NCBI GenBank assembly: GCA_018267475.1 | Contig: JAFDYI010000009.1 | Span: 1 to 64,000 of the forward strand | Direction: 5' to 3' | Origin: Bacteroidota bacterium | GTDB lineage: Bacteria > Bacteroidota > Bacteroidia > B-17B0 > Aurantibacillaceae | Length of the DNA: 64,000 nucleotides | Part shown: one piece after another, positions 1 through 64,000 of the stretch | Position numbering within the stretch: position 1 is the first letter of the stretch | Layout: each line of letters opens with the position of its first letter | Position numbers and translations under genes: made by a program | Notes under the pieces: model-generated | Database searches by the model: none | What the model saw: only the letters and a program-made list of their open reading frames with translations | What the model was told of the DNA's origin: nothing

Positions 1-81
1 CGACGCACGTCGGTGGTTTTCTGCAAGAAAAATCGACTTAGACAACCTCGCTTCTTTGCATACCTTCTGCTAACGAAAGTA

Positions 82-118
82 TAAAAAAAAGAAACTGAGC
101 GCTTCGGCTTCGCTCAGA
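82..118 (-). terminator. Intrinsic terminator of the LytTR operon
   Basis: A 7-bp inverted repeat (95-101 with 111-117, CTGAGCG/CGCTCAG) is followed on the minus strand by a T-rich run (complement of 83-94). It lies about 70 bases past the stop of the response regulator, in the right orientation for a rho-independent terminator. Confidence 0.75.
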
Positions 119-188
119 GCCCGTTTAGAAAAGCGGCTATTTACCCCCATGCTTATTCGGTTTTTCGGGTAAAAAGAAGGTACCTTTG

Positions 189-878
189 TTACCCTTTTAC
201 TTGTTTAAAAAAAGCCTCTTCGTAAGAGGTGCCAACCGGAATTTCTTTTCCGGCCACATACACGTTTTTGTTGCGCACACTTTCAATACGGTTTAGAGGT
301 ATGATAAAGGATCGGTGCACACGCACAAAATCTTTGGCTGGCAGTTTTTCTAAAATGCCTTTCATGGTAAGCCTTGTAACAATTGTTTTTTGATTTTGTA
401 TGTGTATTTTTAAATAATCGTCTAAACCTTCCACATACAAAATATCCGATATGTTTACTTTTATCAAACTGTAATCGGCGCGCACGTATAGGTAGGGCGA
501 GGTGTTTTCTTTTTGGTTTTGATAGTTGAAAAAGTCGCGCGCCTTGTTGGCGGCCAAAACAAAACGTTCTAAGGTAAACGGCTTTAAAATATAATCAATA
601 GCGTTTAAGTTAAACCCCTCTACGGCGTATTCGCTGTAGGCGGTGGTGAAAATAACCATCGCGTTTTGATTTAATTTTTTGTAAAATTCAATGCCGTTTA
701 TAGAGGGCATGTTGATATCCAAAAAAAGCAAATCAATAGGAAATTTATCTAAGTGTTTTAATGCTTCGGTAGGTTTATTAAATGTTTTTTGCAAAGTGAT
801 AAAATCTACTTTTTCGCAAAAATTTTCTACCACTTTTAGTGCAAGTGGCTCGTCGTCTATGGCTATGGCGTTTATCAT
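189..878 (-). CDS. LytTR-family two-component response regulator
   Basis: A 229-residue response regulator. The receiver domain covers about residues 1-115, with the acidic pair D8/D9, the phospho-acceptor D54 in LFLDINMP, T78/T79 and K99 (ILKPF). A LytTR DNA-binding domain follows (about 127-229), recognisable from LYVEGLDDYLKIH and VRVHRSFIIPLNRI. LytTR regulators bind direct-repeat operators and often control membrane or surface functions. Its start overlaps the stop of the upstream histidine kinase by 4 bases (ATGA), so the two are translationally coupled and the kinase is the likely partner. The target genes cannot be read from the sequence. Confidence 0.95.
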   Translation of the reverse strand: MINAIAIDDEPLALKVVENFCEKVDFITLQKTFNKPTEALKHLDKFPIDLLFLDINMPSINGIEFYKKLNQNAMVIFTTAYSEYAVEGFNLNAIDYILKPFTLERFVLAANKARDFFNYQNQKENTSPYLYVRADYSLIKVNISDILYVEGLDDYLKIHIQNQKTIVTRLTMKGILEKLPAKDFVRVHRSFIIPLNRIESVRNKNVYVAGKEIPVGTSYEEAFFKQVKG

Positions 879-1873
879 GATAATTGAATGGATAGCAAGA
901 TAGCAAAATATTCTGAATGATTGGTTACTCGTAGTTTATGTCGCCCCGGGTATAGCAGTTGCAACCGGCCGGCTGTATTTTCTATTCCTACTCCGCTTTT
1001 TTGAATATGCAGCTGCTGGGTGTTTACTTTGTTGTTTCGTACTCTAAAATGTAAGTAGTTTTTGGTTACATCTATGTTTATTTTTATTTCTGAATTTTCT
1101 TCGGTATTGATGCCGTACTTAAAGGCATTTTCAATAAATGAGATTAATATAAGAGGGGCTATTTTTTTTTGTTCTACATCGCCCGATAATTCAAAAAAAA
1201 GATTTACGTTGGGGTCTATGCGTAGTTTTTGTAAATCAATGTAATCGCGTATGTAGTTTATTTCTTTTTCTAAAGATACAAATTTTTGGTTGGCTTCGGT
1301 TATCACGTAGCGCATCATACCCGAAAGTTTTACTACGGCTGTGGCTGTATAGTCTGATTTTTCAATAGCTAAGGAGTAGATGCTGTTTAAAGTGTTGAAT
1401 AAAAAATGGGGGTTTATTTGCGCTTTTAGGTAAGATAGTTCGGCGTTTATTTTTTCCTGTTCAGACAGCTTTAGGCGCTCGTTTATTTTTAAGGTGAAGG
1501 ATAAAATAAATACGACTAAAAACTCAAAAAAAGGCTCTTGCAAAATTTTTATTAAGGTATAACGGGTTACTAATTCTATATCAATAAGTTTAATAATAAG
1601 GTGTGGAACAAAAGAAATAAGGGCGTAGGAGGTAAGTATAATAAGTAGGTAAGACAGGTATTTTTGCCCGAAATACAAAAAGGGAATTAAGAGGTAGTAA
1701 TTCAAATAAAAAAAAGCGACTAACAGTAAATAACCTATTAGGTTTTGCTGAAAAAGTGGGTTTTTAATGCTGGTAAAAATACCCGGCACATCGTGCGAAA
1801 AAATAAAAGGGAGGGATAAAAAGATAAGACAACCAATAATATGAATAAATATCTGCGGGCGTATGGCCTTCAT
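875..1873 (-). CDS. LytS/YehU-type sensor histidine kinase
   Basis: An inner-membrane histidine kinase of 332 residues with four hydrophobic segments in the first 130 residues. The His_kinase motif is LKAQINPHFLFNTLNS, with phospho-accepting H156, followed by a HATPase region (SFIENAFKYG N-box, GVGIENTAGRL G-box). The frame stays open further upstream, but that extension would run through tRNA-Ser, so ATG at 1873 (MKAIRPQIF) is taken as the start. It lies only 19 bases after the tRNA 3' end, leaving no room for a separate promoter between them. The gene is coupled to the LytTR regulator by a 4-base overlap. Confidence 0.93.
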   Translation of the reverse strand: MKAIRPQIFIHIIGCLIFLSLPFIFSHDVPGIFTSIKNPLFQQNLIGYLLLVAFFYLNYYLLIPFLYFGQKYLSYLLIILTSYALISFVPHLIIKLIDIELVTRYTLIKILQEPFFEFLVVFILSFTLKINERLKLSEQEKINAELSYLKAQINPHFLFNTLNSIYSLAIEKSDYTATAVVKLSGMMRYVITEANQKFVSLEKEINYIRDYIDLQKLRIDPNVNLFFELSGDVEQKKIAPLILISFIENAFKYGINTEENSEIKINIDVTKNYLHFRVRNNKVNTQQLHIQKSGVGIENTAGRLQLLYPGRHKLRVTNHSEYFAILLSIQLS

Positions 1874-1892
1874 ATCAAGGTGTATTTTTTTG

Positions 1893-1979
1893 CGGAAACT
1901 GAGAGATTCGAACTCTCGGTACGGTTTCCCGTACACAACCTTTCCAGGGTTGCTCTTTCAGCCACTCAGACAAGTTTCC
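1893..1979 (-). tRNA. tRNA-Ser (GGA anticodon)
   Basis: An 87-base tRNA on the minus strand. The acceptor stem GGAAACU (1979-1973) pairs with AGUUUCC (1900-1894), with discriminator G at 1893. The T arm reads AGAGUUCGAAUCUCU, the anticodon loop holds GGA, and the long variable arm is typical of serine tRNAs. CCA is not encoded. It sits between a lipoprotein gene and the histidine kinase, all on the same strand. Confidence 0.95.
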
Positions 1980-1989
1980 GTTTCGTTTT

Positions 1990-2850
1990 TTAATGCAAGG
2001 TAATGTTATATACAACGCCGTTTATCACCACTACGGCTGTATTATCACAAGCACCTGTACCAAAATTTACATAACGAGTAGCGCGACCTTGAGGAGTAAA
2101 ATCAAGCTCGCCGGCTACAAAATATTTTCTATAAGCACCACACGCAAAGTTGCGCACCAACCACGTATTTTCATTTATTACCGCACTAAAGGTTTGCCCG
2201 CTCGTAGCAGTACCGCTGGCCGTTCCATATAGGGCTATTTGTCCGTTTGCCCAGTCTATGGGGGCGTTGTTGGGTTGCTCGCCTTGCAACAATACTTTGG
2301 TGTGATTGATGATACAGCTTATGGTTCCTCCATTATTGGGTTTGCTAAGGCTCATATTGGTAGTAATACCCCACGTTAGCTTGCCTTGGCTGATATGCCC
2401 TTGGTTGGTAATGGTTTTACTGTTTAGGGTAATGGCGTTGCCGTCCACCACATAGTTGTTGGCATATACGTTAATCACATTACCCGAATCGCGGTAGTGC
2501 ATACCGCCGGTGTATATGTATTGCAAAATACCGCTGCGGGTACGCCCGTCAAGGCCGGTGCAGCCGGTGCCAAAATTAACGGTAAGGGTGTCGGGGTTAG
2601 AGCTTATGGTGTTTTGAGTAGTAATAACGGCGCAACCGGAGTATATGCTTTCGGTTTGGTTGCCCATTCGGTATGTGGTCATGCTGCCGGTACTGGCTTG
2701 TTCGCCAATGTTTGTAATGTCGTTAGCATGTGTTACCAGGGCGGCGTGGTCTTCCGAAGCCGTAGTGTTGTTATCAGGCTTGTTTACATCTTTGGTGCAC
2801 GCAGAAAACAAGGCAGAAAGAAGTAGAGTATAAATAATGTTTTTCTTCAT
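1990..2850 (-). CDS. Putative lipoprotein of unknown function
   Basis: A 286-residue protein with a type II signal peptide: MKK, a hydrophobic core, then the lipobox LFSAC with the lipidated cysteine at position 18. The mature part is rich in Thr, Asn and Gly with short beta-strand-like stretches, suggesting a beta-rich protein anchored in the outer or inner membrane. I recognise no family. The start overlaps the stop of the upstream acyltransferase by 4 bases, so the two form an operon. The gene ends 11 bases before tRNA-Ser. Confidence 0.8.
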   Translation of the reverse strand: MKKNIIYTLLLSALFSACTKDVNKPDNNTTASEDHAALVTHANDITNIGEQASTGSMTTYRMGNQTESIYSGCAVITTQNTISSNPDTLTVNFGTGCTGLDGRTRSGILQYIYTGGMHYRDSGNVINVYANNYVVDGNAITLNSKTITNQGHISQGKLTWGITTNMSLSKPNNGGTISCIINHTKVLLQGEQPNNAPIDWANGQIALYGTASGTATSGQTFSAVINENTWLVRNFACGAYRKYFVAGELDFTPQGRATRYVNFGTGACDNTAVVVINGVVYNITLH

Positions 2851-4190
2851 GTGTGTTTTTTACCGAAGTAAAGGTACAAAAAATAATTTACAATCTCGTT
2901 TCGTTGTTGCATCAAACTATCGTACCGGGCAGTATGGTGCTTTTTTAGTTGCCTTAATTTCCAGGCGCCTATCATTTTTTTTTTAAAGGGGGCGTATAGC
3001 AAACCTATGTAGCCAAACCCCACTTTTACGAGGGCATATACCCCTACAAGTACTCCATTTTTTGAAAGTAACGCTATTATAAGTAGTTCTATTAAAAAAG
3101 ACAACATCCAAATAAGCGAGCCGGCACCAAAATTTACTGCCGCATGAAACTCAATATCCTTGCATGTTTTATCCGCTATTTTTTTTCCGAAGCGGTAGGC
3201 TGTGTAATTGAGTGTTTTTCCTATAAGGTAAACGGGAAATAGGGTTACAAGAATCAAGAAGTTAAAAAAAGTAAATCTGTTTTTTTTTAGCTCCGCCTCA
3301 TACAGGGCATGGTCGCGCAAACCTAAAGATTTTAAGTTTTGTGTGTACTCGTTTGTGAGTGCTTTTATTTTTAGCAGCTGCTCTGGGGTTTCTGTTGTTT
3401 TTTTATTTAAAAAATCAACAATATACTTCCAGTATTCTTGTTGGTGTTCTAATTTATTGAAGTTTAATTTATTTTTATCTATAAAGGGCCTTTTAAGTAT
3501 GGGTTGCAGTTGCTCTATCAACACATCGTTTTCTTTATGAAGCAAGGTAGGCACTAAGGGGCGCATACGCTCTTCTATCAGTTTGGTAAGGTTTGTTATA
3601 GCCAGCGCTTGGTTTTTTTGATAGTCGGCATAAAAATTTTTTACCTCTATGGCTTCTCCCAATTCATAATAAGCATCGCTTCTAAACTGGGAAGGATATG
3701 AATAAGTTACGCCAATAGGTACAATTTGTACGTTTTCGTTTCCTCCTTGTTCTATATAGCCAAAAGCCATTTTTGCAGTTCCTTTTTGTATGGCTTGCAA
3801 ACGCCGTTCTTGCAGGCTAATGCCTTCTGCTAAAACAATTATTTTTTTATTTTTATTCAACAAATCATACACGACTTTAAAAGAGTGTCTGTTTTTTTTT
3901 ACATCGCTCATATTGCCGTCGCGCAGCCTATATATGGGCACAATGCCAATACGTTCCAATATCTTTTTTGCCCACGTTTTTTTAAAAACGTCGCCTCGCG
4001 CCATGTAATAGGTGCGCGGGCGCACCAGTGCTGCCGATAGGGCAATGGTATCCATAAAAGAGTTGGGGTGGTTCATCGTAATAAGCATGGGTATTTCTTT
4101 TTGCACCTTATGAGCGTTTTTTATTTGCAAACGCTTAAAAAAAAGATGAAAAAAAGGGTGCAGTAAGTTCCGCAAAAAGTACCAAAGCAT
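2847..4190 (-). CDS. PlsC-like glycerol-phosphate acyltransferase
   Basis: A 447-residue membrane-associated acyltransferase. The N-terminal half carries the PlsC/LPLAT signature: NHPNSFMD near residue 40 (the His/Asp block I, in a variant spacing found in Bacteroidota homologues as I recall) and VLAEGISL near 118 (block III). The C-terminal half has three to four hydrophobic segments between about 310 and 405. Such enzymes transfer acyl chains to glycerol-3-phosphate or lysophospholipids; the exact substrate here is inferred only. It shares an operon with the lipoprotein downstream through a 4-base overlap. Confidence 0.85.
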   Translation of the reverse strand: MLWYFLRNLLHPFFHLFFKRLQIKNAHKVQKEIPMLITMNHPNSFMDTIALSAALVRPRTYYMARGDVFKKTWAKKILERIGIVPIYRLRDGNMSDVKKNRHSFKVVYDLLNKNKKIIVLAEGISLQERRLQAIQKGTAKMAFGYIEQGGNENVQIVPIGVTYSYPSQFRSDAYYELGEAIEVKNFYADYQKNQALAITNLTKLIEERMRPLVPTLLHKENDVLIEQLQPILKRPFIDKNKLNFNKLEHQQEYWKYIVDFLNKKTTETPEQLLKIKALTNEYTQNLKSLGLRDHALYEAELKKNRFTFFNFLILVTLFPVYLIGKTLNYTAYRFGKKIADKTCKDIEFHAAVNFGAGSLIWMLSFLIELLIIALLSKNGVLVGVYALVKVGFGYIGLLYAPFKKKMIGAWKLRQLKKHHTARYDSLMQQRNEIVNYFLYLYFGKKHT

Positions 4191-4225
4191 GGGGCTAAGT
4201 TACGCTTAAAAGCCGAAAAATAAAG

Positions 4226-4633
4226 TTAATTAAAGTGGAAGAAAAAAAACGCTACGGCAGCCCATTCTTTTTGTACGTTGTTTGCGTAGCCAAGGGTGCT
4301 GTGGCTGCGGTCTTCTATCGTACCGTTTGAACGCACATAGCCAATAGTGCTATGGCTGTAGTCTTCTACCGTGCCGTCGTTTTTTACGTAGCCTACGGTG
4401 CTGTGGCTGCGGTCTTCTATCGTGCCGTCGCTTCTAATATAGCCAATGGTGCTGTGGTTACGGTCTTCTATCGTGCCATCGTTTCTTATGTATCCTGCGG
4501 TGCTGTGGCTGCTGTTTTCAATGGTGCCATCGCTTTTTATATAGCCCGATGTGCTGTGGTTGCTGCTTTCAATGCTTTGTGCTTTTGTAGAAAAAGTAAA
4601 AAAAAGGGCGGCGGTAAAAAAAAGTGTTTTCAT
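4226..4633 (-). CDS. Secreted 17-residue repeat protein (5-fold beta-flower-like)
   Basis: A 135-residue protein with an N-terminal signal peptide cut after KAQ (about residue 19). The mature part is built from six copies of a 17-residue unit of the form HSTxGYIRxDGTIEDRx, giving a 51-base periodicity in the DNA. It ends in a conserved-looking hydrophobic tail, KEWAAVAFFFF. This layout resembles Bacteroidota proteins annotated as 5-fold beta-flower proteins; I rely on memory for that name. The function is unknown, and a secreted or periplasmic location is likely. A TAnnTTTG box ends 4 bases before the ATG. Confidence 0.75.
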   Translation of the reverse strand: MKTLFFTAALFFTFSTKAQSIESSNHSTSGYIKSDGTIENSSHSTAGYIRNDGTIEDRNHSTIGYIRSDGTIEDRSHSTVGYVKNDGTVEDYSHSTIGYVRSNGTIEDRSHSTLGYANNVQKEWAAVAFFFFHFN

Positions 4634-4637
4634 GTTT

Positions 4638-4645
4638 CAAAGGTA
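4638..4645 (-). promoter_or_regulatory. TACCTTTG -7 box before the repeat protein
   Basis: A perfect TAnnTTTG Bacteroidota -7 element on the minus strand, ending 4 bases before the ATG at 4633. The predicted transcript would be leaderless or nearly so. Confidence 0.6.
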
Positions 4646-4701
4646 TAAAATATATCGATTAAAAGATAAAAAATGCGGCGTCGCAACCGGCCATATTTAT
4701 G

Positions 4702-4709
4702 TATCTTTG
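4702..4709 (+). promoter_or_regulatory. TATCTTTG -7 box before the FAD oxidoreductase
   Basis: Matches TAnnTTTG, 43 bases upstream of the start at 4753. It is divergent from the promoter of the repeat protein. Confidence 0.55.
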
Positions 4710-4752
4710 TTGCAGGCTTATATATGAAGAGCTTGCACATTTAACGGTATAG

Positions 4753-6348
4753 ATGAAAACACTTACTTTACTTCTCAGTCCTTCTGAAGCTTTTACCGAA
4801 CAAAAATTAAAAGAAAAAGTACGAGAGGAATTATCCCTCGATGAGGGAGATACTTTGTACATTAAATTGCAAAAGCGCTCTATCGATTCAAGGCAAAAAA
4901 GCATAAAAGTACAAGTGCTGTTGCAGGCTTTTGTAAACGAGGTTTTTGAAGAAGAAAACAGCACGCCAGCATATCAAAACGTATCCGAACAAAAACAGGT
5001 GGTTACTATTGTGGGGGCCGGGCCGGCGGGTTTGTTTGCCGCCCTGCGTTGCATAGAATTGGGTTTAAAGCCGATTGTTTTTGAACGAGGTAAGGACATA
5101 AAAAGCCGCCGCAGAGACTTAGCCGCTATTAACAAAGAGCATGTTGTAAACCCGGAAAGCAATTACTGCTTTGGCGAGGGCGGTGCCGGCACTTATAGCG
5201 ATGGAAAGCTTTATACACGCTCAGGCAAAAGGGGCGACATAGAAAAAATTTTAAAAACCTTTGTGTATCACGGGGCAGACCGTACTATTTTGGTAGATGC
5301 GCACCCACATATAGGCACTAACAAATTACCCAAAATAATTGAAGCCATACGCGAAACAATAATACACTTTGGCGGAGAAATACATTTTAATACCAAGCTA
5401 ATCGATATCCTTGTAGAAAAAGAGCAAATACAGCACGTTACCCTCTTTAATGATGTAAAAAAAGAAAACACAACGCGCAAAACGCAACACCTTATATTAG
5501 CTACCGGGCATAGCGCCCGCGATATTTATGAGCTTTTGTGTAAAAAAAACATAGCTATAGAGGCCAAGCCTTTTGCTATGGGGGTTAGGGTAGAGCACCC
5601 ACAGGAAATTATAGACAGCATTCAATATCATTGTGCTGTTAATCAGCTAAAAAACATACGCGATTTTTTACCTGCGGCCTCGTATAGCTTAGTGCATCAG
5701 GTAGCGGGTAGGGGAGTGTATTCCTTTTGTATGTGCCCCGGTGGCATTATTGCGCCTTGTGCTACCGATGTGCAAGAAGTGGTTACCAACGGCTGGAGCC
5801 CTTCTAAACGCAATAACCCCTATGCTAACTCAGGCATTGTGGTAGGCTTGCAAGCTGCCGACTGGCATTCTTTTTCTTCAAAAAAAGAGTTGGCCGCATT
5901 AGAACTACAAAAACAATTGGAGCATCAAGCGTGGTTGGCAGGCGGAAAAACACAAACCGCACCGGCTCAACGTTTAGTTGATTTTACGGAAAATAAAATC
6001 AGTTCATCGCTCCCCGCTTGTTCTTATCAGCCGGGGCTTGTTAGCGTTGCTATGCGACCTCTTTTAGGTGCCACTATTGGTAATTCGTTGCAAGAAGGTT
6101 TTAAAGCCTTTGGACAAAAAATGAAAGGATACCTAACTAATGAGGCGCTTATAGTAGGGGTAGAGTCGCGCACCTCTACACCGGTGCGCATACCCAGAAA
6201 CAAGGAAAATTGCCAGCATATACAAGTGCAGGGTTTGTACCCCTGTGGCGAGGGGGCGGGCTATGCCGGTGGCATCGTATCGGCCGCCATGGATGGGGAA
6301 CGTTGTGTAAATGAAATTTTTAAAAGTGTGAACGGCATTCTGCAGTAA
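4753..6348 (+). CDS. FAD-dependent oxidoreductase (COG2509-like)
   Basis: A 531-residue flavoprotein. After an N-terminal domain of about 80 residues comes the FAD-binding dinucleotide motif GAGPAGLFAAL (88-98). Further typical stretches are the glycine-rich FGEGGAGTYSDGKLYTR around residue 140 and a C-terminal FAD-contacting segment, YPCGEGAGYAGGIVSAAMDG. The organisation matches the conserved but biochemically undefined 'uncharacterised FAD-dependent dehydrogenase' family. The substrate is unknown. It is a single gene with its own promoter, followed 44 bases later by a glycosyltransferase. Confidence 0.9.
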   Translation: MKTLTLLLSPSEAFTEQKLKEKVREELSLDEGDTLYIKLQKRSIDSRQKSIKVQVLLQAFVNEVFEEENSTPAYQNVSEQKQVVTIVGAGPAGLFAALRCIELGLKPIVFERGKDIKSRRRDLAAINKEHVVNPESNYCFGEGGAGTYSDGKLYTRSGKRGDIEKILKTFVYHGADRTILVDAHPHIGTNKLPKIIEAIRETIIHFGGEIHFNTKLIDILVEKEQIQHVTLFNDVKKENTTRKTQHLILATGHSARDIYELLCKKNIAIEAKPFAMGVRVEHPQEIIDSIQYHCAVNQLKNIRDFLPAASYSLVHQVAGRGVYSFCMCPGGIIAPCATDVQEVVTNGWSPSKRNNPYANSGIVVGLQAADWHSFSSKKELAALELQKQLEHQAWLAGGKTQTAPAQRLVDFTENKISSSLPACSYQPGLVSVAMRPLLGATIGNSLQEGFKAFGQKMKGYLTNEALIVGVESRTSTPVRIPRNKENCQHIQVQGLYPCGEGAGYAGGIVSAAMDGERCVNEIFKSVNGILQ

Positions 6349-6377
6349 AATAGAGCTATGCTAATCAATTTTATTTT

Positions 6378-6385
6378 TACCTTTG
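6378..6385 (+). promoter_or_regulatory. TACCTTTG -7 box before the glycosyltransferase
   Basis: A perfect TAnnTTTG element ending 7 bases before the ATG at 6393, which implies a transcript with almost no leader. Confidence 0.6.
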
Positions 6386-6392
6386 TTAGCCT

Positions 6393-7541
6393 ATGCAAAT
6401 AGTGGTAAATACGCGTTTATTGTTGCAAGGCAAATTAGATGGCATGGGCTGGTTTAGCTACCAAACACTGAAACGCATAACACAACAAAACAAAGAAGTA
6501 CATTTTGTGTTTTTGTTCGACAGGCCATTTAGCGAATCGTTTATTTTTTCGGATAATGTAACACCTTTAGTGCTATCGCCGCCGGCCCGGCATCCTTTTT
6601 TGTATTATTACTGGCTGCAATTTTCGGTAAAACCGTTGTTACAAAAGATGAAGCCCGATTTGTTTTTATCGCCCGACGGCTTGTTGCCTTTAGGAGTGTT
6701 TTGCAAGCAATTACCTGTTATACACGATATTAACTTTGTGCACCATCCGCAGGATATTCCTTTTTTTTCTCGTAAATACTATAATTACTTTTTTCCTAAA
6801 TTTGCTAAGCAAGCTACCCGTATTGCTACCGTTTCGGAGTATAGTAAAAAAGACATAGCGCAAACTTTTGGCATTAACCCTCAAAAAATAGATGTGGTGT
6901 ATAACGGCATCAACGATTTTTTTGATATAGTAAGCGAAGAAACCAAAACAGCCACCAAAAAAAAATACACTCAATCGTGCGATTATTTTGTGTTTGTCGG
7001 TTCTTTACACCCACGAAAAAACATCGTGCGTTTGCTCAAAGCCTTTGCTCTGTTTAAAAAGCGAAGCCAAGCATCTGTAAAAATGGTATTGGCCGGATCT
7101 GTTTTTTGGGGAGAGCAAGACATGCAGCGCATTGTCGCAGAAAACAAATTACAAAGTGAAGTAGTGTTTACCGGAAGGGTATCTAACGAAATTTTAAAAA
7201 ACTTGATAGGCTCTGCCCTTGCTCTTACGTATGTACCTTATTTTGAAGGTTTCGGAATCCCTTTGATAGAAGCCATGCAGTGTGGAACCCCCATTTTAGC
7301 AGCTCGCAGCAGCTGTTTACCCGAAATAGCGGAGGGTGCGGCTCTTTATGCCAATCCTTTTGATGAACAAGAAATAATGCAGGCTATGTTGGCTTTGTAT
7401 GAAGATGCCGACTTACGTGCGGATTTAATACAAAAAGGCTCGCTTCAAAAAAATAAGTACAGCTGGGACAAAACGGCCTCTTTACTTTGGGAAAGTATAG
7501 AAAAAACGATGGAAAACGACGCAGCCCATTCAAGCGTGTAG
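6393..7541 (+). CDS. Glycosyltransferase family 4
   Basis: A 382-residue GT-B fold glycosyltransferase. The C-terminal Glycos_transf_1 domain shows FVGSLHPRKN (about 200) and the nucleotide-sugar motif YFEGFGIPLIEAMQCG (about 285-300) with its paired glutamates. The N-terminal domain carries DGLLPLG and a VIHDINFVHHP stretch typical of mannosyl/glucosyltransferase-like members. It probably works in cytoplasmic polysaccharide or LPS-type glycan assembly. No glycan operon surrounds it, so donor and acceptor cannot be predicted. A second GT4 gene lies at 60899-61960. Confidence 0.92.
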   Translation: MQIVVNTRLLLQGKLDGMGWFSYQTLKRITQQNKEVHFVFLFDRPFSESFIFSDNVTPLVLSPPARHPFLYYYWLQFSVKPLLQKMKPDLFLSPDGLLPLGVFCKQLPVIHDINFVHHPQDIPFFSRKYYNYFFPKFAKQATRIATVSEYSKKDIAQTFGINPQKIDVVYNGINDFFDIVSEETKTATKKKYTQSCDYFVFVGSLHPRKNIVRLLKAFALFKKRSQASVKMVLAGSVFWGEQDMQRIVAENKLQSEVVFTGRVSNEILKNLIGSALALTYVPYFEGFGIPLIEAMQCGTPILAARSSCLPEIAEGAALYANPFDEQEIMQAMLALYEDADLRADLIQKGSLQKNKYSWDKTASLLWESIEKTMENDAAHSSV

Positions 7542-7663
7542 GTTTAAAAGTATCGACCGCTTAGTCCTGAAAAAAGATACAGATGCTTGTGCTATTCAAA
7601 TTTGTATTTATTAGTTGAATATAAGCTCGCTTAGAGCATCGTTTTTTTTAATCAAAGTGTTTG

Positions 7664-8461
7664 TTATAGGCCTAATTCGTCTTTGTCTATATACAAGCGT
7701 TGTAATCCCTCTAAAAAATCGTATCCTTTATCGGCAATAAGGGTTTGCCCGCGCACGGCATCCATAAGCCCACTGGTCATCATGTACACTACTTTAGCTA
7801 CTTCTTCCAACTCTACATGAGTGCCGGGTATGTCGTATTTTTCAATAAATTCTTTCCACTCTTTTCCTACGGTAGAAGTAAGCGAATCGGTAATAACAGG
7901 GCGGGTACGCAGCACATTAAAAATAATGCCTTCATCATAAAAGTGATAGGTAAGGTATTTTACCAGCACTTCGTTAAGCGATTTGGTAGCCGCTGCATAG
8001 TCGTAGTTTTTATGAAAACGGTCGGGGCCATGCGAGGATAGAGCCAGCACGTATTTTGGGTATGCTCCTATAATTTCTTTAGCTCGTCGGGTATATTCTA
8101 TCATAGGCCAACAGCTATACTCAATGCTTTTTAGTAGGTTTCCTTCGTTGTAATCATCTACCTTTTTTATTAAGTTAGAAAAAGCCACGTTGGATATAAA
8201 TACATCTAACCTGCCAAACTTATTTTTTATTTCGGTAAGCAGTTCTGTGGTATCTTCGTTGTTAATAACGTCAGCTTGTTTTAGCATAGGGGCAGGTAAG
8301 CCGCGCGAGGTGTATTCTTTTATTACATCTTCTTCTTCTATACTACCCCAGCCATAGGTAATAACTACTTGGTCGCCGTGTTTGGCAAACATCAAGCCCA
8401 TTTCTTTTCCTATTCCTTTGGTGCCTCCGGTTATTAAAACCACTCGTTTGTTATCGGACAT
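7664..8461 (-). CDS. SDR reductase, FabL-like enoyl-reductase candidate
   Basis: A 265-residue short-chain dehydrogenase. TGGTKGIG (11-18) binds the nucleotide, but the usual NNAG is NVAF. The catalytic block is NYDYAAATK, a Y-x6-K spacing like FabI/FabL enoyl-ACP reductases rather than the Y-x3-K of ordinary SDRs. The C-terminal stretch DAVRGQTLIADKG also resembles FabL. I infer an enoyl-thioester reductase. Its start overlaps the end of the upstream enoyl-CoA hydratase by 11 bases, so the two enzymes likely act in sequence on the same acyl chain. Confidence 0.8.
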   Translation of the reverse strand: MSDNKRVVLITGGTKGIGKEMGLMFAKHGDQVVITYGWGSIEEEDVIKEYTSRGLPAPMLKQADVINNEDTTELLTEIKNKFGRLDVFISNVAFSNLIKKVDDYNEGNLLKSIEYSCWPMIEYTRRAKEIIGAYPKYVLALSSHGPDRFHKNYDYAAATKSLNEVLVKYLTYHFYDEGIIFNVLRTRPVITDSLTSTVGKEWKEFIEKYDIPGTHVELEEVAKVVYMMTSGLMDAVRGQTLIADKGYDFLEGLQRLYIDKDELGL

Positions 8462-9200
8462 AATTTTCTTGTATTGTTTTTAGTATTTCTTTTTCGTTAA
8501 AGGTAAGTTCGTGCATCATGGTTTCAATGGTATAAGTTTCTTCAAATACCTTGCGGCGCGCCATGCTTTGATAGCGTTTCAGTACGGACAAAGCGATGCG
8601 TGGTTTTTCTGCTATGGCTTGTGCCAGTTCCCAAGCTTTTTCTTCTACTTCCGTTTTGGGCAGTATGTAATTGAAATTTGTTTTTCCTACCCAGTTTTTT
8701 CCTTGATAAAATTGGCCGGTGTATTGCATCTCTTGTGCTATGGCCGGCCCCATAAAATGCTCCATCAGCTTGGTAATACCCATGCCGGGGGTAAAACCCA
8801 TATTCATAAACGAGCAGCCATATCGGCTTTCTTGCGCTACAATCGCTATATCAGCACACAAACCCAGGGCTAAGCCGCCCCCAATAGCGTGCCCTTGCAT
8901 AGCTGAAATTACCGGTATAGGCAACTCCAGCATCATTTTAGAAAGCACAATATCTACCGGTTTTATTTCTTTTTTACACAGTTTTTCAAGCGTTCCTAAA
9001 TCGGCTCCGGAACAAAAAACATCGGGTAAGCCCGTAAGCAAAACTACCTTAATGTTTTCGTTCAGCTTTAGTTCTGTCAAAACAGTTACCAGTTCTTCTA
9101 CAAAATGGGTAGTAAGTGCATTTTTTGTTTTAGCATCAAGCATTTGCACGTGAGCAATGTTGTCTTGCGTATAAGAAACGTGTATTGGTTTAGTTGACAT
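8451..9200 (-). CDS. Enoyl-CoA hydratase/isomerase, PksI (ECH2)-like
   Basis: A 249-residue crotonase-fold protein. Oxyanion-hole segments are FCSGADLG (about 70) and MQGHAIGGGLALG (about 105-117). The stretch YGCSFMNMGFTPGMG (about 142-156), and the LAQAIAEKPRIAL / MMHELTF segments near the end, recall the PksI/ECH2 decarboxylases that form beta-branches in polyketides, more than fatty-acid oxidation hydratases. No polyketide synthase or HMG-synthase gene is visible nearby, so a beta-branching role is a hypothesis. It forms a two-gene operon with the FabL-like reductase and has a TAnnTTTG box upstream. Confidence 0.8.
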   Translation of the reverse strand: MSTKPIHVSYTQDNIAHVQMLDAKTKNALTTHFVEELVTVLTELKLNENIKVVLLTGLPDVFCSGADLGTLEKLCKKEIKPVDIVLSKMMLELPIPVISAMQGHAIGGGLALGLCADIAIVAQESRYGCSFMNMGFTPGMGITKLMEHFMGPAIAQEMQYTGQFYQGKNWVGKTNFNYILPKTEVEEKAWELAQAIAEKPRIALSVLKRYQSMARRKVFEETYTIETMMHELTFNEKEILKTIQENYVR

Positions 9201-9224
9201 AGGTTATGCGCACAAATTAAAGAG

Positions 9225-9232
9225 CAAAGGTA
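9225..9232 (-). promoter_or_regulatory. TACCTTTG -7 box of the hydratase-reductase operon
   Basis: A perfect TAnnTTTG element on the minus strand, 24 bases before the ATG at 9200. No clear -33 TTTG is seen. Confidence 0.55.
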
Positions 9233-9391
9233 CAGAATTATTATGACATAGTGTTTTTTATCACGTATAAAGGTTAGAAAATAATAGCACAAATACATTG
9301 CATATATTTAAAAAAAATAGTTCCTTAGCAGCCGCTTAAATGTTTTTATTTTTTAGGCAAAAAAAAGCAGTGCAACTAATAAAGATAAAGT

Positions 9392-10447
9392 ATGCTGACA
9401 TTTGTAATCTATAAATCTATTTTATGTGTAGTCGTTTTTGGTGTGTCGTTAGGAGTGGCCGCCTACTCTACTTGGTGGGAGCGTAAGTTTGCAGCCTTTT
9501 TGCAAGACCGTAAGGGGCCTAGCCGCGCAGGGCCGTTCGGTATTTTACAGCCCCTGGCCGATGGAGGTAAAATGTTTTTTAAAGAAGAAATTATACCCAA
9601 CGTATCCAACAAGTTTTTATTTGTTTTAGGGCCTAGTTTGTTTTTATTAACCGCCTTAATGACGGGCGTGGTTATTCCTTGGGGAAAAGATTTGATTATA
9701 GGTGGTAAAGCGTATCCCTTGCAAGTAACCGATATCAATATCGGTATTATATACGTGCTGGGCGTTACTTCGGTAGGCGTATATGGCATTATGATTGGAG
9801 GTTGGGCATCAAACAACAAATACTCGTTGCTAGGCGCCATACGCGCTTCATCACAAATGATTAGTTACGAAATCGCTATGGGTTTGTCTATTATTGCTTT
9901 AGTTATTACCGCCGGAGGCACCCTTAGCTTTAGAGAAATTTTAGAAAAGCAAGATGCCGGCATCAGTAATGTGATGTATCAGCCTTTAGGCTTTTTAATT
10001 TTTCTAATATGTGCCTTTGCCGAAACCAACCGTGCGCCCTTTGACTTATCTGAGTGCGAAACCGAATTAATTGGAGGCTACAACACCGAGTACTCAGCCT
10101 TTAAGCTGGGCGCTTTTATGTTTGCCGAGTATATTAACATGTTTATTTCTTCGGCTATTATGGCCGGCCTTTACTTTGGTGGATACAACTTTCCTTTTGC
10201 ACACGAGTTGTATAGCGCCATGGGATTGCAAGAAGGCTCGGTAGCCATCTCTCTCATTGGCTTTTTAGTTTATTTCTTTAAAATTTGCCTCTTTATTTCT
10301 GTATTTATGTGGATACGTTGGACCTTACCCCGCTTCCGCTACGACCAATTGATGAACCTGGGCTGGAAAGTGCTCATTCCGCTATCGCTGTTTAATTTAG
10401 TGCTAACCGTTGTGGTTGAATTTTTTAGAGGGACTATTGTGTTTTAA
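9392..10447 (+). CDS. nuoH: NADH-quinone oxidoreductase subunit H
   Basis: A 351-residue integral membrane subunit of respiratory complex I with about eight to nine membrane segments. Diagnostic regions are WWERKFAAFLQDRKGPSRAGP (28-48), the acidic quinone-site loop AETNRAPFDLSECETELIGG (about 210-230) with YNTEYSAF, and the C-terminal WIRWTLPRFRYDQLM. NuoH links the peripheral arm to the membrane arm and lines the quinone tunnel. nuoI follows 18 bases later, but no other nuo gene is present. Confidence 0.98.
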   Translation: MLTFVIYKSILCVVVFGVSLGVAAYSTWWERKFAAFLQDRKGPSRAGPFGILQPLADGGKMFFKEEIIPNVSNKFLFVLGPSLFLLTALMTGVVIPWGKDLIIGGKAYPLQVTDINIGIIYVLGVTSVGVYGIMIGGWASNNKYSLLGAIRASSQMISYEIAMGLSIIALVITAGGTLSFREILEKQDAGISNVMYQPLGFLIFLICAFAETNRAPFDLSECETELIGGYNTEYSAFKLGAFMFAEYINMFISSAIMAGLYFGGYNFPFAHELYSAMGLQEGSVAISLIGFLVYFFKICLFISVFMWIRWTLPRFRYDQLMNLGWKVLIPLSLFNLVLTVVVEFFRGTIVF

Positions 10448-10465
10448 AAACAAAATAAATTAGCT

Positions 10466-11050
10466 ATGCAACTTACAAACCGACGTAAAGTAGTGTCAAA
10501 CAAAGAGCAAAGTTTTGCTGAAAAAATATATTTGCCTGCCATAGTAAAAGGCATGGCTATTACCTTTAGCCACCTGTTTAAAAAAGCCCCCACTATTGAT
10601 TATCCCAACAAAACCCGCCCGATGGCTCCTGTATATCGTGGGCAACACGTGCTAAAACGTGATGAAAACGGAGCCGAACGCTGCACCGCCTGTGGTATGT
10701 GTGCCGTGGCCTGCCCCGCCGAGGCTATTACGATGGAAAGCGGCGAACGAAAAAAAGGAGAAGAACATCTATATCGCGAAGAAAAATACGCTACCATTTA
10801 CGAAATCAATATGCTACGCTGTATCTTTTGCGGCCTATGCGAAGAGGCTTGCCCCAAAGAAGCCATTTTCTTAACGGATAGATTAGTAGATACCGACTAC
10901 GAACGCCGCGATATGGTATATGGAAAAGATAAGTTAGTTGAAAAAATAGACCAACGCATTGATGTAAGCAAACGCCAAACCCCGGAGGTATTGGAATTTA
11001 AAAAGATACCCGGGCTGCGCCACAACGAACTGTACAAAAAAATAAAATAG
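10466..11050 (+). CDS. nuoI: NADH-quinone oxidoreductase subunit I (2[4Fe-4S])
   Basis: A 194-residue peripheral subunit of complex I with two [4Fe-4S] clusters. The ligand motifs are CTACGMCAVACP (about 72-83) and CIFCGLCEEACP (about 113-124), each with four cysteines. These clusters (N6a/N6b) pass electrons towards N2 and quinone. It is co-transcribed with nuoH (18-base gap). The gene directly downstream encodes an unrelated binding-protein-like lipoprotein instead of nuoJ. Confidence 0.98.
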   Translation: MQLTNRRKVVSNKEQSFAEKIYLPAIVKGMAITFSHLFKKAPTIDYPNKTRPMAPVYRGQHVLKRDENGAERCTACGMCAVACPAEAITMESGERKKGEEHLYREEKYATIYEINMLRCIFCGLCEEACPKEAIFLTDRLVDTDYERRDMVYGKDKLVEKIDQRIDVSKRQTPEVLEFKKIPGLRHNELYKKIK

Positions 11051-11099
11051 CGTAACAAACCCCAACAAAAGTGCGCTTCACACCTCCGCGAAAAAAATA

Positions 11100-11107
11100 T
11101 ATTTTTG
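11100..11107 (+). promoter_or_regulatory. TATTTTTG -7 box before the PstS-like gene
   Basis: Matches TAnnTTTG and ends 5 bases before the ATG at 11113, suggesting a separate and nearly leaderless transcript after nuoI. Confidence 0.45.
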
Positions 11108-11112
11108 CTCCT

Positions 11113-12018
11113 ATGACGCAAAAAGTTTTTTTTGTTCTTTTCGGTTCTTTGTGTTTAATTCTAAGTTCCTGCAACGAAAACCATACAGAGCTTGTACCCA
11201 ACACTCCAACCTCAGGGCGCTTGTCGGTTTTTTGCGAAGAAGGTTTATATCTTCATATAAAAAATCAAGCCTATACCTTTGAACAAATTTACCACAACGC
11301 TGCCATACAAACCCACTACCTAAGCGAAAAAAAAGCCCTTGAAGGTTTGTATAACGATTGCTGCAAGGTTATTGTTATTTCCAGAAAATTATCGGGCGAA
11401 GAATTAAAAAAATTTAAGACAAAAAATATATTCCCTACACAAATATGCGTAGCCAAAAGCGCCCTTGCCTTTGTAATAGCGGCCTCGCAAGCAGATTCAA
11501 TACTATCTTTAGAAAAAATAACACAATTTATTTCAGGAAAAGATACTTCCAAAAAAATGGTATTTGATAACGAACAATCGGGCCTTACTTACTTTTTAAA
11601 AGACAGTTTATTGATGGGCAAGCCTTTTGGTAAAAACTGTTTTGCACAAAAAAACACCTATCAGCTTGTTGATTTTATTGCCAAAGAAAAAGGAAGTATA
11701 GGAGTGCTGGATTATGCCTGGCTTAGCGATACCGACGACTCTACCACTCAAGTTTTCTTAAAAAAAGTAAAGATATTAGCCGTTTCTGCGCAAGGAAATA
11801 CCGTCGCTTTTATGCCCGACCAAAGCAACATTAAAACCGGAGACTATCCGTTATGCCGATATGTGTATGCCATTCGTCGGAGCGATGATTTTTCTTTAGC
11901 AACCGGTTTTTCTGTTTTCGTAGCGGGGCAAAAGGGGCAGTTTATGTTTTTAAAACAAGGCTTGGTTCCTTTTGTGCAACCCAGCAGAGAGGTAGAGATA
12001 AACACCAACCCGCTGTAG
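11113..12018 (+). CDS. PstS-like periplasmic-binding lipoprotein
   Basis: A 301-residue protein when started at the ATG at 11113. An upstream in-frame start would bury the signal peptide, so it is rejected. The signal peptide ends in a lipobox, LILSSC, with Cys near position 18. The mature part resembles the PBP-like (PstS/COG0226) substrate-binding fold: LSVFCEEGL, a region ending in SALAFVIAAS, then SLEKITQFISGKD, which matches the 'L..i..IFsGk' segment of PstS relatives. Without transporter genes nearby, a structural or phosphate-sensing role is possible. The 3' end faces radC with a 4-base gap. Confidence 0.78.
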   Translation: MTQKVFFVLFGSLCLILSSCNENHTELVPNTPTSGRLSVFCEEGLYLHIKNQAYTFEQIYHNAAIQTHYLSEKKALEGLYNDCCKVIVISRKLSGEELKKFKTKNIFPTQICVAKSALAFVIAASQADSILSLEKITQFISGKDTSKKMVFDNEQSGLTYFLKDSLLMGKPFGKNCFAQKNTYQLVDFIAKEKGSIGVLDYAWLSDTDDSTTQVFLKKVKILAVSAQGNTVAFMPDQSNIKTGDYPLCRYVYAIRRSDDFSLATGFSVFVAGQKGQFMFLKQGLVPFVQPSREVEINTNPL

Positions 12019-12022
12019 TTTT

Positions 12023-12715
12023 TTATAGCAAGCCTTCATCGGCAAAACTATAATAGCCATCGTGCCCTATAATAAGGTGGTCCACTACTTTTATATCTAC
12101 CAGAAGGGAGGCTTGTTGTATTTTTTGCGTTAGGTTTTTATCTTCATTACTGGGACGCAAGTTTCCTGATGGGTGGTTGTGTGCCAATATCATAGAAGAA
12201 GCTAAGTGCGCTACGGCCGTTTTTAAAATAATACGTACGTCGGCTACGGTGCCCGCTACCCCCCCTCGGCTAATACACTCTGCTTTAAGCAATTTGTTGC
12301 GGCGATTTAAAAGTACGATCCAAAATTCTTCGTGGGGTAAATCTATTAGTTTAGGAGCTATTAGTTCATAAGCCTCTTTGCTTGACTGTATAGTAGGCTG
12401 CTGAGGCATTTCCGCATCTTTGCGCCTTCTGCCTAACTCTAAAGCGGCTATAATAGTGATAGCCTTTGCTTCGCCAATACCTTTAAATTTTTTTAAATCG
12501 TTGATGGATAGTTGAGCCAACGCGTTTAAGTTATTTTGATAGGCCGATAAAATGCGTTGCGAAAGTTGTACAGCGCTTTCATTTTTTGAACCCGATGCAA
12601 TTAAAATAGCTATTAACTCTGCATCGGATAGGCTTTGTCTGCCCTTTTGCAACAGTTTTTCGCGCGGGCGGTCGTCTTCAGCCCAATTTTTTATGGATAA
12701 ATAGGTCTCACTCAC
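12023..12715 (-). CDS. radC: RadC family JAB-domain protein
   Basis: A 230-residue protein with an N-terminal UPF0758 helix-hairpin-helix part (LKKFKGIGEAKA, about 74-85) and a C-terminal JAB/MPN metal-binding domain containing AHNHPSGNLRPSNED, the His-x-His...Asp zinc motif. Length and motif order match full-length RadC. Despite the name, a direct DNA repair role is not established for the family. It is convergent with the PstS-like gene. Its -7 box ends 7 bases before the ATG. Confidence 0.96.
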   Translation of the reverse strand: MSETYLSIKNWAEDDRPREKLLQKGRQSLSDAELIAILIASGSKNESAVQLSQRILSAYQNNLNALAQLSINDLKKFKGIGEAKAITIIAALELGRRRKDAEMPQQPTIQSSKEAYELIAPKLIDLPHEEFWIVLLNRRNKLLKAECISRGGVAGTVADVRIILKTAVAHLASSMILAHNHPSGNLRPSNEDKNLTQKIQQASLLVDIKVVDHLIIGHDGYYSFADEGLL

Positions 12716-12722
12716 TGGATAA

Positions 12723-12730
12723 CAAAGGTA
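12723..12730 (-). promoter_or_regulatory. TACCTTTG -7 box before radC
   Basis: A perfect TAnnTTTG on the minus strand, ending 7 bases before the radC ATG at 12715; the transcript would be nearly leaderless. Confidence 0.6.
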
Positions 12731-12768
12731 AGCATTATTAAAATATAATGTAGTTTTGCAAGCAGCAC

Positions 12769-14028
12769 ATGAGTTTAAAGAAAATACCTTCGCTTGAAAT
12801 TTTTAAAATAAAAAATTTTGCCCGCTTTATTGCCGGGCGTTTTTTCACCACGCTGGCTATTCAAATGCAAATGACCACCATTGGTTTGCAAATTTATTAC
12901 GAATACACGCACAGCGCTTTTTCTCTGGGACTTACCGGACTTTTTGAAGCCATACCTTTTATTGCTGCTTCTTTTTTTTCGGGCTATGTTTCGGATAATT
13001 TTAATAGAAAAAAAATTATCATATCTACGGTGTTAGCTTTGGTGTTGTGCTCGGTATTGCTCTTTTTAGTGAGTTTGCATAAAATACCTTTTTTAGAGCT
13101 TATCGGTTATCACGCTATTTTCGGTATTATTATTTGCGTGGGTATTATTCGTGCTTTTTTTGCCGCCACTATGAACCCCATGCTAAGCCAACTTATAGAT
13201 CGCGAATTATATACTATTTCGGCTACATGGAACAGCACGGCTTTTCATATAGGTTCTATCACCGGGCCTATTTTAGCTGCTTTTTTATACGGTTTGAATG
13301 GTTCGTACCACGCTGAAAATGTTTATTTTATCAATATCTTATTGTTTTTTTTAGGAGTGTTTTTTTTCTCTTTGGTTGCTTACCAGCGCCCTTATATCGT
13401 GCAAGTAAAAGAAGGTATCGTGCAAAGCTTGCGCGTGGGTATTCGTTTTGTGTTCCAACAAAAAATGCTCTTGTCGGCTATTATGTTGGATTTATTTGCT
13501 GTTTTTTTTGGTGGGGCTATAACCATTCTGCCTGCTTTTGTAGATCAGATATTACATGCCGGCCCGCAAGATTTAGGCTTACTGCGAACAGCACCTGCTA
13601 TAGGCGCCGTGCTGATGGCCTTTGTTTTAGCTGCCAAGCCTCCTGCTAAAAATGCAGGAAAACTATTGCTGTTTGCGGTAGCTATGTTTGGTGTGTTTAC
13701 CATTGCCTTTGGTTTTTGTACTCATTATTGGGCGGCTTTTTCCATGCTTTTGCTGTCGGGTGCTTTTGATAATATAAGTGTGGTTATTCGTTCTTCTATT
13801 ATGCAATTAGCTACACCTGATGAGATGCGCGGCAGGGTAGCAGCAGTAAACAGTGTGTTTATAGGATCTTCTAACGAGATTGGTGGTTTTGAGTCGGGCT
13901 TTGCAGCAAAAATAATGGGTTTAGTGCCTTCTATTATTTTTGGGGGAGGCATGACTTTAATAGTGGTGGCGGCAATAGCTAAGTTAAATCCAAAATTAAA
14001 AAAGTTAGATTTATCAAAAATAGAGTAG
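12769..14028 (+). CDS. MFS transporter
   Basis: A 419-residue inner-membrane protein with about 12 hydrophobic segments. The loop SGYVSDNFNRKKI (about 73-85) is a form of the MFS motif A (GxxxDRxGRR), and a second charged loop follows DEMRGRVAAVNS (about 350), typical of MFS_3/enterobactin-exporter-like members. The family includes drug and siderophore exporters; the substrate cannot be inferred here. It is divergent from radC and convergent with the membrane glycosyltransferase-like gene. Confidence 0.9.
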   Translation: MSLKKIPSLEIFKIKNFARFIAGRFFTTLAIQMQMTTIGLQIYYEYTHSAFSLGLTGLFEAIPFIAASFFSGYVSDNFNRKKIIISTVLALVLCSVLLFLVSLHKIPFLELIGYHAIFGIIICVGIIRAFFAATMNPMLSQLIDRELYTISATWNSTAFHIGSITGPILAAFLYGLNGSYHAENVYFINILLFFLGVFFFSLVAYQRPYIVQVKEGIVQSLRVGIRFVFQQKMLLSAIMLDLFAVFFGGAITILPAFVDQILHAGPQDLGLLRTAPAIGAVLMAFVLAAKPPAKNAGKLLLFAVAMFGVFTIAFGFCTHYWAAFSMLLLSGAFDNISVVIRSSIMQLATPDEMRGRVAAVNSVFIGSSNEIGGFESGFAAKIMGLVPSIIFGGGMTLIVVAAIAKLNPKLKKLDLSKIE

Positions 14029-14049
14029 TGTTTTTAGATGCGGCTGTTT

Positions 14050-15612
14050 TTATTTTAGCTGGTATAAAGATGCGAAATCGGTGCGATTTATTTCTACGCA
14101 GTAATTCTTTATGTTTTGTGTAAAGGCAAGCGAGGCAGAATCCGTTCGGTTGTTTATATCGCCTTGTATCCAATAGTAAATGTTTTTATTTTCTAAAGAT
14201 TTTTTGGTTTCCTCGATGTTTTTAAAACTTAAAAGATTGTTTCTCCAAACAGATATTTGATATGCGTTGTTCCACCGTAAAGGAAAATAAGGCAAAGAGG
14301 CCTCGTAATTCATTAAACAAAGTACGCTTTTATTAACTCCTAAATAATTTACAAAATTATGAGTGAGCCAATTATCATTCCACTTGCAATCTACTACAAA
14401 AGATTTTTCTTTTATGGCCTCTGCTTGCTTAAAAACAGAAAGAGCTAATTCGTCTTGATTTTTAATAACATTAGCATAATAAGGCAAACGCATAAAATGA
14501 ATACACAGCGCCAATCCGCATATTGTTATACCAAAGGTAGGGTTAAGCGGTATATTAGCAACTACTAAAATAGCTATTAAAAAAAGGATGATGACAATAC
14601 GTATGGTTACGTATCCTGCCAGCCCATCACCATCGGGCAATACTTTATATAAAACAAGCAAGAAAGCAAAAACAAGTAAGCTTGGGAAGAAAAACGCAGC
14701 ATACAATTCTTTTTTTTGTGAAAAATACAGCACAAAAAAATACAGACTTATTGCTAATAAGCCTATATAAATGATGGCTAATAAACCGCTGTAAGCACCT
14801 TCTTGGTCGCCGTTAAAAACAGTAAAAATTCTACCTGAAGTAATATAATTAACCAGTTCGTAATTACTCAAGTAGGTGTATGTTCCGTGCCCGTTAGCAT
14901 GTACGCCTGCTATATACTTAACAACGAGAAAAACTACGGGTAAGGCAAGCGCTACAAGGGTAATGGTTTTTTTAGAAAAATAACCGGCGATGTGAGTTCC
15001 TTGTTGCTTATATGTATGAAATATATATACAAAAAATAGAAATAACAGCAATACACCTGTAAGCACTATATGAGAAAAATAGGTTGCGAGAAGAAGCACT
15101 AAAAAAAGCAGGTAATGATGCCAAGCAGCTTGCTGCACACATATTTTTTTGTAAAAAAAACCAATCGCATAAAACAGGGATACAAAACCGATAGAAAAAT
15201 TGAAAAAAGAAATCATCGTTAAAAAATTATAGCAAATAGGTATAGATAAAAAAGCTAAATAGCCCGCCTTTTCGTTAAACGCTTTGATAGCGTAGCGAAC
15301 GGAGAAAGGCAAACCTATAAAAAACACCAAAAGCACTGCTTTTTCGGCTATATTGGGCGGCACTACACGCAATAAAGGACTGGTAATAAAATAGGAAATC
15401 CAATTAGGAACTATGGTAGAATTAAATTGCATATAAGTGTGCACAAACGCATCCTGCTTTAGTAAAGCGTTTATTAAACTTGCGTTGTATAAATGTGCAG
15501 GCGCATCCATAAAAGGAAAAAATGTTCCGAAAAAAAGAGGATATAAGTTAAAGAGTACGGCCGCATAAAAAAATAAAATTTCGGCTTTTGGGTTTATAAA
15601 AAAATATTTCAT
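14050..15612 (-). CDS. Multi-pass membrane protein, GT-C-type glycosyltransferase-like
   Basis: A 520-residue protein with roughly eleven hydrophobic segments in the first 380 residues and a soluble C-terminal part of about 130 residues. The first loop contains PFMDAPAHLYNASL, an acidic motif placed like the catalytic Asp of GT-C enzymes that use lipid-linked sugars. It lies 9 bases downstream of a dolichol-phosphate-type GT2 gene, whose product could make that lipid-linked sugar. GT-C assignment is inference from topology, motif and neighbour. Confidence 0.7.
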   Translation of the reverse strand: MKYFFINPKAEILFFYAAVLFNLYPLFFGTFFPFMDAPAHLYNASLINALLKQDAFVHTYMQFNSTIVPNWISYFITSPLLRVVPPNIAEKAVLLVFFIGLPFSVRYAIKAFNEKAGYLAFLSIPICYNFLTMISFFNFSIGFVSLFYAIGFFYKKICVQQAAWHHYLLFLVLLLATYFSHIVLTGVLLLFLFFVYIFHTYKQQGTHIAGYFSKKTITLVALALPVVFLVVKYIAGVHANGHGTYTYLSNYELVNYITSGRIFTVFNGDQEGAYSGLLAIIYIGLLAISLYFFVLYFSQKKELYAAFFFPSLLVFAFLLVLYKVLPDGDGLAGYVTIRIVIILFLIAILVVANIPLNPTFGITICGLALCIHFMRLPYYANVIKNQDELALSVFKQAEAIKEKSFVVDCKWNDNWLTHNFVNYLGVNKSVLCLMNYEASLPYFPLRWNNAYQISVWRNNLLSFKNIEETKKSLENKNIYYWIQGDINNRTDSASLAFTQNIKNYCVEINRTDFASLYQLK

Positions 15613-15621
15613 AAGCGGTAC

Positions 15622-16344
15622 CTACTTAGCGCGAAACAAACCGTATTTTAAAATGCAATAAATAGCCCGTATGCCATCTTTCCAATTTATTTTTTTTCCC
15701 TCGGCGTAGGTACGCCCATAGTACGATATGCCTACCTCGTAAATACGTATGTTGGGTATGCGACTTATTTTGGCTGTTACTTCGGGTTCAAAGCCAAAAC
15801 GCTTTTCGCATAGGTTTATGCTTTTTATATGTTCGGCTCTAAAGAGCTTGTAGCAAGTCTCCATATCGGTTAGGTTTAAATTGGTAAACATGTTTGATAA
15901 ACCGGTGAGAACCAATTTGTTACCAATAGAGTGCCAATAAAACAACACCCTATGCGGTTTGCCTCCCATAAAGCGCGAACCATATACCACATCGGCAAAT
16001 CCGTCTAAAACGGGTTTTAATAATATATTGTACTCGGCCGGATCATACTCCAAATCGGCATCTTGTACAATTACAAAATGGCCGGCGGCTTCTTTAATGC
16101 CGGTATGTATGGCGGCCCCCTTACCTTGATTAACGGGGTGCTCTACATATTTAAAATCGGGATGTGCGCTTATAAATTTTTGTACCGCCCCTTTGGTATC
16201 GTCTTTAGAGCAATCGTTTACAATAATTACTTCTTTTTGCACACCCCCTATCAATTGCACGGCAGCTACCTTTTCCAGTATTTTATGGATAGTGCGCTCT
16301 TCATTATAGGCAGGAATAATAATACTTAATGTTTGTGTGCTCAT
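15622..16344 (-). CDS. GT2 family polyprenyl-phosphate glycosyltransferase (DPM1-like)
   Basis: A 240-residue GT-A enzyme. IIIPAYNEERT (8-18), NDCSKDDT and VVQDADLEYDP (the DxD-like metal site) are characteristic of dolichyl-phosphate mannose/glucose synthase-like proteins. Near residue 150, METCYKLFR is another family hallmark. There is no C-terminal membrane anchor. It probably moves a sugar from a nucleotide donor to undecaprenyl phosphate on the cytoplasmic face. It forms an operon with the downstream membrane protein. Confidence 0.92.
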   Translation of the reverse strand: MSTQTLSIIIPAYNEERTIHKILEKVAAVQLIGGVQKEVIIVNDCSKDDTKGAVQKFISAHPDFKYVEHPVNQGKGAAIHTGIKEAAGHFVIVQDADLEYDPAEYNILLKPVLDGFADVVYGSRFMGGKPHRVLFYWHSIGNKLVLTGLSNMFTNLNLTDMETCYKLFRAEHIKSINLCEKRFGFEPEVTAKISRIPNIRIYEVGISYYGRTYAEGKKINWKDGIRAIYCILKYGLFRAK

Positions 16345-16362
16345 ATTTTACGCTTAAAAAGA

Positions 16363-16370
16363 CAAAAGTA
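16363..16370 (-). promoter_or_regulatory. TACTTTTG -7 box before the GT2 gene
   Basis: Matches TAnnTTTG on the minus strand, 18 bases before the ATG at 16344, in the short gap after the LEA-2 gene. Confidence 0.5.
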
Positions 16371-16387
16371 AACTAATTTACATGATT

Positions 16388-16852
16388 TTAAAATGGTAAC
16401 AATCCTCCCATATCTTTTCTAGATATTTTTTGCTTTTGCTCAAACGGGAATTTCTTTTTAAAAAACCATTTCCCTGCCCTCAAATACCCCTTTACTTCTA
16501 CCAAAGGTTTTCCAGATACGATACCCATTAAACTGCCTATATTGATCCCTTTTAAATCGCCTTGTAGTATAAAAGTATGGGCAGCGCTTGAGTTCGGTTG
16601 TATGCGTACCTTTTTTTTAATACGAGCCTCACCTATTTTAGTACCTCCTACCAGTACATCGGCTTTTGATTTATATACCGTAAAACAGATATTATTAGGA
16701 TTATGAATGTTTACCTCTATGGTTCCATCTACGCTTTTCATATCTAATTTATTGATTTTAAAACTATTAACTGATGTTACAGCTATTTCTTTAAAATCTT
16801 TACATGAGGTAGCTATAATAAGCACACCCAAAAGCCAAAACAATTTTTTCAT
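16388..16852 (-). CDS. LEA type 2 (WHy-like) lipoprotein
   Basis: A 154-residue protein from the ATG at 16852 (MKKLFW); an ATG three codons upstream is less likely. The signal peptide ends in a lipobox, IIATSC, with Cys near 17. The mature domain resembles the LEA14/WHy fold: VDGTIEVNIHNPN is the hallmark 'v.v..NPN' strand, followed by VLVGGTKIGEA. Such domains occur in desiccation-related and cell-envelope proteins and have no known catalysis. The -7 box lies just 6 bases before the start codon. Confidence 0.8.
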   Translation of the reverse strand: MKKLFWLLGVLIIATSCKDFKEIAVTSVNSFKINKLDMKSVDGTIEVNIHNPNNICFTVYKSKADVLVGGTKIGEARIKKKVRIQPNSSAAHTFILQGDLKGINIGSLMGIVSGKPLVEVKGYLRAGKWFFKKKFPFEQKQKISRKDMGGLLPF

Positions 16853-16858
16853 ATTCAA

Positions 16859-16866
16859 CAAAGATA
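16859..16866 (-). promoter_or_regulatory. TATCTTTG -7 box before the LEA-2 gene
   Basis: Matches TAnnTTTG on the minus strand, ending 6 bases before the ATG at 16852; the transcript is probably nearly leaderless. Confidence 0.55.
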
Positions 16867-16907
16867 GTTATTTCGAAACGAATACAGTACAGCATCGGCT
16901 AATTCAT

Positions 16908-16915
16908 TACCTTTG
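16908..16915 (+). promoter_or_regulatory. TACCTTTG -7 box before mrp
   Basis: A perfect TAnnTTTG that ends 4 bases before the ATG at 16920. The expected transcription start coincides with the start codon, so a leaderless message is likely. Confidence 0.6.
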
Positions 16916-16919
16916 CGGC

Positions 16920-17996
16920 ATGATTACAACCCAACAAGTATTAGAGGCGCTTAGCCATGTAGATGATCCTGATTTTAAGAAGGATATTGTATCGCTGGGC
17001 ATGGTTAAAGACATTAGCATAGAGGGCAAAAAAACACAATTTACCGTGGTGCTTACCACACCGGCTTGCCCAATGAAAGATTTGATACACAACAATTGTG
17101 TAGAGGCTATAAAGCAGTACATAGGTGCCGATATTGAAGTGGAAATAACGATGAGCGCCCGCGTTACACAAGCCAAACCCAATAAAGACAGCTTATTGCA
17201 AGTAAAGAATATAATAGCCATAGCATCTGGTAAAGGAGGGGTAGGAAAATCTACCGTAGCCAGCAATTTGGCCGTAGCCTTAGCCCAACAAGGAGCTAAG
17301 GTGGGCTTGGTTGATGCGGATATTTATGGGCCTTCTATACCTTTAATGTTTGACGTGCTGCACGAAAAACCTAAAATGACTAAAGTAGAAGATAAAACTA
17401 AAATGCTGCCCGTTGAAAGCTACGGAGTAAAAATTTTATCTATTGGTTTTTTTGCCGACCCTTCTCAACCTATTATTTGGCGCGGTCCTATGGCAACTAA
17501 AGCGCTAAATCAACTTTTTTTTGATGCCGAGTGGGGCGAGTTGGATTATTTGCTAGTAGATTTACCTCCGGGCACCGGCGATATACCCATGAGTTTGGCG
17601 GCCTCCGTACCGCTTACCGGCGCTGTTATTGTTAGCACCCCGCAGCAAGTGGCCATTAGCGATGCACGTAAAGGAGCCGCTATGTTTAGACACGAACAAA
17701 TAAATGTACCCATATTGGGTTTTATTGAAAACATGGCGTGGTTTACCCCCGCAGAGCTGCCTCAAAACCAATATTTTATTTTTGGAAAAGGAGGTGCCCA
17801 ACAACTGTCAAACGAGTTTGATGCGCCCATACTGGCGCAAATACCCTTGGTGCAAAGCCTATGCGAAGCCGGAGATGCCGGAAGCCCCGTAACATTAAAC
17901 AACAGTTCGCCACAATCAAAATTATTTACCGAGGCTGCTCAAAAATTAGCACAAATTATTTCTATTAAAAACGCCGCGCATTTGCAAGAAGCATAG
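16920..17996 (+). CDS. mrp: Mrp/ApbC-type iron-sulfur carrier ATPase
   Basis: A 358-residue P-loop ATPase. An N-terminal MIP18/DUF59 domain (1-85, with TTPACPM) precedes the deviant Walker A GKGGVGKS (104-111) and LVDLPPGTGD (Walker B/switch). Mrp/ApbC proteins carry and insert Fe-S clusters. The CxxC cluster motif of enterobacterial ApbC is absent; the matching place reads ENMAWFTPAELP, as in Bacteroidota homologues. The longer frame upstream overlaps the LEA-2 gene and is not used, because the ATG at 16920 follows a perfect -7 box. Confidence 0.95.
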   Translation: MITTQQVLEALSHVDDPDFKKDIVSLGMVKDISIEGKKTQFTVVLTTPACPMKDLIHNNCVEAIKQYIGADIEVEITMSARVTQAKPNKDSLLQVKNIIAIASGKGGVGKSTVASNLAVALAQQGAKVGLVDADIYGPSIPLMFDVLHEKPKMTKVEDKTKMLPVESYGVKILSIGFFADPSQPIIWRGPMATKALNQLFFDAEWGELDYLLVDLPPGTGDIPMSLAASVPLTGAVIVSTPQQVAISDARKGAAMFRHEQINVPILGFIENMAWFTPAELPQNQYFIFGKGGAQQLSNEFDAPILAQIPLVQSLCEAGDAGSPVTLNNSSPQSKLFTEAAQKLAQIISIKNAAHLQEA

Positions 17997-17998
17997 AA

Positions 17999-18020
17999 CC
18001 GTTTTGAAAACGGCTTTTTA
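17999..18020 (+). terminator. Intrinsic terminator after mrp
   Basis: A perfect 6-bp hairpin (CCGTTT/AAACGG, loop TGA) is followed by CTTTTTA just 3 bases after the mrp stop codon. Confidence 0.75.
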
Positions 18021-18109
18021 GCGTTTTTTTATGAATTAGCGCTCCTAAAAAACGGACGCATAAATCCATTTCTTGATAAAAGTCAATGCGCAGCCGCCTG
18101 CCGCTAGGG

Positions 18110-18117
18110 TATTTTTG
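18110..18117 (+). promoter_or_regulatory. TATTTTTG -7 box before the 18136 gene
   Basis: Matches TAnnTTTG, 18 bases before the ATG at 18136; probably drives that gene and the following cupin gene. Confidence 0.5.
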
Positions 18118-18135
18118 TTCCCTAATTTAAAAAGC

Positions 18136-18522
18136 ATGGAAAACAAAAAAGTACTTATGGTAGGAATCGATCCCTATCTCATCGATTTTACTTCTCCGGA
18201 ATTTGCTGCCTTTCCGGGGCTAACAGCAGAAAAGGTAGAGGCCGGCATAAAGGGAGCTATTACTCAATTGAATCAATTGGGGTATGATGCTGATTTATGC
18301 TGGACGGATTTTGGACAAACGGCATCTAATGTCTTAGAAAAAAAACTAAAACACTTCCTTGCGGATATTGTTTTAATAGGGGCGGGCATACGGATACCGG
18401 ATAAAAATTTTTTGCTGTTTGAACAAGTACTAAATGTAATTCATCGAGAAGCTCCAAAAGCGCGGATATGTTTTAACACAAACCCAAGTGATACTATAGC
18501 TGCCGTAAAACGCTGGAGCTAA
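18136..18522 (+). CDS. Conserved hypothetical protein
   Basis: A 128-residue protein using the ATG at 18136, which follows a -7 box and an A-rich leader. It begins with a beta-strand-like KKVLMVGIDPYLIDF and alternates strands and helices, as in a small Rossmann- or receiver-like alpha/beta fold. ADIVLIGAGIRIP and a closing FNTNPSDTIAAVKRW look like conserved loops. No catalytic signature is seen and I do not assign a function. The cupin gene 36 bases downstream is probably in the same transcript. Confidence 0.65.
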   Translation: MENKKVLMVGIDPYLIDFTSPEFAAFPGLTAEKVEAGIKGAITQLNQLGYDADLCWTDFGQTASNVLEKKLKHFLADIVLIGAGIRIPDKNFLLFEQVLNVIHREAPKARICFNTNPSDTIAAVKRWS

Positions 18523-18558
18523 TCAATTTTTTTGAATACGGTTATTAAAATAAAAAAC

Positions 18559-19107
18559 ATGGAAAATAGAAAAACACATTACAACCCCATTTTTGGAGAT
18601 AAGATTACGTTTCTAAAAACAAGCGAAGAAACAAACGGTTTATGTACCTTAATGGAGCTTGAACTTCCTTCTGGAACACCCGGCGTCATCACGCACTACC
18701 ATACAGAGTTTACAGAATCTTTTACGATACTAGAAGGCGAACTTACCGTACACATTGGGAAAGAAAAACGAATTTTAAAAAAAGGGGATAAAGCTTCCGT
18801 GCCTCCAAACACCTTACATCGCTGGTACAATGCAAGTAAAAGCCAAGTAACAGCTCGTGTTGAACTGACTCCCGGACATACAAATTTTGAACGGTCTTTA
18901 ATAATTGCGTATGGATTAGCACGTGATGGAAAATGCGATAGTAAGGGGGTAGTGAAGGATAAAAAGCAATTGTCTATTATTTTGGATATGTCCGCCACTA
19001 AGCTACCCGGACTTTTCTCGTTAATTGTTCCTGTTTTGAAAATGATGGCAAAAAAAGCGCGCAAACAAGGTATAGAAAAAGACTTAATAGCCAAGTACTG
19101 CCCCTAA
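18559..19107 (+). CDS. Cupin domain protein
   Basis: A 182-residue protein with a cupin_2 domain in its first 100 residues. Motif 1 is THYHTEFTESFTILEGEL (the two His and the Glu are metal ligands) and motif 2 is GDKASVPPNTLHRWYN (third His). The C-terminal third, LFSLIVPVLKMMAKKARKQGIEKD, is helical. Such single cupins bind small molecules or act as dioxygenase/isomerase-like enzymes; the substrate is unknown. Start 18559 is chosen for its MENRKTHYNP beginning, which matches the cupin strand register. Confidence 0.85.
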   Translation: MENRKTHYNPIFGDKITFLKTSEETNGLCTLMELELPSGTPGVITHYHTEFTESFTILEGELTVHIGKEKRILKKGDKASVPPNTLHRWYNASKSQVTARVELTPGHTNFERSLIIAYGLARDGKCDSKGVVKDKKQLSIILDMSATKLPGLFSLIVPVLKMMAKKARKQGIEKDLIAKYCP

Positions 19108-19284
19108 GCGCACAAAATACTGCGATTTTTGTGTGTTTTTTAAACCTTAAGATGTCGTGAACGGCTGCTTTTATTCCCACCACTGCCAATAGTACCGCGC
19201 AAGGAGTGCTCGGTTCTATTATGAGTTTATAAAAAGTTGTTGAATAAAGCAGGACTCGATATTCAAAATTTTAGATTACACTTT

Positions 19285-19316
19285 TTGAGGAATAGTGCCT
19301 TTTTTTTGTATTTTTG
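19285..19316 (+). promoter_or_regulatory. Promoter (TTG-N21-TATTTTTG) of the methyltransferase gene
   Basis: A TTG at 19285-19287 and a TATTTTTG box at 19309-19316 are separated by 21 bases, within the usual spacing of Bacteroidota promoters. The start codon is at 19340. Confidence 0.55.
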
Positions 19317-19339
19317 TTATTCTTAAAATAGCATTAAAA

Positions 19340-19948
19340 ATGAATTTTTCTGAAAACGCACCGCCCTCTCTTGACTCTTCTTTTTGGAACGCACGTTGGC
19401 AAAACAGCGAAACCGGATGGGATATTGGCTATGCTTCGCCTGCTATTACTGCGTATATGGAGCAGTATCTCAACAAGCAAGCGGCTATTTTAATACCCGG
19501 TTGCGGCAATGCTTATGAAGCAGAATACTTAGTGCAAAATAATTTTACCAACATTACCTTGCTAGACATAGCGCCCAAAGCTGTAGAGCAATTGAAAGAA
19601 AAATTTGCTGCAACGCCTCAGGTACGCGTGTTGTGCGGCGATTTTTTTCAACATCAAGAAAAATACGATCTTATGGTGGAACAAACTTTTTTTTGTGCTA
19701 TAACCCCTAACCTAAGAACCTCTTATGCAAAACAGGCGGCTTCTTTGCTAAATAAAAAAGGAAAAATAATGGGTTTGCTTTTCAATACGGATTTTGAAAA
19801 ACAAGGCCCCCCTTTTGGAGGCAATACTCAAGAGTACGAAGAAATCTTCAATCCGTTTTTTCTTGTAAAAAAAATGGAAACTTGTTACAACAGCATCAAA
19901 CCCCGATCCGGCTCAGAGCTGTTTGTTATTCTTGAAAAAAGGCTTTAG
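19340..19948 (+). CDS. TPMT-family SAM-dependent methyltransferase
   Basis: A 202-residue class I methyltransferase of the thiopurine S-methyltransferase type. The N-terminal FWNARWQNSETGWDIG with following PA is the TPMT signature; ILIPGCGNAYEAEYL (about 48-62) is SAM motif I, and LLDIAPKAVEQL is motif II. Bacterial members methylate halides, thiols, selenium or tellurium compounds; the substrate here is unknown. The 3' end overlaps the convergent nadE gene by 23 bases. The start at 19340 gives the expected family length. Confidence 0.9.
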   Translation: MNFSENAPPSLDSSFWNARWQNSETGWDIGYASPAITAYMEQYLNKQAAILIPGCGNAYEAEYLVQNNFTNITLLDIAPKAVEQLKEKFAATPQVRVLCGDFFQHQEKYDLMVEQTFFCAITPNLRTSYAKQAASLLNKKGKIMGLLFNTDFEKQGPPFGGNTQEYEEIFNPFFLVKKMETCYNSIKPRSGSELFVILEKRL

Positions 19949-20720
19949 GTATTTCACACACCGGTGCGGTGTGCATTTTATGTTTATTAGCACGGTGTCG
20001 CTGTAAAAAAATAGTCATTACTTCTTTTTCTCGCGACGAAAAATGTTGTTCGTTTTCGTTTTTTTCAAGAGCCCGCATAGCCCATTCCAACTCATCGTAG
20101 CTGGCGCCAATTTGGTCTTCATCGCTACGGCCATCGGCAAACAAGCCATCGGTAGGTTTGGCATGTAAGATGCTGCTGGCTATACCTAATTCTTGTGCTA
20201 AGGCATATACTTCGCTTTTCATTAAATCGGCAATAGGGCTTATATCTACCCCACCATCTCCATATTTGGTGAAAAATCCGATACCAAAATCTTCTATTTT
20301 ATTGCCTGTTCCGGCTACCAGTATTTTATGATGCCCTGCAAAAGCATACAGAGTAAGCATACGCAGGCGAGAACGTGTATTGGCCATGGTAAGAAAATCT
20401 TGAATATCGGTAGGAAAATCAGTTTCTATTTTTTCAAAAATACCGGTAAGATTAACTTGTTCCGCGTGTACGTTGGGAAATTTTTTTTTGAGCCATTGTA
20501 TATGTTCTTCTCCTCTATCAAACTCGGCTTGGTGTTGCCTAATGGGCATATTAAGCACATATACTTTTTTTTGTGTAAGCGCACATAGTGTGGAAGTAAG
20601 GGCTGAGTCGATACCCCCTGAAATACCTATTACAAAACCTTCGGTTTTAGATTGTTCGGCATATTTTTTTAGCCAAAAAACAATATGCTCAATAACTTCT
20701 TTTTTTTTTATGTTTCGCAT
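19926..20720 (-). CDS. nadE: NAD(+) synthase (ammonia/glutamine-type synthetase domain)
   Basis: A 264-residue enzyme of the adenine-nucleotide alpha-hydrolase fold. The PP-loop GISGGIDSA (32-40) binds ATP pyrophosphate, and STKYGDGGVDISPIAD-like residues (here FFTKYGDGGVDISPI, about 160) form the deamido-NAD site. It converts nicotinic acid adenine dinucleotide to NAD in the cytoplasm. There is no N-terminal glutaminase domain, so it is the short ammonia-dependent form unless a partner amidotransferase exists. It overlaps the methyltransferase gene at its 3' end. Confidence 0.96.
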   Translation of the reverse strand: MRNIKKKEVIEHIVFWLKKYAEQSKTEGFVIGISGGIDSALTSTLCALTQKKVYVLNMPIRQHQAEFDRGEEHIQWLKKKFPNVHAEQVNLTGIFEKIETDFPTDIQDFLTMANTRSRLRMLTLYAFAGHHKILVAGTGNKIEDFGIGFFTKYGDGGVDISPIADLMKSEVYALAQELGIASSILHAKPTDGLFADGRSDEDQIGASYDELEWAMRALEKNENEQHFSSREKEVMTIFLQRHRANKHKMHTAPVCEIPKAFFQE

Positions 20721-20793
20721 GTGTTGGCATCAAAAGTAATGGTTTTTTCCTTGCCTTATGCGCCCCAAAAAGTATTTGAAAGCATTTTTTTTA

Positions 20794-20801
20794 TACTTTT
20801 G
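20794..20801 (+). promoter_or_regulatory. TACTTTTG -7 box before ugd
   Basis: Matches TAnnTTTG, 21 bases upstream of the ATG at 20823 in the divergent nadE-ugd gap. Confidence 0.5.
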
Positions 20802-20822
20802 CTCTCTTTTACAAAAACAAAT

Positions 20823-22133
20823 ATGAATATAGCAGTAGTAGGAACAGGATATGTGGGTTTGGTTACCGGCACTTGTTTGGCTGAAACAGGCAACACCGTT
20901 GTTTGTGTGGATATTAACGCCGAAAAAGTTCAGAAAATGAAAGACGGCGTAGTACCCATATACGAACCGCACTTAGATGTGTTGTTTCATCGTAATATAA
21001 AGGCCGGACGATTGAGCTTTACCACCCAGCTTGCCGACGCGGTAGAAAAAGCCTCTATTATTTTCTTAGCTCTTCCCACCCCTCCAGGCGAAGATGGCAG
21101 CGCCGATTTAAGTTACATTTTGAAAGTGGCCGACGATTTAGGCAAAATCATTACCGACTACAAAGTAATTGTAGATAAAAGCACCGTGCCCGTAGGAACA
21201 GCCGAGAAAGTACAGAAAGCCATAGCTCTGCATGCTAAAACCGATTTTGACGTGGTATCAAATCCCGAATTTTTACGCGAAGGTTTTGCGGTAGATGATT
21301 TTTTAAAGCCTGACCGGGTGGTGATAGGTGCCAGCACCGAAAAAGCCCGCAAGCTGATGGAGGAATTATACAAACCCTACGTGCGCCAAGGAAACCCCAT
21401 TATTTTTATGGATGAAAAATCGGCAGAGCTTACCAAGTATGCGGCCAACGCATTCTTAGCTACTAAGATTACTTTTATGAATGAAATTGCCAACCTTTGC
21501 GAAAAGTTAGGAGCCGACGTGGATATGGTACGCATGGGCATTGGTAGCGATGAACGAATAGGCAAACGTTTTTTGTTTCCGGGTATTGGCTACGGCGGCA
21601 GCTGTTTTCCAAAAGATGTGCAGGCCTTGGCCAAATCGGCTAGTGAGGCGCAATATGATTTTAGCATCTTATCGTCGGTAATGAAGGTAAACGAAAAACA
21701 AAAAACCGTTATCGTACCGAAAATTAAAACCTATTTTGATAATAACCTGAAAGGGAAACATTTTGCGCTATGGGGCTTGGCCTTTAAACCCGATACCGAT
21801 GATATACGCGAAGCACCCGCTTTGTACGTAATTAAAGAATTGTTGGAAGCCGGCGCTACCATTACCGCCCACGACCCCGAAGCTATGGATAACGTAAAAA
21901 AACTATTGGGCACCAAAATACAATATGCCACCGATCCTTACGAGGCCTTACAAAAAGCCGATGCCCTTATTATTGCTACCGAGTGGAGTTTGTTTCGCAA
22001 CCCCGACTTTGATAAAGTAAGTTCTTTGTTGAAAAATAAAGTAATTTTTGACGGAAGGAATTTATACAGCCTTGACCAAATGAAAAAACTGAACTACTAC
22101 TATTGCAGTATTGGCAGAGAAGTGGTGAAGTAA
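20823..22133 (+). CDS. ugd: UDP-glucose 6-dehydrogenase
   Basis: A 436-residue UDP-glucose/GDP-mannose dehydrogenase. The N-terminal Rossmann motif is GTGYVGLVTG (8-17); the catalytic cysteine is C261 in GYGGSCFPKD, with K215 and N219 of the central domain (ATKITFMNE) also present. The C-terminal domain has AFKPDTDDIREAP. It makes UDP-glucuronate for surface polysaccharides. The ATG at 20823 is used because MNIAVVGTGYVGL aligns with family N-termini; the frame is open 46 codons further upstream without a sensible protein. Confidence 0.96.
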   Translation: MNIAVVGTGYVGLVTGTCLAETGNTVVCVDINAEKVQKMKDGVVPIYEPHLDVLFHRNIKAGRLSFTTQLADAVEKASIIFLALPTPPGEDGSADLSYILKVADDLGKIITDYKVIVDKSTVPVGTAEKVQKAIALHAKTDFDVVSNPEFLREGFAVDDFLKPDRVVIGASTEKARKLMEELYKPYVRQGNPIIFMDEKSAELTKYAANAFLATKITFMNEIANLCEKLGADVDMVRMGIGSDERIGKRFLFPGIGYGGSCFPKDVQALAKSASEAQYDFSILSSVMKVNEKQKTVIVPKIKTYFDNNLKGKHFALWGLAFKPDTDDIREAPALYVIKELLEAGATITAHDPEAMDNVKKLLGTKIQYATDPYEALQKADALIIATEWSLFRNPDFDKVSSLLKNKVIFDGRNLYSLDQMKKLNYYYCSIGREVVK

Positions 22134-22223
22134 AAAAAGAATAAAACAACCGTTAGGCAGATTATTTCTTTGGTCAAACCCATTTTAGGATGAGAAAGTG
22201 CTAAGTATTTGTTTTTTTCACAT

Positions 22224-22254
22224 TTGCAGTTTCTTAAAGCAAAGGTTATATTTG
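22224..22254 (+). promoter_or_regulatory. Promoter (TTG-N20-TATATTTG) of the DUF4270 gene
   Basis: TTG at 22224-22226 and TATATTTG at 22247-22254 are 20 bases apart. The box ends 8 bases before the ATG at 22263. Confidence 0.6.
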
Positions 22255-22262
22255 CGGTTTCT

Positions 22263-23705
22263 ATGTTAAAAAAAGGGCTTATACTTTTTGTTTGTGTGTT
22301 GCTTGTTGCTGCGTGCAAAAAAAACGACAGCCCGGTTGGTATTGGTCTATTGCCTGCAAATGATATTATTAACGCTAAGTACATAGAGTTTACTCCAGAT
22401 ATTGCATACAGCACCTACAATTGGAACAATTATCGTGTGGCCAGCACGAAACTATCAAACTCACAGCTTTTAGGCTCTATGAACGACCCTGTTTTTGGGC
22501 GCACCGATGCGTCTATTTATTGCAGTTTTGAAACCGACTACTCTAATACCGGCTTGGGGCAGCTTACCTTTACATCTACTCCCTCGCTCGATTCGGCAGT
22601 GCTGGTACTCAGCTATAATTACCAACCCGGCACCTCCACCATATTTGTAGGCGATACTACCAACCCGTTGTCTTTAGATGTATATCCTTTGCTGTACAAT
22701 ATAAGCCCCGACTCTACCTATTTTTCTACTGGAAATAATTATTACTACACCGCTACCGGAACCTACAACAAAGCCCCTATACCATACGATGCCTCACAGC
22801 GACTTACCTACAATGGACAAAGCGTTAGCTTTACGCCGCATCTAAATTACTATCCGCCTATAAAAAAAGATACCACAGCCTATTTGCTTCCCAATGTGCG
22901 TATTAAGTTATCAAGCCAGTTTGCCGAAAGCCTTTTTCCCAGTTGCGTAAACGACAATAGTAAATTTCAACAACTTTTTAAAGGACTTTATATAACCACA
23001 AAACATTCTATTTTGCCTCAACCTTCGTATGGAAGCATCTTCTTTGTGTATATGAACACATACTCCTATATTATGTTCTATTATCATTTAGAAAACAACC
23101 CCACAGCTCCTTTGCAATTGCCTTTTTATTGTGGAGGCTATAGCACTCGGTTTAGCCATTTTAAGCACGATTACGGCCTCGCCTCTTCAGACCTCCAAAG
23201 CCAGCTAAGCCCTATGTATGACACAACCAGGTATAATGCTACTAACAATTTGTATGTGCAAGGTTGCGCCGGTGTAGGAGCTGTTCTTAAATTTCCGGGA
23301 TTGCTTAGTTGGATGCAAAGCCTGCCTTACAACATTGCTATAAATAAGGCCGAATTATTGCTAAAAACCGATATGTCTAATAATGATTTTTACAACCTTA
23401 CCAATTACCCTTTGCCGGGACGGCTTTATTTGCAAGGCGACACCATGGGAGGGCCAAAGGCACTTATTGAAGATCCGTATAATTTTGGAGGATTTTATGA
23501 CTTGAGCAACAATCAATATGTATTTGAAATACCGAATACCGTAAGTCAGTTGGCACGCGGCACTACCCTTAGCACTAAATTTTATCTTACCCAATACAAT
23601 AATGCTACTTTTCAAGAACGTTTGGTTATTGGTGGTAATACCGCTACTACGCCACGCCCGGTAAAGTTGCGTATATGGTACACCCAGCTTACTTCAAAGA
23701 AGTAA
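22263..23705 (+). CDS. DUF4270-like lipoprotein
   Basis: A 480-residue lipoprotein. The signal peptide ends in a lipobox, LLVAAC, with Cys near 18, followed by KKNDSPVGIGLLPANDIIN, the sort of start seen in DUF4270 proteins of Bacteroidota. The rest is rich in Tyr, Asn, Ser and Thr and looks beta-stranded. It is probably exposed at the cell surface. Its role is not known. The gene sits 23 bases before cinA, and the start follows a promoter box directly. Confidence 0.75.
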   Translation: MLKKGLILFVCVLLVAACKKNDSPVGIGLLPANDIINAKYIEFTPDIAYSTYNWNNYRVASTKLSNSQLLGSMNDPVFGRTDASIYCSFETDYSNTGLGQLTFTSTPSLDSAVLVLSYNYQPGTSTIFVGDTTNPLSLDVYPLLYNISPDSTYFSTGNNYYYTATGTYNKAPIPYDASQRLTYNGQSVSFTPHLNYYPPIKKDTTAYLLPNVRIKLSSQFAESLFPSCVNDNSKFQQLFKGLYITTKHSILPQPSYGSIFFVYMNTYSYIMFYYHLENNPTAPLQLPFYCGGYSTRFSHFKHDYGLASSDLQSQLSPMYDTTRYNATNNLYVQGCAGVGAVLKFPGLLSWMQSLPYNIAINKAELLLKTDMSNNDFYNLTNYPLPGRLYLQGDTMGGPKALIEDPYNFGGFYDLSNNQYVFEIPNTVSQLARGTTLSTKFYLTQYNNATFQERLVIGGNTATTPRPVKLRIWYTQLTSKK

Positions 23706-23728
23706 GTTGTATTTAATTTAATGGTTGT

Positions 23729-24979
23729 ATGGAGGCAGAAATTATCACTATAGGAGATGAGATTTTAATCGGACAAATAGTAGATACCAACTCGGCTTGG
23801 TTGGGGCAAGAGTTTAATAAAATAGGTGTTTCTGTAAAACAAATCACCTCTGTAAGCGATAATCAAGCGGCTATTTTAGAAGCCCTTTCTTTAGCCGAAA
23901 AAAGAGCAAAGTTAGTATTGATTACAGGAGGGTTAGGCCCCACTAAAGACGACGTTACCAAGCACGCTCTTTGTCGCTATTTTAATACTCAATTGGTGCT
24001 AAATCGCGAGGTGCTAGCCCATGTAGCCTCTTTTTTTGAAAAAAGAAACCGCCCTATGTTAGAGGTAAACACAAAACAGGCAGAAGTTCTTTCCGGTTGC
24101 GAAGTTTTGTTTAACCACCAGGGTACCGCACCGGGTATGTGGTATCAAAAAAACGAAACGGTTTTTATTAGTTTGCCGGGTGTTCCTTACGAGATGAAAG
24201 GCATCATGAACGATTATGGCTTTAAAAAAATAAAACAAACCTTTTCATTACCCTGCATCTACCACCGCACTGTTCTAACTCAAGGCATAGGCGAAAGTTT
24301 TTTAGCTGAAAAAATACAAGAGTGGGAAAACAACATAGCTTCAAAAAACATTTCGTTAGCCTATCTGCCCTCTTTAAGCGGAGTAAAACTACGTCTTTCA
24401 GCAAAAGGAACTAAAGAAGAAGAGCTTAAAGCCTGTGTAGATAAAGAAGTTGATGCCTTGTACTTGATAATAGAAAATTATATTTATGGGGAAGAAAAAA
24501 TAGGAGAAACACTCCCCACCCTTCAAAGTATTGTAGGCGAAAAGTTACAAAAACAAAATAAAACATTAGCCCTTGCCGAAAGCTGTACGGGGGGCTATCT
24601 TTCTCATCTTATCACTTCTATACCGGGCAGTTCTGCCTATTATAAAGGGGGTATTGTTGCTTATGATAATGCTATAAAAACAGCGGAATTATTGGTAAGC
24701 CCCGCTACTATACAAACACACGGCGCCGTATCGGCTGCTTGTGCCGAAGAAATGGCGCAGGGTGTACTAAAAAAAATGCAAGCAGATATTGCTTTAGCTA
24801 CTACCGGTATTGCAGGTCCAACAGGGGCTACGGCTAATAAGCCGGTAGGTACGGTGTATATAGCCCTTGCCACAAAACAAAAGGTACAGGCACAACTTTT
24901 TACATTTGCCAACACCCGTTTGCACAACATACAAATGGCCTCTGATGCTGCCCTAAGCATGCTTAATCAAGCATTGTAA
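23729..24979 (+). CDS. cinA: CinA family protein (competence/damage-inducible; NMN deamidase)
   Basis: A full-length 416-residue CinA. The N-terminal MoCF/MoaB-like domain runs from AEIITIGDEILIGQIVDTNS to about residue 170, with LITGGLGPTKDD. The C-terminal CinA domain (about 255-416) has LAESCTGGYLSHLITSIPGSS and ATTGIAGPTG, the nicotinamide-mononucleotide deamidase core. It salvages NMN in the pyridine nucleotide cycle; the N-terminal half acts on ADP-ribose in related enzymes. Context: nadE, another NAD gene, lies 4 kb upstream, which may be coincidence. Confidence 0.95.
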   Translation: MEAEIITIGDEILIGQIVDTNSAWLGQEFNKIGVSVKQITSVSDNQAAILEALSLAEKRAKLVLITGGLGPTKDDVTKHALCRYFNTQLVLNREVLAHVASFFEKRNRPMLEVNTKQAEVLSGCEVLFNHQGTAPGMWYQKNETVFISLPGVPYEMKGIMNDYGFKKIKQTFSLPCIYHRTVLTQGIGESFLAEKIQEWENNIASKNISLAYLPSLSGVKLRLSAKGTKEEELKACVDKEVDALYLIIENYIYGEEKIGETLPTLQSIVGEKLQKQNKTLALAESCTGGYLSHLITSIPGSSAYYKGGIVAYDNAIKTAELLVSPATIQTHGAVSAACAEEMAQGVLKKMQADIALATTGIAGPTGATANKPVGTVYIALATKQKVQAQLFTFANTRLHNIQMASDAALSMLNQAL

Positions 24980-25037
24980 TTTTGTGTTGTAACCTTTTTC
25001 CGTGTTTCTACTCTAATAACTTAAGTGAGTAAATTGT

Positions 25038-25691
25038 ATGAGTATGAGAAAAATTTTAAATGGAAAAACAACTAATTTGTGGGAGCGAAGCGCCCTTGCA
25101 GAACAAGTAGCGGTGCGTAGCGATGCTGAAAAAATTAAAAAAATAGCCTATCACTTTGAGGAAATCATGAATACCTTAGGTTTAGATTTATCAGACGATA
25201 GCCTGAAAGACACGCCGCAACGGGTAGCTAAAATGTATGTAACCGAAATTTTTAGTGGGCTGAACCCCGAAAACAAGCCCGATATTAGCCTTTTTGAAAA
25301 CAAGTATGGGTACAATAGAATGTTGGTAGAAAAAAACATCACTCTTTACTCCAACTGCGAGCACCATTTTGTACCCATTATCGGTAAGGCGCACGTGGCT
25401 TATATACCCGGACAACAGGTGTTGGGCTTATCTAAGATAAACCGTTTGGTGCAATACCATGCTCAGCGCCCACAAGTGCAAGAACGCCTAACCGTGCAGA
25501 TAGCAGAAGCGTTAAAAGAAATTTTGCAACACGATAATGTAGCCGTACTTATAGAAGCCGACCACCTATGTGTAGCCTCCAGAGGTATTAAGGATACGGA
25601 TAGCCTAACCGTTACTTCATACTATTCCGGAAAATTTAAGGAAGAGCGCACTCAAAATGAGTTTTTATCCTACATTTACCATAAAAAATAA
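25038..25691 (+). CDS. folE: GTP cyclohydrolase I
   Basis: A 217-residue enzyme with zinc ligands C107, H110 and C178 (SNCEHHF and DHLCVASRG), and the GTP-binding LSKINRLVQYHAQRPQVQERL block. It opens GTP to dihydroneopterin triphosphate, the first step of folate and tetrahydrobiopterin synthesis. The start could also be the M at the third codon; the difference is trivial. A pyridoxal-phosphate decarboxylase follows after only 2 bases, so the two are almost certainly one operon. Confidence 0.97.
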   Translation: MSMRKILNGKTTNLWERSALAEQVAVRSDAEKIKKIAYHFEEIMNTLGLDLSDDSLKDTPQRVAKMYVTEIFSGLNPENKPDISLFENKYGYNRMLVEKNITLYSNCEHHFVPIIGKAHVAYIPGQQVLGLSKINRLVQYHAQRPQVQERLTVQIAEALKEILQHDNVAVLIEADHLCVASRGIKDTDSLTVTSYYSGKFKEERTQNEFLSYIYHKK

Positions 25692-25693
25692 AG

Positions 25694-27112
25694 ATGTCAA
25701 AATTGGATAAAAGCAAAGATTTAGACCTTCCTGCATCGGAAAGAGAATTTCTTTTTGAAGCTATTCAGCAATATGCAGAAGATTTTTTGAAGCAGCTTCC
25801 TCAACAAAAAGCATACGTGGCGAATAGTTACAACGCAACCGATGCCGATGCCTTTTTTGAAATTAATGGAGATACGAAACCGATAAACAAAATTCTTGAC
25901 GTAATAAAGGAAAGAGTAGATGGCACAGGCTTAAACCCCGCATCGGGTGGGCATTTGGGGTATATACCCGGCGGTGGTATTTACACTTCCTCTTTGGGCG
26001 ATTATATAGCGGCTGTTACGAACCGATACGCCAGTGTTTTTTACGCTTCGCCTGGGGCGGTACGTATAGAAAACGCGCTTATAAGTTGGGCAGCCAAACA
26101 GGTTGGCTATAAGCAACACTTTGGCGGTAACATCACTTCCGGAGGGAGCATGGCCAATCTTATTGCTTTATATACGGCTAAAACAGCAAAAAAAATTAAG
26201 TGCAACAATATAGCAACATCGGTTATTTATACCACCACTCAAAGCCATCATAGCGTGTATAAAGCCTTACGACTATTAGGATTAGATGAGTGCGTAATAC
26301 GTTACATAGCTTTAGATGTTGATTTTAAAATGAATGTTGGGGCGTTAAAAAAAACGATTTCTCAAGATAAAAAAAACAAACTAACTCCTTTTTTAATTAT
26401 AGCTAACGCGGGTTCTACTGATGTAGGCGCCGTAGATGATATGCCCAACATAGCCTTGATAGCGGAAAAAGAAAATTTGTGGTTGCATGTAGATGCCGCC
26501 TATGGAGGTTTTTTTGTGCTTACCAACTATGGAAAAAAAACACTAAAAGGTTTGAATTTAGCCGACTCAGTAGTTATGGATCCACACAAAAGCTTGTTTC
26601 TTCCTTACGGAACGGGTATGGTATTGGTAAAAAAAGTACAACATTTGTTGGAGGCCAATAGCTATGAGGCAAGCTATATGCAAGATACAAAACACCACAA
26701 CCAAGAATACTCTCCTACCGAGTTGTCGCCTGAGATGAGCCGCAACTTTAGAGGCCTGCGTATGTGGCTTCCTTTAAAATTACATGGTATAAAACCTTTT
26801 GTAGATTGTTTAAATGAAAAAATAGAATTGACTCGCTATTTTTGTAAAGAGTTGCAAAAGCTAGGTTTTGAGCTGGGAAACAATCCGCAACTCACAGTGG
26901 TTATATACCGCTATAAGCCTAAAAAAGGCAAGGCAGAAATATTTAACCGTAACTTGCTGAAAAGGATTCAGGAAGATGGAAGGGTTTTCATTTCTTCTAC
27001 CGAAATACATGCTGTTTTTTGGCTTCGCATAGCCATTCTTTCTTTTAGAACACACCAAAAAGAAATAGATATACTGCTTAGTCTGTTACGAAAAGAAACA
27101 CAGGGGAGGTAG
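25694..27112 (+). CDS. PLP-dependent decarboxylase (group II, aromatic-amino-acid type)
   Basis: A 472-residue PLP enzyme of the group II decarboxylase family (DDC/GAD). The Schiff-base lysine is K299 in DPHKSLFLPYG, the ring-stacking His is H186 (SHHS) and the pyridine-N aspartate is D267 (HVDAAYGG). GNITSGGSMANL (144-155) binds the phosphate. The family decarboxylates Tyr, Trp, DOPA, His or Glu; the substrate cannot be read from the sequence. It is coupled to folE with 2 bases between, and ends 1 base from the convergent signal peptidase. Confidence 0.9.
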   Translation: MSKLDKSKDLDLPASEREFLFEAIQQYAEDFLKQLPQQKAYVANSYNATDADAFFEINGDTKPINKILDVIKERVDGTGLNPASGGHLGYIPGGGIYTSSLGDYIAAVTNRYASVFYASPGAVRIENALISWAAKQVGYKQHFGGNITSGGSMANLIALYTAKTAKKIKCNNIATSVIYTTTQSHHSVYKALRLLGLDECVIRYIALDVDFKMNVGALKKTISQDKKNKLTPFLIIANAGSTDVGAVDDMPNIALIAEKENLWLHVDAAYGGFFVLTNYGKKTLKGLNLADSVVMDPHKSLFLPYGTGMVLVKKVQHLLEANSYEASYMQDTKHHNQEYSPTELSPEMSRNFRGLRMWLPLKLHGIKPFVDCLNEKIELTRYFCKELQKLGFELGNNPQLTVVIYRYKPKKGKAEIFNRNLLKRIQEDGRVFISSTEIHAVFWLRIAILSFRTHQKEIDILLSLLRKETQGR

Positions 27113-27113
27113 G

Positions 27114-27962
27114 CTATCCTTTTTTCCAATACACAGCTTGTATGTTTTTTTTAGGTACAAGTCCAAATTGTCTGGAATCAATACTGTTACTAAAATTGGT
27201 TCCTACTACAAAAAAATAATTTTCCTTAACCACATAATGGTTGGTTTCTTCTTGGTTGATGTATATTTTTCCGTTTTTTAAATCCAATGTATTGTTCTCG
27301 TTTTTTATTAGTTGTTGATATAAAAAAACGGATACGCTGTCAAAACGAAGGGTGTCTCCGGTTTTGGGTATGTATAACTTTCCAAAAAAATCTTTATTCC
27401 ACTTTATTTTTGGGTGATGTGCATAGGTGTTTTCGTCGTAGGTATTGTTTTTTTCTATTTGCTGCTCTATCATTAAATTTTTTCCTTGTAGGGCACGTAT
27501 CTTTTTAGAGGTGGCAGCCACCAAGTAGGCACAGCTATCATCTACCAAATAACGATCTTCAAATTTTTCTTGTTCAAAAAGTACGGTATCTTTTTGTTGT
27601 TTAAATTTTAGTACGTAGTTGCGAAGTAAAAAGGGGTTGATGTCTGTCTTTTGGTTGTTTACGTATATAAAAGCGGAATCTATCCACAGGGTGTCGCCTC
27701 CGGTAGCTACTACTTGTTTAAAGCAAGAAACAGCATCGGTGTCGTTTATGCGTACCCAAACAATATCGTTTTTATATATTTTGTTGTATAAAAAATGGAG
27801 GGGGCGAACCCATGCTATATGGCCTTTTTTCAATAAAGGCAACATAGAGGAGCTGTTTATTTTTACGACATCAAGTACAAAAGTTTTTATTAAAACAAAA
27901 AACAAGAAACCCAGTATGGCTGAGGTTGCAAGAAGCCTTATCTTGTTTTTTTTAGGACTCAT
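27114..27962 (-). CDS. lepB: Signal peptidase I paralogue (second copy)
   Basis: A 282-residue S26 signal peptidase from the ATG at 27962, which overlaps the stop of the upstream lepB by 4 bases; a longer upstream start is rejected. One membrane segment (about 9-30) is followed by the catalytic S39 in NSSSMLPLL, the general-base lysine in CFKQVVATGGD, and the C-terminal box NSIDSRQFGLVP. All catalytic elements are present, but the sequence between is diverged. It probably cleaves signal peptides in the inner membrane with altered specificity. Two such genes in tandem are not rare in Bacteroidota. Confidence 0.88.
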   Translation of the reverse strand: MSPKKNKIRLLATSAILGFLFFVLIKTFVLDVVKINSSSMLPLLKKGHIAWVRPLHFLYNKIYKNDIVWVRINDTDAVSCFKQVVATGGDTLWIDSAFIYVNNQKTDINPFLLRNYVLKFKQQKDTVLFEQEKFEDRYLVDDSCAYLVAATSKKIRALQGKNLMIEQQIEKNNTYDENTYAHHPKIKWNKDFFGKLYIPKTGDTLRFDSVSVFLYQQLIKNENNTLDLKNGKIYINQEETNHYVVKENYFFVVGTNFSNSIDSRQFGLVPKKNIQAVYWKKG

Positions 27963-29686
27963 GTGCTGGGTGTTTTTTTGTTTTTCCGTTTTTTGTATTG
28001 GCTGTACGCTACCCACAGCCCAATAATGCCGAACACATACAGGTAATGCGATTTAGAGATGCCATCATCGGTAACGGTGGTAAAGAATCGTTCCCAGCGG
28101 TATTTACCCTCTTTGCTGTTTTTAAATAAAGAAGAAACAATACCCTTACCGGATACGGTGTTTTTATCGCCATCTTTTATGCTAAGCCAAATAAAAACGG
28201 GTTTGCCTACCACGTGGTCAAAAGGTACAAAACCCCACGAGCGTGAGTCGGCGCTGTTGTGGCGGTTATCGCCCATCATAAAATAGTAATCTTGTTTAAA
28301 AGTGTATGTGCGAGCTTCTTTATCATTAATAAAAATTTTTCCATTTTTTATCTCTAATTTGTTTTGGTCGTACACTTCTATTACACGGCTGTACAAGCAT
28401 ATATTAGAAGTATCTATGTTTACGGTAGCTCCTTGCTGGGGTAGGGTAAGGGGGCCAAAGTTGTCGTTATTCCACGGGTAATGTGCGCTGTGAGGAAAAA
28501 TATGAGCGTCGTATTCGCCTGCGGGATAATTCATTTTTAGTACGGATATCACACCTTGTATGCTCTGTACTCGTTGTGCTACATCGGTTGGCATGTTTAG
28601 CATATACTCCATAGTGTCTCCTTTTATATCGCGCAAAAAAGCTTCGCCTACATAAATATCTAATTTATCCAGCAAAGCTTCGTTAGGGATAAACTGCCCG
28701 TTGTACGAGCCAAACATAGGACCTATGGTTTTTACAAAATAAAAATGCTGAGCATGAGTGGGGGTAGGTATGTGCTTGTCGTTAATGTATAGTTCGCCGT
28801 CTTTTAGTTGCAGTTTATCTCCGGCAATAGCCACGCAGCGTTTTACATAAAACTCGCGTTTATCTACCGGGCGCGCTACTATGGCTCCTACGGGGTGGTC
28901 GCTGCCATCTATCACAAAGTCGGGGTTGTGCAGGTTGTTGTAGCCATAGGTTCTCTCTAAATCGTAGTAGCTGCGGTCTTGCGCTCCTACGGCAACGGTG
29001 TCCCCGTCGGGATAGTTGAACACTACTATATCCCCGTTGTGAGGCTTTCCTAAGCCGGGCAGGCGCAGGTAGGGTAGTTTTATCCACTCTAAATAGGCTT
29101 TGGTAGTAGTGGAAAAAGGCATGGTGTGGTGCGCAAACGGAAAGGCAATAGGGGTTTGGGGTACTTTAGCCCCATAACTAAATTTATTTACAAATAAAAA
29201 ATCGCCTACCATTAATGATTTTTCTAAAGAGGAGGTGGGTATGGTAAAGGCTTCCAGAAAAAAAGTGCGTATCACAGAGGCCGCTATCACGGCAAACAAT
29301 AAAGGATCTACCCAGTTTTTTATGAATGGAATTTCTTTTCCTTTAATATCTTCTACTCCTGTACATTTTGAATTTTTATCAAAACCTATGTATAGGATAT
29401 ATACAAAAGAAAAAAAGGAGGCAAGAATCAAATCTTGCGATTTTCTTTTACCAAAATACCGGGCTAAATTAAAAGCTAAAATGCCGTACATTAAGATATT
29501 GACACCCGGTACAATCATCAGCAAAAACCACCATCTGGGTTTTTCTATTAGTTTAAAGGCTTCGTAGTAATTATAAAAAGGTACAAACGCTTTCCATGCC
29601 GCTATGTTTGTTTTTTCAAAACATTTGTAAAGCCCTACCCAAGATAGCAGCACAAGAAGTAAAAAGATGAGGTTCCCTATATACAT
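27959..29686 (-). CDS. lepB: Signal peptidase I
   Basis: A 575-residue signal peptidase, much longer than E. coli LepB. The N-terminal 110 residues contain four hydrophobic segments of a DUF5684-type domain. The peptidase begins with the catalytic S153 in IPTSSLEKSL (usual Met replaced by Leu), continues with the lysine in YVKRCVAIAGD, and ends with GDNRHNSADSRSWGFVP. A long insertion lies between the two catalytic boxes and another membrane segment near the C-terminus. It removes signal peptides from exported proteins. Confidence 0.94.
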   Translation of the reverse strand: MYIGNLIFLLLVLLSWVGLYKCFEKTNIAAWKAFVPFYNYYEAFKLIEKPRWWFLLMIVPGVNILMYGILAFNLARYFGKRKSQDLILASFFSFVYILYIGFDKNSKCTGVEDIKGKEIPFIKNWVDPLLFAVIAASVIRTFFLEAFTIPTSSLEKSLMVGDFLFVNKFSYGAKVPQTPIAFPFAHHTMPFSTTTKAYLEWIKLPYLRLPGLGKPHNGDIVVFNYPDGDTVAVGAQDRSYYDLERTYGYNNLHNPDFVIDGSDHPVGAIVARPVDKREFYVKRCVAIAGDKLQLKDGELYINDKHIPTPTHAQHFYFVKTIGPMFGSYNGQFIPNEALLDKLDIYVGEAFLRDIKGDTMEYMLNMPTDVAQRVQSIQGVISVLKMNYPAGEYDAHIFPHSAHYPWNNDNFGPLTLPQQGATVNIDTSNICLYSRVIEVYDQNKLEIKNGKIFINDKEARTYTFKQDYYFMMGDNRHNSADSRSWGFVPFDHVVGKPVFIWLSIKDGDKNTVSGKGIVSSLFKNSKEGKYRWERFFTTVTDDGISKSHYLYVFGIIGLWVAYSQYKKRKNKKTPST

Positions 29687-29716
29687 ATTTCGTTTTTTTT
29701 ACAAAGATGCTAATTA

Positions 29717-31804
29717 TTACCTAATCAGCGTTACGGTACCCGTTCGCTGTTTAAATTCTCCTAAAGAGGTTTCGTATTGCAAGGTATAAGCATATACGTC
29801 TTGCAGGTACGAGCCTCCGTCCCAACCTTGATTGGGGTCTGAGGTTTCGTATATTTTTTGCCCCCACCTGTCAAAAATACGGAGGAGGTAGTTGCTATTG
29901 GCTAAAAAGGAGCCTACGGGCAAAAACACCTTGTTTGCGCTGTGTACCGAGTTGGGCGAAAAAGCATTGGGTATATACATGTTGGCATCTACATAAATCG
30001 TGTCTATATTGCTTTGGCTTTTTTGCAAACCAAAAGAGTCGGGGGCGTTTTCTACGGCTTCTACATAATAATAAAAAATACCTTGGTCGGTAGCAAAGGG
30101 CGATAGGTCATCTACATAGCTGTTGGTGCCAAAGGGTACAAAGGCAGCCTGACTGAAAGTTCCGTTTACGGCTCTATAGATATTGTAGCCGCTTACACCA
30201 CCGGCATATTGGGCATAATCGTTCCAACTAAGAAGCGCTTGCAGGTTGCTTTGCGGTTGGGCTTTTAGTACGATGCTGTTAGAGGTATCGCTGGTAAGCA
30301 CGGTATTGTTGCAGGGGTTGTCTAACACGGTAATATAATAAAAATACTCTTGCGTGTGTGTGTTTACGTTGTTGTCGGTATAGCTATAGTTGCCCGTTCC
30401 GGCAGTAAAAGGTATGTTGGCCATAAAGGTATATGGGCCGTTTCGTGTGGTAGCGCGGTATAGATTAAAGCTGCTGATGGGGTCGGTTTTTATTACATTC
30501 CACAAAACATCAATAGTTTGTTGTGTGTTTACCGATACGTTGGCTAAATACACAAAGGTAGGTTCTTTCGGGTTGAGGGTAGTAACGCAAAACTTGTTAG
30601 AGGTAGAAGATGCGGTATCTTTCCCGTTTGTTTTTTTTCCTACCGAGTGGGCGCGCACAAAATAGCAGTACGTAGTGCCCAGTAATACGTTACGTTGAAT
30701 AAATACGGTAGCCGTAGTATCGCCTAAGGATATGTAAGGGCCGCCGGCCGTAGAGCAGTATATTTCGTAGTTTTTTACGCCGGTGGTCATGTTTTCGTAG
30801 GCATTCCACTGTATTACGTTGGCGTGTATGCAAGCCGAGTAGGAGGCGCTGGTATATATTGTTTTTTGTTGGTTAAAGGCAATGGTGCCAATGTTGCCGC
30901 AACTATCTAAGGCGGCGGTAGAAAACTCTTGAGAGCCGGTATTGGCGCTTACGGCGGTATAGGTGTATAGGGTGGGCGTGTTGGCGCTGCATACTGAGTC
31001 CACATCGTTGGCGGTGCCGGTTATGAAGTAATAAATAATATAGCATTTTACATCGGCAGAATAAGCCGGGTTAATGCCCATAATGGGATTGCCCGCAGCA
31101 TCTACACTTACCGAGTCGAACAATGGGATGGTTGGGGCGTTTTTATCTTTTATTTGCCGCCATAGCGAAACGTTGGATATGGATACGCAGCCGGTGGCAT
31201 TGTCGTTTAGTTCTATTTTATAGCGTGCCGAATCTAAGTTGCAAATACCCTGAATAGAATCTACATACGAATAGTTGTTGCTTCCGTTCGTGTGAACCGG
31301 TACGGTAGCTATAGGTACCCAAGGGTTGGTGCTTAGAGTTCGTTGTCTATACACATTAAAAACGGCGGCCTCTCCTGCCGGCAACGGGCTAAGAAAGCCC
31401 GACCAGTTTAAAACCGGGGTAGCGCTTGGGTTTACGCCTGTGGCTGTTAAAAAAATAGTGCGCACGGTGTTTTGTTCGGGTACGGTAACGCCTCCGGTAG
31501 TAATGGTTTGTATATAAATAAAGTAGGGCTGTGTATTACCATTAGTAATGCCGGTAAAGGTGTAGTTGTTGGTGCCGTAAACTAATATACTAGGCTGCTG
31601 GGTATAGGTGCCTGCCGTGCCGGAGGAGGATATGTATATTTGATAGCTGGAAAACTCGTGGGCGGGGTCGGGAGGGATTTGCCAACTGATGGATATATTG
31701 CCGTTGGGCAATACCGACACACAGCGTATTTGCGGCGAAGTAATGGTTTGAGCCTTCACGCCAAGGGCTAATACTAAAAATATGGATATTAAAAACGATT
31801 TCAA
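29717..31804 (-). CDS. T9SS type B sorting-domain protein with Fn3 repeats
   Basis: A 695-residue secreted protein. A signal peptide (1-18, ending GVKAQ) is followed by several fibronectin type III-like repeats with the periodic 'Y.IY...G.Y' strands. The last 85 residues are the gliding-motility-associated C-terminal domain: NAFSPN, LLRIFDRWGQKIYE and WDGG, ending in RTGTVTLIR. This is the type B signal that directs export by type IX secretion and attachment to the surface. It probably acts as an adhesin or surface filament component. The -7 box is at 31821. Confidence 0.92.
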   Translation of the reverse strand: MKSFLISIFLVLALGVKAQTITSPQIRCVSVLPNGNISISWQIPPDPAHEFSSYQIYISSSGTAGTYTQQPSILVYGTNNYTFTGITNGNTQPYFIYIQTITTGGVTVPEQNTVRTIFLTATGVNPSATPVLNWSGFLSPLPAGEAAVFNVYRQRTLSTNPWVPIATVPVHTNGSNNYSYVDSIQGICNLDSARYKIELNDNATGCVSISNVSLWRQIKDKNAPTIPLFDSVSVDAAGNPIMGINPAYSADVKCYIIYYFITGTANDVDSVCSANTPTLYTYTAVSANTGSQEFSTAALDSCGNIGTIAFNQQKTIYTSASYSACIHANVIQWNAYENMTTGVKNYEIYCSTAGGPYISLGDTTATVFIQRNVLLGTTYCYFVRAHSVGKKTNGKDTASSTSNKFCVTTLNPKEPTFVYLANVSVNTQQTIDVLWNVIKTDPISSFNLYRATTRNGPYTFMANIPFTAGTGNYSYTDNNVNTHTQEYFYYITVLDNPCNNTVLTSDTSNSIVLKAQPQSNLQALLSWNDYAQYAGGVSGYNIYRAVNGTFSQAAFVPFGTNSYVDDLSPFATDQGIFYYYVEAVENAPDSFGLQKSQSNIDTIYVDANMYIPNAFSPNSVHSANKVFLPVGSFLANSNYLLRIFDRWGQKIYETSDPNQGWDGGSYLQDVYAYTLQYETSLGEFKQRTGTVTLIR

Positions 31805-31820
31805 GATAGGTGCTATGGCA

Positions 31821-31828
31821 CAAAAATA
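31821..31828 (-). promoter_or_regulatory. TATTTTTG -7 box of the T9SS type B gene
   Basis: Matches TAnnTTTG on the minus strand, 16 bases before the ATG at 31804. Confidence 0.5.
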
Positions 31829-31880
31829 TATTTAAATAACGTGATTTTTTACAGGATATTGCATAAGATATAACGAAATA

Positions 31881-31911
31881 TTTGTTTATATTAAATTAAA
31901 AAGTACCTTTG
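31881..31911 (+). promoter_or_regulatory. Promoter of tRNA-Pro (TTTG-N19-TACCTTTG)
   Basis: A near-ideal Bacteroidota promoter: TTTG at 31881-31884, 19 bases, then TACCTTTG at 31904-31911. The tRNA begins 44 bases after the box. Confidence 0.75.
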
Positions 31912-31954
31912 CAGCCGTTTTTTTAGTTCTTTTTCATATTTCTTATTATTTGTT

Positions 31955-32032
31955 CGGGGTGTAGCGTAGCCCGGTTATCGCGCCTGCTTTGGGAGCAGGA
32001 GGTCGTGTGTTCGAATCACACCACCCCGACCA
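31955..32032 (+). tRNA. tRNA-Pro (UGG anticodon)
   Basis: The acceptor stem CGGGGUG (31955-31961) pairs with CACCCCG (32022-32028). The anticodon loop UUUGGGA within the CCUGC/GCAGG stem gives UGG, and the T arm is GUGUGUUCGAAUCACAC. A is the discriminator and CCA is encoded (32030-32032), unlike the tRNA-Ser in this window. It has its own promoter and a terminator directly downstream. Confidence 0.96.
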
Positions 32033-32038
32033 TAAAAT

Positions 32039-32074
32039 AAAGGGCTTCACACGTTTTAGTTGGAAGCCCTTTGT
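32039..32074 (+). terminator. Terminator after tRNA-Pro
   Basis: AAAGGGCTTC (32039-32048) pairs with GAAGCCCTTT (32063-32072), a 10-bp stem with a 14-base loop, 6 bases after the tRNA. Confidence 0.7.
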
Positions 32075-32160
32075 TATTTGTAAACAGTCCTTTTTTTGAA
32101 ACCTATATGGGTAGAGGAGTTCTTATCTTTGTGCAGATACTATACTAGAGCTACGGCTAA

Positions 32161-32277
32161 AAAATAAATGATAAAGCGGTTGCCAAAGTCAATAAAATGG
32201 TAGCCGATGCGCAAATGCAAGTAGATAAATGTAAGCAAGACCTGAACAAATATAAAATGAGCTGCATGTTTTTTTAA
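32161..32277 (+). other. Open coding-like remnant without start
   Basis: The frame is open from just after a stop to TAA at 32275-32277 and would encode about 36 residues, KINDKAVAKVNKM and onward, with a charged helical look ending in SCMFF. There is no good start codon or ribosome site. It may be the tail of a decayed gene or chance. It fills most of the gap between tRNA-Pro and the T9SS gene. Confidence 0.3.
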
Positions 32278-32309
32278 GCCATTTGTTTGCCAACGCTTAA
32301 AAAACTTGA

Positions 32310-32747
32310 CTACACTTTTATTACTTTATACGTTAGCACCTTTTTGCCTATTACGATGCGTATAAAATAAGTTCCGCTGGTGTAGTTTGCCATATTGATT
32401 TCGTTTTGAGATTGCACGTTTTTTGAAGTGTATAAAACCGTACCTGTTTCATCGGTTACAAAAACCTGAGTTGGCTCCTCGTCTTGTAAGTTGCTAATAG
32501 TTAGCATTACCTTATCTTGCGTGGGGTTGGGGAATACGTTTATACCGTGCTGCATAGCTAAGGTTTGCGTGCTGTCATCTTTAGCTGTTGGTGCCACCTT
32601 TCTTTGCCCTATAGGGCAGCTGGGGCACACGTACAAGCGTCTTTCTGTGCGGTTGCCGTTGGCATCATACACATATTCTATGGTGTTTTGGCTGTAGCTT
32701 TTTGCTACAAATACCATTAGTGCCAGTGTTAAAATTATTTTTTTCAT
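32310..32747 (-). CDS. Small T9SS type A sorting-domain protein (RHS-associated)
   Basis: A 145-residue secreted protein. The signal peptide ends near residue 20 (SYSQ). Next is one RHS/YD-like motif, YVYDANGNRTERR, and a CPSCP pair. The rest is a type A T9SS sorting tail (VFPNPTQDKVMLTI ... GTYFIRIVIGKKVLTYKVIKV), which directs export and surface linkage. Small proteins of this sort often stand next to RHS-repeat genes in Bacteroidota, and the RHS fragment here lies 0.9 kb upstream on the same strand. The function is unknown. Confidence 0.82.
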   Translation of the reverse strand: MKKIILTLALMVFVAKSYSQNTIEYVYDANGNRTERRLYVCPSCPIGQRKVAPTAKDDSTQTLAMQHGINVFPNPTQDKVMLTISNLQDEEPTQVFVTDETGTVLYTSKNVQSQNEINMANYTSGTYFIRIVIGKKVLTYKVIKV

Positions 32748-32798
32748 GCTTTGTTTTTTTGCGTACTAATGTATGGTTAAAATTCATTTTTTTTTAGA

Positions 32799-32836
32799 CC
32801 GGTAGCCGAAAAATCAGCCGTACCGGAAGACATGCT
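32799..32836. repeat. 38-bp direct repeat, copy 1 (RHS debris)
   Basis: Identical over 38 bases to 34403-34440 inside the RHS gene, where it encodes SMSSGTADFSATG on the minus strand. Here it lies in non-coding DNA between the small T9SS gene and the lipoprotein, so it is a leftover of an older RHS copy. Confidence 0.85.
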
Positions 32837-32971
32837 TGCTGTGCAGCCTTGCATACTTTTTACTATATTATGTTTTGTTGCTTTTTGCACGGTGTGTTTT
32901 ACTAAAGGTAGTTTTTGTTTTTTATCATTAGCGCTGCCTGTTTTTTTAATACCAATTTAACTATTTCTATC

Positions 32972-32993
32972 AAAGCCCCGATTATGGGGCTTT
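32972..32993 (-). terminator. Hairpin after the RHS-linked lipoprotein
   Basis: AAAGCCCC (32972-32979) pairs with GGGGCTTT (32986-32993), an 8-bp stem with a 6-base loop, 5 bases past the lipoprotein stop. The T-tract on the minus strand is weak. Confidence 0.55.
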
Positions 32994-32997
32994 TCTG

Positions 32998-33660
32998 TTA
33001 GGGTTCTGTTGTATTTATTGTACCGGGTAATTCCGAACATTTAGTTACTTTACTTAATAGCTCGTTCAGCTTATCAGATTCGCTTAGTTTGATTTCTCGC
33101 AAGGTGTCATTTTGAACTTGAACCATAAAGACACTATTTTCCCAAGTCTTATTTTTACCTAAACTCCGTTGAACCCATATACAGCTTTCTTCTCCTAAAC
33201 AATTTCCGTAAAACATTCTGTTTTCATAAACTAATTCATTGGTTAAATAATCTTCTTCTTTCCCGGGATATGAGTATCGGAACTGCTGACCGTTCGCCTT
33301 CATTGCTCCATCGCTTGGCGACCAAATATAGATTGATATATTTTCATCACAATTTTTGCAACTTCTTCCCGATAAAATAAAGTACGGTATCTTATTTTTC
33401 GTTTTTAAGTACCCAACATATTTTAAATCAAATAAACTTGTTTCAAAACTTCTACCGTTATTAAACACAAGTGTTTTACCTTCTATTTTAGCTATTTCCC
33501 ACTCATTTAGACTATCTTCTGTAGTAGTGGATATGCTACTGTCTATGCTTGAAGCTGTAGCGTTACTATCAGAAGTTGAAACCTCTTTTTTTTGCTCATT
33601 ATTTAAACAGCTAATAAAAAGAGTTGATAGCATGATTCCAAAAATGATAATCTTTTTCAT
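32998..33660 (-). CDS. Lipoprotein, candidate immunity protein for the RHS peptidase toxin
   Basis: A 220-residue lipoprotein: MKKIIIFGIML, then the lipobox LFISC with Cys at 18, a Ser/Thr/Asp-rich linker to about 50, and a compact domain with two cysteine pairs (SCKNC; GNCLGEESC). I recognise no family. Its ATG follows the RHS gene's stop codon with no spacing, the usual placing of an immunity gene behind an RHS toxin tip. A lipoprotein would sit in the periplasm, where a cell-wall peptidase toxin would act. The gene is visibly richer in A+T than its neighbours. Immunity function is inference. Confidence 0.65.
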   Translation of the reverse strand: MKKIIIFGIMLSTLFISCLNNEQKKEVSTSDSNATASSIDSSISTTTEDSLNEWEIAKIEGKTLVFNNGRSFETSLFDLKYVGYLKTKNKIPYFILSGRSCKNCDENISIYIWSPSDGAMKANGQQFRYSYPGKEEDYLTNELVYENRMFYGNCLGEESCIWVQRSLGKNKTWENSVFMVQVQNDTLREIKLSESDKLNELLSKVTKCSELPGTINTTEP

Positions 33661-35091
33661 TTACTTAAATGGAGAATATTGATTTTTAGTTACTGTACCA
33701 TCAATAATTAACGGTGTGTAGAGTAAAAACAAATTATTGTGAGTAGGGTTTAAATCAAGATGTACATGCGGTCTTAACGCACCAACAGCATCTATGCTTG
33801 GATAATATATCACCGTATTAAATAATGCAGATTGATTTGCCAAAATAGAAACTTGCCGATTGGTCATTCCTTGTATTTTTATATCAACTGCATCACCATA
33901 TAAATGCCTACTTGCATTTGCTCCTCCTGCTGCTTTATTACGAACTGCTGACCTGTCTCCAGAGGTTACATCAATAGGCTGCCCTGCATATTGAGAAAAT
34001 TGTAACAGCTTTCCTTGCAATGCTTCTGAAGACACGTTATAACCATTATAATTAACTTGTCCGGCATACCCCCCACCACTTTGGGCACTCCCCCTTTTTT
34101 TGTTGGGTGGCCGCCTATCGCCATCACCCGCATTGCTTGTTCCTGCCATACTTGAAAATTCGGGTGCTTCCATTTTTTCTCCGGCATTAGCTACAAATGC
34201 TGTGTGCGTGTGTGCGAAGCCATCACTAAAATAGGCTATAGAGCCGGTGTAGGTTTTGTAATGCCCCCACTCACCTGTTTTTTGATTGTAGTGTTGGGCG
34301 TAGTAGGCAAGGTAGTTGCTTTTGTTCGTGCTGTTTTCTTGTGCCTTATCCCAGTACGCTTGCGATAGCTCGGCATACATATAATGGTTGCGGTATCCGG
34401 GCCCGGTAGCCGAAAAATCAGCCGTACCGGAAGACATGCTGGTGCTTCCACCCGTTAAAACGCCTTCGCTGCTATAGCCACTGGGGTCGGCGTATTTTAG
34501 GGGGTTGTTTAGGCAATAGGTGTAGCGGTTGTAGCTTTGGGTGTTGGTAGGGTATTGCACTTCATTGTCAGCACTTAGCATACGGGCATTTAAGGGGTCG
34601 TACATGCGGCCGTTCATATTTATTAGGCCAAATTGCGGCAAATACTCGTGCCCGGTATAGCCCCTTGTAAGCCAGGCGGGCAAGGGGTTGGCGGGGGCGG
34701 TGTAGTCCCAGGTTTGGGGGTTGCGGGGGCGCCCCCAGGGGTCAAAATCTTGTTGGGCAAAAAGGGTTCCGTATTTGTCGGTTAGGGTATTCATACTGCC
34801 TAAATGGTCGGTATAAATATAGTACAAATTTTTGTTTCCGTTGTCATTTACATATAGGGCGCAGAGGCCGCCGGGGCTGTTTAGGTAAGTAGCTTCACGG
34901 TGTTGGTTGTTGGGCAGTACTTCGCTTTCGTATTCGTTTAGGTAGTACTTGGTGCTTGTTGTGTTTCCGCTTGCATCGTGCAGCTCGCCTTTTATGCGTT
35001 GTTTATCGGCTCCGTAGGTAATATCAAGTTCGTTTATAGGCGTATTGGTAGCGGGGCAATTCCAGCTTAATGAAGGCGAAAAAAATATCCA
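33661..35091 (-). pseudogene. 5'-truncated RHS protein with C-terminal M15 peptidase domain
   Basis: The frame is open from just after a TAA (35092-35094) to the stop at 33661, 476 codons without a proper start. TTG at 34825-34827 is the first possible start. The beginning reads like an RHS protein interior (ITYGADKQRIKGELHDASG), then the RHS core, IYTDHLGSMNTLTD ... PWGRPRNP ... YDPLNARMLSADNEVQ ... LKYADPSGYS. The variable tip holds a Peptidase_M15-like domain: TSGDRSAVRNKAAGG, SRHLYGDAVDI and RPHVHLDL supply the His, Asp and His zinc ligands of murein/D-Ala-D-Ala peptidases. The 5' part of the RHS gene is missing, so it looks like an orphan toxin cassette. Confidence 0.85.
34403..34440. 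repeat. 38-bp direct repeat, copy 2 (inside the RHS gene)
   Basis: Same 38 bases as 32799-32836. It falls just after the conserved DPSGYS at the end of the RHS core, where toxin tips begin to vary. Confidence 0.85.
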
Positions 35092-35202
35092 TTAAAAGGT
35101 TGTAATTCCATTTCAGAATGGCAGCCCATGGCTATAAAGTCAATTATCTATTTACGCATAAACCGTAACTTAGTTTTTTTACTTTTTCATTCTGCAGGAA
35201 AA

Positions 35203-35239
35203 TAAAAAATCCCCATGTTTTGATACACAGGGATTTTTA
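35203..35239 (-). terminator. Terminator of the groESL operon
   Basis: AAAAATCCC (35205-35213) pairs with GGGATTTTT (35230-35238), followed on the minus strand by GGATTTTTTATTTT. It lies about 25 bases past the groEL stop. Confidence 0.8.
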
Positions 35240-35263
35240 TTGTTTGCGCGAGCGCAGGAAGGG

Positions 35264-37212
<1,949 letters not shown>

Positions 37213-37250
37213 ATTTTTGTTTTTTTTATTTTTTAATAAATTTTAGCGAG

Positions 37251-37280
37251 CAAAGGTACTCTAATTTCGTACCAAAGCAA
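37251..37280 (-). promoter_or_regulatory. Promoter of groESL (TTG-N19-TACCTTTG)
   Basis: On the minus strand, TTG (37280-37278), 19 bases, then TACCTTTG (37258-37251). The box lies 38 bases before the groES ATG. This is the housekeeping-sigma type of promoter. Confidence 0.72.
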
Positions 37281-37386
37281 TAAGGCTGCCATAAAAAGTC
37301 ATTTTAGCAGAAACAGCGTGTCAAACAGACAGATGAAATCAAGCAGGGGGGGTGTTTTTACGAAGGCGGTTGTAGTTACAGCAGGT

Positions 37387-38577
37387 TTATTTTACAACGC
37401 CGAGTTCTTTACCTACCTTAGCAAAGGCAGCAATGGCTTTATCTAAGTGCTCTTTTTTATGCGCAGCCGACAGTTGTACGCGTATGCGTGCCTGCCCTTT
37501 GGCTACAACGGGGTAAAAGAATCCGGTAACGTATATGCCTTCTTCTAATAATTTTTCAGCAAAGGTTTGTGCTAATTTAGCGTCGTACAGCATAATAGGC
37601 ACTATGGCGCTATCGCCGTTTTTAAACTCTAAGCCTGCTTTTTTTATTCCTTCTTTAAAGTAGTTTACATTCCACTCTAAAGCATCTCGCAGCTCGGTAG
37701 TTTGGCTTAACATATTAAATACAGCTAAAGAAGCGCCTACAATATGCGGAGCTAAGGAGTTGGAAAACAAATAAGGGCGCGAGCGTTGGCGCAGCATTTC
37801 TATAATTTCTTTTTTTCCGGTGGTAAAGCCGCCCATGGCACCTCCCAAGGCTTTGCCTAAGGTGCCGGTTATAATATCTATGCGCTGCATCACGTTTTTT
37901 AGCTCTACGGTACCTCTTCCTGTTTTCCCGATGAAACCGGTGGCGTGGCTTTCATCTACCATTACCATAGCTTGATATTTTTCTGCCAGGTCGCAAATTT
38001 TATCTAAAGGAGCCACAAAACCGTCCATACTAAAAACGCCATCGGTAACAATTAAACGAAAGCGGTTTTTTTGTGCTGCTTTTAGTTGCGTTTCTAAATC
38101 GTTCATATCGCAGTTTTTATAGCGATACCGTTCCGCTTTGCATAAACGTACTCCATCAATAATGCTGGCGTGGTTTAACTCATCGGATATAATGGCATCT
38201 TCTTCGCCCAATAGAGGTTCAAAAACGCCGCCGTTGGCATCGAAGCAAGCGGCATACAAAATAGTATCTTCTTGCCCTAAAAAAGAAGCTATTTTTTGTT
38301 CTAACTCTTTATGAATATCTTGCGTACCGCAAATAAAACGTACCGACGACATGCCGTACCCGTGTGAGTCAAGGGTTTTGTGAGCCGCTTCTATTACTTT
38401 TGGGTGCGAAGAAAGCCCTAAGTAGTTGTTGGCACAAAAAATTAAAACCTTCTTTCCGTTATTTAGTGTTATTTCAGCCCCTTGTTCGGAGGCAATAATG
38501 CGTTCGCGCTTAAAGAGCCCGCTGTTTTCAATGCTTGACAGCTCGTTTTTTAGATGTTGTATAAATGCGTTATTCAT
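37387..38577 (-). CDS. kbl: Glycine C-acetyltransferase (2-amino-3-ketobutyrate CoA ligase)
   Basis: A 396-residue PLP enzyme of the alpha-oxoamine synthase family. The Schiff-base lysine is K242 in [15 protein letters not shown]208/H211 of VDESHATGF contact the cofactor, and [29 protein letters not shown] are family signatures. It joins glycine and acetyl-CoA, or in reverse cleaves 2-amino-3-ketobutyrate from threonine breakdown. No threonine dehydrogenase gene lies in the window. The related KbL/BioF/SPT enzymes differ; [13 protein letters not shown] favours Kbl. Confidence 0.93.
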
Positions 38578-38662
38578 GTTTTTGTTGCGAATATCGTGGA
38601 TATTTGAAAAGAAGCCAAATATTTCTACCGTTAATAGCCCTCCAAAAATCTTTTTTTGATGA

Positions 38663-40852
38663 TTATTTCAGATACAGCATTTCTCTGTATTTAGGCAGTG
38701 CCCACATAGCATCGTCCACCACTAACTCTAGTTTATCTACATGGTATCGTATTACTTCAAAACAAGGTTTTACTTTTTCGCAATATGCGTGTGCTTGTTT
38801 TTTAGCACCTTCTAGGTTATTTGCTTTTTTGCGTTCTTCAATCATTTTTTCTACTTCGGTTTTTATGATGCTTACGCGCTCCGAAATTTCTTTAATGGTA
38901 TCTATCTGCACATCAGAGGCTTTTTTAAAATCGGTGGTTGATAAAATGGTTTTCATGCCGCTTACATTATCTACCAATATCTTTTGATATTTAATGGCTG
39001 ATGGTATAATTTGGGTCATCACAATATCTCCAATAATGCGACTTTCTATCTGAATTTTTTTGGTATAGGTTTCTAAGGCTATTTCGTAACGAGCCTCTTG
39101 TTCGCGGTGCGAAAGAATGTGTAAATCTTCAAATAATTTAAGTGTTGTTTTTGATACAAAAGCGTCTAAGGCTTGGGGCGTTGTATTAAAGTTGTTTAAG
39201 CCTCGTTGTTTAGCTTCTTTTTTCCACTCTTCTCCGTAGCCATTTCCTTCAAAACGAATTTTTTTGGAAGCTACAATGTATTTTTTCAGGATTTGAAAAA
39301 TAGCTTCGTCTTTTTCTATGTTTTTATGTATTAAAGCATCTACTTCTTTTTTGAATTGAATGAGTTGCTCGGCTACAATAGCATTTAGAGTGGTCATAGG
39401 ACCGGAACAGTTGGCCGAAGAGCCTACGGCACGAAACTCAAATTTATTTCCGGTAAAAGCAAAAGGCGAGGTGCGGTTTCTATCGGTATTATCTAATAGA
39501 ATATCCGGTATTTTGCCGATGCCCATTTTTAGCGCTGTTTTTTCTTCAGGAGTCATCTTTTTATCGCTCACGCTTTTTTCTATATCATCTAAAATTTTGC
39601 TGAGTTGTTCTCCTAAAAAGGCGCTCATAATAGCCGGAGGGGCTTCGTTGGCTCCTAGGCGGTGGTCGTTGTTGGCCGATGCTATAGAGGCGCGTAATAA
39701 ATCGGCGTGTTCATGCACGGCTTTTATGGTGTTTACAAAAAAAGTAAGAAATTGCAAATTGGTTTTTGGGGTTTTGCCCGGGCTCAGCAAGTTTTTTCCG
39801 GTATTGGTGGCCATGCTCCAGTTGTTGTGTTTGCCGCTTCCGTTTACGCCGGCATAGGGTTTTTCGTGTAGCAGCACGCGTAGGTTGTGTCGTATGGCTA
39901 CTTTATCCATCACGTCCATAAGCAGTTGGTTGTGATCCACGGCTAAGTTTACTTCTTCAAACACAGGGGCGCATTCAAACTGTGCGGGTGCCACTTCGTT
40001 GTGGCGGGTGCGTACGGGTATGCCTAATAGGTGCGATTGGTATTCAAAATCGCGCATAAAGGCGGCTGCTCTAGCGGGAATAGAGCCCCAGTAGTGGTCT
40101 TCTAGCTGCTGGCCTTTGGCGGGCGAGGCTCCCAGAAGGGTTCTGCCGGTTTGTTGCAGGTCGTATCGTACGTTAAAAAGGGCAGCATCAATTAAAAAAT
40201 ATTCTTGTTCCCAGCCTAAGGTAGCAATTACTTTGGTTACGTTTTTATCGAAATATTGGCATACGTCGGTAGCTGCTTTATCTAAAGCGTGTATCGATTT
40301 TAGCAGAGGGGTTTTAAAGTCGAGTGCTTCGCCGGTGTACGAAACAAAAATAGTAGGAATGCAAAGGGTTTTATCAAACACAAAGGCGGGCGAGGTGGGG
40401 TCCCAAGCGGTGTAGCCTCGTGCCTCAAAGGTGTTGCGTATGCCGCCGCTGGGAAAGCTAGACGCATCGGGCTCTTGCTGTACCAACTGGCTTCCGCTGA
40501 AGCGTTCAATGGCGCGGCCTCTTTCGCTAGGTTCAAAAAAACCATCGTGTTTTTCGGCAGTGGTGCCGTTTAAGGGCTGAAACCAATGGGTATAGTGGGT
40601 GGCGCCTTTGGCTGATGCCCACGCTTTCATGGCGCTGGCTACCTGGTCGGCCACTTTTCGTTCAATGGGCACGCTGTTTTCTATGGCGTTCATGACCATA
40701 GCAAAAGCTTCTTCGCTCAAATGCTCTTTCATGGCGTCATAACCAAAAACATCGGAGCCATAATAAGAGGATATGGTTTTTTCTGAAGAGGAGGGTTCTA
40801 CGGGTTGGCGGTGCAACACTTCTTGTAGGGCTAAAAAACGACGACTTTCCAT
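38663..40852 (-). CDS. glnN: Glutamine synthetase type III
   Basis: A 729-residue type III glutamine synthetase, the large form found in Bacteroidota and cyanobacteria. Signature stretches are [13 protein letters not shown] (the metal-binding Glu block), [17 protein letters not shown] and [16 protein letters not shown] (the ATP/glutamate region), and [20 protein letters not shown]. It makes glutamine from glutamate and ammonia in the cytoplasm. The gene stands alone and has a -7 box 18 bases before the start. Regulation by nitrogen supply is expected from the family but is not visible here. Confidence 0.97.
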
Positions 40853-40870
40853 ATTTTATATATTTTTTGG

Positions 40871-40878
40871 CAAATATA
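40871..40878 (-). promoter_or_regulatory. TATATTTG -7 box of glutamine synthetase
   Basis: Matches TAnnTTTG on the minus strand, 18 bases before the ATG at 40852. Confidence 0.55.
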
Positions 40879-41318
40879 TGCAAAAAATGGGGGGTGTTAT
40901 ATAAAAATATCAACTTTTTTATTTTTTTTGTTGAAAAAATAGGGGGTAATAGTTTATTTAGTCTTTTTTGTCTGTTTTCTATTAAATGTCTTGTAATGTA
41001 AGTTTACCGATTGAAGGGGAATGGTAAGAAGGAAGTGGAATTGCCACTATTTGATGAGCACAAAGCACTTCCGTGGTTGTTTATTTATATCCGTTTATTG
41101 TCGTAGGGTGGCGCCCTATTCCTCTAGTTATAAGATAATCACCATCTTCTTTTGAACAAAACGTTTAGGATACTATTGGTAAAAAGATGGGCTTACAAAA
41201 GGTTGTCTTGTTTCTAAAAAACACAAAAGCTATTTAAAAGCAACGGTTGTAAGTTTGGTGCTTGAGCCCGTTTACACCGTAATGGATAGTTTTTTTCAAC
41301 GCATCGCAACAAGTTGCG
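40879..41318. other. 440-base intergenic region without a recognisable gene
   Basis: No credible frame, tRNA or clear hairpin was found in this stretch between divergent genes; frames on either strand lack starts and family features. Only the two flanking -7 boxes (40871 and 41319) are recognisable. It could hold an unlisted small RNA, but nothing in the sequence supports one. Confidence 0.6.
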
Positions 41319-41326
41319 TACCTTTG
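41319..41326 (+). promoter_or_regulatory. TACCTTTG -7 box before the FabK/nitronate monooxygenase gene
   Basis: A perfect TAnnTTTG, 14 bases before the ATG at 41341; it probably drives the cluster to 44652. Confidence 0.6.
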
Positions 41327-41340
41327 CGTTTTTACAAGAT

Positions 41341-42300
41341 ATGGAGAACAAAGTAAGCAGCCTTTTAGGAATACAATACCCTATAATACAAGGCGGTATG
41401 ATATGGTGCAGCGGTTGGAGGTTAGCCTCTGCCGTTAGTAACGAAGGAGGTTTGGGCCTTATAGGCAGCGGCAGTATGTACCCCGAAGTATTACGCGAAC
41501 ATATTAAAAAGTGCAAACAAGCTACCCACAAGCCTTTTGGGGTAAACATACCCTTGCTGTATCCCAACATAGAAGAACATATAAAAATTATTATAGAGGA
41601 AGGAGTAAAAATAGTAGTTACTTCGGCAGGCAATCCAAAAACATGGACATCGCATTTAAAACAACATGGTATAAAAGTAATTCACGCCGTATCTAATATT
41701 AAATTTGCCTTAAAATGCCAAGAGGCAGGTGTAGATGCTGTGATAGCCGAAGGCTTTGAGGCAGGTGGCCACAACGGGCGCGAAGAAACAACTACTTTAG
41801 TGCTGATTCCGGCTGTAAAAAAAGTTTTGCAAATTCCGCTTATTGCTGCCGGAGGCATTGGTTCCGGACAGGCTATAGCAGCAGCCTTTTGTTTGGGTGC
41901 CGATGCGGTACAAATAGGTAGTTTGTTTGCAGCTACAGAAGAGTCGTCGGCACATCTCAATTTTAAAAAGGCCATTGTACAAGCCCAGGAGGGCGATACT
42001 CAACTAACCCTTAAACAACTTACGCCGGTGCGCTTAATAAAAAATAAATTTTTTCAAGAAGTATATGCTGCCGAAAAACGAGGAGCCGGTATAGAAGAGT
42101 TGCAACAATTGTTGGGCAGAGCGCGTGCCAAAAAAGGAATGTTTGAAGGTGATTTAGAAGAGGGCGAATTAGAAATAGGCCAAGTAAGCGGTTCTATAAA
42201 CGAAATAAAAACAGTGGCACAGGTAATGAAGCAGCTGGTAGAAGAGTTTACACAAACACAAGAGCATTTCAAAAAAATAAGCGTACATTCGCTTTCTTAA
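41341..42300 (+). CDS. FMN-dependent nitronate monooxygenase / FabK-like enoyl reductase
   Basis: A 319-residue TIM-barrel flavoprotein. YPIIQGGMIWCSG, VVTSAGNP, then the catalytic-region EGFEAGGHNGREETT, and the phosphate-binding IAAGGIGSGQAIAAAFCLGADAVQIGS are characteristic of the 2-nitropropane dioxygenase/FabK group. The two activities cannot be separated from sequence alone. The start at 41341 follows a perfect promoter box; the frame extends a few codons further upstream. It is the first gene of a closely packed cluster with moxR 14 bases downstream. Confidence 0.9.
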   Translation: MENKVSSLLGIQYPIIQGGMIWCSGWRLASAVSNEGGLGLIGSGSMYPEVLREHIKKCKQATHKPFGVNIPLLYPNIEEHIKIIIEEGVKIVVTSAGNPKTWTSHLKQHGIKVIHAVSNIKFALKCQEAGVDAVIAEGFEAGGHNGREETTTLVLIPAVKKVLQIPLIAAGGIGSGQAIAAAFCLGADAVQIGSLFAATEESSAHLNFKKAIVQAQEGDTQLTLKQLTPVRLIKNKFFQEVYAAEKRGAGIEELQQLLGRARAKKGMFEGDLEEGELEIGQVSGSINEIKTVAQVMKQLVEEFTQTQEHFKKISVHSLS

Positions 42301-42314
42301 ATACGGCATAACTT

Positions 42315-43277
42315 ATGAATTTTAAATCAGATGTAGAAGCTTTAGATGCGCTTCATGCTACCGCAAAAAAACTACATACCGAAATAGGTAAAGTAATTGT
42401 AGGGCAGCACGATGTTATTGATAATACGCTTATCTCTGTTTTTTGTAAAGGGCACTGTCTTTTAGTGGGGGTGCCGGGCTTGGCCAAAACATTGTTAGTT
42501 AATACCATTGCCGATGTGTTGGGTTTGTCTTTTAGTCGCATTCAATTTACCCCCGATTTAATGCCCAGCGATATTACCGGTTCCGAAATTTTAGACGATT
42601 CGCGTAACTTTAAATTTGTGCAAGGTCCCTTGTTTGCCCATATTGTATTAGCTGATGAAATAAACCGTACCCCGCCAAAAACGCAGGCAGCCCTGTTAGA
42701 AGCCATGCAAGAGCGCATGGTTACCGTGGGCGGAAAACGCTACAAACTGCCCGATCCTTTTTTTGTGTTAGCCACGCAAAACCCTATTGAACAAGAAGGT
42801 ACTTATCCTTTGCCCGAAGCGCAATTAGATCGTTTTATGTTTAATCTTTGGTTGGATTATCCCACTTTGGAAGAAGAGTTTGCGGTGGTAAAACAAACAA
42901 CTGTAGATAGAAAAGTAGAGCTAAATAAAATTCTTTCAGCCGATGATATTTTGTATTTTCAGCAATTGGTGCGTAAAATACCCGTACCCGACAACGTGGT
43001 AGAGTATGCCGTAAAATTAGTAGTAAAAACCCGCGCCGGAAACTCCTTAGATGATGCCTTAGCCCAACAATATCTATCGTGGGGTGCCGGTCCCCGTGCT
43101 TCGCAATACCTGGTGCTGGGCGCCAAGTGCCATGCTGCTTTGCGCGGCAAATACAGCCCCGATATAGAAGATGTACGGGCTGTAGCACATCATGTGTTGC
43201 GCCACCGCATTGTGCGCAACTATAAAGCCGAAGCCGATGGCATGCGCGTAGAAGATATTATTTCAAAATTATTGTAA
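42315..43277 (+). CDS. MoxR-family AAA ATPase
   Basis: A 320-residue AAA+ protein. Walker A is VGVPGLAKTLLV (about 54-65), Walker B is HIVLADEINR (about 111), and the sensor region reads FVLATQNPIEQEGTYPLPEAQLDRF. MoxR ATPases help load metals or cofactors into partner proteins, often with von Willebrand-factor-A proteins. No VWA/BatA gene follows; the next gene, 3 bases away, is a methyltransferase. The target is unknown. Confidence 0.95.
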   Translation: MNFKSDVEALDALHATAKKLHTEIGKVIVGQHDVIDNTLISVFCKGHCLLVGVPGLAKTLLVNTIADVLGLSFSRIQFTPDLMPSDITGSEILDDSRNFKFVQGPLFAHIVLADEINRTPPKTQAALLEAMQERMVTVGGKRYKLPDPFFVLATQNPIEQEGTYPLPEAQLDRFMFNLWLDYPTLEEEFAVVKQTTVDRKVELNKILSADDILYFQQLVRKIPVPDNVVEYAVKLVVKTRAGNSLDDALAQQYLSWGAGPRASQYLVLGAKCHAALRGKYSPDIEDVRAVAHHVLRHRIVRNYKAEADGMRVEDIISKLL

Positions 43278-43280
43278 AGT

Positions 43281-44042
43281 ATGTTTCATTGGATATTGCG
43301 CACCATTCCGCGCCCCATTTTAATACGATTGAGCTTGCTTTTTAGCAAAATAGCCCCCGTTCTGTACTACGGCACCTCTCACGAAGATCCTATTAGTGGA
43401 AAAACCTACCGGAAATTTTTACCTTATGGCTATTCCGGTCGTGCCAAAAGAAAAAATGTGTTGTGCCCGGGCAGCCTATCGTTAGAGCGGCACCGCTTGT
43501 TGTGGTTGTACTTAAAAAATAAAACCAACTTTTTTTCTGCCCCTCACAAAATGCTGCATATTGCCCCCGAGCAATGTTTTTACAAAATTTTTAAGGGAAT
43601 GAAAAACTTGCAATATACTACAGCCGATTTAAATAGCCCTATTGCTGATGTGAAAATGGATTTACATCAAGCTCCTTTTCAGGATAATACCTTTGATGTT
43701 ATTTTTTGCAATCACGTTTTAGAGCATGTAGAAAACGACCGCCAATGTATGAAAGAATTACACCGAATTATGAAACCCGGCGGATGGGGTATCTTTCAGG
43801 TGCCACAAGATACCACGCGCACCAATACTTACGAAGATAAAACCATTACCAGTCCCGAAGAACGCGAAAAACATTTTTGGCAAAAAGACCATGTGCGTTT
43901 ATATGGTATGGATTACAAAAACAGACTGGAAGAAGCCGGTTTTAATGTAATAGAGGAGCGCTATACGCAAACATTTTCTGAAGAGATGATAGAACGATAT
44001 CGTTTGCCTAAAGGGGAGCTAATTTACTTATGTAAAAAATAA
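43281..44042 (+). CDS. Class I SAM-dependent methyltransferase
   Basis: A 253-residue protein with a Methyltransf_11 domain in its C-terminal half: MLHIAPEQCFYKIF (motif I variant) around 90-105, DVIFCNHVLEHVENDRQCMKEL (about 140) and IMKPGGWGIFQVP. The first 85 residues are an extra domain with a Cys and basic loops. The substrate is unknown; similar proteins occur near polysaccharide and lipid genes. It begins 3 bases after moxR and ends 1 base before the DUF5683 gene, so it is within the operon. Confidence 0.88.
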   Translation: MFHWILRTIPRPILIRLSLLFSKIAPVLYYGTSHEDPISGKTYRKFLPYGYSGRAKRKNVLCPGSLSLERHRLLWLYLKNKTNFFSAPHKMLHIAPEQCFYKIFKGMKNLQYTTADLNSPIADVKMDLHQAPFQDNTFDVIFCNHVLEHVENDRQCMKELHRIMKPGGWGIFQVPQDTTRTNTYEDKTITSPEEREKHFWQKDHVRLYGMDYKNRLEEAGFNVIEERYTQTFSEEMIERYRLPKGELIYLCKK

Positions 44043-44043
44043 A

Positions 44044-44652
44044 GTGAGTTTTTTTAAAAATATAATCGTACTTTTTTTAGTTCTCTTTTTTACGTCATAC
44101 AAAAGCCAGGCGTATGAAAAAAAGGAATGGGCACCCCCATCTGACAGTACCGAAAAAGCACAAAAAAAACAAATAAACCGCTTGGCCAACCGCATGATGT
44201 TGTACTCGGCAGTACTACCGGGCTTGGGGCAGGTGTGCAATAAAAAATACTGGAAAGTACCTATCATCTACGCCGGCTTAGGTGCGCTGGGGTATTTTAT
44301 AGGAACCAATTACGCTAATGTACAGTCTTGCCATAAAGAATTGCTTTACAGATACAGCAACATCAACAACATCAACACGAACTCGTACCAAAACCCCAAA
44401 TATAAAGGCTACTCGGCTAATGATGTTAATACATTAAAGCAAGATGCAAAACGCAATATGGATTTTTGTATCATTGGTGCAGGACTTATTTATTTGTTTA
44501 ACGTTATAGATGCTAATGTGGATGGGCACTTTCGTACGTTTGATATGAGTGATAAATTAAGTTTATCGCTCAAACCGCAGTCGTCTTTTTGTCTGCAAAA
44601 CCCGGCAGGGTTTACTATGGGTGTCAGCCTTTCGCTTACTTTTAAAAAGTAA
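44044..44652 (+). CDS. DUF5683 domain protein, GTG start
   Basis: A 202-residue protein starting at GTG (44044), only 1 base after the methyltransferase stop. A signal peptide (about 1-22, ending SQAYE) is followed by the DUF5683 core: YSAVLPGLGQVCNKKYWKVPIIYAGLGALGYFIGTNYA, which looks like two hydrophobic hairpins, and VNTLKQDAKRNMDFCIIGAGLIYLFNVIDANVDGHF. It is a Bacteroidota-specific membrane/periplasmic family of unknown function. A TonB-like or envelope role is possible but not shown. Confidence 0.88.
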   Translation: MSFFKNIIVLFLVLFFTSYKSQAYEKKEWAPPSDSTEKAQKKQINRLANRMMLYSAVLPGLGQVCNKKYWKVPIIYAGLGALGYFIGTNYANVQSCHKELLYRYSNINNINTNSYQNPKYKGYSANDVNTLKQDAKRNMDFCIIGAGLIYLFNVIDANVDGHFRTFDMSDKLSLSLKPQSSFCLQNPAGFTMGVSLSLTFKK

Positions 44653-44714
44653 AAACACATGCTGTTTCAATAAAAGTACTACTTTTGACATAATAAACGC
44701 ATTAAAGCCATTTT

Positions 44715-45396
44715 ATGAGTACCCACGTTTTGCTTGTTGAAGATGAAAAAAAAACTAAGCGATTCTGTTTCGCAATACCTTACTAATAGCGGTATAAGTT
44801 GCGAGCAGGTATATACCTACCAAGCTGCTGTACAAAAAATAGAAGAATCTTCTTTTGATGGGGTAATTATAGATATTGGGTTGCCCGATGGTTCGGGTAT
44901 TGATTTGATTTCGCACATCAAACAAAAAAAATACGATGCCAGCCTCATTATCATTTCAGCGCGAAACTCTATAGAAGATAAAGTAGAAGGCTTAACTACC
45001 GGAGCCGATGATTTTTTAGTAAAACCATTTCACCTTTCAGAGCTTAATGCCCGCGTTAACGCTATCGTGCGCCGCAAAAAGTTTAATAATAAAGAGGTGT
45101 TGGATTTTAATGAACTATCCGTACACATACAAGCACGCACGGTATTTGTAAACGAGAAAAAGGTGTATCTCACAAAAAAAGAATTTGACCTGCTGGTTTA
45201 TTTTATTTCCAACCAAGGAAAAACCATTACCAAAGAAGCTATTGCCTTTAGCTTATGGCGCAACAATGCCGACCTGGCAGCATCGGGTGATATTATTTAT
45301 ACTCACATCAAAAATATGCGAAAAAAATTAGTAGATGGCGGTTGTAAAGATTATGTAAATGCTATATACGGCATCGGTTATAAGTTTGGCGCGTGA
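44715..45396 (+). CDS. OmpR-type response regulator, frameshifted at a 9-A run
   Basis: From ATG at 44715 the reading frame gives MSTHVLLVEDEKK, the correct receiver N-terminus, but a run of nine A (44746-44754) then puts it out of frame. With eight A it would continue as LSDSVSQYL through the phospho-acceptor in GVIIDIGLPDGSG and LVKPF to an OmpR/PhoB winged-helix domain (YLTKKEFDLL ... YTHIKNMRKKL ... YGIGYKFGA). The longest in-frame piece would start internally and lack strand beta-1 and the acidic pocket. Either a sequencing error, a mutation, or transcriptional slippage at the A run. The next gene, a kinase, overlaps by 4 bases. Confidence 0.85.
44746..44754. repeat. Nine-A homopolymer causing the frameshift
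   Basis: Nine consecutive A within the response regulator gene. One A fewer (or slippage at this run) would restore a full-length regulator. Confidence 0.8.
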
Positions 45397-46661
45397 AACT
45401 GCTGTACAAAAATATCTTTTTAAACGCGGGCATATCGCTGGTTATTATTCTGATGACGGGTATGCTTACCTACAAGTTTATTGTTGCCAAAATTGAAGAT
45501 GAAAGTAAAGAGCATTTGCAAAGCGAAAAAATAGCGGTAGAAGGAAAACTAAAAAACGGCGTCCCTTCAGCCATTATAGAAAACAATATAGGGGATAAAA
45601 TAAAAATAGAGAAAATACCGGCCTTATCAGGTACCGTGCCTTATTTTGCAACGGGGTACTTAGAGAAAGAAAAAGTAGGAGATGAAGACGATGCTTTTAT
45701 CAGCATTGTTTTTGAATGTCAAACCCAAACCGATTTTTACAAAGTTACTATCACAAAAATAACCGATAACGACGAAGAGTTGGGCGAAAATATTTTTTAT
45801 GCCGTAGCGATATCAGCTGCCTTTATGATGTTGGCTATTTTGTTTGCCAACATATACATACACCGCAAATTGTGGGCACCCTTTTATCAAACCCTAAAAA
45901 ACTTACAACGCTTTAATATATCAAAACACGATACGATAGAATTGGTTGCTACCAAAACAGAGGAGTTTAAAAAGCTAAACACCTCTATTGATTTAATGGC
46001 AAAAAAAATATCGGAAGATTATTTCTCTCTAAAAGAATTTACTGAAAACGCCTCGCACGAAATACAAACACCCTTAGCTGTTATACAATCAAAAATAGAA
46101 ATGTGCTTGCAAGATGAGCGGTTAAGCCCGCAACAAGCCGAGTGGCTTATAGAAGCAGGGCAAGCGGTTCACAATTTAGTAAACCTCAATAAAGGTTTAA
46201 TAACCTTAGCTAAATTAGATAACAACCAGGTAGATGAACCTAGCTATATCAACGTGTACGAAACCCTTATGGAGCGCTTAAATGCCTACGAAGATTTTAT
46301 TGAAAGCCAGGACATAAGCGTGGAACTAAAGATGGATAAAAATGTATTCATATACATAAACCCTTTGTTTGCCTCGGTTCTTTTTGATAATTTGATAAAA
46401 AATGCCATAAAACACAACCTTCCTACCGGGGGAATAATAAAAATAGAAGTAAGCGGGCAATTCATAAAAATATCCAACACCGGTTTGACTCCTACCGTGG
46501 ATACGAATAAATTTTTTGAACGTTTCTACAAAGGCAGTCAAAGCAATTCTTTAGGATTGGGTTTGGCCATTGTGCAGAAAATATGCAACATATACAGTTT
46601 AAAAATTGAATATACATTTAAAGCGCCCTTACACGTGATTACGCTGCGCTTAAACGCATGA
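45393..46661 (+). CDS. Sensor histidine kinase (HisKA/HATPase_c)
   Basis: A 422-residue inner-membrane kinase starting at GTG (45393), overlapping the regulator's stop by 4 bases (GTGA). Two membrane segments (about 7-29 and 137-156) flank a periplasmic sensor region of about 105 residues. The H-box is ASHEIQTPLAVIQSKIEM, with the N-box FDNLIKNAIKHNLP and the G-box NSLGLGLAIVQKI. It is the partner of the frameshifted regulator. The signal it senses is unknown. If the regulator is non-functional, the kinase would be orphaned. Confidence 0.94.
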   Translation: MKLLYKNIFLNAGISLVIILMTGMLTYKFIVAKIEDESKEHLQSEKIAVEGKLKNGVPSAIIENNIGDKIKIEKIPALSGTVPYFATGYLEKEKVGDEDDAFISIVFECQTQTDFYKVTITKITDNDEELGENIFYAVAISAAFMMLAILFANIYIHRKLWAPFYQTLKNLQRFNISKHDTIELVATKTEEFKKLNTSIDLMAKKISEDYFSLKEFTENASHEIQTPLAVIQSKIEMCLQDERLSPQQAEWLIEAGQAVHNLVNLNKGLITLAKLDNNQVDEPSYINVYETLMERLNAYEDFIESQDISVELKMDKNVFIYINPLFASVLFDNLIKNAIKHNLPTGGIIKIEVSGQFIKISNTGLTPTVDTNKFFERFYKGSQSNSLGLGLAIVQKICNIYSLKIEYTFKAPLHVITLRLNA

Positions 46662-46694
46662 AAATAAAACCTCGTTTCATATAGTAGAAATTTG

Positions 46695-46702
46695 TACCTT
46701 TG
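46695..46702 (+). promoter_or_regulatory. TACCTTTG -7 box of the PD40/TPR gene
   Basis: A perfect TAnnTTTG, 26 bases upstream of the ATG at 46729, just after the kinase gene. Confidence 0.6.
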
Positions 46703-46728
46703 AGGTTCAATTTTTTTAACTTTTATTT

Positions 46729-48300
46729 ATGAAGAACCTTTTTTTATTTGCACTTGTTATCCCCTTTGCCCTAAAAGCTCAAATTGATGATAGTGGGGTA
46801 GGTGCCAGCAACTCGTTTAGTGCCGAAGAAAAACTAAACAACAACAATTTTGAAGATGCCTTAGTAGATTATTTAGCCTTATACAACAAAGAACCTCAAA
46901 ACGAAAAATACGCGTACAACGTAGCCGTTTGCTACCTAAATTACAACGGAAACAAAGCTAAAGCCATTCCCTATTTAGAAAAAATAACGCATAACGCCAA
47001 GCATGATTTTAATGCCGACTACCTTTTAGGTCGCGCCTATCAATACGCTTTAAAATACGATAAAGCCATAGATGCTTTTGTTGGTTTTATGAAAACAGGA
47101 AAAGGAAACGAAGCCAACTTGAAAGATGCCCCTCAGCAAATTCAATACTGCCTTAATGCCAAAGAACGCATTAAGTACCCCTTAGATGTAAAATTTGAAA
47201 ACTTAGGAAAAACCGTAAATAGCGAATTTAGCGAGCGCTACGCTTTTATCCCCGCAAACGAAAGTTTTATCATTTTTAACTCCAAACGCCCCATTGGCAA
47301 TGCCGAAAAACGATTAAACGGAGAATACCCCAATGTAATTATGTATTCCGAAGTAAAAAATGGAGCCTATCAAAACGCTCAAAAATTAAACATACAACTG
47401 CCTAAAGGCACTACCAACGCCGAAGTAATTGGCTTGAGTGATAATGGCAACACCCTGCTTTTGTATATCACCGAATCTAAAATGTCAGGGCACATATATC
47501 AGAGCGAGCGTGCTGCCGACGGCACTTTTTCTAAGCCCCTCATGTTAGATAAAAACATTAACTCACCGGCCGATGAGATAGCTGCTTCCATTAGCGCCGA
47601 TGGTTCTATTTTGTATTTTGCCAGCAACCGAGAGGGCGGTATGGGAGGCACCGACTTATATGTATGCCGTAAAATGCCATCAGGTGCTTGGGCTCTACCT
47701 CAAAATTTAGGAAAAGAAATAAATACTGCGCAAAACGAAGACTTTCCAAACATTGCTCCTGATGGAAAAACCCTTTATTTTAGCAGCACCGGGCATAGCA
47801 GCATGGGCGGTTATGATATTTTTAAAGCAATAGCTAATGAAGATGGAACAAGCTGGGGCAACATAACCAATATGGGGTATCCGGTAAACACTCCATTAGA
47901 TGATTATAATTTCAGAATATCCAAATCAAATCGCTATGGCTATATATCGGCTATACGAGAAGAAGGGTTGGGCGATTATGATAATTACCGGATCACCTTT
48001 AATGAAGTAGAGCCCGAACTATCTGTTATACACGGACAAATTCTGGCCGAAGACGGCTCTCAAATTCATTATCCCGACGTGCTTATTACAGCTACCAACG
48101 ACAAAACCAACGAAATGATAGGCACCTACTTACCCAATCCTCAAACCGGAAAATATGTGGTTATCCTTCCCGCAGGAAAATATACCCTAACGGTAGATTT
48201 GTTTGGATTTAAGCTCCTGAGCCAAAAAATAGAAGTGATGGACAAAAGCTCTTTTCAATCAGAAAAAGAATTGGATTTAAAGTTGCAAACAAAAAAATAA
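46729..48300 (+). CDS. TPR-PD40 envelope protein (PorE-like architecture without OmpA)
   Basis: A 523-residue secreted protein. A signal peptide (about 1-17, ALKAQ) is followed by TPR-like helices (about 30-135), a PD40/WD40-like beta-propeller with repeated blocks such as ILYFASNREGGMGGTDLYV and LYFSSTGHSSMGGYDIF, and a C-terminal carboxypeptidase-regulatory-like domain. This order recalls PorE and related OmpA-family proteins of type IX secretion, but the peptidoglycan-binding OmpA domain is absent here. An envelope scaffold role is inferred. Confidence 0.85.
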   Translation: MKNLFLFALVIPFALKAQIDDSGVGASNSFSAEEKLNNNNFEDALVDYLALYNKEPQNEKYAYNVAVCYLNYNGNKAKAIPYLEKITHNAKHDFNADYLLGRAYQYALKYDKAIDAFVGFMKTGKGNEANLKDAPQQIQYCLNAKERIKYPLDVKFENLGKTVNSEFSERYAFIPANESFIIFNSKRPIGNAEKRLNGEYPNVIMYSEVKNGAYQNAQKLNIQLPKGTTNAEVIGLSDNGNTLLLYITESKMSGHIYQSERAADGTFSKPLMLDKNINSPADEIAASISADGSILYFASNREGGMGGTDLYVCRKMPSGAWALPQNLGKEINTAQNEDFPNIAPDGKTLYFSSTGHSSMGGYDIFKAIANEDGTSWGNITNMGYPVNTPLDDYNFRISKSNRYGYISAIREEGLGDYDNYRITFNEVEPELSVIHGQILAEDGSQIHYPDVLITATNDKTNEMIGTYLPNPQTGKYVVILPAGKYTLTVDLFGFKLLSQKIEVMDKSSFQSEKELDLKLQTKK

Positions 48301-48336
48301 ATAATATCTTTAACAAAAAATTAAAATAAAAACACC

Positions 48337-49446
48337 ATGGGATTATTTGATAAACTGCGGAATGAATTTATAGACATTATTGAGTGGACAGACAACACCA
48401 CCGATACCATTATGTGGAAATTTCCACGCTACCAAAACGAAATAAAAATGAACGCCAAGCTTACCGTGCGCGAAAGCCAGGTAGCGGTGTTTATGAACGA
48501 GGGCGCTATTGCCGATGTGTTTATGCCCGGCATGTACACCTTGCAAACACAAAACATGCCCATATTAGCCACTCTTAAAGGTTGGAAATATGGCTTTGAT
48601 TCGCCTTTTAAAGCTGATGTGTTTTTTGTAAATACCAAGCAATTTGTAAACCAAAAATGGGGAACAAAAAACCCTATTATGCTGCGCGATGCCGAATTTG
48701 GGCCGGTGCGCCTACGTGCTTTTGGCAACTACGCTTTTAAAGTAAATGATGCCGGAAAGTTTGTAAAAGAAATAGCCGGAACCAATCAAGAGTTTACCGT
48801 AGATGAAATAAACGAGCAGCTGCGTAACTTAGCGGTTACACGCGGTATGGACGCCATTGCCGAAAGCAAAATACCGGTATTGGATTTAGCCTCTCAGTAC
48901 GACGAAGTATCCAAAATAGTTACCGACAAAATAAAACCCGAGTTTAATGAGATAGGCTTGGAACTTACTAAGTTTTTGATAGAAAACGTATCGCTGCCTC
49001 CTGAGGTAGAAGCCGCTTTAGATAAACGAAGCAGCATGGGCATTATTGGTAATATGGGGGCTTTTACACAATTTCAGGCGGCTAATGCACTTACTGATGC
49101 CGCACAAAACCCTAATGGAGGCATGATGGGTTCGCTCATGGGAGCCGGCATGGGCATGGGCATGGGAGCCGGTATGGCCAACCAAATGAATAACGCCATG
49201 CAGCAGCCACAAACATTCAACCCCAATACTCCTCCACCTGTTCCGCAAGCAGCACAATACTTTGTAGCTGTTAACGGCGCTCAAACGGGTCCTTTTGCTA
49301 TTCAACAATTGCAAGCGATGGTAAGCAACGGGCAGCTAAGCCGCCAAACACTGGTTTGGAAGCAGGGTATGGCCGCTTGGGCCGCTGCTGAAACAGAAAA
49401 AGAATTATCTGTTTTGTTTGGCGCAGTGCCTCCACCTATTGCTTAA
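48337..49446 (+). CDS. SPFH-domain protein with C-terminal GYF_2 domain
   Basis: A 369-residue protein. The SPFH/band-7-like core (about 30-230: VRESQVAVFMNEGAIADVF, FGNYAFKVNDAGKFV) is followed by a Gly/Met/Gln/Pro-rich linker (about 245-305) and a GYF_2 domain (AVNGAQTGPFAIQQLQAMV ... LVWKQGMAAWAAA), which binds proline-rich peptides. The family is YdjI-like 'virion core' SPFH proteins of bacteria, thought to organise membrane patches. The linker's own proline-rich stretch could be a ligand for GYF_2. Function in this organism is unknown. Confidence 0.88.
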   Translation: MGLFDKLRNEFIDIIEWTDNTTDTIMWKFPRYQNEIKMNAKLTVRESQVAVFMNEGAIADVFMPGMYTLQTQNMPILATLKGWKYGFDSPFKADVFFVNTKQFVNQKWGTKNPIMLRDAEFGPVRLRAFGNYAFKVNDAGKFVKEIAGTNQEFTVDEINEQLRNLAVTRGMDAIAESKIPVLDLASQYDEVSKIVTDKIKPEFNEIGLELTKFLIENVSLPPEVEAALDKRSSMGIIGNMGAFTQFQAANALTDAAQNPNGGMMGSLMGAGMGMGMGAGMANQMNNAMQQPQTFNPNTPPPVPQAAQYFVAVNGAQTGPFAIQQLQAMVSNGQLSRQTLVWKQGMAAWAAAETEKELSVLFGAVPPPIA

Positions 49447-49485
49447 AAACATCTTTTAGTAAAGAGTAAAAAGCGGTTTTTGGCT

Positions 49486-50352
49486 CTAAAACAACACGTA
49501 GTCTTGCGGGTTTATAGGCAAGCCGTTGTACCACAATTCAAAATGCAGGTGGGTGCCGTTACTGGTTTCGCCGGTGTTGCCTACAACAGCAATAGGCTCT
49601 CCGGCTTTTACATGGTCGCCAATGCTTTTAATCACTTCGCTGTTGTGTTTGTAAAGGCTCATTAAATTGTTTTTGTGTTGCAGTTGCACGACATAGCCGT
49701 CGTTAGTAGTCCAACCGGCGTATATAACGGTTCCGTCTAAGGTTGCTTTTACAAAATCGTTTTCTTTGGTAGCTACATCTACTCCATAGTGTTTTTCAGC
49801 CATGTTAAAAGAATGTGTAACCATACCCTTTACCGGAGAAAAGAAAAAGTAGCCACTAATGCCGTTGATGTTTGGACTACTGCTTATGGAAAGAGAAAAT
49901 TTATCCTCTTGCTCTATTTCTCTACGCAAATCCGAATCGTTTTTAGAGGGCTTGGTGTTTATTGGTTGATTGTTTTTTTCGGTATTTTTTTTAGGCTGCG
50001 TGGTGTCGGTGTTGATGTTTCCGTTTAATACGTTTTGTAAATTTTCTATGTACTGTGTTTTGGCGTACATCAATTGTTCTATTGAGTCGGCTTTTAATGA
50101 AAGGGAGATGAGTGCTTTCCTGTCTGAAATATCGCCGTAGCCGGGTATGTATTCTTTTAAAGGGGTAAAAGCAACAAGGCTTATCACAAGAAAGGTCATG
50201 AAAATAGTTACGGCTCCTATTGAAATTAAGAAGCCGCCGGGGGTTAATCGCAGCGAAAATTTTTCGGCAAAAGAAGCATCGCTCATAATAACCAAGCGGT
50301 ATTTTTGTCGTAGTTTTTGAGATAGCGTTTTTTTCTTTTTCTCTTGTGCCAT
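49486..50352 (-). CDS. M23 family metallopeptidase
   Basis: A 288-residue inner-membrane-anchored peptidoglycan hydrolase. MAQEKKKKTL precedes a membrane segment (about 45-65), a coiled and Asn/Lys-rich linker, and the C-terminal M23 domain with HYGVDV (H and D ligands) and THLHFELW (HxH ligand). M23 enzymes cut peptide crosslinks in the cell wall. The ATG at 50352 is chosen over an upstream Met, because a -7 box ends 6 bases before it. Convergent with the SPFH gene. Confidence 0.93.
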   Translation of the reverse strand: MAQEKKKKTLSQKLRQKYRLVIMSDASFAEKFSLRLTPGGFLISIGAVTIFMTFLVISLVAFTPLKEYIPGYGDISDRKALISLSLKADSIEQLMYAKTQYIENLQNVLNGNINTDTTQPKKNTEKNNQPINTKPSKNDSDLRREIEQEDKFSLSISSSPNINGISGYFFFSPVKGMVTHSFNMAEKHYGVDVATKENDFVKATLDGTVIYAGWTTNDGYVVQLQHKNNLMSLYKHNSEVIKSIGDHVKAGEPIAVVGNTGETSNGTHLHFELWYNGLPINPQDYVLF

Positions 50353-50358
50353 AGCAAA

Positions 50359-50366
50359 CAAAGGTA
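50359..50366 (-). promoter_or_regulatory. TACCTTTG -7 box of the M23 gene
   Basis: A perfect TAnnTTTG on the minus strand, ending 6 bases before the ATG at 50352; nearly leaderless. Confidence 0.55.
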
Positions 50367-50439
50367 CGCACAAAAAATGGTAAATTAAAAATGCTTAGGC
50401 AGGATTGACCTCAAACAATACCGCGTATAAGTTGAAAAA

Positions 50440-51321
50440 CTAAGGAGTGTAATCTCTTAATAAACGTATTTCCATACGAATGTTTTCGAGTGGGCGGTCG
50501 TGGCTATCCGTTTCGGCTTGCGCTATTTTATCCACTATAGCCATGCCGTTTATTACCTCACCAAACACCGTGTAATTGTTGTCTAAATGAGGCGTTCCTC
50601 CTATCTTTTTATAGGTTTGTATTTGTTGTGTTGAAAAGGTGTAGTGAGGTGTATGTGCATATATAAGGCTAATTTTTTCGTCCAACATTTTATCCAACAG
50701 CAACAAGCTATCGTTGTTTTTATTTTTTTTATATTCTTGTTGTTTTTGTAAAACAGAGGCTAATTCAGGGGTTTGTAAAAGGCTGTCTTTTAAATGATTT
50801 CGTATTTTTTTGTTGATGCGATGTTCGTACAAAAGCAAATCTCTATCAGACAAAGCACCTCGGCCTTGGGTAATGTAAAACTGACAGCCTGAAGAGGCCT
50901 TTTGAGGATTAACTTCGTCGCCATCTCTAGCCGCGCAAAGCATACCGCGTTGATGAAACAGGTGAGGGGTAAATTCGGCCGGAACCGTGTAATGATTATC
51001 GCTATCGCCCAGCAATACAAATGGTTTCGCGTGTTTAGAAAGCGGGTCGCCTCCTTGTATCATAAAGCCGTTGATAACCCGATGAAACAGCAAACTATCA
51101 TAAAAATGCTTTTTTATCAGTTTCAAAAAATTGTCGCGATGAAGTGGGGTTTGATTGCTTAACCGTAGGGTAATGTTACCTAATGAGGTTTTTATAAGCA
51201 CCAGCGCGTTTTTACTGGTGTCTTCGCTGGCTGCTAGTATTTGTGCTTTATTGTTTTGGTAACAAACAGCCGTTAAAAAAATAAATATGCTAATTATTTT
51301 TGTTTTTGAAAAAAAAATCAT
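50440..51321 (-). CDS. Cyclophilin-type peptidyl-prolyl isomerase, exported
   Basis: A 293-residue protein with a signal peptide (about 1-27). The cyclophilin core shows FYDSLLFHRVINGFMIQGGDP (the catalytic Arg is the R of FHRV) and GMLCAARDGDEVNPQKASSGCQFYIT. A helical insertion of about 80 residues (KIRNHLKDSLLQ through IYAHTPHYTF) splits the core before DNNYTVFGEVINGMAIVDKIA. It speeds proline isomerisation of exported proteins in the periplasm. Divergent from the small lipoprotein gene, whose promoter overlaps its start. Confidence 0.93.
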   Translation of the reverse strand: MIFFSKTKIISIFIFLTAVCYQNNKAQILAASEDTSKNALVLIKTSLGNITLRLSNQTPLHRDNFLKLIKKHFYDSLLFHRVINGFMIQGGDPLSKHAKPFVLLGDSDNHYTVPAEFTPHLFHQRGMLCAARDGDEVNPQKASSGCQFYITQGRGALSDRDLLLYEHRINKKIRNHLKDSLLQTPELASVLQKQQEYKKNKNNDSLLLLDKMLDEKISLIYAHTPHYTFSTQQIQTYKKIGGTPHLDNNYTVFGEVINGMAIVDKIAQAETDSHDRPLENIRMEIRLLRDYTP

Positions 51322-51328
51322 ACCTTTG
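51321..51328 (+). promoter_or_regulatory. TACCTTTG -7 box of the 51350 lipoprotein gene
   Basis: A perfect TAnnTTTG, 21 bases upstream of the ATG at 51350, with a TTG 18 bases further up (51300-51302). It overlaps the first base of the divergent cyclophilin gene. Confidence 0.6.
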
Positions 51329-51349
51329 TTTTAAATTGACGTCTCAAAT

Positions 51350-51745
51350 ATGAAGAAAATTATTTACACCACCTTATTAGTAGCTTCAGTTGCACTACTT
51401 GTCGTAAAAACCACTTCGTGCAAAGGCTCGCAGCCCTGCAATGCTACCATTACGGTTATGGATAGTTCGGGCACGCATCCTCAAGCTAATGTGAACGTGC
51501 ATTTGTGGGCGCAAATTACCTATAACGGAAACTCTAATTACCAAGGAGATTTGGTAGTAAATGGGGTAACCAATACGAGTGGGCAAGTAAGTTTTACCAT
51601 AAAAAACCCATGTATTTTAAATATTACAGCTACGGTACCTTCTTGTACTACCAACATTGCTGCGCGCAAATATTGCGAAGCTACCGGTATTATTCGCTTT
51701 GACGAAGGACAAACGAACACACAAACGGTAAATCTCAACCAATAA
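51350..51745 (+). CDS. Small lipoprotein with beta-sandwich domain
   Basis: A 131-residue protein with a signal peptide ending in a lipobox-like VKTTSC (Cys near 24). The mature part, NATITVMDSSGTHPQANVNVHLWAQI, resembles the start of a carboxypeptidase-regulatory-like (Ig/transthyretin-type) beta-sandwich, with GVTNTSGQVSFTI matching the 'T...G.f.f' strand. Five cysteines in the mature part could form disulfides. No function is assigned. Confidence 0.78.
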   Translation: MKKIIYTTLLVASVALLVVKTTSCKGSQPCNATITVMDSSGTHPQANVNVHLWAQITYNGNSNYQGDLVVNGVTNTSGQVSFTIKNPCILNITATVPSCTTNIAARKYCEATGIIRFDEGQTNTQTVNLNQ

Positions 51746-51756
51746 TTTTTTTTCTT

Positions 51757-52140
51757 CTACTTTTTATTAGGCAGGTGTAGTTTTATTTTTTCAAATAAAA
51801 GTAAGGCAGCGACTACTCCGGTGCTATTTGCCACAAAATCCAATACATCGCCGCTGCGTTGCGAGAAAATGTAATACTGCATTAGTTCAAGTGAACCTCC
51901 GTAGGCAATGCAAAAAAAAGCGGAAACCGTCTTTTTGTTTTTATAAAAAAAACCAGTTGGGTTTAGCGAATGAAGGGCGTGCAAAAGCAACACTTGCTCT
52001 ATAAAAAAAATACTTGCGTGCACTAATTTGTCAAAAGACAAAAGCTCTAGCCAGCTAATTTTAGGTATGGCTTTACCGGGCATGCTGCATAGAGCAAAAA
52101 TTACAAGTGTCCAAAAAATAAAAAAGATAAACTTTTTCAA
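51757..52140 (-). CDS. VanZ-like membrane protein
   Basis: A 127-residue protein with four hydrophobic segments. ALCSMPGKAIPKI near the first segment, FDKLVHASIFFIEQVLLLHAL, and the closing SGDVLDFVANSTGVVAALLLF with its Asp and Asn residues fit the VanZ family. VanZ proteins give low-level teicoplanin resistance in some Gram-positives; the common role is unknown. It starts 7 bases after the superoxide dismutase gene in the same direction, so they are likely co-transcribed. Confidence 0.88.
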   Translation of the reverse strand: MKKFIFFIFWTLVIFALCSMPGKAIPKISWLELLSFDKLVHASIFFIEQVLLLHALHSLNPTGFFYKNKKTVSAFFCIAYGGSLELMQYYIFSQRSGDVLDFVANSTGVVAALLLFEKIKLHLPNKK

Positions 52141-52147
52141 CGAGATG

Positions 52148-52888
52148 TTATATCTTAGAAAAAAGCTCGTTTACTCGGTTCCAGTTTACCAAATTCCACC
52201 AGGCGTTCGTATAGTCGCCGCGCTTATTTTGATATTTCAAATAGTATGCGTGTTCCCATACATCTAAAGCTAAAAGAGGTGTGCCGCGCTCTTCGGCCAT
52301 CGGCATTAAGGGGTTATCTTGATTAGGGGTGCTGGTAATCTTTAATTTTTTATTATCGGCTATCAACCAAGCCCAGCCGCTACCAAAGCGTTTGGAAGCG
52401 GCATCATTAAAATGTTTTTTGAAGTCCTCAAATGAATTAAAAGAAGCGTTAATAGCCTCGGCTATTTTGCCATCTGGGTTATTGGCTTGCGCGTCTTTGT
52501 TGGGCTTCATTAGGGTCCAAAAAAGAGAGTGGTTGTAATGCCCGCCTCCGTTGTTTCGCACCGCTGTATCAAATAAATTGATGTTTTTGCAAAGTTCTTC
52601 TAATGAAGTTATTTCAGGGTGCTTAGTAGTTTGTAAGGCTTTATTTAAATTAGTAACATAAGCCTGATGATGCTTACCGTGGTGCAATTCCATTGTTTGC
52701 ATATCAATAAAAGGCTCTAGAGCGTTGTAGGCGTAGGGGAGTGGGGGCAAGGTATATTCTTCTAACAAAGAAAAAGACTCTCCGGCTTTTTCTAAGGCCT
52801 GTATTTGCTCTGATGATACCAACGAGGTAGCTATACTACCAAGAGAAAACAACGCTGTTTTTTTTAAAAAATCTCTTCGTTCTGACAT
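52148..52888 (-). CDS. Fe/Mn superoxide dismutase with Tat signal
   Basis: A 246-residue superoxide dismutase. The N-terminal [19 protein letters not shown] (2-20) is a twin-arginine signal, unlike cytoplasmic SodA/SodB. Metal ligands are the His of [12 protein letters not shown], the His of NHSLFW, and the Asp and His of [11 protein letters not shown]. It would dismutate superoxide outside the inner membrane, after folding with metal in the cytoplasm. Fe versus Mn cannot be decided from the sequence. VanZ follows after 7 bases. Confidence 0.95.
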
Positions 52889-52904
52889 GGCTTTATTTTT
52901 TTTT

Positions 52905-52912
52905 CAAAGGTA
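52905..52912 (-). promoter_or_regulatory. TACCTTTG -7 box of the superoxide dismutase gene
   Basis: A perfect TAnnTTTG on the minus strand, 16 bases before the ATG at 52888. Confidence 0.55.
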
Positions 52913-52959
52913 CTTTTTTATTTTTACATAAGGTAAAGTCGTAAAATGAAAAAAATGAA

Positions 52960-53076
52960 TTAAATTATGTTTGGTTGATTCAAGTTATAAGTGCAACTTG
53001 TCCGTTGTTTTTTTTTACAAGCAAATACTAATAATACACCGGCTGCCAGTATCCCTATTTTTTTTACATACTTCAT
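52960..53076 (-). pseudogene. Truncated lipoprotein copy (38 codons)
   Basis: The start MKYVKKIGILAAGVLLVFAC nearly matches the lipoprotein at 53860, including the lipobox. After CK the homopolymer has nine A instead of eight, and the frame then ends within 18 codons. It is a stub of a fourth lipoprotein copy. The DNA from about 52996 to 53165 is close to 53780-53950, so it arose by local duplication. Confidence 0.7.
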
Positions 53077-53084
53077 GGCTTGTT

Positions 53085-53152
53085 TTATTTTAAAATGAGT
53101 ACTTTAAACTTATCAGTTCCCGCTTGCAATAAGTATATGCCGTTTTTTTGTA
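53085..53152 (-). pseudogene. Remnant of a T9SS sorting tail
   Basis: The frame reads IQKNGIYLLQAGTDKFKVLILK then stop, the end of a type A T9SS sorting tail, without the rest of the gene. It lies between two lipoprotein copies, where the intact units have a full tail gene. Confidence 0.7.
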
Positions 53153-53860
53153 TTACCAAGGTATGGTGTCGGTTACTGCCGCTCCCCATCCTATATAAAT
53201 ACTATCTGTTTTTGTAATGTGTACACCTCTTTCTATCCTATCTGTTTTTATATTCCACCAGCCCATCCAGTATTTACTACTGACATCATCTAATTCTCCT
53301 GTATTATATCCTAAAGGGGGAGGGGGGAGAGGCAAAGTAAAATTATAGATAAGGTTGTAATTACCTCCTGGTACGTTTTTATGAAATACATTTTGCTGAA
53401 GAGTTACTACAACTGTATCCATTGTGTTTCTAGATTTTACGGGCAGGTATAAGTATAATTGGTTAAACTTTGCTAATATATTTACAGTATAAATCTGCGC
53501 GTAATTTTCTTTACTAATTATTGCAGTTCCTCCATCTATGGGAGGGGTAAGTCCTCCTCCATCAGGATTGTCAATGGTTTGTATAGTATAATTATAATCA
53601 CTGCTGCTGTGTATAGATACGTTACTAAAGGTAAAAGCACCGTTTACGCCGCTCTGCATTTGGGCTATGGTATTTCCGTTTTCTTGCAAATAAACGGTAC
53701 AATTTACCAAACCGCTATCGGTACAGAGGTTATACACCTGCCCGTGTATGTTTTGGCTGCTTACGGTATCAGCCGAGGAAGATGCGCTGTTGTTTTTTTT
53801 GCAAGCAAATACTAATAATATACCGGCTGTTAGTACCCCTATTTTTTTTACATACTTCAT
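53153..53860 (-). CDS. Array lipoprotein A (carboxypeptidase-regulatory-like)
   Basis: A 235-residue lipoprotein with lipobox LLVFAC (Cys near 20). NIHGQVYNLCTDSGLVNCTVYLQENG then GAFTFSNVSIHSSSDY is a carboxypeptidase-regulatory-like beta-sandwich. The C-terminal half has LPLPPPPLGYN and MGWWNIKTDR ... IGWGAAVTDTIPW, shared in outline with the two other lipoproteins of the array (54078 and 55093). The poly-Pro segment is encoded by an interrupted G/C run (G5-A-G6 on the plus strand), not by the pure run seen in its neighbour. The function is unknown. Confidence 0.8.
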   Translation of the reverse strand: MKYVKKIGVLTAGILLVFACKKNNSASSSADTVSSQNIHGQVYNLCTDSGLVNCTVYLQENGNTIAQMQSGVNGAFTFSNVSIHSSSDYNYTIQTIDNPDGGGLTPPIDGGTAIISKENYAQIYTVNILAKFNQLYLYLPVKSRNTMDTVVVTLQQNVFHKNVPGGNYNLIYNFTLPLPPPPLGYNTGELDDVSSKYWMGWWNIKTDRIERGVHITKTDSIYIGWGAAVTDTIPW

Positions 53861-53868
53861 GGCTTGTT

Positions 53869-53934
53869 TTATTTTAAAATGAGTACTTTAAATTTATCAG
53901 CTCCCGCTTGCAATAAGTATATGCCGTTTTTGTA
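53869..53934 (-). pseudogene. Second remnant of a T9SS sorting tail
   Basis: YKNGIYLLQAGADKFKVLILK followed by a stop is nearly identical to the remnant at 53085-53152. It directly follows the stop of the full frame of the frameshifted lipoprotein. Confidence 0.7.
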
Positions 53935-54077
53935 TTACCAAGGTATTGTATCAACTCCGTGAGTTCCATAGCCCCTATAAAAGCTATCCGTTTTAATTAT
54001 ATGTACGCCATTTACTGTTTTATCTAAAGTGCTGTACCACCAACCCATAGTATAACCTCCCATATTATCTAAAAAAT
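53935..54077 (-). other. Out-of-frame end of array lipoprotein B
   Basis: Read one frame away from the upstream lipoprotein, this stretch encodes INFLDNMGGYTMGWWYST ... GVHIIKTDSFYRG ... VDTIPW and a stop, which aligns with the end of array lipoprotein A. It is cut off from its gene only by the 12-C tract. Confidence 0.78.
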
Positions 54078-54611
54078 TTATAGGGGGGGGGGGGTATGGG
54101 GGCCTATAGCCATCGTAAGTGTATTGACCCCATTTGGCACATTTTTAGCATAAATCTTTTGCTGAACAATAAGTGTAAAAGTATCATTATATATGGAAGC
54201 ACTTATTGATGCCGGAAAATATATTTGCCAATTTAAAGTACACGGCACAACGTATAAAGTAAACGGATTGTCAATACCAGTTTTAATTATTTCCTCATCA
54301 TCACCTTGAAAACCTACATCGCCAATGCCGCTTTTACTATCTATGTACAATTCATACACATACTCATCATTGCTATGTATTTGCACGTTACTAAAGCTAA
54401 AACTTCCGCCTGTGCCACTATTCATTTGTGCAATAGTATTACCGTTCTCTTTCAAATAAACCGTAATGTTCGCCATACCACTGTCGGTACATAAGTTATA
54501 TACTTGTCCATGTATGGTATGAGTGCTTATGCTATCACCACCGTTTTTTTTGCAAGCAACATACAGCAACAATACAATAACAAGTAAAACATATTTTACT
54601 GCTTTTATCAT
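54078..54611 (-). CDS. Array lipoprotein B, frameshifted at a 12-C tract
   Basis: As read, 177 residues: signal peptide with lipobox YVAC, then IHGQVYNLCTDSGMANITVYLKENG and GSFSFSNVQIHSND, a carboxypeptidase-regulatory-like domain as in lipoprotein A. It stops just after GPHTPPPL, within a pure run of 12 C on the coding strand. With 13 (or 10) C the frame continues to 53935 and gives a protein of full family length. This suggests reversible slippage, or a plain mutation. It overlaps the upstream T9SS-tail gene by 4 bases. Confidence 0.8.
   Translation of the reverse strand: MIKAVKYVLLVIVLLLYVACKKNGGDSISTHTIHGQVYNLCTDSGMANITVYLKENGNTIAQMNSGTGGSFSFSNVQIHSNDEYVYELYIDSKSGIGDVGFQGDDEEIIKTGIDNPFTLYVVPCTLNWQIYFPASISASIYNDTFTLIVQQKIYAKNVPNGVNTLTMAIGPHTPPPL
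54083..54094. repeat. 12-base G/C homopolymer (contingency-like tract)
   Basis: Twelve uninterrupted G on the plus strand inside the lipoprotein B gene. The current length puts a stop codon just after it; one more or two fewer bases restores the full-length frame. Confidence 0.85.
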
Positions 54612-55093
54612 TTAGCTAATATAATTTTAAATCTTTCAACTCCTACCTGCAGCATATAAACCCCATTTTGTAAACTGCTAATATCAAGGCTATTGGTAGT
54701 GCCTGTTATTTTGCTTTGCTGTATAATGTTACCTGTTACATCGCTTACTATTATAGTGCTTTCTTCTTCGCTTTCTTTTTTAATAGTTAGGTTGCCGCTG
54801 CTTGGGTTGGGGTACACTTTAGAACGTGCTGTATTGGCACTCACAAGGTTTGTGGCTGTTGTTAAGGTATTTTCAAGTTCTGTGCCTGTGCTGTTGCTCG
54901 GTTTTTTTGTGCCGCCGCTGTTATTTGCTTCGCGGTAATATTGCCCGCAAGAATAGCCTGTAGAAGGGATGGCATCTAACTCACCTATGCCAAAATTGCT
55001 GCCGGGCAATAAAGAAAAATCAGGGGCATACAGAAGTATTTTAGCATTATTGCTTACACCAAAGTCCCCGCTATATGTAATATGTACTGTCAT
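54608..55093 (-). CDS. T9SS tail protein of the array, unit 2
   Basis: A 161-residue protein with no signal peptide. GDFGVSNNAKILLYAPDFSLLPGSNFG looks like the last turns of a '3-coathanger stack' surface domain, and the last 75 residues are a T9SS type A sorting domain (VYPNPSSGNLTIKK ... NGVYMLQVGVERFKIILAK). Without a signal peptide it could not enter the type IX route, so it is probably the 3' end of a once longer gene. It begins at the stop of the preceding lipoprotein (1-base overlap). Confidence 0.75.
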   Translation of the reverse strand: MTVHITYSGDFGVSNNAKILLYAPDFSLLPGSNFGIGELDAIPSTGYSCGQYYREANNSGGTKKPSNSTGTELENTLTTATNLVSANTARSKVYPNPSSGNLTIKKESEEESTIIVSDVTGNIIQQSKITGTTNSLDISSLQNGVYMLQVGVERFKIILAK

Positions 55094-55764
55094 TAAAAAC
55101 TAAAAGTGTAATTAGCAGTAGCCCCATAATCTATATAAATACTATCATATATTATTGTTCGTACACTATTTTTAGTTTTATCTATTTTTATATTCCACAA
55201 ACCCATTGGGAAGTAATCAAAATGAGTTTTTGAAGAATCTGGGTATCCAGGTTTTAGACCATAACTAGTAACGACTAATTGATATGGATAATTTGGAACA
55301 TATTCATGGTATTTTTCTTGAGTAAATGTTAGCGTAACAGTATCAGGGGGAATAAATGTATAAGAGGGCGTTACTTTTACCGTCAATATATTAAACGTAG
55401 GTACCACTTGTAATACATAGTTATTAGAAATACTTTTTTTATCTATATCAACTACATCTCCAATTAGCCCAACATTGCCTATCCCACTCTTACTTTCTAT
55501 ATATAATTGATAATTATACTCTGAACTACTATGAACTGAAACATTATGAAAAGAAAAACTACCACTACTATCGCTCATCGTTGTTAGTGTAACTTCATTA
55601 CCAATTAATTCAACGGGGATATTTTTAATTCCATTTCCTGTACATAAGTTTAATACAGTGCCTGTAATTGAAGTATCATTAATAATGTCCTTATCCTTTT
55701 TGCAATTGGATAGTATAATGATTATTAAGCATACAATAATCGCTGAAATTAAACATTTTTTCAT
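55093..55764 (-). CDS. Array lipoprotein C
   Basis: A 223-residue lipoprotein with lipobox ILSNC (Cys about 21). It shares the carboxypeptidase-regulatory-like outline with lipoproteins A and B (ITGTVLNLCTGNGIKNIPVEL; GSFSFHNVSVHSSSEY) and the segment SKSGIGNVGLIGD, and its end MGLWNIKIDKTK aligns with their MGWWNIKTD. It is more diverged and A+T-rich, and its frame is intact. It overlaps the neighbours by 1 base on each side, implying coupled translation. Confidence 0.8.
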   Translation of the reverse strand: MKKCLISAIIVCLIIIILSNCKKDKDIINDTSITGTVLNLCTGNGIKNIPVELIGNEVTLTTMSDSSGSFSFHNVSVHSSSEYNYQLYIESKSGIGNVGLIGDVVDIDKKSISNNYVLQVVPTFNILTVKVTPSYTFIPPDTVTLTFTQEKYHEYVPNYPYQLVVTSYGLKPGYPDSSKTHFDYFPMGLWNIKIDKTKNSVRTIIYDSIYIDYGATANYTFSF

Positions 55765-56264
55765 TATTCTTTAGTGATTATGAGTTTAAAATTTTCATTT
55801 CCTGCCCGTAACAAGTATATACCACTTTGTAGTGTGCTTATGTCAATACTATTAGATCCGGCGCCATTGATAATGCCATTATATACTTGTTCGCCGCTTA
55901 AATCGTAAATCGTTATTAATAACATATCTTCACTTTCGCGTTCAATATTTATTTTTCCATTACTTGGGTTTGGGTACACCTTAACGCCTGCTTTGCTGGT
56001 ATGTACAAGGTTTGTGGCTGTTGTTAAGGTATTTTCAAGTTCTGTGCCTGTTACATTATTGCCGCCTTTTTTTACGCCACCATTATTGGCCTTTCGGTAC
56101 TCATCGGGCATACAATCATATTTACTAATAACTACATCAACTTCACCCCCTCCAAAGTCAGTGCCTGGCAATAAAGAAAAATCAGGGGCATACAGAAGTA
56201 TTTTGGCATTATTGCTTACACCAAAATCACCATCTGGAGTTAAATAATTTTGATTGTTATTCAT
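55764..56264 (-). CDS. T9SS tail protein of the array, unit 1
   Basis: A 166-residue paralogue of the 54608 protein (GDFGVSNNAKILLYAPDFSLLPGTDFG; ELENTLTTATNLV; VYPNPSNGKINIERES ... SGIYLLRAGNENFKLIITKE) ending in a T9SS type A sorting tail. No signal peptide. The frame stays open for 20 codons upstream of the ATG (AAAFEARNSVITGNG), matching the same surface domain, up to a TAG at 56325-56327. The gene therefore seems to be a 5'-truncated fragment of a larger secreted protein. Confidence 0.75.
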   Translation of the reverse strand: MNNNQNYLTPDGDFGVSNNAKILLYAPDFSLLPGTDFGGGEVDVVISKYDCMPDEYRKANNGGVKKGGNNVTGTELENTLTTATNLVHTSKAGVKVYPNPSNGKINIERESEDMLLITIYDLSGEQVYNGIINGAGSNSIDISTLQSGIYLLRAGNENFKLIITKE

Positions 56265-56324
56265 GCCATAAATACCATTACCTGTAATTACACTATTGCG
56301 TGCTTCAAAAGCAGCTGCAAGGCG
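56265..56324 (-). other. In-frame upstream extension of the array's first gene
   Basis: Twenty codons (RLAAAFEARNSVITGNGIYG) continue the surface-domain frame above the ATG at 56264 and are closed by TAG. There is no start codon in them. The remaining bases to 56535 show no gene; they carry short repeats of GCAGCACGC type on the minus strand. Confidence 0.6.
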
Positions 56325-56535
56325 CTATAAGCGTGCTGCGTGCTGCAATAATGTATTATAAATACTCATGAATGCAAATGTAATACAACGTTTTTCTAAA
56401 CGCAATAGCATTAACAATCATTAACCAAAAAAGAAAATAATTAACTGATTTTTAACGAAACGCCGAGCAACTAAATGGCTTGTACTACATCAAAAAAGGA
56501 TAGAACTACAGAGGATATTTTCAATTTCTTTTTCC

Positions 56536-57216
56536 TTAAGGCGTAGAAAGGCTTAGCGGAATCACTTTTCCATTCATATAAAAAGAAGCCTCTAAAGCAA
56601 AACGACCTATGTATTGTGCCATTTGCCGGGCGTTTACAGGCGCTTGGTATCCCGGAAAAGCCTGTTGCAGCATTTCTGTTTGTACAGCCCCCAAACACAG
56701 GCAGTTGCATCGTATGTTTTTTTCTTTCAACTCCTCAGCCAAACACTCGGTAAGGGTAGCTAAAGCCCCTTTTGAAGAGCTGTACACGCTTAGTCCCGCA
56801 AACTTAGCGCTGCCCATAAAACCACCCATGCTGCTGATGTTTACAATGTGGCTGCATGTTGCCCCCCCCATCAGCTCGGTAAGTTGCTGCGTAAGAAAAA
56901 AAGGAGCTTCTACATTAATGCGATAACTGTTTTCAAAATCAGAAATAGAAATACTTGAAAAAGGTTTGTTTATTAAGGTAGCTGCATTATTTATTAAAAT
57001 ATCTACCCGCTGTGTATTTTTTTTTATTTCTTGGGCAGCCTCAAACACCGTTTGCATATTGGCAAAATCAACCTTGATGTATTGAAGCTTGGGGTGCAAA
57101 ACAGGAGTTGCCTCAGGGTTTGAGGAAAGAGCAAGGACGGTATCGCCTCTTTCTAAAAAAAAGTTAATTAGTGCCCGTCCTATCCCTTTTGAGGTGCCTG
57201 TAAGTACAACTGTCAT
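56536..57216 (-). CDS. Short-chain dehydrogenase/reductase
   Basis: A 226-residue classical SDR. TGTSKGIGRAL (7-17) binds the nucleotide, NNAA (about 87) is the structural motif, and the catalytic triad is S (NISSMGG, about 131), Y and K of YSSSKGAL (about 146-150). Active on an unknown alcohol or ketone in the cytoplasm. It is divergent from the 57248 gene, with a 31-base gap. Confidence 0.92.
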   Translation of the reverse strand: MTVVLTGTSKGIGRALINFFLERGDTVLALSSNPEATPVLHPKLQYIKVDFANMQTVFEAAQEIKKNTQRVDILINNAATLINKPFSSISISDFENSYRINVEAPFFLTQQLTELMGGATCSHIVNISSMGGFMGSAKFAGLSVYSSSKGALATLTECLAEELKEKNIRCNCLCLGAVQTEMLQQAFPGYQAPVNARQMAQYIGRFALEASFYMNGKVIPLSLSTP

Positions 57217-57226
57217 AATTTTCCGT

Positions 57227-57234
57227 TATCTTTG
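57227..57234 (+). promoter_or_regulatory. TATCTTTG -7 box of the 57248 gene
   Basis: Matches TAnnTTTG, 13 bases before the ATG at 57248; it overlaps the leader of the divergent SDR. Confidence 0.5.
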
Positions 57235-57247
57235 TGATGCAAAGAAA

Positions 57248-58015
57248 ATGAATAAAACAATACTAATAACATCAGCCCTGCTGTTTTGTGCTTCCCTGCA
57301 AGCGCAAAACGATACGATAAAAAACTATTACGAAGACCACAATCAAAAAAAATCGGACGACGAGATAAAAGATTTTTATCCGCAACAAAACGCGCCTCAG
57401 CATTACGACCAATACCAACAAAACCAGCAAGCGCAGCCTTTTTACCCACAACAAAACCAACAGCAACCATACAACAACCAAGGAAGAAGCACCGTTAATA
57501 AAATGCCCCTAAAAGAAGAAAGCGAATTTATGAAGCGCTTATTTTTTGGAAGCAACTTAAACTTGCAACTATACGGCACCTCCGGATATAACGTGTTTTC
57601 TTATGATTTATCGCCCTTTGCCGGATTTAAACTAAACAAGTACTTTGCTGCCGGCGTACAAATTATATACAACAACACGATTTACTTTGCCCGCGGGCAA
57701 AATATCTCGTACAGCATTGTAGGGGGCGGTCTTTTTGTGCGTGCCGTAGTATTTAACCATTTACTATTAGCAGTAGAATACGATATACTAACCGAACCCC
57801 CCAGCAGCGTATTTGGCAATAGAACCATCAGCGGCGAAAAAATGGCCGGCGCAGGTTACAAAGCCACCATTGCCACTCTGCATAGTAAAAAAACAGGAGC
57901 CGAAAAACCATTAAGCTACTTTGTATGCCTTATGTATGATTTTGCCCCCGACAGAAGCTCGCCCTACTATTACAACCAATTAGTTTATCGCCTGGGTTTT
58001 GCTTACAATTGGTAA
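57248..58015 (+). CDS. Outer-membrane beta-barrel-like protein with Gln-rich linker
   Basis: A 255-residue protein. The signal peptide ends at ASLQAQ (about 18). A Gln/Asn/Tyr/Pro-rich segment (about 35-85) precedes a beta-strand-rich C-terminal region (LFFGSNLNLQLYGTSGYNVFSYDLSPFAGFKLNKYFAAGVQ ... YRLGFAYNW) ending in an aromatic residue, typical of an outer-membrane barrel. The start at 57248 is chosen over a longer frame that overlaps the SDR. No family beyond that is recognised. Confidence 0.72.
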   Translation: MNKTILITSALLFCASLQAQNDTIKNYYEDHNQKKSDDEIKDFYPQQNAPQHYDQYQQNQQAQPFYPQQNQQQPYNNQGRSTVNKMPLKEESEFMKRLFFGSNLNLQLYGTSGYNVFSYDLSPFAGFKLNKYFAAGVQIIYNNTIYFARGQNISYSIVGGGLFVRAVVFNHLLLAVEYDILTEPPSSVFGNRTISGEKMAGAGYKATIATLHSKKTGAEKPLSYFVCLMYDFAPDRSSPYYYNQLVYRLGFAYNW

Positions 58016-58044
58016 ATTGTTGCTACATTCGTAGGCAAAATTTT

Positions 58045-58578
58045 ATGGAGCTCATACACCTGCACGATAAAACATTTAAACCCTACATTACCGAACAGGT
58101 TATAGATGAACGTGTAGCGCAAATAGCTCAAAATATAAGCGCCGACCTAAAAAAAACACTCCCTTTATTCATCGTAGTACTAAACGGTTCTTTTATTTTT
58201 GCCGCTAATTTGGTAAAAAAACTACCCTTTCCTTGCGAAATTACCTTTGTGAAATTAGCCTCTTACCAAGGCACGCAAAGCACCGGGCAAGTAACCGAAA
58301 TAATAGGACTAACAGAAGCTATTGAAAACCGAACCGTAGTAATAGTGGAAGACATAGTGGATACCGGCACCACAATAGAAAAGTTGTATCATTTGTTAAA
58401 ACAAAAAAAAGCCAAGCAAATAAAAACAGCTACGCTATTATTTAAGCCAACAGCCTATAAAAAAGACATTCCTATTGATTATATTTGCATGGAAATTGCC
58501 AACGATTTTGTGGTGGGGTATGGATTGGATTACGACGGATTAGGAAGAAACTTGAAAGATATTTATGTGCTGACATAA
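58045..58578 (+). CDS. hpt: Hypoxanthine phosphoribosyltransferase
   Basis: A 177-residue type I phosphoribosyltransferase. The PRPP motif is VVIVEDIVDTGTT (about 104-116), and VVLNGSFIFAANL (about 50) plus the tail YGLDYDGLGRNLKDIYVLT are the hypoxanthine-type signature. It salvages hypoxanthine (and guanine) to IMP/GMP. The ATG at 58045 is chosen over the upstream frame by fit to the family. It is followed 19 bases later by adk, also in nucleotide metabolism. Confidence 0.95.
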   Translation: MELIHLHDKTFKPYITEQVIDERVAQIAQNISADLKKTLPLFIVVLNGSFIFAANLVKKLPFPCEITFVKLASYQGTQSTGQVTEIIGLTEAIENRTVVIVEDIVDTGTTIEKLYHLLKQKKAKQIKTATLLFKPTAYKKDIPIDYICMEIANDFVVGYGLDYDGLGRNLKDIYVLT

Positions 58579-58597
58579 TAAAAAATAAACCTTAAAA

Positions 58598-59524
58598 ATG
58601 ACACCCATGTTAAACTTAGTATTATTTGGCCCTCCCGGCGCAGGCAAAGGCACCCAATCAAAAAAATTGTGCGACACCTATAATTTGGTGCATCTATCTA
58701 CCGGAGATTTGCTGCGTGATGAAATAGCACGCGCCACCTCCTTGGGGATGCAAGCTAAACAAATTATGGATAAGGGCGAGTTGGTTGGCGACCACATTGT
58801 AATATCCATGATAGAAGCCAAATTAGATGCCAACCCACAAGCGCAAGGTTTTATTTTTGATGGTTTTCCGCGCACCCAAGCGCAAGCGCAAGCCTTAGAC
58901 GAGCTTCTAAAAAAGAAAAAAACAGCCATCAGCATGATGATTGCTTTAGAGGTAAACGACGAAGAATTAACCCAACGTTTATTGCTTAGAGGAGCTAACT
59001 CAGGGCGTGCCGATGACCGAAGCGAAGAGGTAATACGCCGTCGCATATATGAGTACAACAGTAAAACAGCTCCTTTAAAACAATACTATGCGGCACAAAA
59101 CAAATTCCATTCGGTGTATGGCATGGGCAGTGTAGAAAATATTTTTGAACTGCTATGCGCTACCATTAACAATAAAACAAAACCAAAAGAACCTTTTCAT
59201 GACGGACTGGTTACAGTTGCTGATATCAACGTGCAAGACGAACCCGCCAAACACTTAAAAGTGGAAAATAAAGCGAAAAAGAAACCCGCGAAAAAAACGG
59301 TAAAAAGGGTTGAAAAAAGGATAATAAAAAAGGCGACAAAAAAAACATCTAAGAAAACGATAACTAAAAAAGCAGCCGCAAAAAAGATTTCTAAAAAAAC
59401 GGCAAAGAAAAAAGGGACTCCCAAAAAAGCAGCAAAAAAAGCGGTTAAAAAAGCGCCCAAAAAAACAGCGAAAAAACCCGCAAAGAAAATTTTGAAAAAA
59501 GTAAAAAACAAGAAAAAAAGGTAA
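58598..59524 (+). CDS. adk: Adenylate kinase with histone-like lysine-rich C-terminal tail
   Basis: A 308-residue protein. Residues 1-190 are a short-form adenylate kinase: GPPGAGKGTQ (11-20), HLSTGDLLRDE, IFDGFPRTQAQAQ, and the LID region RADDRSEEVIRRR, without a zinc-binding LID. From about 218 to 308 there is a tail made almost only of Lys, Ala, Pro and Thr in KKxAKK-like repeats (PAKKTVKRVEK ... KAAKKAVKKAPKK), like the C-terminus of histone H1. Such tails bind nucleic acids in general. The kinase interconverts ATP, AMP and ADP. The tail's use here is unknown. Confidence 0.93.
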   Translation: MTPMLNLVLFGPPGAGKGTQSKKLCDTYNLVHLSTGDLLRDEIARATSLGMQAKQIMDKGELVGDHIVISMIEAKLDANPQAQGFIFDGFPRTQAQAQALDELLKKKKTAISMMIALEVNDEELTQRLLLRGANSGRADDRSEEVIRRRIYEYNSKTAPLKQYYAAQNKFHSVYGMGSVENIFELLCATINNKTKPKEPFHDGLVTVADINVQDEPAKHLKVENKAKKKPAKKTVKRVEKRIIKKATKKTSKKTITKKAAAKKISKKTAKKKGTPKKAAKKAVKKAPKKTAKKPAKKILKKVKNKKKR

Positions 59525-59542
59525 GCACATTACAGCTTACCT
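59519..59542. terminator. Terminator between adk and hemA
   Basis: AGGTAAGC (59519-59526) pairs with GCTTACCT (59535-59542), an 8-bp stem with an 8-base loop, beginning within the adk stop codon. It lies between convergent genes and may serve both directions. Confidence 0.65.
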
Positions 59543-59561
59543 CATCTATTTTAAAGAATTT

Positions 59562-60794
59562 CTAATTTTGATTTAAGAATACTTTTTTAGCGGTAGTTAT
59601 GGCTACAGCATTGTATTTTTTTTCTAAATAGCTCATGATTTTTTCTACCGTATGGCGCGAGGCATCGTCTAAATGATTCAAATCTTTAGCAAACACTTCT
59701 GTAAGGGCGGCATTGTGTATTTCTTTTATTTTTTGAGGAATTTCGCCAAAAGCCAACTCCACTTTTCGCTCGTGCAAAATACTTTTAAACTCCAATACTT
59801 TTTGTGCTATAAGCTGTTCGCATATTTTAATTTCTTTTTTGCGCAGCGCTATATTTTCCCGAGCTTGTTTTTTTATCTCATTTACAGAGATGTAATCGAT
59901 ATTAAAATCTTTAAGCACCTGTGGGTGTATATCCACCGGAACGGCTAAATCGATAATAATTTTTTTATCTTTTTCTCCTTGAAGCAATTGCTGATACATA
60001 GTGGGAGTAACCAAGTTTTCGCTAGACCCGGTACAGGTTATCAACACATCAAAACCTTTGGTGTAATTTTTTGTTTGCGCAAGCATATAGGCCTCTCCTC
60101 CTAACTCATCAGCCAAGTTTTTTGCTTTTTGCAAAGAGCGATTAAACACTACAAAAGTAGAAAAATGATGCTTTTTTAGATACTTAGCCATAGTGGCGTT
60201 GGTTTGTCCGGCCCCTATAAACACACAACGCGCATTATCTTTTATGTTGCGCTCGCGCAATAGGCGACAAGCCAAAGACATAACCGATACCGGATTTTTG
60301 GCTATATCGGTTTCAGTAAAAACTTGTTTAGCTGTTTCTATGGTGTGCCTTGCTAATAAGCGCATAAAATCGCCCGTTAGGCCTATTTGTTGGCATTTTT
60401 CATAAGCAAAACGAAACTGTGTGATTATTTCTCGCTCGCCTACCACCAAAGAATCTAAGGAAGACGCTACCGACAAAATATATTCCGTTGCCTTGTGTCC
60501 TGCATATAATTTTGATTTTTCAAGATATTTTTTCTGCTCATTCCTTTTCAAGGAAGTGTTGATCGTACAAAAAAGGGTAGTAAGAAAAGAGGCATCTACC
60601 TTTGTGGGAGTAACAAATAAAAAGGCCACGCGGTTGCACGTAGATAGATACAGCAACTCTTTTAAGCCCAAGTCTGTTTTAAGTTTATTCAGTATTTCTT
60701 GTTGATGTTCTTCTTCTAAGTGCAATTTTCCTATCTCGGAAAGGGAAAAATTTTTATGCGAAACAGCTACGATGTAAAAATGTTCTTCTCTCAT
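59562..60794 (-). CDS. hemA: Glutamyl-tRNA reductase
   Basis: A 410-residue enzyme of the C5 haem pathway: it reduces glutamyl-tRNA to glutamate-1-semialdehyde. The catalytic cysteine is C53 in LSTCNRVAF, followed by SLDSLVVGEREI (about 112) and a C-terminal Rossmann part with CVFIGAGQTNATMAKYL (about 187-203). The C-terminal dimerisation helix is present (VFAKDLNHLD ... YLEKKYNAVA). Full length for the family. Convergent with adk; no other haem genes in the window. Confidence 0.95.
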   Translation of the reverse strand: MREEHFYIVAVSHKNFSLSEIGKLHLEEEHQQEILNKLKTDLGLKELLYLSTCNRVAFLFVTPTKVDASFLTTLFCTINTSLKRNEQKKYLEKSKLYAGHKATEYILSVASSLDSLVVGEREIITQFRFAYEKCQQIGLTGDFMRLLARHTIETAKQVFTETDIAKNPVSVMSLACRLLRERNIKDNARCVFIGAGQTNATMAKYLKKHHFSTFVVFNRSLQKAKNLADELGGEAYMLAQTKNYTKGFDVLITCTGSSENLVTPTMYQQLLQGEKDKKIIIDLAVPVDIHPQVLKDFNIDYISVNEIKKQARENIALRKKEIKICEQLIAQKVLEFKSILHERKVELAFGEIPQKIKEIHNAALTEVFAKDLNHLDDASRHTVEKIMSYLEKKYNAVAITTAKKVFLNQN

Positions 60795-60898
60795 AAATAT
60801 GGATACAAATTTCTGAATTTATGAGTACTTTTTTGTCATTGTAATGTCATAATAAAAGATTTTTTTGTCCGATACCTTTATTAAAAGTTTATCGAAAA

Positions 60899-61960
60899 CT
60901 AATGCTTAATTTTATCATACAGTTCTAAATACTTGCTGATGCTGGCATCCCAACAAAAACTTTCTGCATGCTTTTTTATCTCATGTTCATAAAATGAATG
61001 GTTTGCATTATACTTATTCAAGCTGTTTTTTATCAAATGACACATTTCTAATTCGTCAAAATTATCAAAGTAAAACGCCATATTTCCTCCGATTTCAGGA
61101 AGAGAGGTATGTCTGCTTAAAAAAACTGCTTTGCCCGCTTTCATTGCTTCAATAACAGGCATTCCAAATCCTTCTGCCAATGAAGGAAAGAGAAATGCTT
61201 CACAGTTATTATATAGCCAATATTTATCCGACTCATTTATTTTTCCTGGTAAAAGTATCTTGTTCCCCATATTTAATGCGGCTATTTCGCTCTGAATATA
61301 TTTTCCATATGGAGTGTCAATATTACCAGCCAATATTAGTTTATGGTCATTAAAATGTTTCATTAAGGGTAATAGGGTGCGGAAGTTCTTTTTTTCATTA
61401 AAAATACCTATAGAAAAAAAGAATTTTTCTTCGCCTATAAAACCTGGTTTTTTATCCTGACCGATGCAATTGGAGGCAACCCCATTATGAATTACCTGAA
61501 TGCTTTTCCCTTTTAGATTCAAATACTTTTCAATCAAACTTTTCGAATAATTTGATATTGTGGTGATGTAGTTAGCACGGTCAACGTTTTTCTGCAATTG
61601 TTTCAAATAGGACGCTGATTTTTGTTCGTTTTTCTCAAGTAAAAAATTTAAATCATGGATTGTTAATATCCAAATAGCCTCCTTGTTAGGTAAATGAGAT
61701 GGGAATTGATGCAAACTATGCCAGATATCGTACTTTTCATTTAAAAAGGGGAAGTATCTCTTTTGAAAATTAGCTTTTATTAAGCATAGCTCAGAATCCT
61801 TTTTTATTAATTCTTTGTTGGCTTTATTTGGAATTAAAAAATGTAATTTAAGCGTAGAAGGCCTTTGAACAATAAGTTCTTTTGCAAAATTCAATGAGAA
61901 CTGCCCAAGTCCAGAATATAGATTTTTTATTTTGTAAGTGTCAATTAATATTTTTCTCAT
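60899..61960 (-). CDS. Glycosyltransferase family 4
   Basis: A 353-residue GT-B enzyme. The C-terminal domain has FSIGIFNEKKN (about 190) and FPSLAEGFGMPVIEAMKAGKAVF (about 265), with the two glutamates of the sugar-nucleotide site. The N-terminal half shows HSLHQFPSHLP and ILTIHDLNFLLE. It resembles the 6393 glycosyltransferase in outline but is clearly different and visibly more A+T-rich, which may hint at separate origin. Donor and acceptor are unknown. Single gene with a -7 box at 61981. Confidence 0.9.
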   Translation of the reverse strand: MRKILIDTYKIKNLYSGLGQFSLNFAKELIVQRPSTLKLHFLIPNKANKELIKKDSELCLIKANFQKRYFPFLNEKYDIWHSLHQFPSHLPNKEAIWILTIHDLNFLLEKNEQKSASYLKQLQKNVDRANYITTISNYSKSLIEKYLNLKGKSIQVIHNGVASNCIGQDKKPGFIGEEKFFFSIGIFNEKKNFRTLLPLMKHFNDHKLILAGNIDTPYGKYIQSEIAALNMGNKILLPGKINESDKYWLYNNCEAFLFPSLAEGFGMPVIEAMKAGKAVFLSRHTSLPEIGGNMAFYFDNFDELEMCHLIKNSLNKYNANHSFYEHEIKKHAESFCWDASISKYLELYDKIKH

Positions 61961-61980
61961 AACAAATCATTGCTTTCCAA

Positions 61981-61988
61981 CAAAAGTA
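61981..61988 (-). promoter_or_regulatory. TACTTTTG -7 box of the glycosyltransferase gene
   Basis: Matches TAnnTTTG on the minus strand, 20 bases before the ATG at 61960. The rest of the gap to 62210 is A+T-rich and shows no gene. Confidence 0.5.
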
Positions 61989-62210
61989 CAAAACAAGGTT
62001 TAAATCAATAGTATCTTAAACGTTAAAAAAAGAAGATGAGCCATTTAATATTTGTTCGTTTAAGCATTATACCCTCTTGATTATTTTTGAACTAAAAATA
62101 AAACCATATCGATATTACTCGTTGCTTTGTTTTATGTTAAAAAATAAAGTAGTAAAAAAGGAGATTACTAAAATATCGCTCTCTTTTAAAAAGTTTATTA
62201 GACACTAAGG

Positions 62211-64000
62211 TTATTTTATATGCCTTACCAATCGTTCTTTTCCAAAATCTAATATCTTATCTATAAAATCGTATGGTTTGTATTGGTTTATAGCTGCCTG
62301 ATGAAAGATGCAGGTAGCAGGCGTCATGCCGGGCAGCGAGTTTACTTCAATAAAGACAACCTCAATGCGGTTTTTTTCATATACGCGTACAAAGGCATCT
62401 ATGCGGCAATATCCGGTTACGTTGAGTGCGCGTGCGGCTCCTTTCAGGGTTTCTTTTACTTGGTTGGATATTTTTTGTCTATCTTCATTATGGCGCGCAT
62501 AGCGGGCGGGCGTAATATTTTGCCCTTGTCCGGCTAAAAATTTTTCTTCTAAGCTTAGTACGTCTCCTTCGCTCAGGGCTTCGCTGGCTTCAAACACTTC
62601 ATATTCAATAATTCCATTTTTGTTATAATGGGTAAGCATGCCCCCGGTGATCTCTAAAAAATGCTGAGCCCCTTTTTTTGCAATTAGTTCTTCTACTAAG
62701 ATGTTATTTTTTTTAGGGAATTCTTCTTTTGGTTTTATGTGCAGTGTTTTTGCAGCTTGTTCGTCTAAATTTTCTGATTTTCTAAACATAAGCGTAGCAA
62801 AGGCTTCAAACTCTTGGGGCGTTTTTATTTTTTTTACGGCACTGCTGCACCCATCATCAACGGGTTTCGCTATAAAAGGGTATTTTATTTTTTCTTCTAG
62901 TATTTTTTGTATGTCGTTTTTTTTATGTTGCCAATCGTCTTCGGTTATTAAAATGTGGTCGGCTACCAAATAACCATTTTGTTTCAAAATTTCATTAGTA
63001 AGGTATTTATTTATGGTTGTTTGCGAGCTGGCTTGATTAGATCCGTTGTAAGGTAAATGTAAAGCGTCTAAATGGGCTTGTACGCTGCCGTCCTCTCCGG
63101 GCCTGCCATGTAGCGCAATAAATACGGCATCTGTTTTTTTTGCTAACTCCTCGTACGTTAAAAGGGCGGGCTTAGCAAGGGTATCGTCCAAAGCATATTT
63201 TTCGGTAATATGTTGGCAGGCATGTATGATGTGCTGCACCACGGGGTGTACCTTATAGTTTTCTATTTTTTCTTTTATATCGTCGGCATTATCTTTCAGT
63301 AAGATATTGATGGGTATTTGGTAGAGTAAATGCTGCTGATTGTTTCCGGTAAGAAATATGGGTATAGGTTTGTATTTTTCGGAAGAGGCTAGTTTTTCAT
63401 ATACGTTGCGCCCGCTCTCTACCGATATATGCCGTTCGCTTGAGTAGCCGCCCAACAGTACCGCTACGCGGGTTTTATTTTTTATAGCATGCTTATCTTG
63501 ATGCAAAAGTTGCTCTAAGTGCTGCATCATGGCATCGTACAGGTGTGCGCCTTTACTTTGTGCTATTCTTTTTGTAAGAGAGGTGTGTATAATATAGGTT
63601 AAAAATTGCGAGGGGTTTAAGCCTATTTCGGCTGCTTGATGAAAGAAAAACGAAGAGGGCATCATACCCGAAGTGGTATTGGGGTCGTTTAAAAAAATAG
63701 TCCCTTCTTGATTGATGAAACCATCTATACGAGCATATACATCAAAGTGCAAGGCATAAAAAAGACGTTCGCACTCACTTCTTATCTGGTTTATTTGCTC
63801 TGCCGGTAAATCAATAGGAGTTATTTTTCGCGAAAGGCCGGGTAGGTATTTACTCCGATAATCAAACAATTCTTTTCCTTTTTTTATTTCGGTAGGAGGC
63901 AATGCTATGGCCTGCCCCTGCTCGTCTTCTAATACAATGCACGAAAATTCTCTTCCTTCTATAAAGGCCTCTATCAGCACAGTGCTTTCTCCATCAAGGG
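62211..64000 (-). CDS. ddl: Double-module D-alanine-D-alanine ligase (5' end outside the window)
   Basis: At least 596 codons, open to the window edge, so the start is unseen. The first visible 150 residues are the end of an ATP-grasp ligase: EAFIEGREFSCIVLEDE, ARIDGFINQEGT, then NDPNTTSGMMPSS, a diverged form of the ligase metal motif. From about 165 a complete second module follows: VAVLLGGYSSERHISVESG, ALHGRPGEDGSVQAHLD, and FIEVNSLPGMTPAT with canonical Glu and Asn metal ligands. Ddl joins two D-Ala for the cell wall. Two fused modules in one chain are unusual, and the first may have a different substrate. Confidence 0.92.
   Translation of the reverse strand, partial: LDGESTVLIEAFIEGREFSCIVLEDEQGQAIALPPTEIKKGKELFDYRSKYLPGLSRKITPIDLPAEQINQIRSECERLFYALHFDVYARIDGFINQEGTIFLNDPNTTSGMMPSSFFFHQAAEIGLNPSQFLTYIIHTSLTKRIAQSKGAHLYDAMMQHLEQLLHQDKHAIKNKTRVAVLLGGYSSERHISVESGRNVYEKLASSEKYKPIPIFLTGNNQQHLLYQIPINILLKDNADDIKEKIENYKVHPVVQHIIHACQHITEKYALDDTLAKPALLTYEELAKKTDAVFIALHGRPGEDGSVQAHLDALHLPYNGSNQASSQTTINKYLTNEILKQNGYLVADHILITEDDWQHKKNDIQKILEEKIKYPFIAKPVDDGCSSAVKKIKTPQEFEAFATLMFRKSENLDEQAAKTLHIKPKEEFPKKNNILVEELIAKKGAQHFLEITGGMLTHYNKNGIIEYEVFEASEALSEGDVLSLEEKFLAGQGQNITPARYARHNEDRQKISNQVKETLKGAARALNVTGYCRIDAFVRVYEKNRIEVVFIEVNSLPGMTPATCIFHQAAINQYKPYDFIDKILDFGKERLVRHIK

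Follow-up and report, generated by a model that had tools for sequence, protein, structure and literature searches.

The RHS fragment and its neighbouring genes

The window, by which we mean the whole 64,000-nucleotide stretch of DNA that was analysed, carries on its reverse strand the 3' part of an RHS gene, a lipoprotein gene and a small gene for a protein with a type IX secretion sorting domain (Table 1). The RHS frame has no internal stop codon, and its residues 117-205 match the Rhs_assc_core profile (TIGR03696, E 5e-13), beyond which lies a variable tip, as in the RHS polymorphic toxins. The full-length shell and the secretion signal of those toxins are missing, and the frame is a fragment that is cut at 35091. 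An earlier examination of the letters and open reading frames (the sequence-only reading) had described a 476-codon RHS frame that keeps the end of the core, and the uninterrupted frame and the core match bear this out. The tip is unlike those on other RHS genes of the same genus. GC content is highest in the core (0.496) and drops in the M15 tip (0.353) and the lipoprotein gene (0.329), with 0.395 for the whole window; the drop fits a separate origin.

The ATG of the lipoprotein gene at 33660 is the first base past the RHS stop codon (33663-33661), and the product begins MKKIIIFGIMLSTLFISC, in which residues 14-18 (LFISC) form a lipobox as judged by inspection. The sequence-only reading was therefore right to place an A+T-rich lipoprotein gene directly at the RHS stop. 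Searches with this protein found no sequence relatives in the PDB and no match among plasmids, and its single-sequence structure model was poor (mean pLDDT 45.9), so that it was left out of the fold search. Elsewhere in the window, at 27114-29686 on the same strand, two adjoining and slightly overlapping genes resemble signal peptidase I.

Table 1. Features of the RHS locus in window coordinates
Feature	Position	Strand	Evidence
145-aa protein with signal peptide, one YD (RHS) repeat and type IX secretion sorting domain	32310..32747	-	PF18962; YD match; RHS neighbours
38-bp repeat, copy 2, some 160 bp past the lipoprotein gene on its downstream side, likely recombination scar	32799..32836	-	Exact 38/38 match
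220-aa lipoprotein, candidate periplasmic immunity protein	32998..33660	-	Lipobox by inspection; abuts RHS stop; G225 homologue
5'-truncated RHS frame, 476 codons, core end and variable tip	33661..35091	-	Open frame; TIGR03696; first in-frame start within core
Peptidase_M15_3 putative toxin tip, SxHxxGxAxD and HxH zinc motifs	33661..34059	-	PF08291; alignment; 1lbu profile match; Foldseek
38-bp repeat, copy 1, in frame soon after the RHS core end	34403..34440	-	Exact 38/38 match
135-bp segment, 99% copy at G000:C34:113820-113955, marks the RHS 5' cut	35066..35200	-	Genome comparison

The M15 domain of the tip

Residues 359-426 of the RHS frame match Peptidase_M15_3 (PF08291) with an E-value of 4.5e-12 and 46.5 bits against a cut-off of 23.2. 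The two zinc motifs, SRHLYGDAVDI (33912-33880) and RPHVHLDL (33774-33751), supply the ligands H396, D403 and H444, all of them invariant when the tip is aligned with 18 M15 relatives from other phyla. In the PDB, a profile built from the tip matched 1lbu, a zinc DD-peptidase (E 1.9e-6). The structure model was only moderate (mean pLDDT 59.7), and the Foldseek E-values were weak; 1lbu nevertheless ranked first (probability 1.00), followed by Ply500 (0.97) and then by hedgehog, LdcB and VanY chains, most of the top matches lying within the single M15/hedgehog clan. The sequence-only reading had recognized an M15 peptidase by its three zinc ligands and proposed a profile search for the fold; both the domain search and the 1lbu match recover it, in agreement with the conserved ligands and the fold comparison.

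M15_3 domains are common among cell-wall enzymes. With the whole tip as query, a first scan of our genome collection returned no relatives, while the M15 part alone returned 80 loci, mostly in Actinobacteria and many of them stand-alone, which served solely as M15 relatives. Matches in two further genomes (G023 and G417) were set aside, the proteins being stand-alone or unrelated. This abundance of stand-alone relatives would suit a housekeeping or self-remodelling peptidase that became joined to an RHS remnant by accident, but the source genome holds no other M15_3 gene, and both here and in a distant genome (G225, below) the domain takes up precisely the place of an RHS tip. We regard such an accident as very improbable.

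Conservation of the tip and the lipoprotein

Among 87 genomes of the family, no clear relative of either the tip or the lipoprotein was detected outside the source genome, one weak M15 match apart. A search of 395 genomes of the phylum identified a homologue of the lipoprotein (E 1.4e-30) in G225, a distant member, where it is secreted and encoded 17 bp downstream of an intact 459-aa secreted mini-RHS protein with an M15 tip; the corresponding gap in the window is 0 bp. Identity is 47% between the tips and 37-39% between the lipoproteins, but the RHS cores have diverged and are of different types, which indicates that tip and lipoprotein moved as a unit. A profile of the tip, run against 395 genomes of the class and the 395 of the phylum, gave strong matches only in the window genome and G225, with one weak match in G417 (4.8e-8). 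A homologue of the lipoprotein is thus the next gene after each known tip of this M15 subfamily (two of two genomes), G225 being the only independent pair found. The earlier proposal that the lipoprotein is the candidate immunity partner of the tip gains from this pairing, which is kept despite the divergent core, and a putative tip/immunity module is the best reading of the two genes from their sequences.

In G225, an array (L101 113-7926) comprises three mini-RHS genes that share a near-identical N-terminal and core part and differ in their tips, with a small candidate immunity gene after each.

A profile search of the 395 class genomes added five relatives of the lipoprotein. That of G730 lies three genes downstream of an RHS toxin gene whose tip is DUF5675, that of G572 is at a contig end, and three (G738, G716 and G780) have no RHS gene nearby, among them the closest relative of all (G738, 41%). 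The cysteine of the lipobox has a counterpart in G738 and G716, and the G225 protein has an ordinary signal peptide in its place. The sequence-only reading would have abandoned the immunity role had homologues occurred away from RHS tips. Half of the six relatives do lack an RHS gene nearby; those of G225 and G730 follow one. The former raise the alternative of a general envelope protein without any link to immunity, placed next to the tip by chance. We think this quite unlikely, because the lipoprotein follows both known tips of the subfamily in distant genomes and behind different RHS cores, a third relative is found behind a different RHS toxin, and stand-alone immunity genes are described as common and well known in RHS systems in the relevant passages of PMC8125069. 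The family may nevertheless have had an unrelated role ancestrally.

Truncation and repeats

The first in-frame start codon of the RHS frame is a TTG at residue 89, within the core, so that the fragment is unable to encode a signal peptide. RHS-like sequence starts where the copied 135-bp segment stops. The C34 copy of this segment corresponds to L008 1501-1636, and a third, partial copy is found near the end of contig C33; groEL lies 64 bp further upstream of the segment in the window and has a strong terminator at 35238-35205. Promoter-like sites occur no more often than they do in shuffled sequence. The missing 5' part, start and promoter reported by the sequence-only reading are accordingly confirmed. 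Taken together, the missing start, the copied 135 bp at the cut and the groEL terminator suggest that a rearrangement severed the RHS gene, which is probably not transcribed from upstream. Imperfect terminal inverted repeats, seen by eye, raised the idea that the 135-bp segment came from a mobile element. The C33 copy, however, shares sequence with C34 past the segment end, and this hints rather at a stretch of intergenic DNA that was copied.

The 38-bp repeat has just two copies in the window, and between them lie most of the tip and the entire lipoprotein gene, as would be expected if these had entered, or were able to leave, by recombination. Around the immunity slot of two complete RHS loci of the same genus (genome G062), no direct repeat of at least 16 bp was found. 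Neither the 38-bp repeat nor the 135-bp segment nor the linked gene for the sorting-domain protein had appeared in the sequence-only reading.

Order of genes in RHS loci of the family

The 145-aa product downstream of the lipoprotein matches the type IX sorting domain with an E-value of 5e-12 and the YD repeat weakly, below the cut-off. Fourteen copies of this YD/T9SS gene occur in the family, and for 13 of them the locus includes an RHS gene or fragment, in two cases (G028 and G044) recognized via homology to RHS N-termini; the remaining copy (G043) is at a contig end. Both RHS loci of G062 have the window order of RHS gene, variable small gene and YD/T9SS gene, and so do the complete RHS loci of the genus and family. 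The window lipoprotein thus occupies a variable immunity slot whose genes elsewhere vary and often encode a lipoprotein, and this position also favours its candidate immunity role. The complete RHS protein of G062 has SpvB, TcdB_toxin_midN and RHS domains.

Discussion

Domains, motifs, gene order, a conserved pairing and a truncation can all be observed directly at this locus. They make it probable that the window holds what survives, at the 3' end, of an RHS polymorphic toxin locus with a type IX link, including a silent M15 toxin/lipoprotein immunity cassette. The tip would be a zinc peptidoglycan peptidase whose predicted action is to cleave peptide stems or cross-links in a rival's periplasm, and the lipoprotein would be its cognate immunity protein, retained in the periplasm, where it would block the tip. 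A rearrangement at the copied 135-bp segment probably removed the 5' part of the gene, that is, the signal peptide and most of the shell. The toxin is probably silent now as a result of this loss, and the lipoprotein may still protect against toxin-carrying kin.

The sequence-only reading had likened the locus to orphan toxin tips that recombine with a full-length gene elsewhere. As a usable orphan cassette of this sort, the startless frame would be a reservoir and would gain expression once recombination, at the core or at the 38-bp repeat, had joined it to a full-length RHS gene. Such recombination of an orphan rhs fragment with an upstream full-length rhs is described in Salmonella Typhimurium (Koskiniemi 2014, PMC3967940), and the anatomy is comparable, as both fragments lack a start and an export signal and have a linked immunity gene; that the 38-bp repeat brackets tip and lipoprotein is also in keeping with this mechanism. 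The window differs in that its tip is a cell-wall peptidase, and above all in the partner. Whereas Salmonella has a joinable full-length main rhs upstream, no full-length RHS gene with the window core, which the earlier reading had suggested looking for, was found in the 37 contigs of the source genome. The only other RHS cluster, on contig C5, has a core just 40-45% identical and is likewise 5'-truncated, and a missed full-length copy is possible but improbable in an assembly of 37 contigs. We therefore consider a usable orphan cassette unlikely, and on recombination in this genome the sequence-only reading went too far, sound as it is in its main lines; decay of the RHS gene with the cassette left behind, perhaps retained for immunity, is the more economical view.

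The C5 cluster (L005 8011-12446) includes a 549-aa RHS gene that is truncated and weakly similar to Ntox44, as well as short genes for secreted RHS tips with the N-terminal sequence QANEDTVVVKL in common, with candidate immunity genes in between.

Systems of this kind are already known, and what the window adds is an RHS remnant that ends in an M15 tip and has beside it a lipoprotein well supported as a candidate for immunity. No description of an M15-tipped RHS toxin was found in the literature searched, itself an incomplete set. Peptidase M15_3 has a precedent as an antibacterial effector domain in Tpe14 of Acinetobacter baumannii (PMC6833914), but there it is fused to LysM and delivered by a type VI secretion system, whereas here it is an RHS tip. 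Imm65, which accompanies Tox-JAB-1, was called the sole lipoprotein in its collection (Zhang 2012, PMC3482391); going by its description, it resembles the window lipoprotein in bearing a lipobox and belonging to a polymorphic toxin system, and differs in that its partner is a JAB rather than an M15 peptidase. The TANFOR/BaCT toxins of Bacteroidetes (PMC7073777) are likewise polymorphic toxins of this phylum with type IX substrates enriched nearby, but they have a TANFOR domain in place of the RHS shell of the window, and a DNase tip. The M15 peptidase/lipoprotein pair, independently conserved across the phylum, thereby joins the list of candidate cell-wall-targeting RHS tips and immunity proteins, and the locus offers an example of RHS decay that has spared the tip, the candidate immunity gene and the type IX partner gene.

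The linkage of the YD/T9SS gene to RHS genes leads us to a tentative idea, drawn from domain content and gene order, that its product may act as an in-trans adaptor, with the YD repeat docking onto the RHS shell and the sorting domain exporting the toxin via type IX secretion. Under this adaptor idea, and with the same reserve, the C-terminus of the RHS toxin itself would be taken up by the toxin tip. If true, it would offer Bacteroidota a possible route for the export of RHS toxins whose C-terminus is so occupied. Genes with T9SS type A sorting domains adjoining SpvB/TcdB-type Rhs genes have been reported in Apibacter (PMC8125069), and a full RHS protein of the window genus shares both this kind of neighbour and the SpvB and TcdB_toxin_midN domains; the window RHS differs in being truncated. 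The neighbour in the window family also has a YD repeat, a feature that goes unmentioned for Apibacter in the relevant passages of that paper; measured against these passages, what would be new is the YD repeat, together with the mechanism in trans.

Two further features of RHS loci in the family were observed. In several genomes (L140 4116-6197, L148 5289-7193 and similar loci), a protein of 470-690 aa is encoded ahead of the YD/T9SS and RHS genes; it has a conserved C-terminal helix, EELMLYNIELEKRLK, and no Pfam match. The two RHS loci of G062 (L121 and L122) both have radC-like genes, near-identical to each other, and one more common gene at their flanks, as though related mobile elements carried them.
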